64,000 bases of DNA from contig NC_135359.1 in the NCBI RefSeq assembly GCF_051622035.1, positions 18,995,501 through 19,059,500 on the forward strand, read 5' to 3'. Positions within the stretch are counted from its first letter, which is position 1; every line of letters begins with the position of its first letter. Source of the DNA: Arctopsyche grandis. Its lineage: Eukaryota > Arthropoda > Insecta > Trichoptera > Hydropsychidae. Positions 1-64,000 of this stretch are shown one piece after another. The notes beneath the pieces are model-generated. The model made no database searches and was not told where the DNA came from. It saw nothing but the letters and a program-made list of their open reading frames with translations. The translations under genes were made by a program, and so were the position numbers.

Positions 1-3000
1 TTGTTGCTTGCTGCTGCTGCTGTTGCTGCTATCGTAAAACGGCTCCTGCGGCAATTATAATTACCGGCCGCGATGATATCCACATGGTCCTTTTGTGGCC
101 ACCACGCCCTAACGAAGACGGGTAGCAGGCCCAACATTCGATTTAATAACCATGGACCAAAACTCGAAACCCATTCATTTGCAGCGTCTTCATCGTAGCA
201 ATCGTGCCAGATATTAACTCTGCCTCTTTCGACAAACGCCTCGCTTGCACAATACTACAAATGGCTTGATTGGAAAGAAGTATTCGGCGTAAACAAACCA
301 TTGAGACATCGATTCAATACTCAATATCGATGTTATCAAAGTCATTTGAGAAAATACATAGTATACATACGTATAATGACTAGGGCTAGTCGCCTAAAAT
401 TTAAAAAATACAAAAGTTAAATTACAATAAATTCAAATCGTTGTCCATATTGATATTGTCCACTCGGATTAGCGTATTTCAAAAACCGGTATCGGCCCTA
501 TCTGAGATAGCGGTAGTGGTAGTGGATCGTTATGGCATGGTCCACCGCGTCGTTCGCTTGCACAGACTCGCCATATCAATTCTATTACCTTCACTATAGG
601 CACTCCGTCGAAAACAAAACATTTTTTAATTTACTCGTCTCTTCAAGCATTTATGTAATTTTCACTGAGAATATTCTAATTTGTGTCCATCATTCTGAAC
701 TATTTATTAAATTATACATAGGTTTTTGAGTATGTAAAAATATGGCAAGGGACTCGGCTCGCGAAACGATTCCCCCAGAACAAATCAGTGCGAAGCGCGC
801 GGAAACAAATAAAGCGGCCTTTGAACTTTAATGTTCGACAAATCATTCAGAAGATCAACTTTTGAAAACGAACAATATTTTATTAAGAAATTTAGGCTAC
901 TTACGATATTTATGCTAACATAGAAATGATTAAGCGGATACAATTAAAATCTCTTTCGGGGGCCAAACCTCGCAAAATGGAATTTAGGAAGGAATGTCTT
1001 GCGAACGGTAAAGGTGAAACTAATAAAAACCATGTAAAAATTATACTCGTCACTTCAAGACAGATTATTATAATTCAAAAATTCAAAATATTTACATTTT
1101 TTTTTCATACTTAGTCCCCTGTTTTAAAAGTCACGGCACGCTACTGCTCAATACCAATTTATTGTAGGTATAGAAAGGCAAAACTCTTTTTTTTCTTTAA
1201 AGTGTATTTGATTATGTAGTTCTTTCCAACTCAATATACATAGGTACTAAAAATCGTTAAAAGAATTAAATCAATATTTCGACTTTAATCGTAGTTGTAC
1301 CTAAATATATTCATGAACCCAACTACAGTAGCAATCTCAGCTACTGAATAAGTTTATACATAATTAGATGTATCCAATTCATAAAGCAGTTCAATTATAT
1401 TGTAGTAAAATAACAAGGTACGGCGCCGATGCTTTCGGGTCATCGTTCGATTTAAAATCATTATGATCGGTGATGAAAATTTGATCCAAGGGTTGTTATG
1501 TACATATGTACAGCGAGAGAGATGCTTAATCGCATCCAGCTAGTGGACTTGTTACATTTTGGCTCGGAACCAATTTCAATAATATCTCTCGAAAGTGATT
1601 CGGCTACCGTGTGTAACGTTACGAATGGATAATCTCCGTTTTTTGGTACAAGAGGACTACCCGTCAAGATTTATCTTCGTTTTTTCCTCCGCGTATTCGA
1701 TGCGCCTCTCTAACATAATACGAGTGCGTTCCCTTTTGACTGTTTATTTTATGGGAATGAAATACTACGTAGTGGGCAATTCGGCCGATTTAATACGAAA
1801 CTGACGATTCTGTGATTTTTTCTGCGATGCAAAACCCCATTTACCAATGACCACAAATCAATATTCGCCATCGAAACAGTGCATTGCGGTTGTTTCGTCG
1901 GATCATAAAACAAATTACTCTGTGGTTAAAGGATGAGACCAGAGGCAATTTTGGTTTGCAGCGTATCACCGGTAGCCACCTCGACTATTAAAAACTTGCC
2001 GACTTCTTCTCGTACGAAAAAATGACTGAGATACGCAGACGAGCAAATCGAAATCAACGATCGAAACGTTGATGATGTCGACGCGGTCGGAAAGGATAAT
2101 TGCTCGCCTCGGAGTAATCATAAGATCAATCAATGATCAAAAAGTCTACGGATAATAATCATCGGAGTCCACTCCGGATGATGAATGCACGTTGTGAGAT
2201 GAAATTATCACGCGCTTTGAACGCGCATGTTTTCATATGCTGTGATTAGAATAGATTAGTGTTTAGATGCGCGACGTATCCTTTTAATTTTCGGTTAAAT
2301 CATCATTGAGTGTTGATTGTGGTTCAAATTAAAAATGCTCGCTTGTGTCGCTTTTCAAATTAAAATGATTTATTGTAATGACGAAATTCGTTAAGCGCTA
2401 ATTGACTCCGAACTTAAAGCTACCTGTTCTTCTCAGTTTAGCTTAAAATAAATTAACCAATAGAGTTGCCTGGGATGAAACAGATCAGTAGTTATAAAAA
2501 ATGGGAAAAAATTTTAACCGCATATGTTTTGATATGACTTTGAATAAAGTCAAAACCTTTGATTGACTCATTGAAAGACTCCCACAAATGTGAATCATAA
2601 TGTATTTCTATCTTCATAGGGAACTCCTCAGTGTAAGTATTTGAATACATGATCCAATATGGAGTTCCATATTGGATCATAAGGAATGATTATGCAAATT
2701 TTTATTCCCGTTTAATCAAACGGTGGGGAAGTGTATATGAAATATACTACACGCTGACATTATATTTATTATGCCTATACAGATATGAACGGTATAAAAT
2801 AAATAAATGAAAAAACAGGTTAGTTGAATGAAATGGCACATACGGGTTCGATCGCTCTCGGTTCGAGTTCACCCACGCACCGTTCTTGACGCACAAATTT
2901 ATTTGCAACGGATTCATATGCACTTACGCATACAAATGTGCAATTTTCGAAGAGGCAACCGGAATAGGCTCGCGTGCGTTTCGGATCATCTTCGCTTACA

Positions 3001-4337
3001 CGTAGTACGTCTACCGTAAAATGGACATTGTGCCGAGACCACTTCGAACGGAGACGGAATTAAAATAAGTACAGTTATTATTGTAATTTAGTGTGACAGT
3101 CGACGCACAGTTGACATTCAAGCCTAATCTCTCTCAGTCCGAGTACGTGCAGGCGCACGTGTGATGAACAATGGACACAGAATGAGCGTGGCCAAAGACA
3201 CGGCTACCGTGGACCTCTTTAGAGACGGACACGCGGTAATCCGTTGACAATTTGGACAAAATATGTTTATCTTTTTGTCTATTTTGTCGAAGACGTATAT
3301 TCATTAACAATAGGGACTGTTTTCAATGAAACATTAGTTGCAGCTTGCGTTATGGACGGTTTCCTACGTACATATGTACAATTAGGCCGGAGCGAAAACT
3401 CTCGTGAAAAACTTTTGTCGTATCAAATTTAAGCTAAATTTAAAAAATCATTTTTTTTTTAAACAATGTCCCTTGCTTCCAACCAATCGATTTATCTCGA
3501 CAAAATTTCGAAAAAGTGAGTTTTTTTCATATACATATGTACATATGTATCTCTTTTTTGAGAATAGTTTTATTACTAAAAAAAACATAAACATATTCAC
3601 ATATCTATTGAAGTTTATTTGGGTCGATTATGAAAAGTTTCGACTGATTAACGAGAATTCAAAGTTACAAAGTGACCAAACAAAGCGTGAAATTTACGAA
3701 TTGTATGAAAATATAAGCAGACCAAATTGACTTATTTTGACCCAAAATGTCATGCTTTATAAATATTGCACTCTATCCATGTTGTCAACAGTCCATAAGT
3801 TCACTTATCAATGTGTGCACTTGTAGAAGTGTTCAACAGTTGTGTGTTTAATAGTCATGTATTCAGTTGTCTGGTCACGGTAATACATTGGCAAAATTGA
3901 AGATTTCTAGTTCTTATACAAGCTATTTATAAAGTCTAAGTTATCTAGATGAATGCTTCACACGAGATCATAAATATATGTATGTACATGCATATGTATT
4001 TATTTGAATGCAATACGAGCATATGTATGTACATACATATATTACCAAATTAACAAAAGTTTATAAAAATATGCTGTGGGAAATATCACAGATTTGTGTA
4101 ATATACAGATCATGGAAAATATGGGAAAATTTTACGAATTATTTTGAAGAATCATTACTCTTAGATATTCATCATCTCAAACTCTCTAGTAGGTACATAT
4201 ATATGTACATAGGTACTGTCTAGCAATTTTGGTTCAAAACAATATTGCTTAAAATCAACTTAAAACTGAAACGTTGTCATAGAGAAGTTCGGAGTTTTGA
4301 CCTTTCTTATTGGGAATATACTTATAACTTATAACTT
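1..4337. other. noncoding DNA, intron or upstream region of the 5.3-kb exon
   Basis: No convincing exon is visible on either strand. The stretch begins with a short GCT/TGC-rich tract (about 1-34). At 2649-2680 there is a perfect 15-bp inverted repeat with a 2-nt loop. From 3.5 kb onward there are scattered TACATATGTA-type palindromes. The open frames here are short, AT-rich and without family resemblance. At least the 3' part must be intron, because the exon starting at 5305 has a clear splice acceptor. Confidence 0.5.
2649..2680. repeat. perfect short hairpin
   Basis: The arms 2649-2663 and 2666-2680 are perfect 15-bp reverse complements (ATGATCCAATATGGA) separated by GT. No terminal repeats or target duplication are visible around it, so its origin is unknown. 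Confidence 0.7.
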
Positions 4338-4670
4338 AGAAGATCATCACCATCATTATTCTCAGCCATTCACCATCCACTGCTTGATGGCCTATACAAC
4401 ACGCTTCGACTCGTCTCTGTTTTACACAACTCTCATCCATCTCACCCCACACATTTTCTTAATTTCATCTACCCATCTTCCTTGCGGTCTTCGTTTTGCC
4501 TTTTAACATTCTCTCGGGTACCATTCTAGCACTTTTTGTGTCCAACTTTCGTCCATTCTTCTATCCACGTGACCCGTCCATTTCCATTTCAATCTCTTCA
4601 TTCCATCCACTACATACACTACCTTAATATCTTGACATTCAATGTTTTCACATCCATACGTCGCAAATGA
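4338..4670 (-). mobile_element. 5'-truncated RTE-type retrotransposon relic
   Basis: Read on the minus strand, this matches the last ~330 bp of the intact element at 7.7-10.7 kb. It runs from the codons for the YGCE(T/N)W region through the GHV(A/D)RRMDE region and the 'cagtggatgg'-like end to a (GAT)n tail at 4340-4355. The frame is broken: a peptide ending WKWTGHVDRRMDESWTQKVL survives in one frame only. It is a dead-on-arrival copy. Confidence 0.9.
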
Positions 4671-5304
4671 CATTAATCGAAGGTCTTTTTTGATAATAAA
4701 TACAAATTGAAAAATAATTATATACTTTTTATTTGGATTATTTAATCTGGTATTACTTAAAAATAATAGTTCAAATTCAATATTGAAATTCGGAGACTCG
4801 AATGGTTCAATATTGTTTATGTTTGTACTATAATCAAATGACACATTTCAAAACAGCACGATGTATACATACATATGTAGAAAGCATTCAAATTTAGATT
4901 TGATTCATACTCGTGATATGGCCAATTAATCCGTATTAAATGAAACATATGTACATAGTATGCACATATTTACACGCTAAAATAAATACGACGTAAATAT
5001 AATGCAATTATTTGTCACGCATAAATCATGCAAAATTTGATATATAATGATAAGATCAAAGGAACCGATACATATCTAGCAGAAAAATTTATTTGTACTG
5101 ATATAATGATATAAAGATAAATGAGATACATGTACATACTATGTATTTATATGAGATACACTCATAAATAAAGTATATCATATATGTAGATGTACATACA
5201 TACATATATAGATCTTATTTATTTTGAATAGATATTTTATCTTGTTTAGAGACTTTTCCGTGAGTTTGTTTCCAAATTAATTTATGTTTTCTTTCATATT
5301 TCAG

Positions 5305-6066
5305 GAAATCGAAGATTTAGGAAGAACATCGAGTGAAAAATCAATATGGCGATCTATTCTTGAGACGATACTCTACTTGAAACCAAAAGCTTTAACGCCT
5401 TCACTGAACAGAAAATCAGTTTCTATGTTCAATCTACCCACAGAACCGTTGCCGAGATCGGATCAAGCTGTTCACAGTCGATCCTTGTCATCTAGTCAAA
5501 CCAACTTCATCCAAAATCGATCCAGATTTGACTCGAGTGGAGAGAAAAGCTGCAGCAATTGTTCCATATCTGTAGGCTCATACTCTAGCTTCGAGCGCAA
5601 CTTGAACGATCCTTTAGAAAACGACATGCCTGGTTCAAGAAGACACAGTTTCAGCACTCAACGTCCCCAAAGACACAGAACCTCAACAGAACGTGAAAAT
5701 GGAAACTGCTCTTCAGAGCTAAGAAGAAGATCCCGATCATTCAGCGCCACTGGAAATGGAAGTACGTCGCGCAGGGAAGTACATTTTGAAAATGATGAAA
5801 TAGACTTGGACCCATATTTGTCTACTCCATACAACGAACAGTGGAATAAGAAACATTACGAATGCGAGACATTTGAAAAACCCCAATTGAATCTACGACT
5901 GAAGAAAAAACATTTAGGCCCCGTCGGAAAAATGAATTGGTTGGAGATTCCGAAAAAATGCACGCTGTCAGATGATGATGACATCACTCCGGAAGCGAAA
6001 TATTTAGGAATGACCAACAATGACAACATGTTCAAGAGAAACGACAACTACAAGATGCATCAATGA
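5305..6066 (+). CDS. terminal coding exon of an unrecognised Ser/Arg-rich protein
   Basis: The exon starts after a pyrimidine-rich acceptor ending in TTTCAG at 5304, in phase 0, and stays open for 253 codons to TGA at 6064-6066. AATAAA follows at 6075. The peptide is hydrophilic and likely disordered. It starts EIEDLGRTSSEKS, has a short hydrophobic segment (IWRSILETILYLK), then several basophilic-kinase-like RRxS sites (RRHSFS, RRRSRSFS), then a charged tail with DDDDIT. No enzyme motif or membrane segment is seen. Base composition is GC-richer than its flanks, which supports real coding. Upstream exons must lie left of the window or in its first 5 kb; none could be found. I do not recognise the family. 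It is probably a cytoplasmic, phospho-regulated C-terminal region. Confidence 0.8.
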   Translation, partial: EIEDLGRTSSEKSIWRSILETILYLKPKALTPSLNRKSVSMFNLPTEPLPRSDQAVHSRSLSSSQTNFIQNRSRFDSSGEKSCSNCSISVGSYSSFERNLNDPLENDMPGSRRHSFSTQRPQRHRTSTERENGNCSSELRRRSRSFSATGNGSTSRREVHFENDEIDLDPYLSTPYNEQWNKKHYECETFEKPQLNLRLKKKHLGPVGKMNWLEIPKKCTLSDDDDITPEAKYLGMTNNDNMFKRNDNYKMHQ

Positions 6067-6074
6067 ATCTCGAT

Positions 6075-6080
6075 AATAAA
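6075..6080 (+). terminator. polyadenylation signal AATAAA
   Basis: A canonical AATAAA lies 8 nt after the stop codon of the exon ending at 6066. The sequence then becomes very AT-rich, so later signals are possible. Confidence 0.5.
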
Positions 6081-7602
6081 TACACTAGATAGAAATATAA
6101 TGTATAACATATGTAATATACATTCCGAATCATAATTAAGCTACTTTTACTTTAAGTATTTTTAAAATATGTAAAAATTTGTTTTTCTAATGAAAAATAG
6201 ATGATTCAGAAAATCGTCGACGGACGATGAAACAAGAGGAAGAAGACTTAGCGGAAATATTTCATATTGGAGTATTTTATATGACGAGTCCTTTGTATGA
6301 GAAAATCTTTTAAATTTTCTTGCTTCTCAATTGAATATATTTTTTGAATATATTATAAGATATATTTTAAATTTATCATATTAATCATAATTCAATGATG
6401 CATCAATGTTGTCTCATTATCGCACAGTCAATTGCTCAATAATAGTTTTTTTTTTTATCTGGAAAAAAGCGGAAAAGCATTTCAAATCAATTATTCAATT
6501 GTTTGAAAGCGACAAATAAGATCGTTCATTATTTAACAAGGATATCTTAAAAAAATAAAATTAATTAATTAATGATTACAGTTCATTGTAGTATTTCGAT
6601 ATGGTGATTGTTGTAAGACGCAGATAAAATACAAGATAATATTAAGCATAATAATACATCATTATAATTTTATATTTTTTTTAATATTGAAAATATTATT
6701 TTATATATTACATACATAGGTATATGTAAATGTATGTATGGATGATTCATCGAGCCCCTATGCTAAATGTAATAAAAGTGTTTTAGCAATTCATTATTGT
6801 ACATACGACCGAAGGTGAGAGCCATCATTAATAATGGTCACTTCCGTAATACCTATTTGCAAAAATAATAGGTACTGTTAGCAAACGGCAGATGTTTGTG
6901 ACTTACTTACATTACATTATTCTATTCGTACGTTAACCCCTAACTATCCATCCACCCAATGTAATAAATGTACATTGTACAATAATATTATAAATTTTTT
7001 GTATGTATGTATTATCTACCTACTATATACGTAATAAATAAAAAGTGCATCTATATTATTGGGTTTGTTTAATACCTTAAATATTCAATATTGATTTTAT
7101 TATATAAACAACTGCAGAGTTATCTGTTTATACTGGACAATTAACGTTTTTTATTCGACTAGCCTTTCGTATGATATCCTACGTGACCGTTCAACCGTTA
7201 CGGTCACATTGCAGATAATAATTTAAAATGATTAAGATAATTGCTACATCCTCAGGAGAATAAAAAAATATACTTACGTACATAAATACATGGAAAAAAT
7301 GTAAACTTAAGGTTCATTTATACTATCATAGCACAAACTGTCAACAGCACGTAAACGACAGTATGAAAATATTATTTAGTACATGCTATATGGATACGTT
7401 CATATGTTCTAAAATATGTACGTGGTGTATACGTAACAGCAGTAACCGACACGATCTATTCACGAGTGATGTGACGTCGTAGAGGCAAGTGCACCCGTAC
7501 TAATGAAAGTGCTGTCATGCGCATATGAAAATTTTCGGAAACGTCATATTTATTCGACAATACGACGCAAGCAATATTACGCCATATTGTCGTGATTCGA
7601 AA

Positions 7603-7605
<3 letters not shown>
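6081..7605. other. 3' UTR/intergenic AT-rich DNA
   Basis: No open frame or recognisable element was seen. The stretch is AT-rich with scattered TATGTA repeats. Its left part may be the 3' UTR of the preceding exon. Confidence 0.5.

Positions 7606-7695
<90 letters not shown>
7606..7695. repeat. (AT)45 microsatellite
   Basis: An uninterrupted alternating AT run of about 90 bp. It sits immediately left of the 5' end of the RTE-type element, so it may mark or overlap the insertion site. An open frame of repeated Ile-Tyr through it is an artefact of the repeat. Confidence 0.97.
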
Positions 7696-7697
<2 letters not shown>

Positions 7698-7699
7698 AA

Positions 7700-10600
7700 G
7701 TGATACCTAGGATGACTATCTGTCAAAGCTGACCACAGAGAAGAGTCTATGGCGGTAAGAACTCACTCCTTGAATGGAAATCTCTCTCAAGTACCGCCTT
7801 TTTTCTCAACACATCTTGGATAAATGCGAGAAAAATAATATCCAAACCTCCAACAAGGTAAGAGTGACGATGGATGATAGCTTAGCTAATAGAAACCTGT
7901 ATTTAGCCACGTACAATGTAAGAACGTTATCGAGTGAAGGAAGTGTGCTTGCATTAGAGAATGAATTAGAAAATATCAAATGGGATATAATAGGACTTAG
8001 TGAAGTAAGACGAAAACAGCAAAACCAAATAATCCTAAAAAGTGGTAACTGTCTCTACTGGAGAGGGCTACCAAATGGTAGAATAGGAGGAGTAGGGTTT
8101 CTTATCAATAAGAGAATAGAAAGAAATATTATAGAAATAAGCGACATATCGGAACGTATATGCTATATAGTATTAAGAATCTCGAGCAGGTACACTTGTC
8201 AAATCTTCCAAGTGTACGCCCCCACATCTAGCCACCCAGACGAGGAAATAGAAGACTTCTACGAAAAAATACAGGACGCATACGATAATAGCCGTCACCA
8301 CTTTAAAATAATCATGGGCGACTTTAACGCAAAAATAGGACAAAAGGCAAATACTGAAAGAGCAGTAGGCAATTTTGGTACCGGCCAAAGAAACGACAGA
8401 GGCGATCGCCTCATAGAATTCGCAGAACACAACAGGCTCTTTATCACTAATTCATTTTTCAGGAAAAACACCAACAATAAGTGGACTTGGGAGAGTCCTA
8501 AAGGAGACAGAAACGAGATCGATTTCATCCTAACAAATGCCCTGCACTCCGTTAAAGACGTTAGTGTTTTAAGTAAAGTAGATATAGGTAGCGATCACAG
8601 ATTAGTCCGTGCCAAGATGGCCATTAATATAAATTGCGAACGTAGGAAATTAATAAAAGGATGCAGTAACTCTCCAGATTTCGCTCAACTAAGGTCTAGG
8701 AAAAAGGAATTCGAACTCGAACTTGGAAATCGATACGGGAAATTAAACCCAGAAGCAGACATCGAGGAATTGAACACTGTAATTAGTTCGGTTCTAACCT
8801 CAACAGGTAAGAAATTAGGTGGATTCAGGAAACAGATTAAATTAAGCAAAATTTCAGCGGAAACAAAAAACCTAATTAAGCATAAAAGGAATTTAGATAG
8901 GGATAATAATAAGCAAGAATACAATCTAGTAAATAAGGAAATTAAAAAGAGAATAGTCAGGGATGTCAAGGATTTTAACAGCAAGCTAATAGAAAATACC
9001 ATTAAGAATAACCGTAGCCTGAAAAAGTGCAAACAGGATCTTTTCTTAGGCAAAAACCAAATGATCGCAATCAGATCAGAGAGCGGAGTAATAATTAGGA
9101 ATAGAGAAGAAATCATAGACAGAGTTTACACGTTCTATGCAAAACTATACGAGAACGACAACGGCCAATTCCCCGCTCTGGAATCGACACACGGCCAAAG
9201 GGTTCCTGCAGTATTGCCTAGCGAAGTAGAGGCCGCGCTAAAAACTGCAAAGAACGGTAAATCCCCAGGGGAAGATAATATTCCCATTGACTTACTAAAA
9301 TGTGGCGGCCCCCCCCTAATTAATATCTTAGCTAGGCTTTTCAGCAAATGCATCCAGAACCAAGCTATACCAGAAGGATGGAATAACGCAACTATCATTT
9401 TAATACACAAAAAAGGCGACAAAAGCGATATCAAGAACTACCGACCCATTAGTCTACTTTCAGCGGTCTACAAGCTCTTCACGAAGGTTATTACAGAAAG
9501 GCTGAAGAATATCCTCGACGAGAACCAACCTGTAGAGCAGGCAGGGTTTAGGGCAAATTTCAGCACAATGGACCACCTCCAAGTAGTTGGCGAACTAATC
9601 GAGCGCGCCAACGAATATCAACGGCCATTGTGCCTAGGTTTCGTCGATTATGAGAAAGCCTTCGATACAGTTAGTCATAATGCAGTACTTAACGCTCTAA
9701 AAACACAGGGAGTGCCGGAACCCTATGTGGGACTGTTAGCTGCAATATATAAGAATGCCACAGCTTCGGTTAAAATTTTTTCAGGTACAGATAGATTTAG
9801 CATAGGAAAAGGAGTAAGACAAGGAGATACAATCTCGCCCAAGTTATTCAATGCGGTGCTTGAGGGAGTTTTCAGGAAATTGGATTGGGATACAGCCGGA
9901 GTAAGCATCAATGGTCGCTTTTTGAGTCACCTTCGGTTCGCAGACGATATAGTTTTAGTAGCTCGTGATTCAGCTGACCTACTCATCAGACTAACACAGC
10001 TGGACAGGGAAAGTAGAAAAGTAGGATTAAAAATTAACGTAGATAAGACTAAACTAATGTTCAATAGTTATTGCATGCCTGATAGCATCCCCTTAGATGA
10101 TAAACCAGTAGAAGTAGTAAATAATTATTTATATTTAGGTCAAATAATTGACATGTCTGGTAGTAAAAATGAAGAGATAAAGAGACGTATGAAATTAGGG
10201 TGGAGTGCATTTGGACGGATGAATGCTGTTTTTAAATCAAAAATGCCACTCTGCCTGAAGAAAAGGATCTTTGATCAATGCGTTTTGCCAGTGATGACGT
10301 ATGGATGTGAAACTTGGACACTGAACGCCAAGATGCAAAATAAAATCCAATGCACTCAAAGAAGTATGGAACGCTGTATGCTTGGCATAACGAGGAAAGA
10401 CAGGAAGCGGAACACGTGGGTGAGAAATATGACAAGGGTAGTGGACATAGTGGATAGAGTGAAGAGATTGAAATGGCAATGGGCGGGTCACGTAGCTAGG
10501 AGGATGGACGAAAGGTGGACAAAAGAAGTGCTTGAATGGTACCCGAGAGAAGGCAAAAGAGTAAAAGGAAGACCGCAAGGAAGATGGGTGAACGAAATTA

Positions 10601-10717
10601 GGAAAATGTGCGGAATGAGATGGATGAGTGTTGCGCAAAACAGAGACGAGTGGAAGCGTGTTGGAGAGGCCTTCATCCAGCAGTGGATGGCGAATGGCTG
10701 TAAATGATGATGATGAT
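7700..10717 (+). mobile_element. near full-length RTE-type non-LTR retrotransposon
   Basis: About 3.0 kb, made almost entirely of one open frame, with a very short 5' leader after the AT array and practically no 3' UTR. It ends in a (ATG)n tail (10704-10717). A single endonuclease+RT ORF with a short-repeat tail is typical of the RTE clade. The 5' boundary is not certain because no clear target duplication is visible. At least eight truncated 3' ends of the same family lie elsewhere in the window. Confidence 0.88.
7774..10707 (+). CDS. RTE-type endonuclease / reverse transcriptase polyprotein, intact
   Basis: A 977-residue uninterrupted ORF, within the usual size range for RTE-clade proteins. 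The N-terminal third is an APE-like endonuclease (exonuclease-endonuclease-phosphatase fold): N48 in TYNVRTL, E77 in GLSEVRR, D183 and N185 in GDFNAKIG, and D274-H275 in GSDHRLV. The middle is the reverse transcriptase: FVDYEKAFD with catalytic D625, GVRQGDTISP (motif B) and RFADD with D724-D725 (motif C). The C-terminal domain has YGCETWTL and WQWAGHVARRMDE, followed by an RPQGRWVNEI motif. All catalytic residues are present, so the copy could be functional. The protein would nick target DNA and prime reverse transcription there. The TGA stop is formed by the tail repeat itself. Hosts often annotate such ORFs as craniofacial-development-protein-2-like. Confidence 0.92.
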   Translation: MEISLKYRLFSQHILDKCEKNNIQTSNKVRVTMDDSLANRNLYLATYNVRTLSSEGSVLALENELENIKWDIIGLSEVRRKQQNQIILKSGNCLYWRGLPNGRIGGVGFLINKRIERNIIEISDISERICYIVLRISSRYTCQIFQVYAPTSSHPDEEIEDFYEKIQDAYDNSRHHFKIIMGDFNAKIGQKANTERAVGNFGTGQRNDRGDRLIEFAEHNRLFITNSFFRKNTNNKWTWESPKGDRNEIDFILTNALHSVKDVSVLSKVDIGSDHRLVRAKMAININCERRKLIKGCSNSPDFAQLRSRKKEFELELGNRYGKLNPEADIEELNTVISSVLTSTGKKLGGFRKQIKLSKISAETKNLIKHKRNLDRDNNKQEYNLVNKEIKKRIVRDVKDFNSKLIENTIKNNRSLKKCKQDLFLGKNQMIAIRSESGVIIRNREEIIDRVYTFYAKLYENDNGQFPALESTHGQRVPAVLPSEVEAALKTAKNGKSPGEDNIPIDLLKCGGPPLINILARLFSKCIQNQAIPEGWNNATIILIHKKGDKSDIKNYRPISLLSAVYKLFTKVITERLKNILDENQPVEQAGFRANFSTMDHLQVVGELIERANEYQRPLCLGFVDYEKAFDTVSHNAVLNALKTQGVPEPYVGLLAAIYKNATASVKIFSGTDRFSIGKGVRQGDTISPKLFNAVLEGVFRKLDWDTAGVSINGRFLSHLRFADDIVLVARDSADLLIRLTQLDRESRKVGLKINVDKTKLMFNSYCMPDSIPLDDKPVEVVNNYLYLGQIIDMSGSKNEEIKRRMKLGWSAFGRMNAVFKSKMPLCLKKRIFDQCVLPVMTYGCETWTLNAKMQNKIQCTQRSMERCMLGITRKDRKRNTWVRNMTRVVDIVDRVKRLKWQWAGHVARRMDERWTKEVLEWYPREGKRVKGRPQGRWVNEIRKMCGMRWMSVAQNRDEWKRVGEAFIQQWMANGCK

Positions 10718-10792
10718 ATATATGTATAAGCCAATTTTGCCTTTCACTCGTCAAAAACAAGTATGAAGTGCCGAAACGGGCGATGCTGTATA

Positions 10793-11100
10793 GGGTAAAC
10801 AGATTATTCCGTAATAATGGCGGATGAAACTTCCACTTATATTGATCACCAAACCGAGCAAAATGGCAAAGTATGAAAACGATCGGATAAGAGCCAAAAT
10901 TTTTCTTGGATAGTGATCGTAAGTGAAAGTAAGAAGAGGTTAGTAAAAAGCAATCTCGCGCAAGTCACTGAAATCTTGATCATGGAACATCTGGCACGAG
11001 TTCTAGTTTCGATTGATGGAGTTTTCGACTGCCAGATGTTCCGTGATCGAGATTTTAGTGAATTGCGCGAGATCGCTTTTTGCGGAATAATCACCAAACC
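10793..11100. mobile_element. MITE (GGGTAAACAG family), copy 1, carrying a nested insertion
   Basis: The left end GGGTAAACAGATTATTCCG mirrors the right end (CGGAATAATCACCAAACC). Inside is a long inverted repeat, about 52-bp arms at 10945-10996 and 11028-11079 with a ~31-bp spacer and few mismatches. The flanks GCTGTATA (10785-10792) and ACTGTACA (11101-11108) look like a decayed 8-bp target duplication. A second copy at 47474-47688 has a perfect 8-bp duplication. An 8-bp duplication is known for hAT, P and Merlin transposons; the termini do not decide among them. No transposase is encoded. Confidence 0.8.
10812..10944 (+). repeat. dispersed repeat B, nested in the MITE
   Basis: A ~133-bp segment starting TAATAATGGCGGATG and ending GAAGAGGTTAGT interrupts the left arm of the surrounding MITE. 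It is closely matched at 20911-21047 (+) and more weakly at 54786-54870 (-). No coding capacity and no clear terminal repeats. Confidence 0.75.
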
Positions 11101-11299
11101 ACTGTACAGTATGAATAAAAGTCGTCTTTTCCATGCAGTGATGTGCTGATCTGTTGACGCGCAGTTTTGGATAACATAAATAGACCTTAACTCATAATCG
11201 CCTATACATTTGTAAAAAGTTCGTATATGTATGTAAATTACAAAATTTTTCATTGAAACATATCTCATTTGAAACACATGCATAATTCAAAGCTAATGG

Positions 11300-11304
<5 letters not shown>

Positions 11305-11351
<47 letters not shown>

Positions 11352-11762
11352 TATATACCAGGAAGGCTTTACAGGTAAATCCCAATGCGCCTTCCTGGCC
11401 AATTACAAATACAAATGCAGCATTTTTTTATTATAAGTCGTTGAATTGCGAGACACTGAAAAAGCTCGCAAATCTTCACATCTATGAATTGTACATAAAT
11501 TTTTATTGTACATCCATCAAATTTCAAATAGTGGTGACATAGTAGGTAGGAAGGATTTTTAGCCAATTTTTTTTTTCCGGGAACCGTTTCAACAATGAAA
11601 TCAGAGAAAATTGGCAAACTCTGATAGGAAACGATCAACCTGGAGTCACAAATCCAGGTCTGACCAACAACATACTCTGAAAAATTCATTTTCATTCAGG
11701 GATAGAACCCGGCACCTTCTTGACGGTAAGCAGAAGCTTAACGTCCGAGCTATGCTGCTGGC
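11305..11762 (-). mobile_element. tRNA-derived SINE with long poly(A) tail
   Basis: On the minus strand the element begins at about 11762 with GCCAGCAGCATAGCTCGG, a tRNA-like head. It contains an A-box-like TAGCTCGGACG (11742-11752) and a B-box-like GGGTTCTATCCC (11699-11710). A ~350-bp body follows, with a 10-bp hairpin (CCAGGAAGGC/GCCTTCCTGG), and the element ends in a 44-nt A run (T on the plus strand, 11305-11348). This order of pol III boxes, body and A tail is that of a SINE. No clear target duplication was found, so the outer limits are approximate. Confidence 0.8.
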
Positions 11763-13325
11763 TTTTGATTTAACATTATCTTTTTCTACTAACAATTATG
11801 TCCGGTTGAATCGTTTATATTTTCGATGATTTTTCCGTGTCAAATTTATTATACATATATATTTATAATTGTATATATGATAATGGATTAAATATCACAT
11901 ATAAATGTACGTGAGTATGTATATATGTATACACACGTTCATTTTGAGCTCTTCCTGTGATTATCAGTTCTCGGAATGCAGTCAAAACATGGCGACGTTG
12001 CGTTGTCGATCCGACTCCCTTTGTCAAATCGCAAAACCGCAAATCGGTCCAAAATTTCGAGGAATTGTAAAACCGCAATTTACAAGGCGACCCCAGTCCA
12101 TCGATTCGACTATTATCTCAGTGAAACGCCTGTGTATGTACATCGTGCCAGACTGTTTGACCCACACCCACGCGAAAATTTCAAATATGTACAATCTGCG
12201 GTTTTTGTGAAATATTGCATCCGATCAACGAAAACGTGAAATAAAATCTAGACTTACTATAGACACTTTTTTGAATTCAACCACATTGGACTATGAACTG
12301 AATAGTTCATAGTCTATGTCTGTAGATATTAATTGAAATTAACACATTATATAATGTTACCTAAGATACTAAAGGGAATATATATTTTCGAATAAGAAAA
12401 AGAGGTCTGATAGCAGTCGTTATATTATAATTGCTTCCAAGGAAACGGCTACCTATTTCATGATCGAAACCATTTCGCAGACCTCCCCTCGAACATATAA
12501 ATACGAGTGAAGACAAAAGGACGCATCGCCACTAAATAACGTTTTTATAGTACCTTTATCTCATAAATATTGCTCGGGAAACGCGTAAACTTATATTATT
12601 ATGGGGATATGAGAGAAAATTGTTTATGGATTGCGAGAGAGATGAAAGCGGAAGCGCGCGTGTTGCAAGGGTCATCGTGAAGACTTTTCATATATAATAA
12701 TTCAATTGTAAACTTACTGAGCATAGAAATAAAAAAAATAAAAAAATTGAATCGGCAAATAAAAATAAAAACATCTGAATATAGAAAATATAAAATAATT
12801 GAATATAAATATTTTCAACGTTTCAAAATTGATGAGACTTGAGATATATACATATAACTAATTAGCATATAATAAATCAAAGATCAGATCAACTACACAT
12901 TTAATAATTTACGAAATACATATTTTATACAAAGATGTAAAAAATACAAAATTATATATTTTTCAAATAAAAATAAAAATAATGTTCAATTTTTAAATTT
13001 CAAAATAAAATAAATTTTTAGTCACACAACGTCATAGACTTTCCATGGGTATAGGCAAGGGTGGCATATTTTAATGGGCAGAAAACTGAAGAAAAAAATA
13101 TCAAAAATAATTGTAATTGTAGATAGCGTTTATATTTTCACAAGCTTTTTATTATATTATAAATAGCTTGTTTTATTATATTATAAACGCCAACCTAATT
13201 GAGTTCATCCTATTTACTTTCATTCTAACATATTCGGTCATGTTGAAGAATGTAAATAATATATTCATATGTTTTATGTATTCCAATATATATTTTTTTA
13301 TATCTATATTTCCTCAAAGAAGTGT
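11763..13325. other. intergenic DNA
   Basis: No gene seen. A GC-richer patch at 11940-12240 carries short overlapping open frames without family resemblance. At 12284-12309 there is an 11-bp perfect hairpin (GACTATGAACT). From 12.7 to 13.05 kb the plus strand is A-rich. Confidence 0.5.
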
Positions 13326-13535
13326 GAAATGCTGTATATCGAGGATATATAGGAAACAGAATACGTTACATGGATGAGAAGTTTGAAAATAGTAGTTGTG
13401 GAAAGAGTGAAAAGATTGAAAAGGCAATGGGCGGGTCACGTTGCTACAAGAATGGAAGAAATATGGATGAAAGAAGTGCTCAAATGGTACCTGAGAGATT
13501 GTAAAAAGGTGTAGGATGAGATAGATGAGAAAATC
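13326..13535 (+). mobile_element. RTE-type relic, internally deleted
   Basis: Matches the region of the intact element around 10375-10625 (LGITRKDRKR to GRWVNEI). It includes the recognisable 'caatgggcgggtcacg' stretch but has frame breaks and a deletion before the final 'gagatagatgaga'. It lacks the 3' tail. Confidence 0.85.
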
Positions 13536-13685
13536 CAACTTACTACATATTTTATTTTATTTTATTTCACAATCTTTATCTCCCTCTCTGCATCCCGTCG
13601 TGATCTCTCTTAACCTAACTCATAATATTCATAAAAAATATATTATAAATAATGAAATGAATTTATAAAGGTGGGGAATAACTAG

Positions 13686-14030
13686 TATATCATCATCATC
13701 ATTATCATCTACAGCCATTCACCATCCACTGCTGGATGACGGCCTCCACAACGCGCTTCCATTCATCTCTGTTTTGAACAGCTCTCATACATCTCATTCC
13801 ATACATTTTCCTAATTTCATCCATCCATATTCCTTGTGGCTTTCTTTGCATCCTTTTACATTATTTTAGGTACCGTTCGAACGCTTATTTCATCTATTCT
13901 TCTAGCTATGTGACTCGCTCATTGCCATTTCAGTCTCTTCACTCTATCAAATTTGTCAACTTCTCATTTCATACTTTTAACCCACGTATTCCATTTCCTA
14001 TATCTCCTCGTAATGCCGAGCATATATGTA
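13686..14030 (-). mobile_element. RTE-type 3'-end relic
   Basis: Reverse complement of the last ~345 bp of the RTE family, with its (ATG)n tail at 13688-13707 and the 'cagtggatgg' end. It is degenerate throughout. It lies 150 bp from the oppositely oriented relic at 13326-13535, so the two form an inverted pair of independent insertions. Confidence 0.88.
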
Positions 14031-15247
14031 TTTACATTGTATTATAAATATTTTTTTCCGTTTGTAACCGATTTATATTGTTTAAGATTCAAAAATTGTA
14101 CTGGATTTAACATGGAAGAGTATGTCTGTGCGGATTTATTATAATTAAATTCGTATTCGTTCTTCTTGAAAATTGATTCACATACTCTTTTATTCTTTGA
14201 AAATAAAAATACAACACCAACAAGTGCATAATAAAAGCTGAATAGAAAACGGAAGAAAAGCTGCATCGTTCTCTGATGGAAAAATATAGCAATATATGCA
14301 ATGCGACACGTGTTGTATGCACAGGGTGGTTCTTACACCCCCTCATATGGGGTTGTCCATCCACTCTTCGAGGTTTGACAACTTTATGTCCTCCAGTCGG
14401 CCCCGTTATTATCGCTCGTCGCTCGTAAAAATATATGACCCCCAGCTTCCGTGATCATTGGCGATCGCCCATTGTGCCCCATGCCATGCACATCCACCGA
14501 TACCGTCTAAATCGAAATGTTTATTGTGGTCGGCCACGTATCGAATCGACTCCGGTGCATAGAAGTATAATAAATATAATACGAGATACCTCTGTCCGTG
14601 CACTTCACCGAAAATAACGTTTTGGTGAATGCGTCACTTTAGCGATGTGTCCAATTTTCGTCTAATGGAAAATAGCTTCCGGTAGGCGAAGAATTTTTAG
14701 AAAGTTCGTGGCATTAATCGATATTCCCCTAATGGTCGGGTTTACGATCGGTTTTCTCGGTTTTACTGTCGCATCGGGTCATTTAACGCGACGCGTAATG
14801 CAATACTCGAGATAAATGTACTTGCACTCACCGAGCCTGTGCACTTGCACTATTCGGCCTATTGTTTTGGGTTTGTGTGGAAACTTTCACTTTGTCGAAT
14901 AAAAATTAACGATGGTGTCGATGGAAAACAATGGATGATTTTCCGCGTCAATTGTGAAACGTTTCAAACTTTTCAGTGTGTATGTATGTATGTAATCTGA
15001 TGAGTGCATTATGAATATGTTTATGTGACATTATATTATATTTATTAAAAGTTCCAATGAGGAAAATGTTAAGATTTTAAGCATGAAGCATCCTCAATTA
15101 TATTCTACTTAATTTTGGTTTAATAAGTACCAAATCTTACGAAACATTTGCCTGCAAAGTTGAAAGTAAAACTGAAGCTTTCCTCATTTCTTTTGAAAAT
15201 GTTGACTATATGTGTATATTTAAAATGTTCTATAGTTTATTTTGCAT
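14031..15247. other. intergenic DNA with a GC-richer island
   Basis: 14320-14850 is GC-richer than its surroundings and holds no plausible gene. It contains TTTATTGTGG-type (homeodomain-like) and CGATCG-type motifs and could be a regulatory element. That is inference from composition only. Confidence 0.35.
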
Positions 15248-15481
15248 TAGTTCACAGGCTCCCATCCTTTTTCAGGTGGCGACCTCTTTTTTTACTAGCC
15301 TCTTCTTATTTCACTTTCGATTTTTTCGCCTGACGAAATTTTTATAAAAGCGACCTGCGACCTGAACACATTTGAAAAATAGATTTTTCATGTCTAAAAT
15401 ATTTATACAAAAAATGTCACTATTTTTTGGTTTGTTGATTTACAATCCTTGGCAATCTATAGGCTGGGAACCCGTGCTCTA
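15248..15481. mobile_element. hAT-like MITE
   Basis: The left end TAGTTCACAGGCTCCCATCC and the reverse complement of the right end, TAGAGCACGGGTTCCCAGCC, agree at 15 of 20 positions. Both fit the hAT TIR pattern (YAGNG...GGTTCCCA), followed on the left by the familiar CTTTTTCAGGTGGCGACC. No transposase is encoded. An intact 8-bp target duplication is not visible. An internal ~50-bp segment (15296-15345) recurs inverted at 55643-55702 and 56243-56302. Confidence 0.7.
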
Positions 15482-15853
15482 GTTAATTGTTTATTTTTAA
15501 CATCGTTTATGAAAATAATAAAAATATCTATAATTTTCTTCTTCTGTTCTTCTACTTTGCATTACCTATCCTTTATAACATTTCCCAGGACTCAAAACGG
15601 GACGCTCCATTAACATTTTCAAGACACTATAATAAGTTTCAGAACGTACAATTCTTGTGTAGAAGGACAATAGAAATAAGATTAAAAACGTAAAAGAACG
15701 TACTGTAAGCGCACAGATTTTTTTTTCTGAAATGAGTATAATTAACAAATAAAATGACTGCTAATTTTCCAAAAAGATATTGTCGGTTTCTTTTAATTGA
15801 ATAAATTATTTGCACCCGAAAATTTTTGATTTCATTAATTTTAATTTCTTCTT

Positions 15854-16160
15854 TTGTTCAGTAATATAATTTTTAAAAGAACGTACTGTACTTCTTTAAA
15901 AGAAAATGAAACAAGTCTTCCCAACAATGTAGTAAATTCAGACAACCTTAATATTTTTAAAAACAAACTAAATGTCTATCTTAAATTTAAAGGATTTTTG
16001 TTATTTCTTTTTTTTCCAATAATTCTTCTATTCTTTATCTTCACTTTCCTTTAATTATTTTATTTTTATTTTTCTTTTATTTTGTATTTTTTTCATGTTT
16101 ACTTATTACTGTTCTTTGCCACCTTCCCCATGTATTTTAAATAAATAATAAAAAAATAAA
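15854..16160 (+). pseudogene. 3' end of a CR1/Jockey-type retrotransposon, relic
   Basis: The reading frame SLPNNVVNSDNLNIFKNKL is the typical extreme C-terminus of CR1/Jockey-group reverse transcriptases (LP..VV....L..FK..L). It is followed by a T-rich 3' UTR and an AAATAAATAAT-type tail at 16137-16160. The stretch just upstream (15630-15853) also has RT-like fragments in broken frames, so the relic may start earlier. It is not closely similar to the element at 26-31 kb. Confidence 0.7.
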
Positions 16161-18884
16161 TATAATATAATGTTGTATGTTACAATTATTTAAAAATAAT
16201 TATGATAAAAAATGGAACAAAGCGATTTTTTTCATAAAAAAAATCTTTTGCGCATCAGTGGACGCACAAAACGGGTCAAATCAAAAATTTTACGAAAACG
16301 ACAAAACGAACGATTTATACTGCAAATGGAACTTTTATGCTTCTTAACTTAGCCAGACATACACACAAATATCCAAATTAAGTGAATATTTAATCGCAAT
16401 AAATGTACATATGTACATGCAAATATAAAAACAGAAGAGATACATTTTATTTGCATACACAAGTATGTCGATTCCAAAAAATATATATTATAATCATCAA
16501 AGTGCATAAGAATTCAACAGTTTGTGCTGTGTATGTACACTGACAAAAACACTCATACATGAAGGTGCACACATACACATGCTCATTTGTATAAGGACGG
16601 CTGGGCGAGTCGCGGGAATGCGTCGATGAAAACATAATCATGCTCATTTGTACGCGGACGACTGGGCGAGCGTGTGGGGATGGATTGAGTGAGTGATACG
16701 CGAGAGCGATGCAAATTGCAAGTGCAAGCTGAAACCGCTAGCGACAATAGCCTCGGATGTGTTTCATGTATCAAACCTCCTCCCCCTCATCTTGAAATAT
16801 TAACGACACAACAGTACTAAATGATAGTCAAAAACAAATGTAAAAAATAATAATATATACAACAATAAACACGTACATGTTTTTTATTACTTAAATGTGT
16901 TGTAATTATAATAGTAATTACAGAAATGCCTACTTAAAACATTCGCTAAATATTTAAATATTTAAATTTGAATAGCTCGTAAAATTATATAGTAACCTTA
17001 AGCAGAATTGACGCTATGGTAAATTTTTCTTTTGATTTTCCTCGTTCCGCCTCTTCGGCTTATTCGCCAATCAGATCGTATTTACTCAACTTGGCTATGT
17101 TTAAAATTAAAAATCAGCAATGTGCGATTTTATTGCGTATAATTTGCCCGCCAAAAATGGCAATAATGACCGCTCGAAAACTTCTCGGAAAAATAATTCA
17201 CCGTAACCGGATTTCACTCGACACATTTGAGCGTATTTAATGCGTACATAAAATTAAGAGGCTTAAAAATAAGATAAAATTTAATTACTATTTACACACC
17301 TTTTATTTACGAAGCCATGACATAAAATCGATTCGACGTCGTTTCGCTGACATAAATCTCATCCCATGACGTTGTACAGATAAGCTAAAAATGAAAAAAA
17401 AAATCTTGAGTAATTGATGATTTCAATTTATATATAAAAAAAATAATCGTAAGGGGTTACAATGGTGGCGTTTAATTGTGTACTATAAAAATGATATCAA
17501 TCATTCCTAACGTTTATAAATCCACATGTCGTGACAAAAAATAGTCGTAGTAAAGATTCGAAACAAATTGCTGGGAAAATCGTCGGCTGGACATTTTCCT
17601 ACTAAGCGAGGAAAAACAGTCATGAAAAAATCGATCGAGTTTTTCTTTCGCATTCCAAGTACGGAGCTTCAATATGGAACTGCTGTATTTATCAATTTAA
17701 TTTTTTTTATATATGTATATAAAAAAATAAAGCTGATGTTTTTTATCTTACATTTTTTCAATAGAGATAATAAAAGAGTTGATATAGCATTTTATTTATA
17801 CAATAATGAAAACATATATTCATTTAATTAATTCGACTGTTACAATTTCATCGAGTGTTCCGTTTATGGGATGACTTAATGCTAGAAGCTTTCGTGTCAA
17901 ACTCGTGACTCACTATTTAAAGTAAAACCTTTTCTTTGTCTTTGATACGATCATATGAGCATTTTCTCATACATAGTCATATTTTTCCTGGTAATTTTTA
18001 ATAATTAACACACGCGACTGTAATGGGTCGTGCCCAAAACTTAAAACTATTCAACCCCTTTCAAATCCGACACGTTTAAAAAGCAATCAAAAAAACAAGT
18101 ACACCAATTTAAACAACACATGTCACCTGTTTGATTTATCGTCCGCCGACAGACACATCGTTCAGGGATGATGTTTAAATTTTTAAATAGCCTGTTTATT
18201 TTCCGACATTAGACTAGCCCCTTTGTACCCCTCTTTTATTTTTACTTTTTAAAAAATTCCACACTTTCGTTCTAGTGAAATTTCCATCGTCAATTATTCA
18301 CACCGGATCCGTTTTGTTGTGACTTTATACGGCGACAATGAAACTTCCGAGAAGTTCAATCGACAAAAGGGACATGTGAGACTACCTTGTAGTTTGTCAC
18401 ACTTTTTATACGATTCCAACATAATCTATTGTGTTCTATCTGTAATGCTCGAGCCTTTTCACGGAAATTGGTCTTTCAATATGCGTCGTTAGCGTGGACA
18501 TCCAATAATGGGTATCAAATTACCATAAAAGGATATTGATTCAAACCGAAAATTAATACATTGTATCCTCGCATTCCAACAGAATGTCTATTTAGAAATA
18601 AATGAATCATAAACATTTTTTCGGAACGTATTGAATGATTAATCGGATGTTGTATTATGCTTCAGCTTCCATTGAAACTTATCAATCGGATGTTTTAAAA
18701 TATGTACATATGTATGTTGATTTCATTATCTTTCATTGTTTTCTCCTTTGATATAAATCCATATTTAAATCCAATAATCGAGATTGTAGTACAATGTACA
18801 TATATGTAAATAAAAACATTCAAATATAATTTGGACATATCTATGTAACGCATAAAGTAAATATTCGATCAATTTTAATTGCCA
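16161..18884. other. intergenic DNA, nothing recognised
   Basis: No exon, RNA gene or repeat with defined ends was recognised. There are small open frames at 16.5-16.8, 17.0-17.2 and 17.6-17.8 kb. They have no splice context or family features. 18.0-18.5 kb is slightly GC-richer. Confidence 0.5.
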
Positions 18885-19505
18885 ATGATAACGTATAGAT
18901 GTGAAACTTGGACATTGACCGCCAAGATGCTACACAAAGTCCAATGCACTTAAAGAAGTATATAACGCTGTATGCTTGGCATAGCGAGGAGAGATTGGAA
19001 ACGAATACGTTAGTGAGAAGTATGACAAAGGTAGTGGATATACATAGTAGAGAGAGTGAAGAGATTGAAATGGCAAGCGGCGGGTCACGTAGCTAAAATA
19101 ATGGACGAAAGGTGGACAATGTAAAAGGGTGAAAGGAAGGCCGCAAGGAAGATGGGTGGATGAATTAAAAAAATTGTGTGAGATGAGATGGCTTAGAGCG
19201 AAAATACACTGAATCTTACACAATGCACGTCCTCGTGGTTTCACTAGGAAGGGCGTTCCTTCAGGTAATTCTTAATTCGTCCGATCTTATTATTTCGACA
19301 AGTTTCTCCTACATTTCTTCAAATACGATTTTTGCCTAGCATATATGAGGCGTGCTAGCGTTTTTACTTTATTTTATATGTGAAAAACTAAATATGTAAA
19401 AATAAAAAGCACGTTCCGCGTTCTTGATACACAAAACGGATATGAATGGAAGCGTATTGGAGAGGCCTTCATCCAGCAGTGGATGGTGAGTGACTGTAGA
19501 TGACG
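18885..19505 (+). mobile_element. RTE-type 3'-end relic split by a 223-bp insertion
   Basis: 18885-19203 matches the C-terminal coding part of the RTE family (from the YGCETWTL region). 19433-19505 continues at the point where the first part stops and runs to the 'cagtggatgg' end and a GATGACGA tail. The interruption (19210-19432) is annotated separately. Many frame breaks. Confidence 0.85.
19210..19432. mobile_element. unclassified insertion inside an RTE relic
   Basis: About 223 bp absent from every other copy of the RTE family here. It is flanked by ATACAC on both sides (19204-19209 and 19427-19432), a possible 6-bp target duplication. It has a polyadenylation-like A-rich part near its right end but no open frame or clear inverted termini. 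The class is unknown. Confidence 0.5.
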
Positions 19506-20734
19506 ATTACTAAAACATTCACAACATATCAAAGTGCATTTTTATTCTATTTTTATAATTCTATGAATTATTAACTATTGAAAATCATCGCCCTTATATT
19601 AACAGATAATTCAGATCCATTTAAAACAAAAAAAAATGCACTCAAATCATTACAAAGCAGTTTACCAATTTATCGCACGCATAATTTTGTGAGAAGAATG
19701 ACTGACATATGTAAATTACATGACAGTGGAAAAGGTTAAGCTAAATTTTTAAATACAAATAGGTTTTTTTCTGTGAGTGACTGTTTCAAGTCGAAAATTC
19801 TTAAACTTTCAGTTTTGTATACTCATTTTTTTAAGTGCGATCTATTGGCAATGAAAGTTTTTCTTCTTATTATTATATATCAAAGTCAAAAATGAAATTG
19901 ATATTTTGCACAAGTTTGAACTAAGTTATTTTCCTTCATGCATACAAATATGTACATATATTCGAATCACACACCCAACCAAATCATCGATCTTTTACTA
20001 ACACTACTACTAAAGGCCCCTACTCGACTATTTATGTGTGTATGTACTTACTAACGCTATACGTACGTTATAACTCACCGGTATATTTCAACACATTGTT
20101 CGCGATGCACAATGTAACTAATTTTAATTTTTTTCGCATTTATGTATAGATATACGTTTCCAGGAGGACGTGTGTATTTTATTTGAGCAGAGCCAGTGGG
20201 AGGGTACGGGTACGGTTAATAACATGGACAGCCGAGATCGTCCATTACCCATTGTGCTTGGGTCGGCAACACGAGGAGCCAGGGTTGCTGAAGTGGAGTC
20301 GACCGCGGAATATGTGTCGTCGGCTTTTTCAAAACAGCATCTCAGAACGAGCGAATCTTGATTGAAAAAAACTGCTTTGATAGCCGTCGAAGAATAAAAG
20401 CACGACGGTCATAAACCCAAACTTAATACGTAGGCGATCCGCCAGACGGTCATTTAAGGACACATCCTTTTTCGTCCACACGTTTATTTATTATTCACGA
20501 AATCGTTAAATATACCTATGTACCGTCGGATAAGTATCGGCGACGCTCATGAATGAAATTTTATAATTCTTGAAATTCTATTGACAACATATGATTACTA
20601 TTTCAGATAATCAAACAGAATGAGTACAAATTACCGATAACTTTCATATCTGTACCTCGTCGATATATCTAACCTTGTCAATCAATCATAATATGTAAAC
20701 ACTGAACTGGATTGAGTGAAATAAGAGTATGACT
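19506..20734. other. intergenic DNA with a GC-richer island
   Basis: 20160-20480 is GC-rich for this window and carries two short overlapping open frames of about 60 codons. Neither has an identifiable domain or a good splice context. It may be a regulatory island rather than an exon. Confidence 0.4.
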
Positions 20735-20910
20735 ATTGCTACTAAGGTATTTTTACAAGCCTCATTTTTAAATTGTAATATCTTTAATATTTCCTATTTA
20801 TTATAAATGGTCTAAAAAGTGAGAAAAGGCTAAAAAAACGCGTGATAAACGTCAGGGAGAAGTTCGAGGTAGTATTTTCAAACGTGTCTAATACGATCTT
20901 TTTCACCATC

Positions 20911-21047
20911 GTAATGGCGGATGACACTTCCACTTACTATATTGATTACCAAACCGAACAAAATGGCAAAGTATGAAAACGATTGGAAAAGAGCCAAATT
21001 TTTTACTGAATTGTAATCGTAAGGCAAGGTAAGAAGAGGTAAGTAAA
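20911..21047 (+). repeat. dispersed repeat B, second copy
   Basis: Closely matches 10812-10944, from GTAATGGCGGATGA through AAATGGCAAAGTATGAAAAC to AAGAAGAGGTAAGT. Sequence to its left (ACGATCTTTTTCACCATCG) is also shared with the minus-strand copy near 54.8 kb, so the full repeat is longer than the part nested in the MITE. Confidence 0.75.
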
Positions 21048-21274
21048 AAAAATACCCATCATACAAGGTACATCATGTAAAATTTCAAATTAAATTATCT
21101 TCGCCGAATTTTCGTTAATTATATGTATGTACTGCCGCAACTATTACATACATACATATATCATCATATTCCTGAGTTAAAGCGATGATCATAAGATAAG
21201 GTAATGAGAAAAGTGCCAATAACCATACTATGTAGTAGTAATTAATGTATCGATTTTACGTACGTATGTATGTT

Positions 21275-21470
21275 TGAAACGACAACGGTTGGGTCATGTA
21301 ACTAGAAGAACGGACGAAAGAAGTGCTCAAACGGTACCCGAGAGAATGTAAAAGGGTGCAAAGAAAGCCACAGGGGAGATAGGTGGATGAAATTATAAAA
21401 AATATGAGGTGGAGAATGGAGAACCTTTTCATCTAGCAGTGGATGGTGAATGGCTGTAAATTATGGTACA
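21275..21470 (+). mobile_element. RTE-type relic
   Basis: Matches the GHVARRMDE-to-end region of the family, with a deletion of the segment between the NEI and EAFIQQW codons. It ends in 'agcagtggatggtgaatggctgtaa' followed by a degenerate tail. Confidence 0.85.
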
Positions 21471-24400
21471 TAATATGTATCATCATTTACAACTGATGCT
21501 GCATGTCTTGGCAGCATTGCACAAGTAAAGGTGTGCGATAAAAACAGATACATTTCCACAGAACGCCACTGAATTACGTACATCTATGTAAGTGTATTAA
21601 CTTATTTTATTAAAAAAATACTTATGTATATATTTGTATTTCAGTCATTTAATCTTAAGATAATAAGATAGAAAATACATATATGCATACCAACAATATG
21701 TTATGGTATCAAGTGTAAAGCAACAATACTTACACACCTTAATTAAAATAGTTTTCTGATTCGCTGACAATCAAAGAACAGGTAGACGATCAAAATATCA
21801 AATCGCATCTTACATACAGTATTTACACATTTCCACATACGGTTGAGCGCCCCTGTAGGCGTACACGAGTGAGCGGTTATTGAACACCTGGGCGCAGGTA
21901 AGTGCCGCTTCTTTGTTATATGGCAGCGAGATGCGTAACACCAGTAACCATCAGCCTCTTACTAATACATTCGGAGCCGGTTCGTCGAGACATTATGCCC
22001 CGCAGCCAACCTGGCCAAGTATAGTACGCACAGCATACCGTGGCGTGCAGCAAATTCGCGAATTGGATCAAAAACATACGTTGAATTAAAATTCAACATC
22101 GACTTTTTCGACAAATAGAAAAAATCATAATATCTGGTAGTCTAATGTTCTAAACAAATATTGGTATTAAAATTCAATCAAATTATATGGCAATTTCCGT
22201 ATTTTCAAACATTCAGTTGTTTAATCGAAAATAATTGAAGATAAATTTTTGAGATCATTTCCTATTATGCTCGTGTATGCGTTATCATTAAAATAAGATA
22301 ATACTATAAATAAGTTCTAGCACAACAATTTTTTTTCAATCGGAAAATTTTCACTAGATCATTAGCTATAAGAATAGACCTAAGATGTATTGTGAACACA
22401 GTTTATGCACAATAAAAAGCATTTAAAAATCAAATATAATTTTAAATCAACAACTTGAAGAATCTCTACCTATATATTATATAAACATAATTTACCAAAC
22501 TACTATGTGCTTCAGAACATTGAGGTACAAGAGTATTTAATTAAAAATAAAAATAATGTATTATAAACATTTATAAAAAAGTTTTTGAGCTTCTTATCTA
22601 ATTATGTTATATATTAAACTTACATAAAAGAAAATAATGTTATTAAAACTTAAAAGGAAAATAGTGTGTCAAATAGATAAAGATCATTGGCTATTAAAAT
22701 GGCCTTTAAAATAGATGTGTTGTATAACAAAAAAAGATTTAAAAATCAAAATCGACAAATTTTCATTATCGTAGCAATGTAGCAACTTTTTAATCTCAAA
22801 AGTTTCCTAAAATAGAACATTTTTTTTTATCGTGTATAGTCTGGAATTTTTGGGAGTGCTAATTTGAAATTATGCAAATGTTTGCATCATATTTTCTGTT
22901 GCATTGAAATTTCCAAGGTGTAAAATTACTATTTTGATCATTTCAGACAATAGGTAATTTTTTTCCCAAAAATAGGATTTTTGACTTGAAAATACTATTT
23001 CTTACAAAATACATGATTTTTTTTCTGCAAAATGTTATTATCTATATGTACATATATTGAAAATATGATTCAATTCCAATAATATGAATTTTCTGCTAAC
23101 ATATTTTAAAAATATTATACAAATCGAAAATATTTCGATTTGAAGATTTTCTTCTTCGAATGTGAAGCATCAGTCGTATGTATGATCACCTATATATCAT
23201 CAGATCCTCGATCGCCACGAGATCTGGCATGGGCTCTACCTCGCGGAAAACTCACACATACAGACTCGCCAATTCAAAGCCGTTCGTTCGCCGAGGTATA
23301 CGTATAACAACAACGAAAAAAGAAAAAAGATATAAATATATATAACCGACAAATCGAAAACACCTTTTTCGACCCATCAAACTGCGATCGGACGAGTCGC
23401 CGGTCAAATAATAATAATATAACCTGTTGTTGCCATTAACCGTAGTCACGTATATAAATCTACATATAATATCAAACAGTCGATGTCTGCGAACACATAT
23501 ATATCTGGGATACGATTTATAAGATTATCAAAATCAAGGTCTACACTTAATTTATTCTTATATGTATACCTATGTACTTCATATATAGTTGTACTTGTAT
23601 CTGATATCAGTTGTGTATGTAATTAAATCATAAATAATACACGGCGATAATAGTGTACTTCCTTCAAATATACCCAGGTACAACGTATGTAAGTGCACTG
23701 TTGTGAAATTATTGCATCATATACATATGTATGTAATATCCATATTATTACATATGTATATAATCGTTTCGGATTGTCAGGATATGTGCTGTTTATAACT
23801 TTTTAACATTTTTCATTTGAATAATCAATTGGGATGCACATACATATGTACCTACATTATAAAAAAATACATGATATGAGAAAGTTGATTGCAGTTTGTT
23901 TGGTCAATTAAAAATTATACTATAATTTCGAGAAAATTAATTTAGTATAAAGTTTTTAATATACTTATGTATACAGAGTGAAGCACTTAATAAAATTTAA
24001 AATTTTATAATATTGTTTTCATTTTCCATATTCAATTGTTTATTTATTTTAAATAAAAAATCAATCAGTTGTATCAGAACTATCGAAGTGAAAAGTCAAT
24101 ACATTAGTTTTCATTATTTAAATATTAAAAATAAGTATTAAAATCAAAATTTTGTGCAGATATTTAAACTGTTTACGAATCTGTAACGTAAACTTTACAA
24201 TACAACCTGATACTAACATCGCTTACGTGATATTTGTGATAAGCGTTTTGATACTGCGGTTTCGTTATAAAACAGCTGACAATACAGGAAAGTTAATGAA
24301 CCTCTATTTACAAGTGAGCTATTTATAAATTTTATCTATTTTATAACTGTTCGGTGTGTGAGTTGACATTGAACAGCAAAATTTGATTCGTATCGCATGT

Positions 24401-24977
24401 TTATCTATGACTCGTATCGAAAATCAATTCGTACAGTAAATGGATGGCCTCCACGATTTATTATTGATTTAGTTCACTGTAGGAGTCCGACATGTCGGGA
24501 ATAAATGGGATAAAATGGTTTCGGTTGCACGTGTGCATCCACAGTTAAAAGTCTCATGCCGTTATAAGCCGGTCGCATCGACGAAATGCACGTCAGTTCT
24601 GTAACATAATAATGTATTATAATTTATAATACATATGTAGACCTATCGTAAGCTTTGTTTGCAAGTGTAAAATAGTTTCCGAAGTCGATCTTATACTCTT
24701 ATCTTATCTCGAATAACAAACAGCATAAAAGATTCTTCGCACACATGTGTGTAGCAGACTTTTGGTAAATATGTTTGGAAAGTATCGACCGGTCAATGTC
24801 ATCGATCAATTCTTTTGTACCGATTTTAGGACTTTTCGAAGTGGGTCGTCTTCTGAAAGATTTGTTTGATGAGTGTTATATGTCTGTGACTAAAAACTTC
24901 CAATAGGATATTATTCAGAAAATACAGATATATGTATATGTACATATGTCGTCAAATTGAAAGTTTTGTAACCTGTT
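21471..24977. other. intergenic DNA
   Basis: No gene recognised. 21840-22090 is a GC-richer island containing GCAG/GTAAGTG at about 21894-21902, a good-looking splice donor that could belong to a noncoding exon. 22246-22390 and 22566-22722 are diverged copies of dispersed repeat A. 23150-23450 is another GC-richer island. 24.0-24.9 kb is plain AT-rich sequence. Confidence 0.45.
22566..22722 (+). repeat. dispersed repeat A, diverged copy
   Basis: Shares the ordered blocks 'ATTTATAAAAAAGTTTTTGAGCTTC', an ATTATG-type block, and 'GGCTATTAAAATGG...AGATGT' with the closer copies at 44.06, 53.3 and 55.9 kb. It is strongly diverged. A still weaker copy lies at 22246-22390. Confidence 0.5.
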
Positions 24978-25330
24978 CATATGATCATCATCGCCATTTA
25001 CAGCCATTCGCCATCCACTGCTTGATGAAAGTCTCTCCAACAGGTTTCTATTCCTTTCTGTTTTGAGCAAATCTCATCGCACAGATTTTTCTAATTTCAT
25101 ACACCCATCTCCCCTTTGGCTTTTCTTGCATTATTTTACTCTTTCTCGATTACAATTCGAACACTTCTTTCGTTCGTCTATCGTCCGTTCTTCTAACTAC
25201 TGCCTGCCATATTTTCACTCTCTTCACTATATCTAACACCTTTCCATACTTCTTTGAGTGCATTGGATTTTTTGCAGTATTTTGGCGTTCATTGCTTAAA
25301 TTTCGCATCAATACGTCATCACTGACGTGA
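24978..25330 (-). mobile_element. RTE-type 3'-end relic
   Basis: Reverse complement of the last ~350 bp of the RTE family. The tail and 'cagccattcgccatccactg' lie at the left, and the YGC-encoding part (GTGATGACGTAT on the minus strand) at 25310-25322. Degenerate. Confidence 0.9.
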
Positions 25331-26134
25331 AACTTTTTTTTTTAAATACTTCATTGAAATGATGCTTCAAAATCCTATATTCAATTTTAAATTCGAGCAA
25401 TTTTAAAAGGAATGTTCGCGTGAACCAATTCAATTAAATTTTTAGGTATATTTAAAATAAAAAGAGCTAAAATGCTAGATTAGAATCTCTTCTCCAATGA
25501 TCTACTTTTTCATTATTTTGGGCCATATCAAATTAAGTATTAATTCAGTATAATAAATTGTAACTTTTGTTTACTTGGCCACTGTTTGAGTATATGTATA
25601 CGACATGTACATACATATATTCACATGTACAATGTATATGTAATTCACCCACTTTATGTATGCTTGAGATTTCGTTGATACAAATACCAATTTCTCAATC
25701 TCAAACTCCTCCTAAGTCTCCGTACTTCGCAGATAATGTAGCGCTCGTATCTTTGCGCGCGTCTTGTGTCCTAATTTGGATGTTTCATAATGTACTTGTT
25801 AATGTTATGTTATAAGTATCAATGTATGTATAATATAATATTAAATATGTATAGGTATAATATGTTTGTCTTTTCAATGTGCGGCTAGCCTGAGAAGCTG
25901 CACTGCGGGATATCATCGAAATGTAAGCACGGTAGCCGACGACATATTATACACATTTACATATGGGAGAAAAAATAAAATAAACTCGGATCTGACCCTG
26001 TAAAAAGGGCGTAAAAAATCTTAAATTTATCATCGGTACTACTACTATACCCAAAATTCGAGACCGGTTCGAACAGAAGCGTTTAAAAAGCGACTATCTC
26101 TCGGTTATGATCTGAAAACGGAAAAAATAAAAAT
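25331..26134. other. intergenic DNA
   Basis: Nothing recognised. The frame at 25567-25815 is AT-rich and lacks features. 26128-26134 borders the A-rich end of the CR1/Jockey-type element. Confidence 0.5.
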
Positions 26135-26572
26135 TAATTATTTATTTATTTATTTATTTTATTAATTGAAAAATCAACAGACAGGATGTACAGAGATAGG
26201 TATAAAAAACACAAAAAGTAAATAAATAATATATGTAACACCCGAGTCCAATAATAGATTTTTACAAAAATGAAAAAGATAAATATAAGGAAAACAAATT
26301 AAAAAGTAAAGAATAAAGGCATGACAAAATATGTAGTACATTGCATAATTAAACTATAGTATTAAAATATTTGGAAAAGGTTATAAGATAGAATATAAGA
26401 AGAAATTGAAATTTACAAATATAAAAAACAAATGAAAAAGGTAAATACAAAATAAACAAATGAAATGGAAAGGAATGAAAGCTATAATATGATTAAATAG
26501 CACATTACATAACTAAACTAAAGTATAAAAATAATGGAAATATTGGAAAAATAGAATAGAAGAAAAAATGAA

Positions 26573-29425
26573 TCAATCGGTCAAGATTCTCTTGATGTTA
26601 GACCTGAATTGATGTAGGGAAATACCAAACAGATCAACCTCATTCAGCTCTCCGTTAAACATACGATAAACGCGCTGCAGATAAAAATATTTTTGGGAAT
26701 TAGTATTGAAAGGATCAAGTGAAAAGAGTGTAACGCGTCTAGGGTATCGAACTGGGATTCTGAAATTAACCTTATTCAGTAAATCAGAACAATCAAGGAA
26801 ACCATTTATGAGCTTAAAGAAGAATATAGCATCAGAATGTCGTCGCCTGACAGAAAGATTGTTAAAAGAAAGGATTTTTAAAATGTCGGAAACAGTAGAA
26901 TGGGTATAGGTAGGAAAAAGGTAGCGTAAGGATTTAATAAATTTAAGTTGAACTTTCTCAATACAATTAATATGGGATAAATAAAAAGGTGACCAGATAA
27001 TTGAGGCAAATTCAAGGTGAGACCTTACAAAGGAAAAATAAAGTAATTTTAGTACATAAGGATCATTAAAGGGTTTTGTTGAGCGGAGTAGGAATCCAAG
27101 AGATTTAAATGCTTTGTTGGTAATAAAAGAAATATGTTCAGAGAAATCTAGTTTATTATTGAGTATTACACCAAGATCCTTAATAGAAGATGACGTGTTA
27201 AGGATTGAATGATTTAATTGATATTGATTAGTAATAATTGACTTATTTCTAGTGAAATTTAAAATAGAGCATTTTTCTAGATTAATAAAAAGATCATTAT
27301 TTAAACAATATATAGAGAATCTATCTAGATCTTCTTGTATCTTATGACAATCGTCTATGGTGTATATAGGTTTGTAAATTTTTAAATCATCAGCGTAAAG
27401 AAGTATAAAGGAATGTTTGAAGATGTATGAGATATCATTAATATAGAGTAAAAAGAATAAGGGACCTAAATGCGACCCTTGTGGGACACCGGAAGGAATA
27501 TGTCTAAGTGATGATCTAAAACCATTGAGAATTATGATTTGGTGACGATTTAGTATATACGAAGAGATCCAACGAAATAAATTTCCTCGGATTCCAAGGG
27601 ACCAAAGTTTATTGAGTAAAAGGTTGTGATTGATTTTATCAAAAGCTTTAGAGAAATCCGTATAAACGACGTCTATTTGGATTCGTTTGTCCATATAAGA
27701 TGTGAGAGTACTAGTGAAATTAAGCAGGTTAGTCTCTACCGATCTCCCCTTAAAAAAACCATGTTGTTCAGGTATAATGTAGTTTTTGAAATTGGAGAAA
27801 AGGAAATTATAGATAATTTTTTCAAAGATTTTACTAATGACAGATAGTTTAGATATAGGACGGTAATTCTCAATAAGATTCTTATCACCTTTTTTAAAAA
27901 TAGGGGTGATGTAAGATAATTTCCAATAGTCAGGAAATTTACCGTTCGACATAGAAAGATTGAAAAGGATTGTTATGGGAAGAGATAATGGGACAGCACA
28001 TTTAACAAGGAAAAAAGAAGGCAAACCATCACAACCCGCACCAAGATTAACATTGAGAGAGTTGATGTGACTGAGTACAGTAGATAAGTCAAAATGAAAA
28101 GTAGATAAGTTACAAGAAGAAGTATCTGTATTAGAGATAGAAAGGTTAATGGTAGAATCACGATTGAAAGTGGAGTCAAAATAGTCAGCAAAAATGGTAC
28201 AGATTTCAGAACCATGTGAAGCCGACTTATTTCCATAATACATTACGGAAGGATATGAAGAGGAGGTATTTTTTTTTGAATTTATATATGACCAAAATGA
28301 TTTGGGATTAGTTTTAATATTATTTTGAATAAGAGAAATATAATTTCTAAAGCAGATTAAAGAATATTTTTTAATTCGAGCTCTTAATAGTGAAAAACTT
28401 TGATAATCTAAGGGATTTGAATAAATTTTAAATTTTTTATGGAATTTGTTTTTTTCTTTTATTATTTTAATAAGAGACGATGTAAACCAAGGGGGATATT
28501 TGGTACGCTTAGATTTAAGAGTAAAAGGGACGTGGCATTCAATAATATTTTGTAAGGTATCGTAAAATTTTTTACAAGCTAAATCAATATTTAAATTGGA
28601 CAAAAGTGAATTCCAATTGATATCGCTTAAAATTGGAATAATTGTAGCATAGTCAGCTTTTCTAAAGAGGAAAGTTTTATTATAATTATAATTCAAGGGT
28701 GAAGATTTGTTGTAAATTATTGAGATGCAAAAGGATAAATGATGAGAATCTTCATGGATTAGCGTAGAGTCAGCACGAGAAATATATAAGGGGAAACTAC
28801 TAATAGCTAGGTCAAGAATACGATTATTAGTATTTGACAAATAATTGTATTGATAAAGTTTATTATAAGATAAGAATTGAGTAAAGGAAAGGGAAGAAAA
28901 ATTAATACAATTGGAAGGAAATAGATGCAGATTTGAGTCGTATTTTGTCCAATCAATAGTGGGAAGATTGTAATCACCGAGTAAAATGAATCGATCCTCT
29001 GGATAATTGGTTATTAGATCAGATACTTTATTTAAATGGGTAACTAATAGAGTTTGGTGAGAATTACCAGGAGGAATATAGACAGTACAGATATTTAGTT
29101 TAAAAAATTTAGTGGTAATAGTAATCCAAAGGTCTTCTGTGGAAGTTAACCAATTATTTTGAATGACAGAGGGTAGATTATTTTTCACAGCTATGATTAC
29201 ACCACCACCAAATATTTGGTTATGAAGAGAATAATCTCTGTCACGTCGAAACACCTGATATCTGGCATCAAAAAACTCACTATTATTGAATGAGTCATTT
29301 AGCCAAGTTTCTGATAGACAGATAATATCATAATTATTAACTAATACATTTTGAAGAAAAGAGTCAGATTTAGTTCGGAGACCTCTGACATTTTGATAAT
29401 AAATGACAAGACGATTAGAAGACAT
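26573..29425 (-). CDS. ORF2: APE endonuclease and reverse transcriptase (CR1/Jockey group)
   Basis: An open frame of 950 codons from the ATG at 29425. The frame continues 60 codons upstream to 29605, but that stretch is a hydrophobic, low-complexity translation of AT-rich sequence. The internal Met directly before the YQNVRGLRTK endonuclease motif is therefore the better start. Endonuclease residues: N12, E39 in CLSETW, D151/N153 in LLGDYNLP, and a DSHH variant (D226-H228) at the usual SDH site. RT motifs: YTDFSKAFD (A), GVPQGSHLGPLFF (B) and YADD with D679-D680 (C), then NLEKC and LGVILN. No stop or frameshift interrupts it, so the copy is potentially functional. It acts in target-primed reverse transcription together with ORF1. 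Confidence 0.92.
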   Translation of the reverse strand: MSSNRLVIYYQNVRGLRTKSDSFLQNVLVNNYDIICLSETWLNDSFNNSEFFDARYQVFRRDRDYSLHNQIFGGGVIIAVKNNLPSVIQNNWLTSTEDLWITITTKFFKLNICTVYIPPGNSHQTLLVTHLNKVSDLITNYPEDRFILLGDYNLPTIDWTKYDSNLHLFPSNCINFSSLSFTQFLSYNKLYQYNYLSNTNNRILDLAISSFPLYISRADSTLIHEDSHHLSFCISIIYNKSSPLNYNYNKTFLFRKADYATIIPILSDINWNSLLSNLNIDLACKKFYDTLQNIIECHVPFTLKSKRTKYPPWFTSSLIKIIKEKNKFHKKFKIYSNPLDYQSFSLLRARIKKYSLICFRNYISLIQNNIKTNPKSFWSYINSKKNTSSSYPSVMYYGNKSASHGSEICTIFADYFDSTFNRDSTINLSISNTDTSSCNLSTFHFDLSTVLSHINSLNVNLGAGCDGLPSFFLVKCAVPLSLPITILFNLSMSNGKFPDYWKLSYITPIFKKGDKNLIENYRPISKLSVISKIFEKIIYNFLFSNFKNYIIPEQHGFFKGRSVETNLLNFTSTLTSYMDKRIQIDVVYTDFSKAFDKINHNLLLNKLWSLGIRGNLFRWISSYILNRHQIIILNGFRSSLRHIPSGVPQGSHLGPLFFLLYINDISYIFKHSFILLYADDLKIYKPIYTIDDCHKIQEDLDRFSIYCLNNDLFINLEKCSILNFTRNKSIITNQYQLNHSILNTSSSIKDLGVILNNKLDFSEHISFITNKAFKSLGFLLRSTKPFNDPYVLKLLYFSFVRSHLEFASIIWSPFYLSHINCIEKVQLKFIKSLRYLFPTYTHSTVSDILKILSFNNLSVRRRHSDAIFFFKLINGFLDCSDLLNKVNFRIPVRYPRRVTLFSLDPFNTNSQKYFYLQRVYRMFNGELNEVDLFGISLHQFRSNIKRILTD

Positions 29426-29810
29426 TGTAAAAAAGGAAGTAGATAGAGCACGTAGTGATATAAATATAAATATCCATATGCATAAATGAAAATAGATATA
29501 TGCATATAAACATACACATAACTGCATACACAGATAAAGATATGGAATTATTAAGCAAACCATCCTTGGTGATACCAGTTGAAATGCAAAGGTATACATG
29601 GACACAAATATAAAAATGAACTCGTACCTTTTTTAGTTTATGAGTAAAATATATGTAAATAGCATAGTTATATAGTAATAATAAAAATAATAAATTATAT
29701 AGCCATACGTACATAATTGTTTGCACATACATTATAATATGTGATGCAGACCAGTAGACAATAAATGCATAGATAATTATTAGGTTATTAAAATTTAATA
29801 TTGCACTTAG

Positions 29811-30839
29811 TCATTTGATTTTGCAAAGATCTGATTCTTTTGAGATTTGTATGATATTGGAGCTCGCACTTTTTCTAATCATGATCTTGCAATCTTTAAC
29901 CCACAAGTAGGCGTAGTTATATTCAGTTTTCAATTGGCGTGCTCGCTTCAATAATAATTTATTCGTTGGTGTAAGGTGATCCGTTACGTATAGGGTGGTG
30001 GGCGGGCCTGGAATATTGATGTCGTTGGTGGTGATGCCGCGGCGGGCGCGCACGGCCGCCATCAGCAGGTCCTTACGACGGCGCTGAGTGAACCGTACGA
30101 CCACTGATGACGTGCGCACACTCACATCGCTGTTGCCCTCTCGCTGTTGCTGTTGCTGTTGCTGTGAACCTGCAACGCCCTGGGACGGGTACGGCCGCAC
30201 ACGGTGTATGGTGTCAATATCTGTGTCGCACAATTTGTGACCCACGACAGCACATAAGTCATATAATATAGACACTAGATTTTCACCCTTTTTCATAGGT
30301 ATGCCGGATATTTCTACATTGTTTTTTCTAGAGAATTGATCTTGCAGATTGTTTTCTTGTTTCAGTTCAACAATAGTATTTTGCGCCTCAATTAAACCTT
30401 TATTTACATCAGAAAAGCAGGAAATTTTCTTTTCAGCAGTGGTTAGTCTCCCATCAAATTCATCAGACTTAGCCTCTATTGTGAATAATTTATTGTTTAT
30501 GTCTGTGATTACAGATTTTATGTTTTCAAACTCATTTTTCATGGTATTAAAGTCTGCTCGAAAGCATTTAATTTCATTAAGTATATCAAATAAAGATGGC
30601 TGAGGACTGATGACTGAATCTTGAGAACTGAGCATTAGTGATGAGGACTGAGACGGCGGAAGGGGGTTAGGATGGATACGGCAAGAAACGCATCGCCATT
30701 TTTCCTTATTCTTTGACGTCATTTTTTTGTATTTTGTTTCCGAAATCCCCACACAATCATGGTGGAAAGGTTCTTCACAAAGCTCGCACAGCACATAATT
30801 AGTCAACAACACAACACTTTTGCATTTATAGCAAATCAT
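29811..30839 (-). CDS. ORF1: PHD-finger nucleic-acid-binding protein of the retrotransposon
   Basis: 342 residues. The N-terminus is a PHD finger: C3, C6, C18, C21, H26, C29, C50, C53, with W48 two residues before the seventh ligand. A helical, probably coiled-coil part follows (about 85-175), where ORF1 proteins usually oligomerise. The C-terminal part starts RKNNVEISGIP and resembles the RRM-like domain of L1/CR1 ORF1 proteins. A seven-Gln run near residue 228 interrupts a variable loop. ORF1 proteins of this group coat the element RNA. The intact frame beside an intact ORF2 suggests a young copy. Confidence 0.88.
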   Translation of the reverse strand: MICYKCKSVVLLTNYVLCELCEEPFHHDCVGISETKYKKMTSKNKEKWRCVSCRIHPNPLPPSQSSSLMLSSQDSVISPQPSLFDILNEIKCFRADFNTMKNEFENIKSVITDINNKLFTIEAKSDEFDGRLTTAEKKISCFSDVNKGLIEAQNTIVELKQENNLQDQFSRKNNVEISGIPMKKGENLVSILYDLCAVVGHKLCDTDIDTIHRVRPYPSQGVAGSQQQQQQQREGNSDVSVRTSSVVVRFTQRRRKDLLMAAVRARRGITTNDINIPGPPTTLYVTDHLTPTNKLLLKRARQLKTEYNYAYLWVKDCKIMIRKSASSNIIQISKESDLCKIK

Positions 30840-31068
30840 TGTTAAGTATTATTAGTTATTAGCGTCACAATTTATAATTTAAATAAGAGAATATTCTCAA
30901 AATTTCGCACAAAAATATGTATGAAATAAATAGTTTTTTGTTTAACAATGTTGCATTATGCTGTAATATTGTAAATATGCTCTGGGTTCGAGAGTTAATA
31001 TATAATTTCAGAAATCAGTTTGATCACGTTCGTTGCCAAACGAATATTATTTGAAGAAACAAAAGAAC

Positions 31069-31114
31069 TTTTTTTTTTTTTTTTTTTTTTTCTTCTTCTT
31101 TTTTTTTTTTTTTT
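31069..31114. repeat. T-rich tract
   Basis: Two T runs joined by CTTCTTC. The sequence AGAAATCAGTTT is found on both sides (about 31013 and 31147), within ~35 bp of weaker similarity. The tract could be the A tail of a minus-strand retroposed sequence, or a local duplication. Confidence 0.7.
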
Positions 31115-32639
31115 CAAGTGAAAATTATCTTTAAAATATAACCTTAGAAATCAGTTTAACCACTGTATTTAATCACAATTGCAAAAATTTTAATCAAAAA
31201 TTAAAGCAACACCAATAACTATACACGTCTAGTATTCCTTGTGTCAATTGGATTGTAAAACGTTTAAAATTATCGACCACAAAACTGAATCACTTTTTAT
31301 TATTTTTTGCTTTCGATACAAATCTAACTTTTATCTGTACATATGTACATACATACATATGTACATATGTAGTCCATGATACGTTTAGTAGCTGATTTTT
31401 AATATCTGTATTTATCTATCACCTTAAAACGTTGCATTATTTTGAGACGAACCTGTCGTGATAACGGACAGATTTCCTTCAGAATATAATATATATATAC
31501 ATATATGTATGTATATAATCGTACACAATAGGTCATTTCGTCAAATTATAGTTTTCAATGCATGAAATTTGGTTTACAACTACTTATTTGGGGTCGTGCA
31601 CGTTGCGGGTTAACGTATAGCGTGGCATAATTACACGTCCATACTTTTATAAGGATCAACATTTAAAATACGACCATTATTGTTATGTGCCTTTTTTTCA
31701 ACGCAGATCACTGATTCTAAAACCACCATATCGGTGAAACCAATAAATAAAAATAAACATAAATTCTGCGTAGTTCTTGATGACAAACAATGCGCATAAA
31801 ATTTAACAAAAATACATTTCGAAATATATTATATGTTTTATAAATATTTTTCTCGTATTTTTTTTATTCAATATAAATTTGATAACATTGTGAAATCAAA
31901 TTTAAATATAATTACAAATTCAAAATGGACAAATCTGGATTTTTTACAATGGAAATAACATGTATTAATTGAATTATGTATCAATTTTGTTATTGCGACA
32001 TTGTATTGTATCCTTGATTTGTTTTGCCCGTCTCCTGATGAGTGATGTGTCATATCAAAAATTGTTTTGATTTTATTGTGCGCATTTTTATATAAGTAGT
32101 GTTTGTACCTATGTATATGAAATAAAATGTATGATATCATGTTTTATACAAAAAGTTTGAGAGAGTTAGTTTCTAGTGAGGGAAAAGGTTATTAATTGAA
32201 CCTTTGTAATCTTTGAGATCTGCTTCAAAGCCTCGGGCACCCATATTGGCTCAAGATCTATAGACCCTAATACGATTTTAATTCTGTAGAGACCTGTTGA
32301 GACCGTGTCAGGTCAAAAAACAATATTAGACCATTTTGTCTCGGAACTATTCAAATTTCAAATCTATAATTTAATTCTTTCGGCCTGTAAAAAACCTGTT
32401 CTTTTTAGTTATATAAAATAGTATTTTTATTTTCAGTGATTGTTTTCTTTTTTAATTTGAAAAAATAATTTATTATCATTGGGAAACGTTTCCCCTTTTA
32501 TGTGTTGTTTCACGACAATGTTATCAAAAATATACAAAAGTGTATTGTCTTTATTTATACTTTATTTCAAAATATTTTTGTTTTTTTACAATATGTCCCA
32601 TTGTTTTTAAAAAATTGCATTTAATGTATATTAAGTTAT
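31115..32639. other. intergenic DNA, nothing recognised
   Basis: AT-rich. Palindromic TACATATGTA clusters lie at 31337-31375 and 31490-31515. No gene or defined repeat. Confidence 0.5.
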
Positions 32640-33088
32640 AGTTAGAAGAAATAAAATGTCGTATGCAATTAGGATGTATTTGGATGAATGAATGTTGTTT
32701 TTAAATCAAAATGCAACTTTGCCTGAAGAAAATATGTTCTATCAATGTGTTTGGCCAGTGATGACGTATGGATGTGAAACTTGAACATTGAATGCCAAGC
32801 TGCTACACAAATTCCAATACACTCAAAGAAGTGTGGAACGTTGTGTGCTTGGCATAACGAGGATAGACAGGATAGAATGGACTAAAAGTGGGCAAAAGAA
32901 GTGCTAGAATGGTACCCCAGGGTATGCAAAAAGCTAAAAGGAAGATCGCAGGGAAGATGGGTAGACGAAATTAGGAAAATGTGCGGGTTGAGATGGATGA
33001 GAGTTGCGCAAAACAGAGAAGAGTGGAAGCGTGTTAGAGAGGCCTTCATTCAGCAGTAGATGGTGAATAGTTGTAGATGATAATGATG
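32640..33088 (+). mobile_element. RTE-type 3'-end relic, longest truncated copy
   Basis: About 450 bp matching the intact element from the KLGWSAFGRMNAVF region to the end, with a GATGATAATGATGATGA tail. It has an internal deletion between the TRKDR and TKEVLEW codons (around 32875) and frame breaks. Confidence 0.9.
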
Positions 33089-36000
33089 ATGAAGCTATAA
33101 GTATATATATTAATGCGTAATTTTGTTTTAAGATAATTTTGTTTTTTAATTTTAAAGCCGAAGGACAATATAAATTTAGGTCTCGAAGACACAACGAAAA
33201 TTGTGTCTTCGAGGAAACTATTATCTTATCGCTAAAAAATCAAGTAGATATCATAGAATAATTCCTATTGTATTTTTCCATTATTATTGCTAAATATATT
33301 AATATTCAAATCACAATGATTCATTGCGTTATTTTTGAAATCAATATTACTCATAAAATTTTCATTTCGATTCATCTGAAGGACCACATCGTTCGATATA
33401 TGAATCGATAATGATTTCGCCAAAGCCATCACTAATTGTGTTGTTATGTCTACTACATTGCGTGCACAGTATATGTGTACGGTTAACCGAGACTAGGCAG
33501 GTCTCTCGATTATCGAATACTGTTTTTTTTTCTTATTTTGGTCCACCGTCGCCACTTTTTTATCGACTCCGTGTCCGAAAATCGTGGGCATCCCGCTGCT
33601 TCACTGTTTCGCTCGGGGGCAAATCTCCGAATCCCTAATTGACCGATGGCCCCAAACAAAGAGGTCCAACCGAGGGGCCTCGCACGCCCTTTCGGACCCA
33701 TAATGATAAGCTTTTGTTGTGTTTTGGCCACTAAGGAAGTCGCGTGGCCCCGGGGCCAGTCGCGGACACGAGAAAACCCTATGAATTATTACCACTACGA
33801 TTCACAATTCACTCTCAATTAAAACCACGGTCATTACAGGGTGAAATAAACGTTTACCCCTCACTCCACCCCCTCCCTCTCAGTTTTTTTTATTGTCGAT
33901 GTTGAATAGTGTATATGGAAGTCGTGGGAAGGACTATCGTGGCGTGGTGAATCGTTTGTGTGAGGTCGTGAACGCAAGGATCTTCTCTATAAATGCGTTT
34001 CGATTAATCACGCATTTTTAATGACTCGAAATTAGACTCGAACATCGGTATTAATCTGTAATAATATTTTAAACGTAAAAAAAAATATTTTATTATTAAA
34101 TTGCACGGTTGGAAGATTGATTGCAGTCGTATTAACGCTGATTTAAAAAAAAATCATTCTTATCACGGAACGGAACTGAAATTCAAAAATATTTAGTTAA
34201 ATCAGATACGGCAGGATAATTTGAGATGATTATCAAGTCGATAATTTAGAATCTGTTTCGTGCAGTTTGTACTTTTAAATCAATGTATAATATATACATA
34301 TACAATGTATATTGGATCAGATATCTCAAATTTTTAGATGATTTTATGTGTGTATTAAATATTTTTAGGGCAGTTATTATAGTCTGGCTATTCTGGATGT
34401 ACATACATATTTTCGTACGTATCTGATAGTATTATACGTGTACACATAAATCGTCTTTTGCATTAACCAATCAAATAAAGTTTAATTTTTGTACTAATAT
34501 ACTAGCACAGCAGGGGTTTGTAGTACATACAGTCGAGTATAATAAGGTCTATTCTTTTAAGCATTCATAAAAAATAGGGGGTTTTATTGCCCTCACGAAG
34601 CAATAATATTCTGATTTACCAAACTTTGGAGGATCTGTTTTTGATTTCGTATAATAAAATATCAGGGTAACCGAGTTTGACCTCTTCACCGTTCGGGGAT
34701 GTAGCTCCAGGCTACTATAGCCTGAGAACCCACAAAGGCGAACATTTCCGAAGGGTAAAATGCTACTAAAAATAAAAAAATACCCACTACGGCAAACTTA
34801 ACGAATGCACAAAATTGTACCAGAGGCACGTTTGCCCTGAGGCTTTTCCCAGGGCCTCGAAAGCCTCCTCCTTTTGAAGTTGCCACCACTTGAACAGAGT
34901 GCCTTTGCATTTCACGAAAAACCACTATCAAAGTGTATACAGTTTTATATATTATATAAGTATAATACATAAGCTTGCGTACATATCGGCGTATAGTTTA
35001 TTTTTAAATCCAGTCGGTATAGTCGACCGGAAGCTGAAATTGCTATGGAATTGAGGAAAATTTTGCTAAAAATCAGCTGAGGCGTAAGGAAGATACGATG
35101 TTTGTATCTAAGTACGTATATACATATATATAGCCTACCTATCATATGTATAAGTAAATGTACACTGTTGCTTAAGACCATTTAATTTATAGTTTGTGTA
35201 CGAACAAAAAGCAATTTGTATTCAAGACTTGATCCTCGATCGCTGTTCAAAATTATATGAAAGATTATAACTAAAAAAAGGACATGTAAATGCATCCGAG
35301 TCGAAATTCACTCGTCAACCGGTAATAAATAAATAGCCGTGATGAGGGTTTCGTTTCACTTATCAGATCTGTAACTGCATCCAAATCCCAAAATAAATAA
35401 CCTCTTTGTATAAAGAGTGGACAAAAAAAAACAAACGGTCGAATACACGTGACACAATTTTATCTTTTCGCGGAAACACCTACAAAAAATACGCAAGAAA
35501 AGTTTGTACAAAATCGTTATGATTAATTGATTATTTTTATTAATATATTGCTTCACTATATGTATGTAAAATATTAAAGGTGATAATTTTGATCATGCGT
35601 TTTATATGTATATGTACATATGTAAATCAAATAGTTATACTCATATTATGTTCAAATCGTGCTTGACTTATTTGAACGTTTTACGATCTTGCGATCATTA
35701 AACTGTAGCTATGCATTATTGATTAATTTATTACTCATGTGTTGTAAGACGCGAATGCATTTGATTCACGGGGGCAGTTGCAATATTGCATGTTAGTGAC
35801 GGCTCATTATGCACAAACGTGCACTTGAAAAGCGCAAAATTGGGTCATTGCGATTGCAAAATCGATTTCTGGTGTTTTCCAAGAGGAATATCGGTCAAGT
35901 TCTAATACAAAGATCGTCGCCTTGAAATCATATATTATTTTCATACACATTACATTATGACTACTAGGAAATCAATTATACGCAAATCAGAAAAAAATAA

Positions 36001-38242
36001 TGCATTATTGATTTTGTGTAGAAAGCCTTGTATTATACTCAAAAGCCTTCTTGTTTAATATGTTAGCTCTATTGTATCGAATTTATTTATTACAGGTATC
36101 TCGGTTACCTATACAAAAGCACTCACAGACAGACTGACGCTAGGTGTCTTCTTCAGAACCTCTTGAAAAAATAATAATAAATTTTAGTCATTGAAATAGT
36201 GACTCATCGCCAAATGAATAGCTTGCTAGCTAGCTAGTTATATATCAAAGGTCATCCCTATGCAGTTTTGTACATTCGCAATACAAATGGGTACGGTACC
36301 AAAAAAAAGTGCGTTGTCATGGATTTGTGTGCGTCTAGGTATTATGTTGTAAATAGTGTTCGTTTTTGAATAGAGTAATATGAAAAAACGACAGGTCGCA
36401 GATTATAGATTTACCTACGAGGGAAAAAATCAGTTTACCTGCTTCTACTAAAAATACAGGGCTAGGCCAACATTAGACATTTGTAGTTGTTCGTTCACTC
36501 AAAATCATTTGAATCTCATCCACGTGCACCTGTGAGTATATCTCGTGCGATTTTTCAGATCCTGCAGCAACCCTGAGTTGTTCATAGCTAGAGGACAGGT
36601 AGTATTCTAGGGTTGTTGTACCCCTCTTGAAATGACAGGGGTGTTCCATTGTTGAAAGCTACACACCTAGTCGGCCAACGCGCTCACAAATAAACGCATC
36701 ATGCATATTCGATGATGTATTTTTCGATAAAAAATAATGAAATTTAACCCTCAACCTTATGATCGTTTGGTTCACCTTTTGGATGTGGATTTTGCTAATA
36801 AAAAAATAGGGTTTTATTTATAAATTTCATCTTTCGACCCTTATTGGGGGCTATTGTTAGATAGCCCACGTCCTTCGGGAAATCATATAAAATTAATAGA
36901 AATCATACAAAATATTGTGTGGCTTTGTTTATAGAAAAAACTTTGTGTTTCTTATTGATATTTTCAATTAAATATTGTGAAAGTTGTATTTACATATGTA
37001 TGTTAAAGATTTTATTCCCACGTTAAATTTGAATGTGGCACGTAATATATGTAAATGCATACGAATCGACAGTCGATATTCAAATGCGAAAATATGTTAT
37101 TAGACTTTTCGCACGATGCTTATTTCAAAGACAACGTATACATAAACTATAAATAATTTATGTCGATTAGATTTGTTTCCATATTGTCAGTTGGAAGCTG
37201 TCGTTTTTCATCGCGAAGCACAGTTGGAAATGTATATAATTATTTGAAACAGAACGTCAGACATACATACATATGTACATATATATGTACGTTCTAAGCA
37301 CAATGGACGAAATTGAATAAACACTGTATGTGACACAGGAATCCTGGCTGGTGAATTGTTTATGCAATTCCCTCAAGAGTGTGTTATCGAGTGAATAGAG
37401 GCACTTATTGTTAATTTACACTCCCCTAAACTCCCACCCAGAACCCTCTCGTCGTCTGGACCTCTTCATCAGCCCCGCTCTTCATCAACCCCACGAGGGT
37501 CTGATGAGTTTTGCTAGTCATTTGCATGTTGATTTTGCAATTCACGACAATATTTTAGGTCAGCGTCTATAAAATTACGCAATAGGTATAGGTACATATG
37601 TATGTACGTTTAATATTGCAATCAAAATTCGTATAAAATTTTCCGCAAAAGGGTAAAATAATACAGAAGAAAAGTTGAATGCTATATCGAAACGTCAAGG
37701 GGGCGCATTAAAAGCCTACTGTGGCTAAACAAGCCAAGAGTGATGACGATGATTTGCGGAAAAATTGCACCCTTTGATGCTTTTTACGGTTTGATCCTTG
37801 TTTAATGTTGCGGATAGTCGGCAGGGCGTCAAAATAGTGCTTTTTTCCGTTGATAAATAAATTTTCATCTAGTTAGATTGAATGTTTTAACGATAATTGC
37901 AGAGCGGGTGCATCAGAAATTTATGTAAATTCAATGGAACACTCAACTTGCCCAATGGACAAGGTCCAGTGTTTGTTCTTGATTTGATAACATCCCTAGC
38001 ATTCGAGTTACAACCCTTCTATTTGGTTAGCAAGTACTAATCAACTACAACGTAGGTATAAGTAGAAATATGTTCATTATAAAACAATGTTATTGTACCA
38101 AATTTGAGTTTTAAAAATTTGCAAAAAATTAAATATCGAAATACATATGAAAGTACTTACAGTATTATGAGAGGTGTTTTATCTTCGCCTATGTGATACA
38201 TATTTCCGTTTCATATTCGTTATACACCTTTAATTCAATAAA
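33089..38242. other. intergenic DNA with a GC-rich island
   Basis: 33182-33213 is a perfect 13-bp hairpin (CTCGAAGACACAA, 6-nt loop). 33400-33880 is one of the GC-richest blocks in the window (for example GGCCCCGGGGCCAG near 33750) and has only short, featureless open frames. It may be a conserved regulatory element. 34690-34920 is another GC-richer block, with a minus-strand frame that has no family features. 36.5-36.7 and 37.3-37.6 kb are mildly GC-richer. The rest is plain AT-rich DNA. Confidence 0.45.
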
Positions 38243-38326
38243 ATTGGTCTGAATAAAAATAGCTCATACCCGTTATTGTAATGTTTACAGTGTTTATGTT
38301 AATGTTTATAGTGTTGATGTCATAAC

Positions 38327-38448
38327 TAGAGATCGGCACGACCCAGTACTATTTTGAAAAAAATGGGTTCAACATTACATATCTATTACAAATAGACAAT
38401 GATGAACCCATTTTTTGTCCAAATAGCACTGGGTCGCGCCGAACCTTA
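38327..38448. mobile_element. hAT-like MITE A (122 bp)
   Basis: The ends TAGAGATCGGCACGACCCAG and (reverse complement of the right end) TAAGGTTCGGCGCGACCCAG match over most of their length, and the arms continue inwards as a near-complete foldback. It is flanked by GTCATAAC (38319-38326) and GTCATAGA (38449-38456), 6 of 8 matching. YAG-type ends with an 8-bp duplication are hAT features. Confidence 0.72.
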
Positions 38449-38452
38449 GTCA

Positions 38453-38612
38453 TAGAGATAGACGCGAAAATGCGCTGAAACGGGTTCCTACTGTTAATTT
38501 CTATTGTTAACCTTTTTTTTTGCTCTCTAGATAGCAAAAAAAAAGTTTACAATAGAAATTGACAAAAGAAACCTATTTATTTCGAGCTGGCGCATCCTAG
38601 CGCCGCTCACTG
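38453..38612. mobile_element. hAT-like MITE B (160 bp) with internal foldback
   Basis: The left end TAGAGATAGACGCG...ATGCGC mirrors CAGTGAGCGGCGCT...ATGCGC from the right end. Inside, about 27-bp arms (AATTTCTATTGTTAAC... and its inverse) flank CTCTAGAT. The right flank GTCATAAG (38613-38620) pairs with the GTCATAAC left of MITE A. This suggests B inserted first and A then landed at its left junction. Confidence 0.65.
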
Positions 38613-38627
38613 GTCATAAGTTATGAC

Positions 38628-38760
38628 TAGAGGTAGGATAGCCAAGGTAGCGTTTATTGTTCAAATGTTGTAAATGCATTGTTAAAGGTTTGCCGAACCT
38701 TTTTTACGAAGGATTTACAACAATTGAACAATGAGTGGCTCCTTGGCTATCCTACCTCTA
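38628..38760. mobile_element. hAT-like MITE C (133 bp), copy 1
   Basis: Perfect ~20-bp terminal inverted repeats, TAGAGGTAGGATAGCCAAGG at the left and its complement at the right. The flanks are GTTATGAC (38620-38627) and CTTATGAC (38761-38768), 7 of 8 matching. A second copy of exactly the same length lies at 55419-55551. Confidence 0.88.
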
Positions 38761-38823
38761 CTTATGACATCAACACTGTAAACATTACAATATCAGGTAT
38801 GAACTATTTTTCAGACCAATGTG

Positions 38824-38869
38824 AAGTGAAGTCTTATGACTCATAACTTATGAGTGATAAGACTTCACT
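38824..38869. repeat. near-perfect 22-bp palindrome
   Basis: GTGAAGTCTTATGACTCATAA is followed directly by CTTATGAGTGATAAGACTTCAC, inverted with essentially no loop and one mismatch. It abuts the right arm of the MITE cluster and uses the same CATAA/TTATG motif at its centre. Confidence 0.75.
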
Positions 38870-41800
38870 CCACATATATACATACACATGTATAAGCACT
38901 AAGAACGTTGATGATTTTTATCACAATTTTTAGAAAAAAATAACGGAATTTATCGAATATATGTAGGTATGTACATACCTACGTATGTACGTAATATAAA
39001 TTTTATCATATGATGAAAAAACATAAGTACATACATATCTATGTATGTCTTACGTACCTATCGTTATCGATATTATAAAGCACACAAGTAACTAAAAGGG
39101 CATAAAATTGATAAGATATTTAAAAATTAAAATTAAAAGCTTTATATGTGTATGATTTGTATGCAAAAGCGGACGTCGACAAGTGGCTGTTTTGTAACTG
39201 TCTGTCTGTAAATTCGCTTTTGTATGTGAAGTAACATCCATTAGGCAAGAGATCCACTCCGGCAGACAATGGTGCACCATTAAGGGTAAAGGGTGAATGT
39301 ACATACAACGGGATTTAAATCCCGCAAAATATTACACACACTTCTGTAATATTCGTAGTATGCATTTCCTGTCAAAACATGAACAAAATTCAATGATGAA
39401 TTTTAGTTTTGGAGAACAAAACGGTAGTTCGAATTTTGTTCAAATCAAACTATTAGTATAAGTGTTCCACTTGAGCACTCTTCCATTCCATCCCTAATAT
39501 CTAAACACTGGAACGGGCCAAATTGTGATTTCGCGTGCCCTAGGTAATAACAGAAACTCACCCCCGCCTACAATCTCTAATATAATTTACCCGCATTTAT
39601 CTAATGAACTTTACCGCATCGGGGGAAAAAAACACCAATTTTTTCCGCGTTCCTGCGATCATTTATTTAAATATCAACGAATTGTTTAAGTACTTGAGTA
39701 CAATCGATCCATTTCGAACAGGTTCAAATGTTAGCTATGTATGTTTTGCATATACAAAATAGTCTCATTAAAAATCGTTTTGAAATGTTGTTTTTAGCTA
39801 TACAAAATAAGTTAATATGAATACACCTTAATACGTGTTATTATTATGTTTTATGTGTATCTAGTCATTTAAATGGTAGTCTTAACGTTTACAGTTTTTT
39901 TCTGTTATTTATTTATAAAATTAGTAATAAAAGTGTGAAACCAACGGTCAAACAAAATTAATTAATTGGCCGGAACAAAAGCAGTTTGTGCTTTTTCTGA
40001 TTCGTTTTAGTTTTGATGATAATTATCAATTTGTATGAATGACAGGATATGGTCATTGCATTAGGAAATGATTCGTATCGTGCAAGGATATTTAGCACCT
40101 ATTTGTTTAATGCATATATCCTGTATGGTGCAAGTGCAACGATCATCAATAATCATCCCCTTTCAAAAAGGAGGGAGGGAAAAATATAAAAACGGTTTGA
40201 ATTTCGAATAGTTATTTTTAAGTTATTATGTTTTATTTTACATTTTGTTATCTGATTGAATCGAGTTTGTTTTTTGTATGTATGTATAGAAATATGAATT
40301 TCAAGGAAACTGTCAATATATGCGATTTATTTTCGTTGCAATGTTGCAATATTTCATACACGTTTCTTCTCACTGAAAATATGAATAAAAAATAAGAGAA
40401 GATAGATGGATTTGTTGGCGTAGAAAGAAAGACAAATGATGTGAATCCATTACGAAAAAGGGGATACGTACATGTAATCAAATTTAGTAGGTTTTTTTTT
40501 GTTTTATTATAGGTGTATTGGAAACGAAATATATATATATATATATTCTGTCTAATGTTTCAATTTATATTAATAATTCAAATCAATTTTCCGTTTATTC
40601 CAGACAAATTAAATTAACGGAAGTACAAATCATATGCGTCAAATTTTATACTGATAAATAATGAAATTTTATTTTCCTAAGCATTGTAAAATTTAGTTTT
40701 TTTCGTATTTACATAGGTACCTGTTGGATTTGAGTCATTAATAATTTAGACCTTTTTCACATTTAAATACAATAAATAATAGTTTTATTATGCATATAAT
40801 CTACCGTTATATAATCAACAAAGCTTTTACCTAGCGTTCCCTGTATTATACTAGTGATTATATTATCCAGAAAGTGTTGATTTTTTTGGCTATTGCAGGT
40901 AAATTATATTTCAAACTACGCTCAGGTAATGTATTATATTACCTGTTCACTTAATAGTGACAACAAAATTTTTTTGCTAGGCACACATTTTACCTGAACA
41001 TTTGCACGTTTATTCTTGAACACGTCAACTGAAACAGAATCGTCATATAAATTATTACGCCTAACTGTTTATAAATTATATATGTATGTGTGTACATTTT
41101 TTTAACATCGTGAATTATATGTAACGATCCGTTTATATATATACCTCATCGCGAATAATGTGCTTGAAAACTACCCTAACGAGTATATTTTATATAAAAA
41201 ATGAGGTCACATTCAGCGCTGATCGCCACTGATGCATTTTTTTGGCTTCTGTGTTTATTTATTCCGTTTTTCCCCCAAAATTCAATTTTTTCTCCTCTCA
41301 GAACATTCATTGTGTGTCGTCGCTACGCAGGGGGTGCACTTTTTACCCCAACGATCTGTTTAGTGTTACTTACCGTGCGCAATTTATAATAAAAAAGAAT
41401 ACACATTTACCCCTAATTTGATTGTTGGGGTACATTTTCGATTATCTGCGACGATAGCGGTCATACTTTATCAAATTACAATAATTCGATTTCACGCCGA
41501 TAGCCTATATTCTAATGGAAATCTGTTATGAATTTAGGAATATTATTACGGTTAGTATCGTATGTATTTTCTCTCCGAGCAGATGAATCATCAACTCGCG
41601 TTAACATCAGATAGCATCGCTTCTCGTCCAGGTAGACCGGTTGCGAAAACGATTTTACAAAGTATACAAGTTCACCCAATTATAAAAATTAATTGCTAAG
41701 CTGAAAAAATCGCCTACACATAAATTACTGTCGACCTACTGAAACATAAGCTCGACCACTGACTGGTTTGTAAGGCCAAAAGGGGAAAAAAATAGCAAAA

Positions 41801-43226
41801 GAAACAGAGTCGCCCTATGGGTGTCATTTATTTTTGCACACAAACGTGTTTACTTTTATGGCCAACTTGTTTTGTCTTGCAAATGTGCCTTTAGTGTAGG
41901 GAAAATTAATTATCGCAATATATACATATGTTCATTCGTTTCGCCACTGCTTAGAGATCATATTTCCTAGCCAGCTTTTATTCTATTATTATTATTTATT
42001 TGTATGCCCTTGTTGCAACACAAAAGTTTCAAACCTCTCGCTAAAACCTTTTATAATCTCGTGAAAATTCAACCAAGGACAAGTCAGGGATTTAAAATCA
42101 ATTCTCATTATTTCAAACAAAACAATTTACATTATCCCATGCAATTTTTCTTCTTCGTATTCTTACAATTTTAAAATTTGCTATTCATTATTCGCATACT
42201 ATCACTTTAAAATACATATACTGATAAACTTATTTTGATTATATATGAATTTCTACGTTTATTTGATTACATATGTATGTATGTATGTACTTCCAAGAAT
42301 AGAAAACTTTTCAATTATCTGCGAAATCGTTTGTCATTCAGATTGTTCCAAAAAAATTTCAGGTGTACATATAATATTATTTGTATTGAAGTTTATATTT
42401 CTTGTTAATATTTGATCCTAGCTGTTGAAACGTCTGGTCTGTAGTTTCGAAACACGTGCATTCGCTTACGTCGGCCATAAATCAGGAGACGACCATACTG
42501 TTCACTCAAAAGGGTCCGTTTTCAATCCTAAACGTGTAAAAAAAAATGTACCATGCACTGCCCAAAAACAAAGATGCGTCATCGTAGCCTGCAACGGGGG
42601 CAAAAAACAGGTCCCCCAAGTCTGCTTTATTATTTCTGGGAAACAGGTCCTGACTTCTCGGACCTGCACTCACCTGTTCTGTCCTCGAATGATACTACCT
42701 GCTCGCCAACTCTACGCACGCACACACGTGTAAAATCGCCACACAAAGGGATAAGCCCTTGGATTTGGTGAAAGGAAGGAAGATTGCCAGTTTTCTTCAA
42801 ATCGCACAAATTTCACGCCGCAACGTGCACATCCGTCCTATTGTCGCGATTGTATTATATCTATTTGGGTAAATAATAAATATGTGTATCGTTCGTAAAT
42901 GTATAAATGCAAAGGGAAATAGATATAATAGGGAGTGTTTCAATATTTAGTTACCAATGTGCGAATCGAACTTGGTTCGTCGGAAGTTTTCAAATTGGGA
43001 TTCATTGTAATGCATTATATTGCATATCTACATATGTATATGAAATACGTATAAACGTATCTGTTTGTTTTCTAGTTGCATAATTACACTTTACTATTTA
43101 TGTATTTATTTTGTTTTTTATAGAAAATATTATAAATTTTTAAATTTGATAATGTACAATATAGGTATAAGACGTTAATGTATGATTATTTTCTGTGTAC
43201 CAGTGATGTTCCGTGAAAATCTATCT
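38870..43226. other. intergenic DNA
   Basis: No gene recognised. TACATACCTACGTATGTAC-type repeats lie at 38.95-39.05 kb. There are GC-richer islands at about 39.49-39.66, 41.2-41.5 and 42.42-42.84 kb, and a short (TA)n run at 40527-40547. The open frame at 42.4-42.7 kb has no domain features and no splice context. Confidence 0.45.
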
Positions 43227-43365
43227 GTTTTTACAAGGCTCTTTTATTATTGCACAGTTTTACTTACGTGCGTGCGAGCAGGATACAAGGAGACTCGGTT
43301 TGACATCAACTAGTCCCCTTGTATCCTGTTCTCACATACGTAAGTAAAGCTGTGCGATAAAAACG
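43227..43365. mobile_element. foldback MITE (GCACAG...GGATACAAGG arms)
   Basis: Arms 43249-43292 and 43315-43358 are inverted at about 37 of 44 positions (CACAGTTTTACTTACGT / ACGTAAGTAAAGCTGTG, and CAGGATACAAGG / CCTTGTATCCTG) around a 22-bp spacer. Outer CTGTTTTTA and AAAAACGG look like the termini. Fragments of the same family appear near 44.37-44.46 kb and 21.50-21.55 kb. Superfamily unknown. Confidence 0.65.
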
Positions 43366-44056
43366 GCATTAATTTATTTAAAAAATGGCATTAATTTATT
43401 TTGTTAGCTTTTCTTTAAAAAACAAAAAACATTCGTTTGCTAGCAGGTTTAAAAAGATGAAATCGATTGCTAACTTGAAAATTGGACTTGAAAATACAAT
43501 TTTTAGTGCTAGAAATGCTTATTTGTTTTCAATATAAAACAAATAAGATATGTATATAGCCGTTATATTTGGAAGTGGCGGAAGTCCAATTTTCAATTCC
43601 AAAAAAACACTATTTCTGTATGACTTAACTCACAAATTGTCATCACTTATTTATATTCGATATGCCCAGAATATCGAAAAAGCAGAATAAACGTATTACA
43701 GGCCACCAGTATTTTTAAATTTTTTTAAACGTAAAAAATTATATTTAATTGTTTACGAAATATTTCTCGAAATGAAGAAAGTGGACTTATGACACTTTTA
43801 TATTATATATTACGGCTTATATGTACCTACATATGTTTGGTACTTATCTATATAAATATGCGATATATACGATATTTTTTATAAATTGAAAATATGACAT
43901 TTCTTACATTAAAAATATTTCGATAAAAATAATTCTGCTAATTTCATTGGAAGTGAATTCGGTGCCTAAAATGTATTTAAAACAAAATTGCTTGAATACG
44001 AGAAAATCGTATTTAGAAAAATTTGATAAAATTGTCATTTAAATATATGAAAAAAA

Positions 44057-44202
44057 ATTGTATATAGGTTTTTGAGCTCTTTTTCCCATTATGCTGTAAC
44101 ATTAGAATAATATAATACTATGATTACTAACAAAATTAAACAAAAATTGTAAAATAGAAAATGATCAGTAGATCAGTAGCTATTAAAATAGATATAAGAT
44201 AA
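44057..44202 (+). repeat. dispersed repeat A, well-conserved copy
   Basis: Reads ATTGTATATAGGTTTTTGAG, CTCTTTTTCCCATTATGCTG, ... GATCAGTAGATCAGTAGCTA in order. It is highly similar to 55932-56104 (+) and 53317-53481 (-). It has no coding capacity, and its ends are not defined by inverted repeats. Confidence 0.8.
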
Positions 44203-44686
44203 AAAAAATATATGAAAAAAGAGATAACATACCAAATTTTTTTTTAATAATTTTAGGGTGGCCGTTAAAATTATTACGAGTGCATAAATTTATGTATAAT
44301 CTTTTTGATCTTCTTAACCCGTTTAATTGTTTCGTGATTATTAAATGTGATTCAAAGAAACTGCAAAATACTCATTATTAATGTGCGCGCGCAGAATACG
44401 GGAGGAAAAGCCTGTTCCTCTTGTTCCTGTTGTATCCTGCTCGCGCAAATTAAGTGAGTATGTACCGTTTACCATGCACCCTTTTCTTTTGATCTTTCGA
44501 CTTAAGATCTAACGATTTTCGATCTTTCCCTTCCGATATTTGTGTTTTCTGTAATTTAACATTCTGTCTCGTCACGTAGAGTCGTCAAAAATGTACGTAA
44601 CATTAACTTCCTGAAATTTTAATAGAAAATATGACTGTAAAATCTTTTATACTTATATTCTCATATTTAGTAGGTTCTACATACAT

Positions 44687-44727
44687 ACATATGTAATATA
44701 ATTCGAATGGAATTATATTACATATGT
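44687..44727. repeat. perfect 18-bp hairpin
   Basis: ACATATGTAATATAATTC (44687-44704) and its exact complement (44710-44727) around a 5-nt loop. The AT-rich palindrome may have formed by chance from the abundant TACATATGTA repeats. Confidence 0.7.
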
Positions 44728-46436
44728 GTAACGAAATGAATATTTTCCACGGTTTTTCTTCTAGCTTTTCTTTAGCAAATGAACTGGCCGATATCCTCTT
44801 TTCACAATTGCTGTCCCTATTGTTGATTTTCATTTACCAGACAACGGGAAAATGTGAAAGATTTTCCCGTACGCGTTCGTATTACGCAGCGAGCGTATGA
44901 GGGCGTGTCGGTAGGCGTGACCGACTAAATTTCGACCAATCAGAAGCGTACCATTTTGTATTCGACTTTTTTTCTTCGCTTTCGTACAATCTACAATTCT
45001 ACAGATAAGCAAGGTATACACTTGTACATTGTTGCCAAAGCCCCCAACAAACGATTAAATATAAAATTATAAATACATACATACAGTAAAAACTCACCAA
45101 GAAAGATTGTTCATCGCATGGATTCAATTATGTGATATCCATCTATTTCAAAATGTTCGATTTTCCCCACGCACATTTTTTGTATGCGGCGACTTTATTA
45201 TCATATATTTTTAACCCTCGCCTATCGCCCTTCAGTATTCCCTCTGCACATTCGAAGATTTCATACCGAGAACACAAAAAAATGCCTTCAATTTGTCATC
45301 CCGTCCGCGTACGCATCCGCGATCTTGATAACCGCACAATGCATCCCAGATGCAATGAATAAAAAAAAAACATTCAAAATAAATTGCATTCCATCAGTAC
45401 GCGAATTGACTCGGATCATATTTTAAATTATAAATAGAAAAATGATCAACGTGCGATAATGCACTCTAATAAATTGGATTGAAAGAAAGATTTATCAAGT
45501 ATTGGATTGAAATGATTTATCAAGTGACATATTTAACCCTACGAATATTACACTGTAATTACTGAATATTACACTGTAATCACTGTAGTTACAATATCTG
45601 TCGATATTTTGAAACACTTTTGACATATACATATAATATAGACATGTCAAAAAATTAGAAACCTTTTCTGAAATCGAATACAATAATATATCTAAGACAT
45701 GAAATGACATTATAATATTGATGTAATATCGCTACTCAAGTGTTAAATTTTGAGAACACAGCTTTATAAGATGGCAGGTTTATATAATATATACGTAGAA
45801 ATATAAGCTTTTATTTATTTAAATGAATGTACCGAGCAAAATAATGTTGGCAAATTTTTTAACACGGTTTAAAATCGTCGATTGATTAACTACATGCACA
45901 TTTCATAAATCATGATTTTGGTCGTCGTATTTAAACACAGAACCAAATAAACATGAGCGATCATATCTTTTATTTTGAAATGAAAATAGTCATAAGAAAA
46001 ACGCCTGAGGGAAATCATATTGATAGTGATCTCTCACTGTAACGATTTCTTGGCGTTGGTATTTACATTTTATACATAAAAGGCACTCAATTTCAAAAGG
46101 GGACATTATTCCAAAATAGAGTCGATAACTTAATTCGAATTTTTTCAAATCAGCGGTATGACGTCATCGGATTTCTTATCTGGAACTAGAGATAGTGCGC
46201 TTTCGACCGTAAATAGATGGTTAAAGTGATTTATATTATGCGTTGTCCTCAAAATGATTTCGGTTGATAGAAATAGCTGTCGGCGTCTGCCTTATTGGCG
46301 CCAATGTGCTTAATTCACTTTGCGAAATCGTTGAACCTTGGCTTGGGTAATCCGTATGAAGTCCGAGACCGGTTTTAGGTCTCCCCCTTCGGTTTTGTTT
46401 TTGTCACTTTGCCCGATCGCGCTCATCTGACGCGTC

Positions 46437-46838
46437 TAATAAAATAATCGCCACTTCTGTCTGATATCGTTCGATTGGTGAAATTAAAAATTTCGGTCGA
46501 TTATTGGGACTTTGGATATGCTTATATAGATTGTATGGACTTTGGATATGCTTCCTTGTCCATTGGAACAATTGTTATTATTGTAATCAACGACTGATCT
46601 CATTAGATATATGTCATACGAGTATCTTGCGATGTGAGATTACCCCTTCATAACTCACAGGCTAATAAGTTTAGTCGCCACTTCTGTCTGATATCGTTCG
46701 AAAAGTGAATTTGAAAGTCTCGCTCGATTATTCGAATATGGACTTTGGGTATGCTTCCTTGTCCATCGGGACTATTGTTATTATGGTAATCAACGACTGA
46801 TCTCATTATGTGTCATGCGAATATCTTGCGATGTGAAT
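46437..46838. repeat. tandem duplication (~226-bp unit)
   Basis: Two direct, diverged copies (from 46437 and from 46662). They share CGCCACTTCTGTCTGATATC, GGACTTTGGRTATGCTTCCT, TTGTCCATYGGRACWATTGT and ATCAACGACTGATCTCATTA. The first copy also holds an internal ~20-bp repeat (GGACTTTGGATATGCTT twice). There is no coding capacity. Paired ACAAT/ATTGT motifs resemble SOX sites. A duplicated enhancer is possible but unproven. Confidence 0.8.
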
Positions 46839-47473
46839 AAATTTACCGAGTAAATCAATTTGTATACTATTACCGAGGAAAAATGTGTGCGAATACTTTT
46901 GCCTATTTGTAATCTTCTTTGAATCTATTGTTAGTGCTAAATATAATTTAAAAGTATACAACTGCAAAAATATATTATAGATGGTACACAAGATCGATAG
47001 TTCAGTATAGATTCCAAATGTATGTACATACAAACATATTTTAGCGCTGTGGAGTCGTAGCTTTTTGGCTGGAGTCGTTAAAAATTTGAGCGACTCCAAC
47101 TCCGATTTCAAGTAACTCCGGCCCCCTCCGGCCTCACTACACTACTGGTTATAACAGTTATTTACTCAATATGTACGAATATTTAATTACTAACAAAGAG
47201 TGACTCACCAATACCCAATGTATATTCAATCTTTGCTTTTTTCTCATGTTTATTTCAAATTGAGTAATTCCAGATATTTAACAAATATATTACACCAAAT
47301 AATGCATGCATTTTCTTAGAGACGGATTGTGGAAAATTGATGGTGTCCGAGTTGGAGTCATTAACTACTCCACTGTATTATCTACCATAGTATGCAGTTA
47401 CTTAATTAGTAAGTGAATACGTATCTCTTTTATTTTCTAATAAAACAATTTTATATGCATCCTATGTTGACTG
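46839..47473. other. intergenic DNA with hAT-like GGAGTCG fragments
   Basis: 47044-47150 has TAGCGCTGTGGAGTCG at the left and CACTACACTACTG at the right, with repeated GGAGTCG/CGACTCC motifs, resembling a hAT-like terminal pair. The flanks do not match, so it may be a truncated relic. A further TGGAGTC motif lies at 47.35 kb. Confidence 0.4.
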
Positions 47474-47688
47474 GGGTAAACAGATTATTGCGCAAATTGC
47501 GATCGCTCGCACGACAATTGTTGCCACAAAAATTGCTTATACGGAATATCTGGCACTAGAGTTCTCGTTATTACAATATTTCGTGTGGATAGCTTTCGAT
47601 TGATTGAGTTTTTGGGTGCCAGATGTTACGTGATCGAGATTCTAGTGACGTGGGCAAGATTGCTTTTTTGCGGAATAATCAGCGAACC
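47474..47688. mobile_element. MITE (GGGTAAACAG family), copy 2
   Basis: Starts GGGTAAACAGATTATTGCGC and ends GCGGAATAATCAGCGAACC. It is flanked on both sides by a perfect 8-bp duplication, GTTGACTG (47466-47473 and 47689-47696). The interior holds a diverged foldback (ATCTGGCACTAGAGTTCTCG versus TGCCAGATGTTACGTGATCG). It lacks the 133-bp insert of copy 1 at 10793-11100. Non-coding. Confidence 0.88.
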
Positions 47689-49035
47689 GTTGACTGGAAT
47701 TGAAATTAAACGAAATTTTACATGAAACAAATGATTATTTATGTAAGTATATTGCTTAGGTAGTAATCTTTAAAATATACCTATAAATAAACTTATATAA
47801 ACTCTTTTCGTTTTATCCAATAGGCCTACCTATATATAATATGTGCAATAGTTTATTCTAAAAAATTTCTACGATGAGTGTTAAGGAAAATTACGAAAAA
47901 TATTCAAGATTTCGTACGAGGCAACACTTAACAGATATTGTATTGAATATGATAAGTAACGTATGTAAGGACCTACAAATCATCAGCAAAGATTATAAAG
48001 AGTACATAGTCTCAAAGAGGATAATTTCACTCCATTACAATGGCACATTTAATTCTAAAGTCCGATACCTACATACATAGACTTAAACGCAACCCACTCT
48101 ATCATTATTGCACCTGCGAATTGTGCATTCTTAAGTGTATGTCATGTGCTTAACAAAATGATTGTTAAAATCACATAACCTTATGTAAATAGCTCATTTC
48201 ATTCCGCGAGTCACAATTCAGAAAGTAGATGATTTATTGATAAGGCCCGCCAAGATTTGGTACGCTTGCTGCGATGGGTTTGGATCACCCACCCGTCGGG
48301 TCATCATGATCGTAGTCATCATGGGGTGGTGCAAAAGCGGTCGTCAACCCAATGGTGTATCAGTGACCTCCTTAGACGAGACAGTCGGTCCGTTCAACCC
48401 AGACAGTCACTTGTTCGCGCGACCCCAACCCAACAGAGCGTTGTGCAACGACCCGTTGTGCAACTGCACCGGTGCAACAACGAGTCACATTTGATCATCG
48501 GCCTGATGCACACACTCATGGTCGGGTCAACGCATCCGCCAAAATCCGAGCCTCTCGACAGATAAGCCCGCACGATCGGTCGTTGTGCCTACTATCCGAC
48601 AGGGCGTTTCAAAATCGCCTATTTGAAGAGAGGCGTTTTAAAAGTAGCCAATTTTATATAACTTGACGGTAAGATATCGCGACTTATCGAAAAAGTATCC
48701 GAAAGCAAGTTGGTTTTTTTTTTTTTAAGAATGGCGTATAAATTTCATAATTTTATAATTGTCTCAAATTATATTCGTTGGAGGAGGGGGGGGGGGCTCA
48801 TGTTGAGGGCTTTATGGGTTGACTGCATTTAAAAGTAGGTATTAAGTGTTATGATTTTTAATAAAATCTCAAAATATCTTCATATTTAGAACCTACAATA
48901 ATTTGACCAAAATTGTATTTTTTTTAAATATCAAAATTCGAAAAATGGTAGAGGATGGATTTTAAACTATTGATGTCAATTTATGAATCATTCCTGCTTT
49001 TAATATTATTACTAAGTAACTAACTATTAGTAAAT
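47689..49035. other. intergenic DNA with a GC-rich block
   Basis: 48235-48640 is strikingly GC-rich compared with its surroundings. It contains repeated GTTGTGCAAC, GGGTCATCATG-type motifs and two ~GGCGTTTYAAAA copies, with two overlapping open frames of 85 and 102 codons that lack family features. It looks more like a transposon remnant or regulatory block than a gene. A poly-G run lies at 48787-48796. Confidence 0.4.
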
Positions 49036-49185
49036 ACTACCATCATCAATAGCTTTTTACCATCCACTGCTAGATGAAGGCCTCTCCAACAGGCTTCCAT
49101 TCGTCTCTGCTTTGAGTAATCTCATCCATCTCACCCTACACATTTTTGTAATTCCATCCACCCATCTTTCTTACAGCCTTCCATT
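49036..49185 (-). mobile_element. RTE-type 3'-end relic (short)
   Basis: Only ~150 bp, with the degenerate tail and 'ccatccactgctagatgaaggcctctcc' end at the left. Reverse complement of the end of the RTE family. Confidence 0.85.
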
Positions 49186-52100
49186 CTAAATTGAAATAAT
49201 ATAAACCTTGTAAAAAAAATTAGAATCAAACCCACAACCATGATATCTAATTTTCTCTTGAGCTAATTAGACTATAATAATTTTTTTTATTTATTTTTTT
49301 GAATAGTTCAAATAGTTTAATGTATTTCGTATGTAAATATGTATGTATTTAAATACCTGTGTACATATTTAGAGTATGAGTAAGCTATTGAGAGTAAGTT
49401 TCAAGTCAGCAAATCCTTTTCGAACGATTTTCGATTTCACTTCTGAATTTGTCATGATAGAATGTTCCTAAATGTATGTACGTGTATTTAAATAATGCCC
49501 TTGAGAGATAATGCTAAAACAGAGGCATTGTACTGATTGTGCATGACTAATATGTAGACGTGCACCGAACTTTCTCGGCCGCTGACTGGTCAAGCCTCTT
49601 TCAAATGTTGCAATTACGAAACACATAATAAAATCGCCCGAAGGGCATAAGGATCGTCTGCTGCCACCGATGATCTTTTGTCCTAGAGACGGTGAATCAG
49701 CATATAGGATATTGGGCGATTTTAAGCCTAAACTAGCATATAATTCGCAACAAACAAGAACCAAATTCGCTTGCTTGTTATATACCTACGTCTGATTTTT
49801 AATGGCGCCATAGTTACGCGTCGCCAGAGATTCGGATTGTTCGTTTTCGGCTTTGCAATGTTTTATGACCTACCAATCTGGTATTTTTTGTTGTGTGTTT
49901 GGGTATCTGTTTCGTATGGCTTTAGCCCTCATCGAACATGAGCACCCTCCCTAATTGCAGTTGCATTATAATGATGTTTGATGCATTTATTTTGACGAAA
50001 CATACATACAAATGTAGGTTGATGAATTACCTACTGATTTTCCCCCATTTTAAAATTGTGTTGAAATATTTTTGGTTGAATATTTGAGGCATTTAATAAT
50101 CATAATTGGAAAACCGCAAAGCAGGCCAGACTTTGTGTGCATTCTTCATGTCGTAACATAAATAAAATGGGCAATAAACTGCACACCTAAAAGCAGATTC
50201 AATTTGAACGAATTTACAATATCCTTTTCCTGTCTGGCGAATGAATCGTCTCGGTTGAATTTAAGTCGAAAATTCCTCTGTTCAAATGTACGTATCGATT
50301 TCCAAATTTGCATGATACAAGAACTGTCCGAATTATATTATAATTAATAAAAATGATTATTATTTTAACGACCCTTATACACTTATTTAGAGTAGGACGA
50401 TTCTCATTGGACTGTTGCACATGTATGTATGTAAGTACTTACGTATGGACTGTTGTGTATGTATGTAAGTCCTCACAGTCAATGCACAAGTAACATATGA
50501 GATTGCACATAAAAAAACAATTAAATTAAAAAATACATGTGCAGATATTATAACACGAAAAATATCAACGTTCATATCCGACATTTATTCGACGATAAGA
50601 TCTCCTCGATGAGTTGCGTGTAAATCAACTGCACCTCAACGACGTGCTACAATTATACATATTTTAATTTCGAACACATAAAACGCATTCTTTTATATAT
50701 TTACGATTAAATGACCATTTCAAATGTTATATTTATTCGTAAAGTCGGTGATACATGGCGTGGCTTTGATCAAGCTCGAACTACATATGTATGCATGTAG
50801 GTAAGGGTAAGCGTCTTGAAAAATATAAGATGATGAGATAATGTAATGTGTAAATAAATAAAAGTTTTCAAATCATGCTCGAGTAAGTAAAAATGTCTTC
50901 TCAGTTGCCACAGTGTGAGTCGTACGCTCTACTTATAATCCAATCTGTTGAAAGGAAGAATTCACCCAGAATGCCAAGTGTTCTGCAGTATTTTTTAATT
51001 AATCCAATTTCACGCTGAAAATGGTTTTTCCACTCGAATTCTCACTTACAGGCAAGTGATTCGAATGTATAAAAAATTAAGCCATGCTTTTTAAGCATTC
51101 ATCTTGTACATCACTTAATTGCGTTATGTATGTATTTACGCATTCTACATACATACATAACGCAATTAAGTGATGACTCTGATGATTCAAATTTAAAATA
51201 CGTAAATAGTATTAGTATAATGTATTGTTATCCTAGGTCGAAAAATATGTTTTTAAAACACAATCTTGAGAAAATGACGTATGAATTACACATATATGTA
51301 CATATAATTGCGCCACTGTCTCTCATATCGACCACAAAATACAAACACTAGTAAGGACGTCGGTGTTATCTTGATAAAGGTTCTGTAGAAAATTTCGGAA
51401 AACTGGGAAAATAAGGACAATGTCAACCAGAATCGGGGTTAGGGCTTTGCTTTTGTAAACATTTGCGGTTGAAAACTTATTGACAATGCCACCGTCGATG
51501 TAATTATTGATTATTTATTGCGCATTAGTTCAATTTGAATAATAAAGTTTGTTAAATACAAATAATTGAATAAATTGCGGCAGTCACAACAAATAAGATA
51601 TCTGTAATTTTTGTTAAATGTTAAATCGCATAATCGAAGAATGCGAATGGTTTCCTTAGATTAAATAAAACAAAAACATCTAATCGCAATAATTACCTTC
51701 AGGAAAATTTTCATTTTTGTCAACAAATAAACCACAAACCATATGGAAATTACGCAGTTTCGATCGATGGCAAACATATTGTGATGTTCAATTAACTGCG
51801 CGTCGTAATAATTGGAACAATACAAATATGATTTATTATCAATATTAGGTAACCTATATATGTATATTTCAGATTTTCGATATTTTTTTTACGTACATAC
51901 CAAAATATAATTGAATTTTATTTCTATAGACAATTTCTATTACGAATTAAAAATGAGTACCTGCTTTAATTAGTCATACAAAATTTTAAATAGGAAAAAA
52001 TGTACAATGTACCAATTATTAAAACGTAGGATTTTCTGATGCAATTTCGATATACATATAAGACAAAGAAATGCGAAATCCATAGACAGGTCATTTAAAT

Positions 52101-52736
52101 CCGGAAACTTGGAATAACATCGGGCCTAACAAACCACATCAAACTATAAAACTTGACCGCATCCTGTTGATAAAATTCAATTGTGTTAATTGATTTATTC
52201 ACTCACATCTGCTACACGTGCGTATCTCGATAAAAAGTGTCTTTTTTTTCATACATTTAATATGACAAAAAAAATAAAAGCAGGTTATTTTCCGATAAAA
52301 GCTTCGTTTGCCGTAGATTGTAGAATTTAGATAAGCCGCTGTGTGTACCAACATCGGACCACTTTTTAAACACATGTATGCAACTTCGTATATTCGAAGA
52401 GCAAGAAAGAGATGAACATAAAAAAGGCAAGGATAGCGACAATGGCGTGATCGGTAATTGCGTCATTGCCCGCTAAATGTGACGAGCGTTAAAAAGCAAA
52501 TATTCATATGTACTACTTACTACATATGTATCAGTTTGCCAATTTACCACTTTTCCTTCTTATCTGTCTATTTTTGTATAAGGAATTCCTAGTGAAATTA
52601 TAATGTAATTCATATAATAAACTAATATTACCTACATCATACGTAATATGATTATAAAAGGGATAATATTTTTGGCACGGCTGTAAAATAAATTACACGA
52701 CAAATGTCAAAACTACATTTAATGTCAAATTAACGT
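49186..52736. other. intergenic DNA
   Basis: No gene recognised. The GC-richer part at 49.55-49.74 kb has a 98-codon minus-strand frame without domain features. 50.42-50.48 kb has TGTATGTAAGT repeats. The perfect hairpin at 51109-51175 is listed separately. 51.3-51.5 kb is mildly GC-richer. Confidence 0.45.
51109..51175. repeat. perfect 27-bp inverted repeat, 13-nt loop
   Basis: Arms 51109-51135 and 51149-51175 are exact reverse complements (CATCACTTAATTGCGTTATG at the outer part, then TATGTAT). The loop is TTACGCATTCTAC. Transcribed, it would form an uninterrupted 27-bp stem. No TIR or duplication marks it as a known MITE. Perfect pairing is unusual for an animal microRNA, so it is simply a recent inverted duplication or an unclassified foldback. 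Confidence 0.9.
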
Positions 52737-52918
52737 CTCTAAAATAGCTCGCACGAAACGGGTTGCCAGTAACAAAAATAAAATTTAAGATTAGGTTGTT
52801 AGGGTTGTTAGTACGTTAAAAAATTCATTGTTTGATATACATTTTAAATTACTGGCAACCCATTTGACCTTTGATTTGCCGGGTGGACCCCGATTCTGTT
52901 GTGCGAGCTATTTTAGAG
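52737..52918. mobile_element. MITE with 18-bp TIR
   Basis: CTCTAAAATAGCTCGCAC (52737-52754) is repeated inverted without mismatch at 52901-52918. A second inverted block, GGGTTGCCAGTAA, lies inside each end at unequal distances, indicating an internal indel of about 35 bp. The inner segment TTTAAGATTAGGTTGTTAGG recurs at 54.44 and 54.52 kb. No clear target duplication; superfamily unknown. Confidence 0.75.
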
Positions 52919-53316
52919 AGGGGCACTCAAGGTCATTTGCATACTATATCGTGATAAATACCTAATTTGTCTGGCAATAGCGCTATTTTGCCGGGCCGAT
53001 AAATGGTACCCATTATAAAACTAGTCCTAACTTGTCGACTTGATCTTGATCGATAGGAGGAAAGGCCGTTCAAAAAAATATCATAACCCACAAAATCATC
53101 ATCAAACGAATGTGTATTATCTTCGAATATGTCCTACCACAAATTATTTATCGATGCATTGTAAATTAAATTTATACACTTATATTTAAACAATGATATT
53201 ATTGATATCGTATCAGCAATATTGACAATATGGCTGATACGCAATACAATATTTAATTAAAAATAAATTTTTGATTTTTAAATTCTTTTTATTATTAAGA
53301 AATTATGTTCACAATA

Positions 53317-53481
53317 TATCGTATATCAATTTCAATAGCTACTGATCTACTGATCATTTTCTATTTTACAATTTTAATTTAATTTTTTTAGTAATCATAG
53401 TATTATATTATTCTAATGTTAATGTACAGCATAATAGGAAAAAGAGCTCAAAAACCTATTTACAATTCTTATAAATGCTCA
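53317..53481 (-). repeat. dispersed repeat A, minus-strand copy
   Basis: Reverse complement reads GAATTGTAAATAGGTTTTTG, AGCTCTTTTTCCTATTATGC, ATTAGAATAATATAATACTA, GATCAGTAGATCAGTAGCTA. It is nearly identical in order to the copies at 44.06 and 55.93 kb. Confidence 0.82.
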
Positions 53482-54435
53482 TAATACATCTAATACATAA
53501 TATAAATTAAAGACTCTCTAAAGTCGATGACCTAAAGCAGATTGGGCTTAGGTAATCTAAATACATTTTTACTTACGTACATATGTATGTATATGAAACA
53601 ATAGAATTCGATTATACATCTGTCCATTCGATTGAGTTTTATATTATTAAATCCGTTGATTTAAAACTATTCTGTGTGTGTGTGGTATAATTTGTGCCGC
53701 ATATATATGTACACAAAGTAGCTCTTTATTAAAATTGAGTGACGTTGACGTGTACAAACTTTAAAATGGTTTTATTGATAATTTGCATATAAGGGTATTC
53801 TCCATCATTTGATCGTAAACGAAGGGCGAGTAAGCGTTGTACGCGCATATACTTTTTTCAAGATTATGAGAAATAATTAACCCTAAACACAGCTTGTCAC
53901 ATGTAAAAGGGTGATTTCGACCCATCGTCATAAATCATATTATAGTGGAACCAGTCTTCTAAAATGTTCGTTAAATAGAAATAGTTTTCTATTGATCAAC
54001 TGTATTGTTGCTTTGAAACTAATACACAGTACATACATACATGTAATTAAGTACAAATAAATATTTACATGTACTGTGGTTTCCGTGTAAGTGTATTAAT
54101 TTCAAAGAATGCAAAATTGTTATATGATTTAATAATTAATTAATATAAAAGTTTGAGAATGTGATTGTTAGAACCACAAATTTGACGCTAACAACATACT
54201 TAATTGCCAGTTTGATTCGCTTAATAAAAAAAAATAATATGTAAATTAATTAGTTGCCTCCATCACTTTAAATAAAGAGTGATGGGAGCTAAACACTACA
54301 GTTGACTTAAAGAAAATTTCAATTTTTAATCTTCATCGTCTGTTGTATTGTGCTTATTATATATGTCACAGTGAAATTATATTTACACTGACGTTTCAGT
54401 GAAATCATAACCAGTTACATTTTCAGGGTTGGTTT

Positions 54436-54545
54436 TATTCATTTAAGATTAGATTGTTAGGGTTGGTATTATTTAAGGGTTAGGATAGGTTAGGTTAAGT
54501 AAAGGTTGGCCCTATTCATTTAAGATTGGGTTGTTAGGGTTAAAT
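54436..54545. repeat. short direct duplication containing TTAGGG-like words
   Basis: TATTCATTTAAGATTRGRTT is followed by GTTAGGGTT in both units (from 54436 and from 54513). Between them lies GGATAGGTTAGGTTAAG. It resembles insect TTAGG telomere repeat only in short words. Confidence 0.65.
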
Positions 54546-54785
54546 TTATAGAGTTAAACACATGTAGGTGTATACCTTTGTAAATGGACACCAATTTTAA
54601 GAGCTGGTAATAACATAATATTTAATGATACTTCTTTTACTATATTTACTTATTTATATATTTATTGAAGTTTGAACCATTACATTACAGGATGCGCCAC
54701 AATATTCAAAAAATGTATTTTTGTATAAGTATCAGTAGACGAGGTTTTATTTTTACAAGCCTCTCATTAATTCCTACAGTCTTCA

Positions 54786-54870
54786 AATCGTTTTGAAACT
54801 TTGCCATTTTGCGTGGTTTGGTCAACAATGGAAATTTCAATAGATTTTTATAGTTCGATGGTGAAAAATG
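54786..54870 (-). repeat. dispersed repeat B, third copy (diverged)
   Basis: Reverse complement contains GACCAAACCACGCAAAATGG and CAAAGTTTCAAAACGATTTG, plus TTTTTCACCATCG further along, collinear with 20885-20985. Confidence 0.6.
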
Positions 54871-54930
54871 ATCGTAATTTCAATTCCGAACGTAGTGGAC
54901 TTCACCATGTAAAATATTTTCACTAACAAC

Positions 54931-55205
54931 CAGGGTTGTGAAATCGGAGTCGGTGTCAACAGACTCTGACTCCTTTTTATTATTTTCTTTAATTAGCAGT
55001 ATTATGGTATGTGTCAACTAGAGTCTCCAGTTTTGTTGAAGTAAATATTCACTAATAAATTTAAATTTTATAAAAATCATGAATTTAAATTACATTATAA
55101 ATAAAATCGTTAAATTGCAGGTATTTTGATGTTGTGGCCAAAACCGAACCTTACTAAAATCGTTCAAGTCGGAGTCGGTAAATTCTGAAGCGACTCCATA
55201 GCCTG
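54931..55205. mobile_element. hAT-like MITE with GGAGTCGG ends (275 bp)
   Basis: Starts CAGGGTTGTGAAATCGGAGT and ends GCGACTCCATAGCCTG. The reverse complement of the end begins CAGGCTATGGAGTCGC, fitting the hAT CAGG-type terminus. Flanks CTAACAAC (54923-54930) and TTAACAAC (55206-55213) match at 7 of 8. Interior AT-rich, non-coding. Confidence 0.78.
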
Positions 55206-55418
55206 TTAACAACCATACTTATAATTTACAAACAAAGATCGGATGATACTTTTGGCACAAACAAAGGTTCACTATTGTCTACCATGATTTATTTCTCTCT
55301 TCCTTTGTATGGAGCAATCTTTTGTTATTTGACAAGCGCCCAGTCAACGCCGAAGACTACTTAAAGTAGTAAAGAGTAATAAAGTAGTGACAAACTAGTA
55401 AAGAGTATCGGTGATTAC

Positions 55419-55551
55419 TAGAGGTAGGATAGTCACAGTGCTATCCATTGTTCCATTGTTGTAAATTCTTTGTAAGAAAGGTTCGGTAAACCTTTAACAA
55501 TGCATTTACAACCTTTGAACAATACACGGCCCCCTCAGGCTCCGGTGACTA
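55419..55551. mobile_element. hAT-like MITE C (133 bp), copy 2
   Basis: Starts TAGAGGTAGGATAG and ends CTCCGGTGACTA. It has the same length and order as 38628-38760, though its right end is more diverged. Perfect 8-bp target duplication GTGATTAC (55411-55418, 55552-55559). The second unit of the surrounding tandem duplication keeps the unoccupied site (TTGATTAC, 56146-56153). Confidence 0.9.
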
Positions 55552-55931
55552 GTGATTACAACAATATGTCTCTACCCTTCAGGTATGAATACAAATCACC
55601 AAATGATATGTAATTTTCTATAAATCGTATTTGATTAAAAATTTCGTCAGACGAAATCAGATGAAAAAATCGAAAGCGAAGTAAGAAGACGCTGGTAAAA
55701 ATAATATATTGATATGCAATTTGCTATAAATCGTCTTTAAATATTATATCATTGGATCTTATGTCGTGATACTTGAAATTACGCGCGACGTCGGAAAAGT
55801 AAAAACTGACACAGTCTACAAATACGTAACATGATTTTTTTTTCTCTTGATTTGTATACCGATGGAGTGGTCTTTTGTTATTTGACGAGCACCCAGCCAA
55901 CGTCGAAGATTACTTAAATAAGTAAAGATAT

Positions 55932-56104
55932 GAGCATTTATAGGAATTGTAAATAGGTTTTTGGGCTCTTTTTTTCTATTACGCTGTACATACATATTAA
56001 CATTAGAATAATATAATACTATGATTACTAACAAAATTAAATTAAAATTGTAAAATAGAAATTGTTCAGTAGATCAGTAGCTATTAAAATATATATAAGA
56101 TGTA
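55932..56104 (+). repeat. dispersed repeat A, copy within unit 2
   Basis: GCATTTATAGGAATTGTAAA to TAAAATATATATAAGATGT, collinear with 44057-44202. It interrupts unit 2 of the tandem duplication at a place where unit 1 has no such sequence, so it is an insertion made after the duplication. A partial copy follows at about 56330-56410. Confidence 0.82.
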
Positions 56105-56759
56105 ATCAAATCAAAAATCAAAATCAAAATTAGTAAAGAGTATCGTTGATTACAACAATATGTCTCTGCCCTTCAGGTATGAACACAAATCACCAAATGA
56201 TATGTAATTTTCTAAAAATCGTATTTGATTAAAAATTTCGTCAGACGAAATCAGATGAAAAAATCGAATGCGAAGTAAGAAGACGCTGGTAAAAATAATA
56301 TATATGTATGTACGTATAAAATGTATATTTGTAAATAGTCATTTGAACTTTTTTTCCTATAATGCCTAACAAGAAAAATAGTTTGTAAAATAGATAACAA
56401 TCGCTGTATTTTCAATTGATAAATCAAGTATGTATGTATGTATGTATATTCAAAATGTGTAATACAATCTGAAAACATAAAAAATTCATTTCATCCATTT
56501 ATTTTCTGACGTAAACTATTATATTATACACATCAAACGAAAATTAAAATAAATTTAATTCGAATTGAACGAACAAAAAATGACGTAAAAAAAAGAAGGG
56601 CAAATCAGAGACAGCCCTGAAATTACGCGCGACATCGGAAAAGTAAAAAAACTCGAGCAGAGTCATACAGTCTACAAATACGTAACAAGTATCGCCGTAA
56701 CAAATCCTGCATGCAGCGTTACAACAATTTGCACGCGTCCGCATAGAACACAACCACAT

Positions 56760-56914
56760 CACACACAATCACACTATCCCTTGTACCCCCACCTCGGGCA
56801 CGCGCCCCTTCACCCCTCTCGCTCGCACGCGCGCGCGCAGAGCGAGACGGCAACACATCACGCGAGGGAGTGGGGACTCGTAGGCACCGAGCTTGTTCGA
56901 GCTTGTCGCACATA
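56760..56914 (+). promoter_or_regulatory. GC-rich proximal promoter region
   Basis: The GC-richest interval of the window, with CACGCGCGCGCGCAGAGCGAG near 56825-56845 and CCACCTCGGGCACGCGCCCC. It lies directly upstream of the predicted start site. The CGACATCGGAA motif at about 56628 and near 55.79 kb (in the tandem duplication) occurs again at 56976, downstream of the start site. Confidence 0.6.
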
Positions 56915-56949
56915 TCAGTCTCTCTGCGACTATTGAGCAGGGAAGTCGT
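56915..56949 (+). promoter_or_regulatory. core promoter: Inr + DPE, TATA-less
   Basis: TCAGTC at 56915-56920 is a perfect arthropod initiator (A+1 = 56917). AGTCGT at 56944-56949 is exactly +28 to +33 and matches the DPE consensus RGWYV(T) at every position. No TATA element lies at -30. The exact spacing of two consensus motifs, 337 nt upstream of a good ATG, makes this a credible transcription start for the hid-like gene. Confidence 0.7.
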
Positions 56950-57055
56950 GTTCGCACCGCTTAGCCTTGTTTTCTCCCGACATCGGAAGTGTGTGTGTTA
57001 ATTTTCGCGCCAGAAACATTGTCATTTTCCCGCGCCACTGTTACGACATTTCGAA

Positions 57056-57181
57056 ATGGCCATATTGGAATCTTTCCCTACCGATTTGGAAGCCGGTGTT
57101 CCCATTGTGTCTGCTATTTTGGAATACGAACTGCACGTACTCGTCCTTGTTTACATGTGCTTCATCCATTTCAAATATTGA
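57056..57181 (+). CDS. upstream ORF (41 aa) in the hid-like 5' leader
   Basis: The first ATG after the predicted transcription start, in a good context (G at -3, G at +4). It opens 41 codons and stops 72 nt before the main ATG, in a different exon position but the same exon. The peptide starts MAILESFPTDLEAG and continues into a strongly hydrophobic C-terminal half (VPIVSAILEY...LVLVYMCF). Its start resembles the main protein start (MAIRFFPSTED): Met-Ala-Ile, then F-P and acidic residues. It may be a translation-lowering uORF, or less likely a small RHG-like peptide. Its use would favour internal or reinitiated translation of the main ORF. Confidence 0.45.
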   Translation: MAILESFPTDLEAGVPIVSAILEYELHVLVLVYMCFIHFKY

Positions 57182-57253
57182 AAAAAAAACTTTGAACGAT
57201 TTTCGAATTGTGAATTTTATACGATAATAATAGACTTTGAAAATATACCGAAG

Positions 57254-57380
57254 ATGGCTATACGATTCTTCCCGTCTACTGAAGATACTGACGCACAGTA
57301 TGAGATGCTCAACAGGCTGTTACGAGAGTTGTGCGAGCTGCTGAGAGTTATGATGGTTACCAGGGGTGCTGAAACGACCG
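57254..57380 (+). CDS. hid: hid-like coding exon 1 (IBM exon)
   Basis: The ATG has an ideal context (A at -3, G at +4). The exon encodes 42 residues plus one base (phase 1) and ends ACGACCG/GTGAGT, a consensus donor. It holds the whole IAP-binding N-terminus and the leucine-rich helix, so the death motif sits on its own exon before a 4.3-kb intron. Confidence 0.82.
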
Positions 57381-58573
57381 GTGAGTCTTCTCGATGTTGC
57401 TGTAAATGCCGCTGCTGTATCAAACGCTCTTCAAACTAACTCATCCCATTCCTAATTAATGTAAAAACAAATGGCACTCTTCAAATCTTCGACGAGTCTC
57501 GCCTTCTTCATCCTCTCTGCTATCGAATATGCAAGTAATTTTGTTAAAACGACTTATCTGAATGTTGTGTGATTCATATTTAGGCCTCGATTTTTCCAAG
57601 TGTCCAAGCTTTGCGATAAAATTGGATTTTTTTCATTATTTTTTAAATGTAAAAATCTTACTAAACAAATAATGCATGTATGTATTGATATGGCAATAAT
57701 ATTATCATTTATTTAATTCTTTTAACATTATTTAAAAAATATTTACTCGAAATAAGTAGTGATGAAGATTTACAAAAAAAAAAAAATAGCTCATATTTTT
57801 TTATACTAAATATAAGTACATAGTACCTATTGTAATTAGTTAGTTTTAGTGTTAAGTAAATGTGAGATTATTTCTAAATTTATACACTTTTATTTAAATT
57901 TATATAAATTTATAAATTTATACAAAATGTGTATTATTACTTATGATCTCATTTTTTTAGTAATATTTATACTTGCATAGTGAAATTCTCATTGAATAAA
58001 TACTCGCATTTTATACGGTGTATTTTGTATTATTTTTAATAAATTATGCATGCTTATTACTAGTATACTAACATGTTATGTTTATTTATTTATCCTTGCA
58101 CTTTTCCTTTCCACATTTCTTTGGTAGATGGAATTAATTTTTTTTTCTTATTTACAAATTACTAAAATATAAAATTAATATTTATTTATATAATAGTAAC
58201 GTTTAACAATGTAGTAAATTTATTATTTTTTCCATTTACATTTTATTAGATAATATGCTTATCACTTAGTAGATATTATATATGTATATATGTATTTAGT
58301 TTTTTTTATTAATTTATTTAATGCACTATCAAAATTAAGCTACTTTTTTGTACGTACATCACAAAGATAATTTCTTACGCATTTCCGCTGAAATATAACA
58401 TATGTATAATTCAACAGATAAAATTAAATATTTTATTTACTTCAAACGTTTCGATGGAAATGCTAAAATATTATATCATACGTTTTCTACTATTACTACT
58501 ACTACCATTACTACTATTCTTACTGCTACCACACACTACTGTTACTACATACTACTGCTACTACTACTACTGT

Positions 58574-58617
<44 letters not shown>

Positions 58618-61600
58618 TTAACATGCTCGAAATTCCAAAATTCAAAAAACTTAACTTTTACTGTACACATAGTAAGATGTTATAATAGTGTCAAGCGCAT
58701 GCCAACGTACTTTAGCTGTGCTAAAATTATGCCACATGTTGTTTGTTTATCTTAGCCGAGGTGCTTGAACCTGTTCCGAGTCGTGCAAGTCATATCCTGA
58801 CTCCTAAACACCTACGCTTTTTAATAAAACACACACATACATATATACATACGGAAAAAAATGATTGAAAGGACATTAACACCAAATTTGTTGCACCATC
58901 GCGGTACCAAGTTGCACGATAAGATTTGCGATAACGTTTCGGTCCTGAGCCTGTCCGCAAAACCGGATTTTTAATTTAAATTTACCGATATGATTTTTTC
59001 GGTCACTTTCACCTGGTCGATGATTAGTCATGACTTCGGCGCTTTTTCGCACGTGACGCATCGATTTACGAACTTTCAGTTCGGAAATTCTATCTCGAAA
59101 CAATGAAGCGGGCCCACTTGGGAGCTATAAATTGGGGAGCATTATCAAATTTACATAAACATCGTGTAATATGATACTATCCAATTGAGGGATCGTTTAA
59201 AATCCATTTAACATTTTTTCCCATGTTTCCAAATTGTAAACTGTGCGCGCTTAAAACGATGCCCATATCGTTATACTAGTGGATAGAGAGCGGTCTAATT
59301 ATATCAATTTATTGGAAATTGAAAAATTAATGAGTTTCGCGTTTAGTTTGTACGGAATTGGTTACGTAAGTTAGCTTAATTTTTTTTAATGCTAAAAAGT
59401 TCCTCCTAGTAGATTTGAATTTTTGGAAATTAATACAATTAAATAGCTCATATATTATCATTTGCGTTAAACCAAAGACTTATTTTTCTTGGATTGAAGT
59501 TAGTTTAGAAAATAGTCTCTCCGAAACTTTTACATTTTATTATGTATGAAGTTGCTGCAGAATTCAACTTACAATATTATGACAATTTACATATAATTTG
59601 TTACATTAGAGTTATAAAAAGCTTGTAAAAAATTATTGTTATTCTTCACATTTATTAGACTAATAAAAAATTACAAGAAAATGTTCAAACTGTTAATAAT
59701 ATAAACATTGAATTTGAATATGTAAAATTTAACATTTGACGCAAAAAAATCTATTATTGTATGTATGTAATTATATAAAAATTTTCTTATAAACAGAAAA
59801 TTGTTTTGCAATACCAAAATACTAAAATTGTTTTGCAATTTATTCTGTATGTAATAATAAGAATTGATGAAGTTTAGTGATCATGCGAAAATTCGCCCTC
59901 TAAATTTTGGCCGATTTGAAATCGGAATCAATCACTGATCATAAAGATTTGCGTCCTTCCGCGAATAACGATAACCTCGACAATCAAATTAATTTCATGC
60001 ATGTTCAAAATATACCATCCCGTTAAATAATTATAATAAATCAAAAGTAATCGACTCATTCATTTAATTGTTCTGTTGTAAGTTCAGTGCCAATGATTCA
60101 CACACGCAAGTCGAACTTTCCTTGAAGACGGTCGCGGCCATTGCATTCAAAACATCACTCAAAAAGTAAACAAACTCGCGTGTCCATTAATTATATTCAC
60201 ACTAGTGATTCATTCATAGATCAGACAATAGTTGTTGAACAAAAAATATGATTTAATAAAGAACAATTAATCCAAGCGACGAGCCGACGTTCAGGTGTTG
60301 AATCGACCTAACTTCCCAGAAACGACTGTTAGTTAACCTGCACATAGTCTTATGAATTTATTATTTATTTTTTGTTAATATTTCATTTAAAAAAATATAC
60401 ACCTATATACATGAGATATGCTATTGCGTTTTAAACAATGTGCACGCTTGTTGCGTCACTGCAGAAAATTGCATGCAGCTGCATTCGAATGACGTGTCCA
60501 ACTACTACGGTAGTACTACTCGGTCAGTAGTGTAAACGTATAGTAAATATTATGTGTTTATGATTTCACCATTTGCTACCGCAAATGAGAGACAAAGATC
60601 TGCTTGTTATGTACCGCTAAGTACATATGAAGCTTGTTTGTTTGAATTCAATCAAAATATTATATTGTCTTCTGAAGTTGACTAAAATCTGGCATCGACA
60701 AAAAATCATTGCTTTAAAATCTAGATGTCCTATGTCAATCTGAACCCATGGATTCGCTCATTATAAAATCCACATCAGTCATTCTCTAATTGTGATGCAG
60801 CTAACTCGTTCCAAGGTCGGTGCATATATTATGCGCTTTGTTCGCGCCATGTAACTGCAGTAATAATAATATAAAGAGCACTTGCTATGGGTGTATGTAT
60901 GTATGTATGCATGCTTTTGCGAATCCTTTTTTGTGTTATTTTTTTTCTTTACACCTTCAGTGTGGTGCAACAAAGTATGGCTTCCACTTTTGTCTGTCCA
61001 CCTGTTTCGCATTAAGTTGTGTGGCGCTTCTCGCATGTATGCAACCTTCAATAAGGGCGTACACCTTTCAATCACCCACGAGATAGGTCCTTTGAGTCTG
61101 GGGGGTACATACGGGTCGTCTCGTTTACCTGTTCGCTGGTTTTAATCCGAAGGTCCTCGGTTCGTTCGCGAACATTTTGTCCCGAAACTTTTGAAGGCAA
61201 CAAAATCAAAAGGGCACAGGAGATGTACCCAAAGAAAGGAAAGGAATAAAAAAAACGAGATCACCGACAGGTCCCCCTAATCTTTGTTTTGGTTCCGTCT
61301 CCCTCTGCAAACTGGTTTTCAGTGATCGCCCTTTGATTTTTCTTTTTTCCACTGAACACCTGTGCTCGAACCCAACACGAAACGGGTACTCGCACTCTCA
61401 TCACGAAATCCTTTTTTGTGAGCTTCTCAATACTGGAGATATATCAAAGTGTATTATAGTTCTCTTCACTCATTTGGTTTGACACTCGTATTGATATCTG
61501 CAAGCAAAACTGCCATGACTATTACATATATATTTAAGAATTGAAAAACATCAGCTTTGTAGCGTTAACAGGTGTTACTTCTCCTTGCGTGACTATCGCT

Positions 61601-62679
61601 TTCGACAGGGGATTATCCCCTTCAACTTGACTAGATTTTTTTATTAATTTGTTCTTCGTTTTTTTTTTTGTTTACAGCTCAGATCCCGTCAAACCTTCAA
61701 CTGCCTGATCTTCTGGCGCACAATAATGTTCACCAGCAACTTCCACGCCGAAGAGTGAGATCGTCCCAAACACCACCGACCAGTCCTTCGTGCAGCTTCC
61801 AGCACCTGTCAAGAACTTTCAGCGAAGTTTTCGATCCCGAACCCACCAATTCCATGGCATATTTCGGAGATGATGAGGTGTTTTGCCCCAACACTCCTGC
61901 AATTACGCCATCGACCGCAACCAACCGACCAACATTCCCTCCGAGGCAAAGACGACGACGACGAAGAACCACCAGCTTACGCGAGATAAGAAAGAAAACC
62001 ACCAAAAGCAAAGGCGAAGATGCTGCAAATTGGAACGGAGAAGAAACCACTTGCCTCAACAGGGACGATTCCTGCGAAACCAACGCTAATGTAAGTAATG
62101 TTCCTATTATTTTATCCCCAATTCCCACGAATTTGTTAGAATCAAATCAATTATATTCAACGAAGCGAAACCACTCTTATAATCCGTAATTGGATTCGTT
62201 CGCCGTTAAGTACGGTTTCGTTTTACCTACAAGAGGTTTTTTTTATTTGTACTTTTTCAAAGACATTCACTGTTAAAGATTGTCGTATTTCCATTTCCTC
62301 GTCTGCAGCTTTAATCCTATTCATTTGGCGAAGTTAATTCGGTTACGACGCACCAAAGAGATTTTTCATTGTGCGATTTTAATTTGAACCGTGAGAGGGT
62401 GGATCTCTACCCCACCTTTGGCACGAGGGAAAATTGCTTAATTAAAAAAATCCATTATTGCCGCCACGTTTAGAGCATCCCTATCCCCCTCTCATGTCAC
62501 TGAAGTTTCTAAAATGCATTTTTTTTGGTTCTCAGGTCGAGGTTGTACCTCAAGCCCCGATTGTATTGGGGAATGAAGGATCCCTCATCTCTACATTCTT
62601 GTCAGCAAGTCTCGGCGGTTCGATCTGGACTGCAGTCGTTCTCGTCGTTGGATGGAAACTGTTGGCCACCACCCGATGA
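57254..62679 (+). CDS. hid: RHG-type IAP antagonist, Hid-like (3 coding exons, 227 aa)
   Basis: Join 57254-57380, 61678-62090, 62536-62679; phases 1 and 0; all GT/AG. After Met removal the N-terminus is AIRFFP, an IAP-binding motif (A-[VI]-x-[FY]) that would engage BIR domains of inhibitor-of-apoptosis proteins and free caspases. Residues 14-36 form an amphipathic Leu-rich helix, possibly like the GH3 region. Residues 66-125 are basic, then Ser/Thr/Pro-rich, with TPPTSPSCSF and two P-x-[ST]-P sites (S78, T115). Arg run 134-139. Residues 197-224 are a hydrophobic tail anchor (LISTFLSASLGG...WTAVVLVVGWKLL), expected to target mitochondria. Exposed IBM plus tail anchor plus MAPK-type sites is the Hid design; Reaper, Grim and Sickle are much shorter. 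It is shorter than Drosophila Hid (410 aa). Orthology is inferred, not aligned. Confidence 0.72.
57381..61677 (+). other. intron 1 of the hid-like gene (4.3 kb)
   Basis: Contains the (TAC)n array at 58488-58619, AT-rich stretches at 57.6-58.4 and 59.4-59.85 kb, and GC-richer parts at 58.9-59.1, 59.9-60.2 and 60.95-61.4 kb. These could be intronic enhancers. Short open frames at 60.8-61.1 kb overlap on both strands and have no family features. Confidence 0.7.
58488..58619. repeat. (TAC)n / (ACT)n microsatellite
   Basis: About 130 bp of imperfect to perfect TAC repeats, the purest part being 58570-58617. It lies within intron 1 of the hid-like gene. The Leu run in one frame is a repeat artefact. 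Confidence 0.95.
61678..62090 (+). CDS. hid: hid-like coding exon 2
   Basis: Acceptor: T-rich tract, then GTTTACAG at 61677. Donor: AACGCTAAT/GTAAGT at 62090/62091. The 413 nt complete the split Ala codon and encode residues 43-180 without a stop. GC-rich for the region. It carries the TP/SP sites, FGDDEVF, the Arg run and a Lys-rich patch (KKTTKSK). Confidence 0.82.
62091..62535 (+). other. intron 2 of the hid-like gene (445 bp)
   Basis: GTAAGT donor and TTTTTTGGTTCTCAG acceptor. Reading through the donor stays open for 33 codons to TAA at 62187-62189, so intron retention would give a 213-residue form without the membrane tail. Confidence 0.78.
62536..62679 (+). CDS. hid: hid-like coding exon 3 (tail-anchor exon)
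   Basis: Phase 0, 47 residues, stop TGA at 62677-62679. It encodes the C-terminal hydrophobic helix and ends in a short tail (ATTR), as in tail-anchored mitochondrial proteins. The membrane anchor is therefore on a separate exon from the IBM. Confidence 0.8.
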   Translation, partial: VEVVPQAPIVLGNEGSLISTFLSASLGGSIWTAVVLVVGWKLLATTR

Positions 62680-62723
62680 ATTTTCCACGTTTTCCGAATA
62701 AAAAATGAACCATTTTTGGAAAC

Positions 62724-62730
62724 GATCTCA
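62724..62730 (+). promoter_or_regulatory. bantam 7mer-A1 seed match
   Basis: GATCTCA pairs with nucleotides 2-7 of bantam (seed GAGAUC) with A opposite position 1. It lies 45 nt after the stop codon. Drosophila hid mRNA is a known bantam target through its 3' UTR. Confidence 0.45.
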
Positions 62731-63415
62731 GTTTATCGTTTCCTCAAGCGACGACTATAGGAACAATGGTTTCGAGACTATGATTCACCAACGCTCACAC
62801 AAATGTCAATCGATTCGTTATTTCCGCGAATCGCACGAGGCATATGAATCTTATCGATTTGTGTAATATTCTAATGTGTTTTTTTGTAACTTTTTTCATC
62901 TAGAATCTAGATTATAAATTGTATCCAAAGTTGTTAAGATTTTTACTTTGAGATCGCACCGAGCGACTACGCTTGACGTTCGATCCAAATTGAAAATATT
63001 TTATTACATTTCTATATCATTATCGTAGATAAAATGTAGGTAATTTCCGTTTTACTATTTTTTTTATGATTGCTGGTTTTGTTTTCCGTTTGTATTCCTA
63101 AAAATTACCAATCGATCCGAAAGTGCCGTATGGACCCGCGAACGGTAAGTGTCCTAGAATTAATATTCAAATTTATTTTGGCGTCTCTACAACATCTGAT
63201 GAATAGTTAATTTTTTTATAATTGTAAATTCGAATCGGAAAGCGATTTTGTGATTGTAGCCATAAATGGCGAGAACAGGGCTCACCTGTGTATATATATA
63301 TATATATTTCTTTCTTTTTTTTTTTTGAGATTCCGATTGTATTTTATCATTAATTTTTGTTTTGTTTTCTTCTAAAATATGTTCCAAAGATCCGATACCT
63401 AAATCAAAAATATAT

Positions 63416-63423
63416 TGATCTCA
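63416..63423 (+). promoter_or_regulatory. bantam 8mer seed match
   Basis: TGATCTCA is the full 8-mer site for bantam (nucleotides 2-8 plus A1). It is 737 nt after the stop, in AT-rich context, which favours site accessibility. Extended 3' pairing is not obvious. Confidence 0.5.
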
Positions 63424-64000
63424 TTTTAAGTAATGTGAAAAGAGATTTTTTTTAAAAATATTAATAATAATTATAATGTTATTGAAAAGTTTAAATAGTA
63501 ATTATTGTGCCAATATTGTGTATATTTTTTGTTTTTCTTTTGTAGAACTATTATTGTATTGATATAAATATGTAAACGACAGCTATTGTTCCTACAATAT
63601 CTGGTGATTTTTCTTGGCCATGTCTTTTTACTTTTTTTATTTTTGTTTACATTCGAATTAGTAAAAATATAATAATAAGATATTTTCAATTAAAAAATAG
63701 TCAATTACGTCTTTTTTATAATTTTAATTATTAAATTCATTAGGAAATGCTAGGTCGACAAACATTATTAGTTTAAATCGCCACATTTTGAAACTATTCA
63801 AATTTTCTGTATGAGACACGTTCGAAAATGTTTTTTTTATTTTTCGTTTTAGTGACGTGAGGGTTATTAAAATCCCGTTAGAACAACGAAAAATTAAATA
63901 TATTTTAAATGTGTCAAAAATTTTCCACCTTTCCTCTTAAATTCTTCAGACCTCGATGGTCATTTGTAATATACATAATATATTGCTTTTCTTGTATAAA

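Follow-up and report, generated by a model that had tools for sequence, protein, structure and literature searches.

The stretch of DNA analysed here, referred to as the window, comprises 64,000 nucleotides of contig NC_135359.1 of the hydropsychid caddisfly Arctopsyche grandis (order Trichoptera), and it harbors a gene whose three consensus-spliced coding exons (127, 413 and 144 bases, the stop codon counted) encode a protein of 227 aa that begins with MAIRFFP and ends with SLGGSIWTAVVLVVGWKLLATTR (Table 1). The same exons, the length of the product and its first residues had been read from the letters in an earlier note; they were recovered here, and the protein is identical (100% over 100%) to the NCBI model protein of LOC143912179, listed as 'uncharacterized', so that the three-exon gene model is confirmed, beyond chance, at the level of sequence. 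The suspicion that the gene might be missing from the annotation of this species proved wrong, since it is annotated at NCBI and only the name is lacking. RHG genes are highly divergent and therefore go unnamed in genome annotation, the caddisfly case included. Upstream of the main ATG, and in frame with it, a 41-aa ORF (57056-57181, with its TGA at 57179) likewise begins Met-Ala-Ile and would, if transcribed, be a candidate upstream ORF. Elsewhere in the window, an open frame of 977 aa (7774-10707), which encodes endonuclease and reverse-transcriptase domains, represents a non-LTR retroelement, and the minus strand at 26573-30848 carries a 1019-aa endonuclease/reverse-transcriptase frame and, upstream of it, a frame of 345 aa in which a PHD finger is combined with a Baculo_FP_2nd domain; the two frames are taken to be the two ORFs of one non-LTR retroelement. 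At 5281-6066 lies a Ser/Arg-rich open frame of 261 aa that resembles an exon of some gene; Pfam gave no match to it at E ≤ 10. The Rfam search of the window returned no match.

Table 1. Features of the caddisfly Hid-like gene and of the sequence downstream of its stop codon (positions are those of the window, 5' to 3').
Feature	Position	Strand	Remarks
Coding exon 1	57254..57380	+	ATG at 57254, donor GTGAGT, ends in phase 1; IAP-binding motif and amphipathic (GH3-like) helix
IAP-binding motif (IBM) A-I-R-F, residues 2-5	57257..57268	+	predicted to be exposed after removal of Met1
Amphipathic helix, residues 19-33, LNRLLRELCELLRVM	57308..57352	+	called GH3 in lepidopteran IBM1
Exon-1 run-off frame, 61 aa and stop	57254..57439	+	in the place of the S isoform of Lepidoptera; Cys-rich tail
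Intron 1	57381..61677	+	
Coding exon 2, central region	61678..62090	+	acceptor TTACAG, donor GTAAGT
TPPTSPSC block, residues 74-81	61770..61793	+	S/T-P sites
GDDEVFCP block, residues 106-113	61866..61889	+	D108, V110, F111 and P113 invariant in alignment A1
Intron 2	62091..62535	+	
Coding exon 3, including stop	62536..62679	+	acceptor TCTCAG
Predicted tail anchor, residues 202-227	62599..62676	+	most hydrophobic 17-mer at 202-218, then GWK...R
bantam 7-mer site GATCTCA	62724..62730	+	putative 3' UTR
bantam 8-mer site TGATCTCA	63416..63423	+	putative 3' UTR
bantam 7-mer site	64095 (L015:95)		beyond the window
bantam 8-mer site	64449 (L015:449)		beyond the window

Domain and structure databases offered no family for this protein: the Pfam search gave nothing above the cut-off, its only match being ACT_ACR9_3rd at E 0.26, below the cut-off, and a sequence search of the PDB found no match above the cut-off. 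Three unnamed relatives (P0002-P0004) are 85, 60 and 47% identical to it over 69, 52 and 49% of the query, mainly in the part encoded by exon 2. As judged by eye, P0002 agrees with the window in the intron-side letters at both splice sites, and all three relatives look like exon 2 read through with intron on both sides. For the exon-1 run-off frame the protein search gave no candidate sharing three words. A broader set was collected with a chimeric probe composed of published Sf-IBM1 motifs and pieces of the window, which yielded 48 proteins from 85 candidates, 26 of them examined as single sequences and others in alignments; besides the window's own protein and P0002, the set holds 16 short IBM1-like proteins, 29 long Hid-like proteins of the lepidopteran type (28 with lepidopteran names and one unnamed) and P0050, which is unnamed and full-length. 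Because the probe held pieces of the window, relatedness was judged by a profile derived solely from the 29 long proteins, the caddisfly excluded. It was run against the window protein and 500 shuffles of it, together with four relatives and 1124 stop-to-stop ORF segments of the window. With this profile P0050 was found at E 3.7e-17 and the caddisfly protein at E 1.7e-12; among the 1124 segments the exon-3 ORF came first (E 3.7e-7) and the exon-1 ORF second (E 0.001), with the next window ORF at E 0.45 and the best of the 500 shuffles at E 0.051. Such a profile search had been proposed in the earlier note, and its outcome bears out the assignment made there at both ends of the protein. Exon 2 alone and P0002-P0004 were undetected by the lepidopteran profile; the middle of the protein is therefore not recognisably common with Lepidoptera by this test, and its support comes from the NCBI model and from P0002-P0004.

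The claim that the gene is a Hid orthologue also draws on direct comparisons. BLASTP against the Galleria protein, run as a single comparison, aligned 242 columns at 28% identity (E 2e-12), alignment A1, which contains 18 of the 29 long proteins, gave 32-39% identity to the caddisfly, and P0050 was identical to the caddisfly protein at 17 of 32 positions in the tail and at 18 of 44 at the N-terminus (BLASTP). The invariant columns of alignment A3 (24 rows) include M1-A2-I3, F5, P7, S8, L19, L22, L26, E28 and L30 and, in the tail, G208-S209-I210, T212 and G219-W220; relatives devoid of Ala2 or of the tail, which would have spoken against the orthology, do not occur among these 24 rows. It is very improbable that the locus encodes an unrelated tail-anchored protein with an MA start by chance: MA starts are frequent among proteins and an IBM has just four residues, but each end of the caddisfly protein independently matches the lepidopteran profile, and the invariant columns lie at both ends. 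Identification of the gene as a Hid-like RHG orthologue is thus supported by sequence comparison.

Hid-like homologues have been described as having an N-terminal IBM, a C-terminal Arg, a GW lying 5-7 residues ahead of the end, a coding sequence split among three exons of which the end ones are smaller, a splice site of conserved position ahead of the 3' segment, fewer than 300 aa and, mostly, a single copy (PMC8620624). The caddisfly protein starts with Met followed by Ala (MAIRF), terminates in ...GWKLLATTR with seven residues after W220, and is encoded within the size limit by a large middle exon flanked by two smaller ones. Genome matches at E ≤ 1 consisted of the three exons only, with five candidates scored, and a second copy was not found at that threshold. 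Such homologues have been published for Lepidoptera, Coleoptera, Hymenoptera, Hemiptera and Dictyoptera (PMC8620624); Trichoptera and caddis are not mentioned in the main text of that paper, and no caddisfly RHG gene appeared in the literature among the matches listed. The occurrence in an insect outside the well-studied flies, emphasised in the earlier note, is less surprising than it was taken to be there, because Hid-like homologues have already been published for these other orders; since the gene was to be expected from PMC8620624, the surprise is modest.

With the lepidopteran Hid-like L isoform the caddisfly protein has in common the N-terminus MAI-F-P-S, the LNRLL-EL-E-L helix, the DxVFxP block, the GSI-TA...GWK tail and the C-terminal Arg, in addition to the overall identity seen in A1; the exon-1 junction in Lepidoptera is compatible with the same phase and a split G codon, as judged at the protein level from Manduca P0006/P0040 and Papilio machaon P0009/P0024. 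It differs from the L isoform in having AIRF in place of AIAF, in being one residue shorter before FP and in the presence of TPPTSPSC. Drosophila Hid shares the IBM and a tail anchor with a terminal Arg (PMC8620624), and may have a similar PPxSPSCxF block; however, the fly protein has 410 aa, its gene has four coding exons against three in the caddisfly (PMC8620624), and its helix 1 is located at residues 90-110 (PMC12803136), whereas the caddisfly helix directly follows the IBM. Reaper, Grim and Sickle of Drosophila share the N-terminal IBM and are described as being without the C-terminal consensus that is present in the caddisfly (PMC8620624).

When the TPPTSPSC block was compared with fly Hid, 7 of 1000 shuffles were as good for the caddisfly protein, 7 for P0003 and 11 for P0004, against 90 for P0050 and 872 for the Galleria protein; the likeness to fly Hid would exceed chance but is a lead only. 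The block is kept in the three unnamed relatives and absent from the lepidopteran proteins examined. Among the blocks that the earlier note proposed to check for conservation, the Ala of the IBM is invariant in A3 and TPPTSPSC is retained in those relatives, but TPPTSPSC does not extend to the lepidopteran proteins examined, and SLGG reads LSGS in Lepidoptera. The hydrophobic C-terminal tail anchor described in the earlier note was recovered, with a best 17-mer hydropathy of 1.85 and with tail columns invariant in A3; the mitochondrial location predicted for the protein is based on this hydropathy.

At the N-terminus, the consensus A-[KTVI]-[PAE]-[FEISY] reported for the genus Drosophila (PMC8620624), which is a fly sub-feature and not family-defining outside flies, fits AIRF at three of four positions. 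The Arg at position 3 falls outside it, and the affinity for BIR domains is therefore uncertain; in the lepidopteran and P0050 rows examined this position is Ala or Pro. The N-terminal Ala of the motif is present and invariant, but the sequence AIRF is not the textbook AVPF/AVAF. The putative partners are present in the genome. BIR domains gave 20 matches at 12 places, eight of the matches in the loci L005-L012; several BIR loci are intron-free ORFs with two BIRs, and Pfam RING domains were found in L005 and L011. The L005 ORF is IAP1-like, with two BIR domains and a RING, and its BIR2 matches chain 1jd4, the BIR2 of the fly 'apoptosis 1 inhibitor', at E 1.5e-33. The silkworm was reported to have four BIR members (PMC3091752), and an IAP expansion in the caddisfly is possible. 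Caspase domains gave 28 matches, with clusters at C11:5797787-5814245 and C7:32052114-32066896 that are possibly tandem copies. The departure of AIRF from the consensus, the Ala or Pro found at position 3 elsewhere and the many IAPs would suit a protein that is Hid-like by descent, in which Arg3 has weakened IAP binding and which works chiefly at mitochondria, by way of its helix and tail, or on a different IAP. We consider this unlikely, as Ala1, Ile2 and Phe4 of the motif are retained and the groove spacing named for fly DIAP1, G-L-x-x-W-x3-D-D-P-W-x-Q-H-A-x-W (PMC12803136), is by eye preserved in the BIR2 of the IAP1-like protein.

The helix of exon 1 is strongly amphipathic, its hydrophobic moment of 0.73 at residues 17-34 being reached by 9 of 2000 shuffles, and it is identical at 9 of 15 positions to the Sf-IBM1 motif called GH3 by its authors. 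Sf-IBM1 has been reported to kill Sf9 cells and to sit on mitochondria, and has a predicted membrane helix. According to a 2026 preprint fly Hid lacks GH3 (PMC12803136); the exon-1 profile against helix 1 of fly Hid was marginal, 33 of 1000 shuffles being as good. Recognition of the caddisfly helix as the GH3 of Reaper gained no support from the same profile, for which 487 of 1000 shuffles were as good. In Lepidoptera, run-off of exon 1 yields the short S isoform, IBM1 (PMC8620624), which ends in a membrane helix, whereas the caddisfly run-off frame contains seven Cys and no hydrophobic helix, its highest hydropathy over 17 residues being 0.79. A tblastn search of the window with 15 S proteins found no moth short-isoform tail in intron 1 better than E 1, and the best window matches outside exon 1 fell in a retroelement ORF (E 0.002). 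Given the Cys-rich run-off and the lack of an IBM1 tail in intron 1, the short isoform with a membrane tail would either be an innovation of Lepidoptera or have been lost in the caddisfly.

Sequences downstream of the stop codon point to microRNA control. In the fly, hid is regulated by bantam and has a 3' UTR 2.2 kb long (PMC2885982), and hid was the only known bantam target according to a 2016 paper (PMC4885091). The bantam microRNA was found in the caddisfly genome, and the 2.2 kb after the stop contain four of its seed sites against 0.13 expected (Poisson 1e-5) from a background of 400 kb (20 stretches of 10 kb, both strands). The bantam word ranks 8th of 65,536 for over-representation in this stretch, the seven words above it being of the poly-T type. 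When 30 microRNA seeds were tested on 1.8 kb, bantam had four sites, five others had one and 24 had none. The duplex energies of the sites are -11.9, -14.7, -19.2 and -17.3, with a median of -5.7 for random stretches. These data suggest that the fly bantam-hid brake exists in Trichoptera; bantam-hid control outside flies did not appear in the literature among the matches listed. The sites could instead lie outside the mRNA, either because the transcript ends at the AATAAA found at 62697, 18 bases past the stop, and thus before or at the first site, or because the further sites belong to another transcript, as the seven minus-strand ORFs of at least 70 aa in the next 5 kb would allow. Within the last 1321 bases of the window there are, moreover, only two of the four sites (0.08 expected), and the word ranks 70th of 65,536. 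This alternative deserves serious weight but appears the less probable one, given that four sites in 2.2 kb have a probability of about 7e-5 even at the window's own higher rate and that fly hid, which bantam regulates, has a 3' UTR of 2.2 kb. A further regulator of fly hid is miR-263a/b (PMC2885982). The mature miR-263a and miR-263b sequences both occur in the caddisfly genome, and the putative 3' UTR contains one miR-263b-type seed match, GTGCCAA (63507-63513), and one miR-263a-type match, GTGCCAT, at 64506 (L015:506); such single matches are no more than a weak sign of regulation.

The analysis shows directly how the gene is built and to which sequences it is related, that the partner families occur in the genome and that the seed sites are clustered; the gene is very likely a Hid-like RHG gene encoding a predicted IAP antagonist. 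According to this model, Met1 would be removed and Ala-Ile-Arg-Phe would enter the BIR-domain groove of the IAP1-like protein, whose occupation would set caspases free; by its tail anchor the protein would be lodged in the outer membrane of mitochondria, a location described for fly Hid, self- or partner association may be aided by the helix of exon 1, and the mRNA is probably repressed by bantam. A bolder proposal, which we put forward tentatively and with the odds somewhat against it, is that the caddisfly gene, under bantam control, keeps an ancestral form of the insect death switch in which a single protein unites the IBM, the association helix, the S/T-P block and the mitochondrial tail. 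If so, the bantam-hid brake would already have existed before flies and the caddisfly-moth lineage parted; the membrane-tailed short isoform of moths would have arisen within Lepidoptera, and Reaper, Grim and Sickle would derive from exon 1 as shortened copies. The points most worth attention are the clustered bantam sites and the lack of a short isoform with a membrane tail, and the gene opens questions on the age of the short isoform, on whether bantam control of hid predates flies and on how far the IBM may vary. With the caddisfly member a gap between the fly and moth genes is filled, and the two-isoform moth gene gains a natural outgroup.
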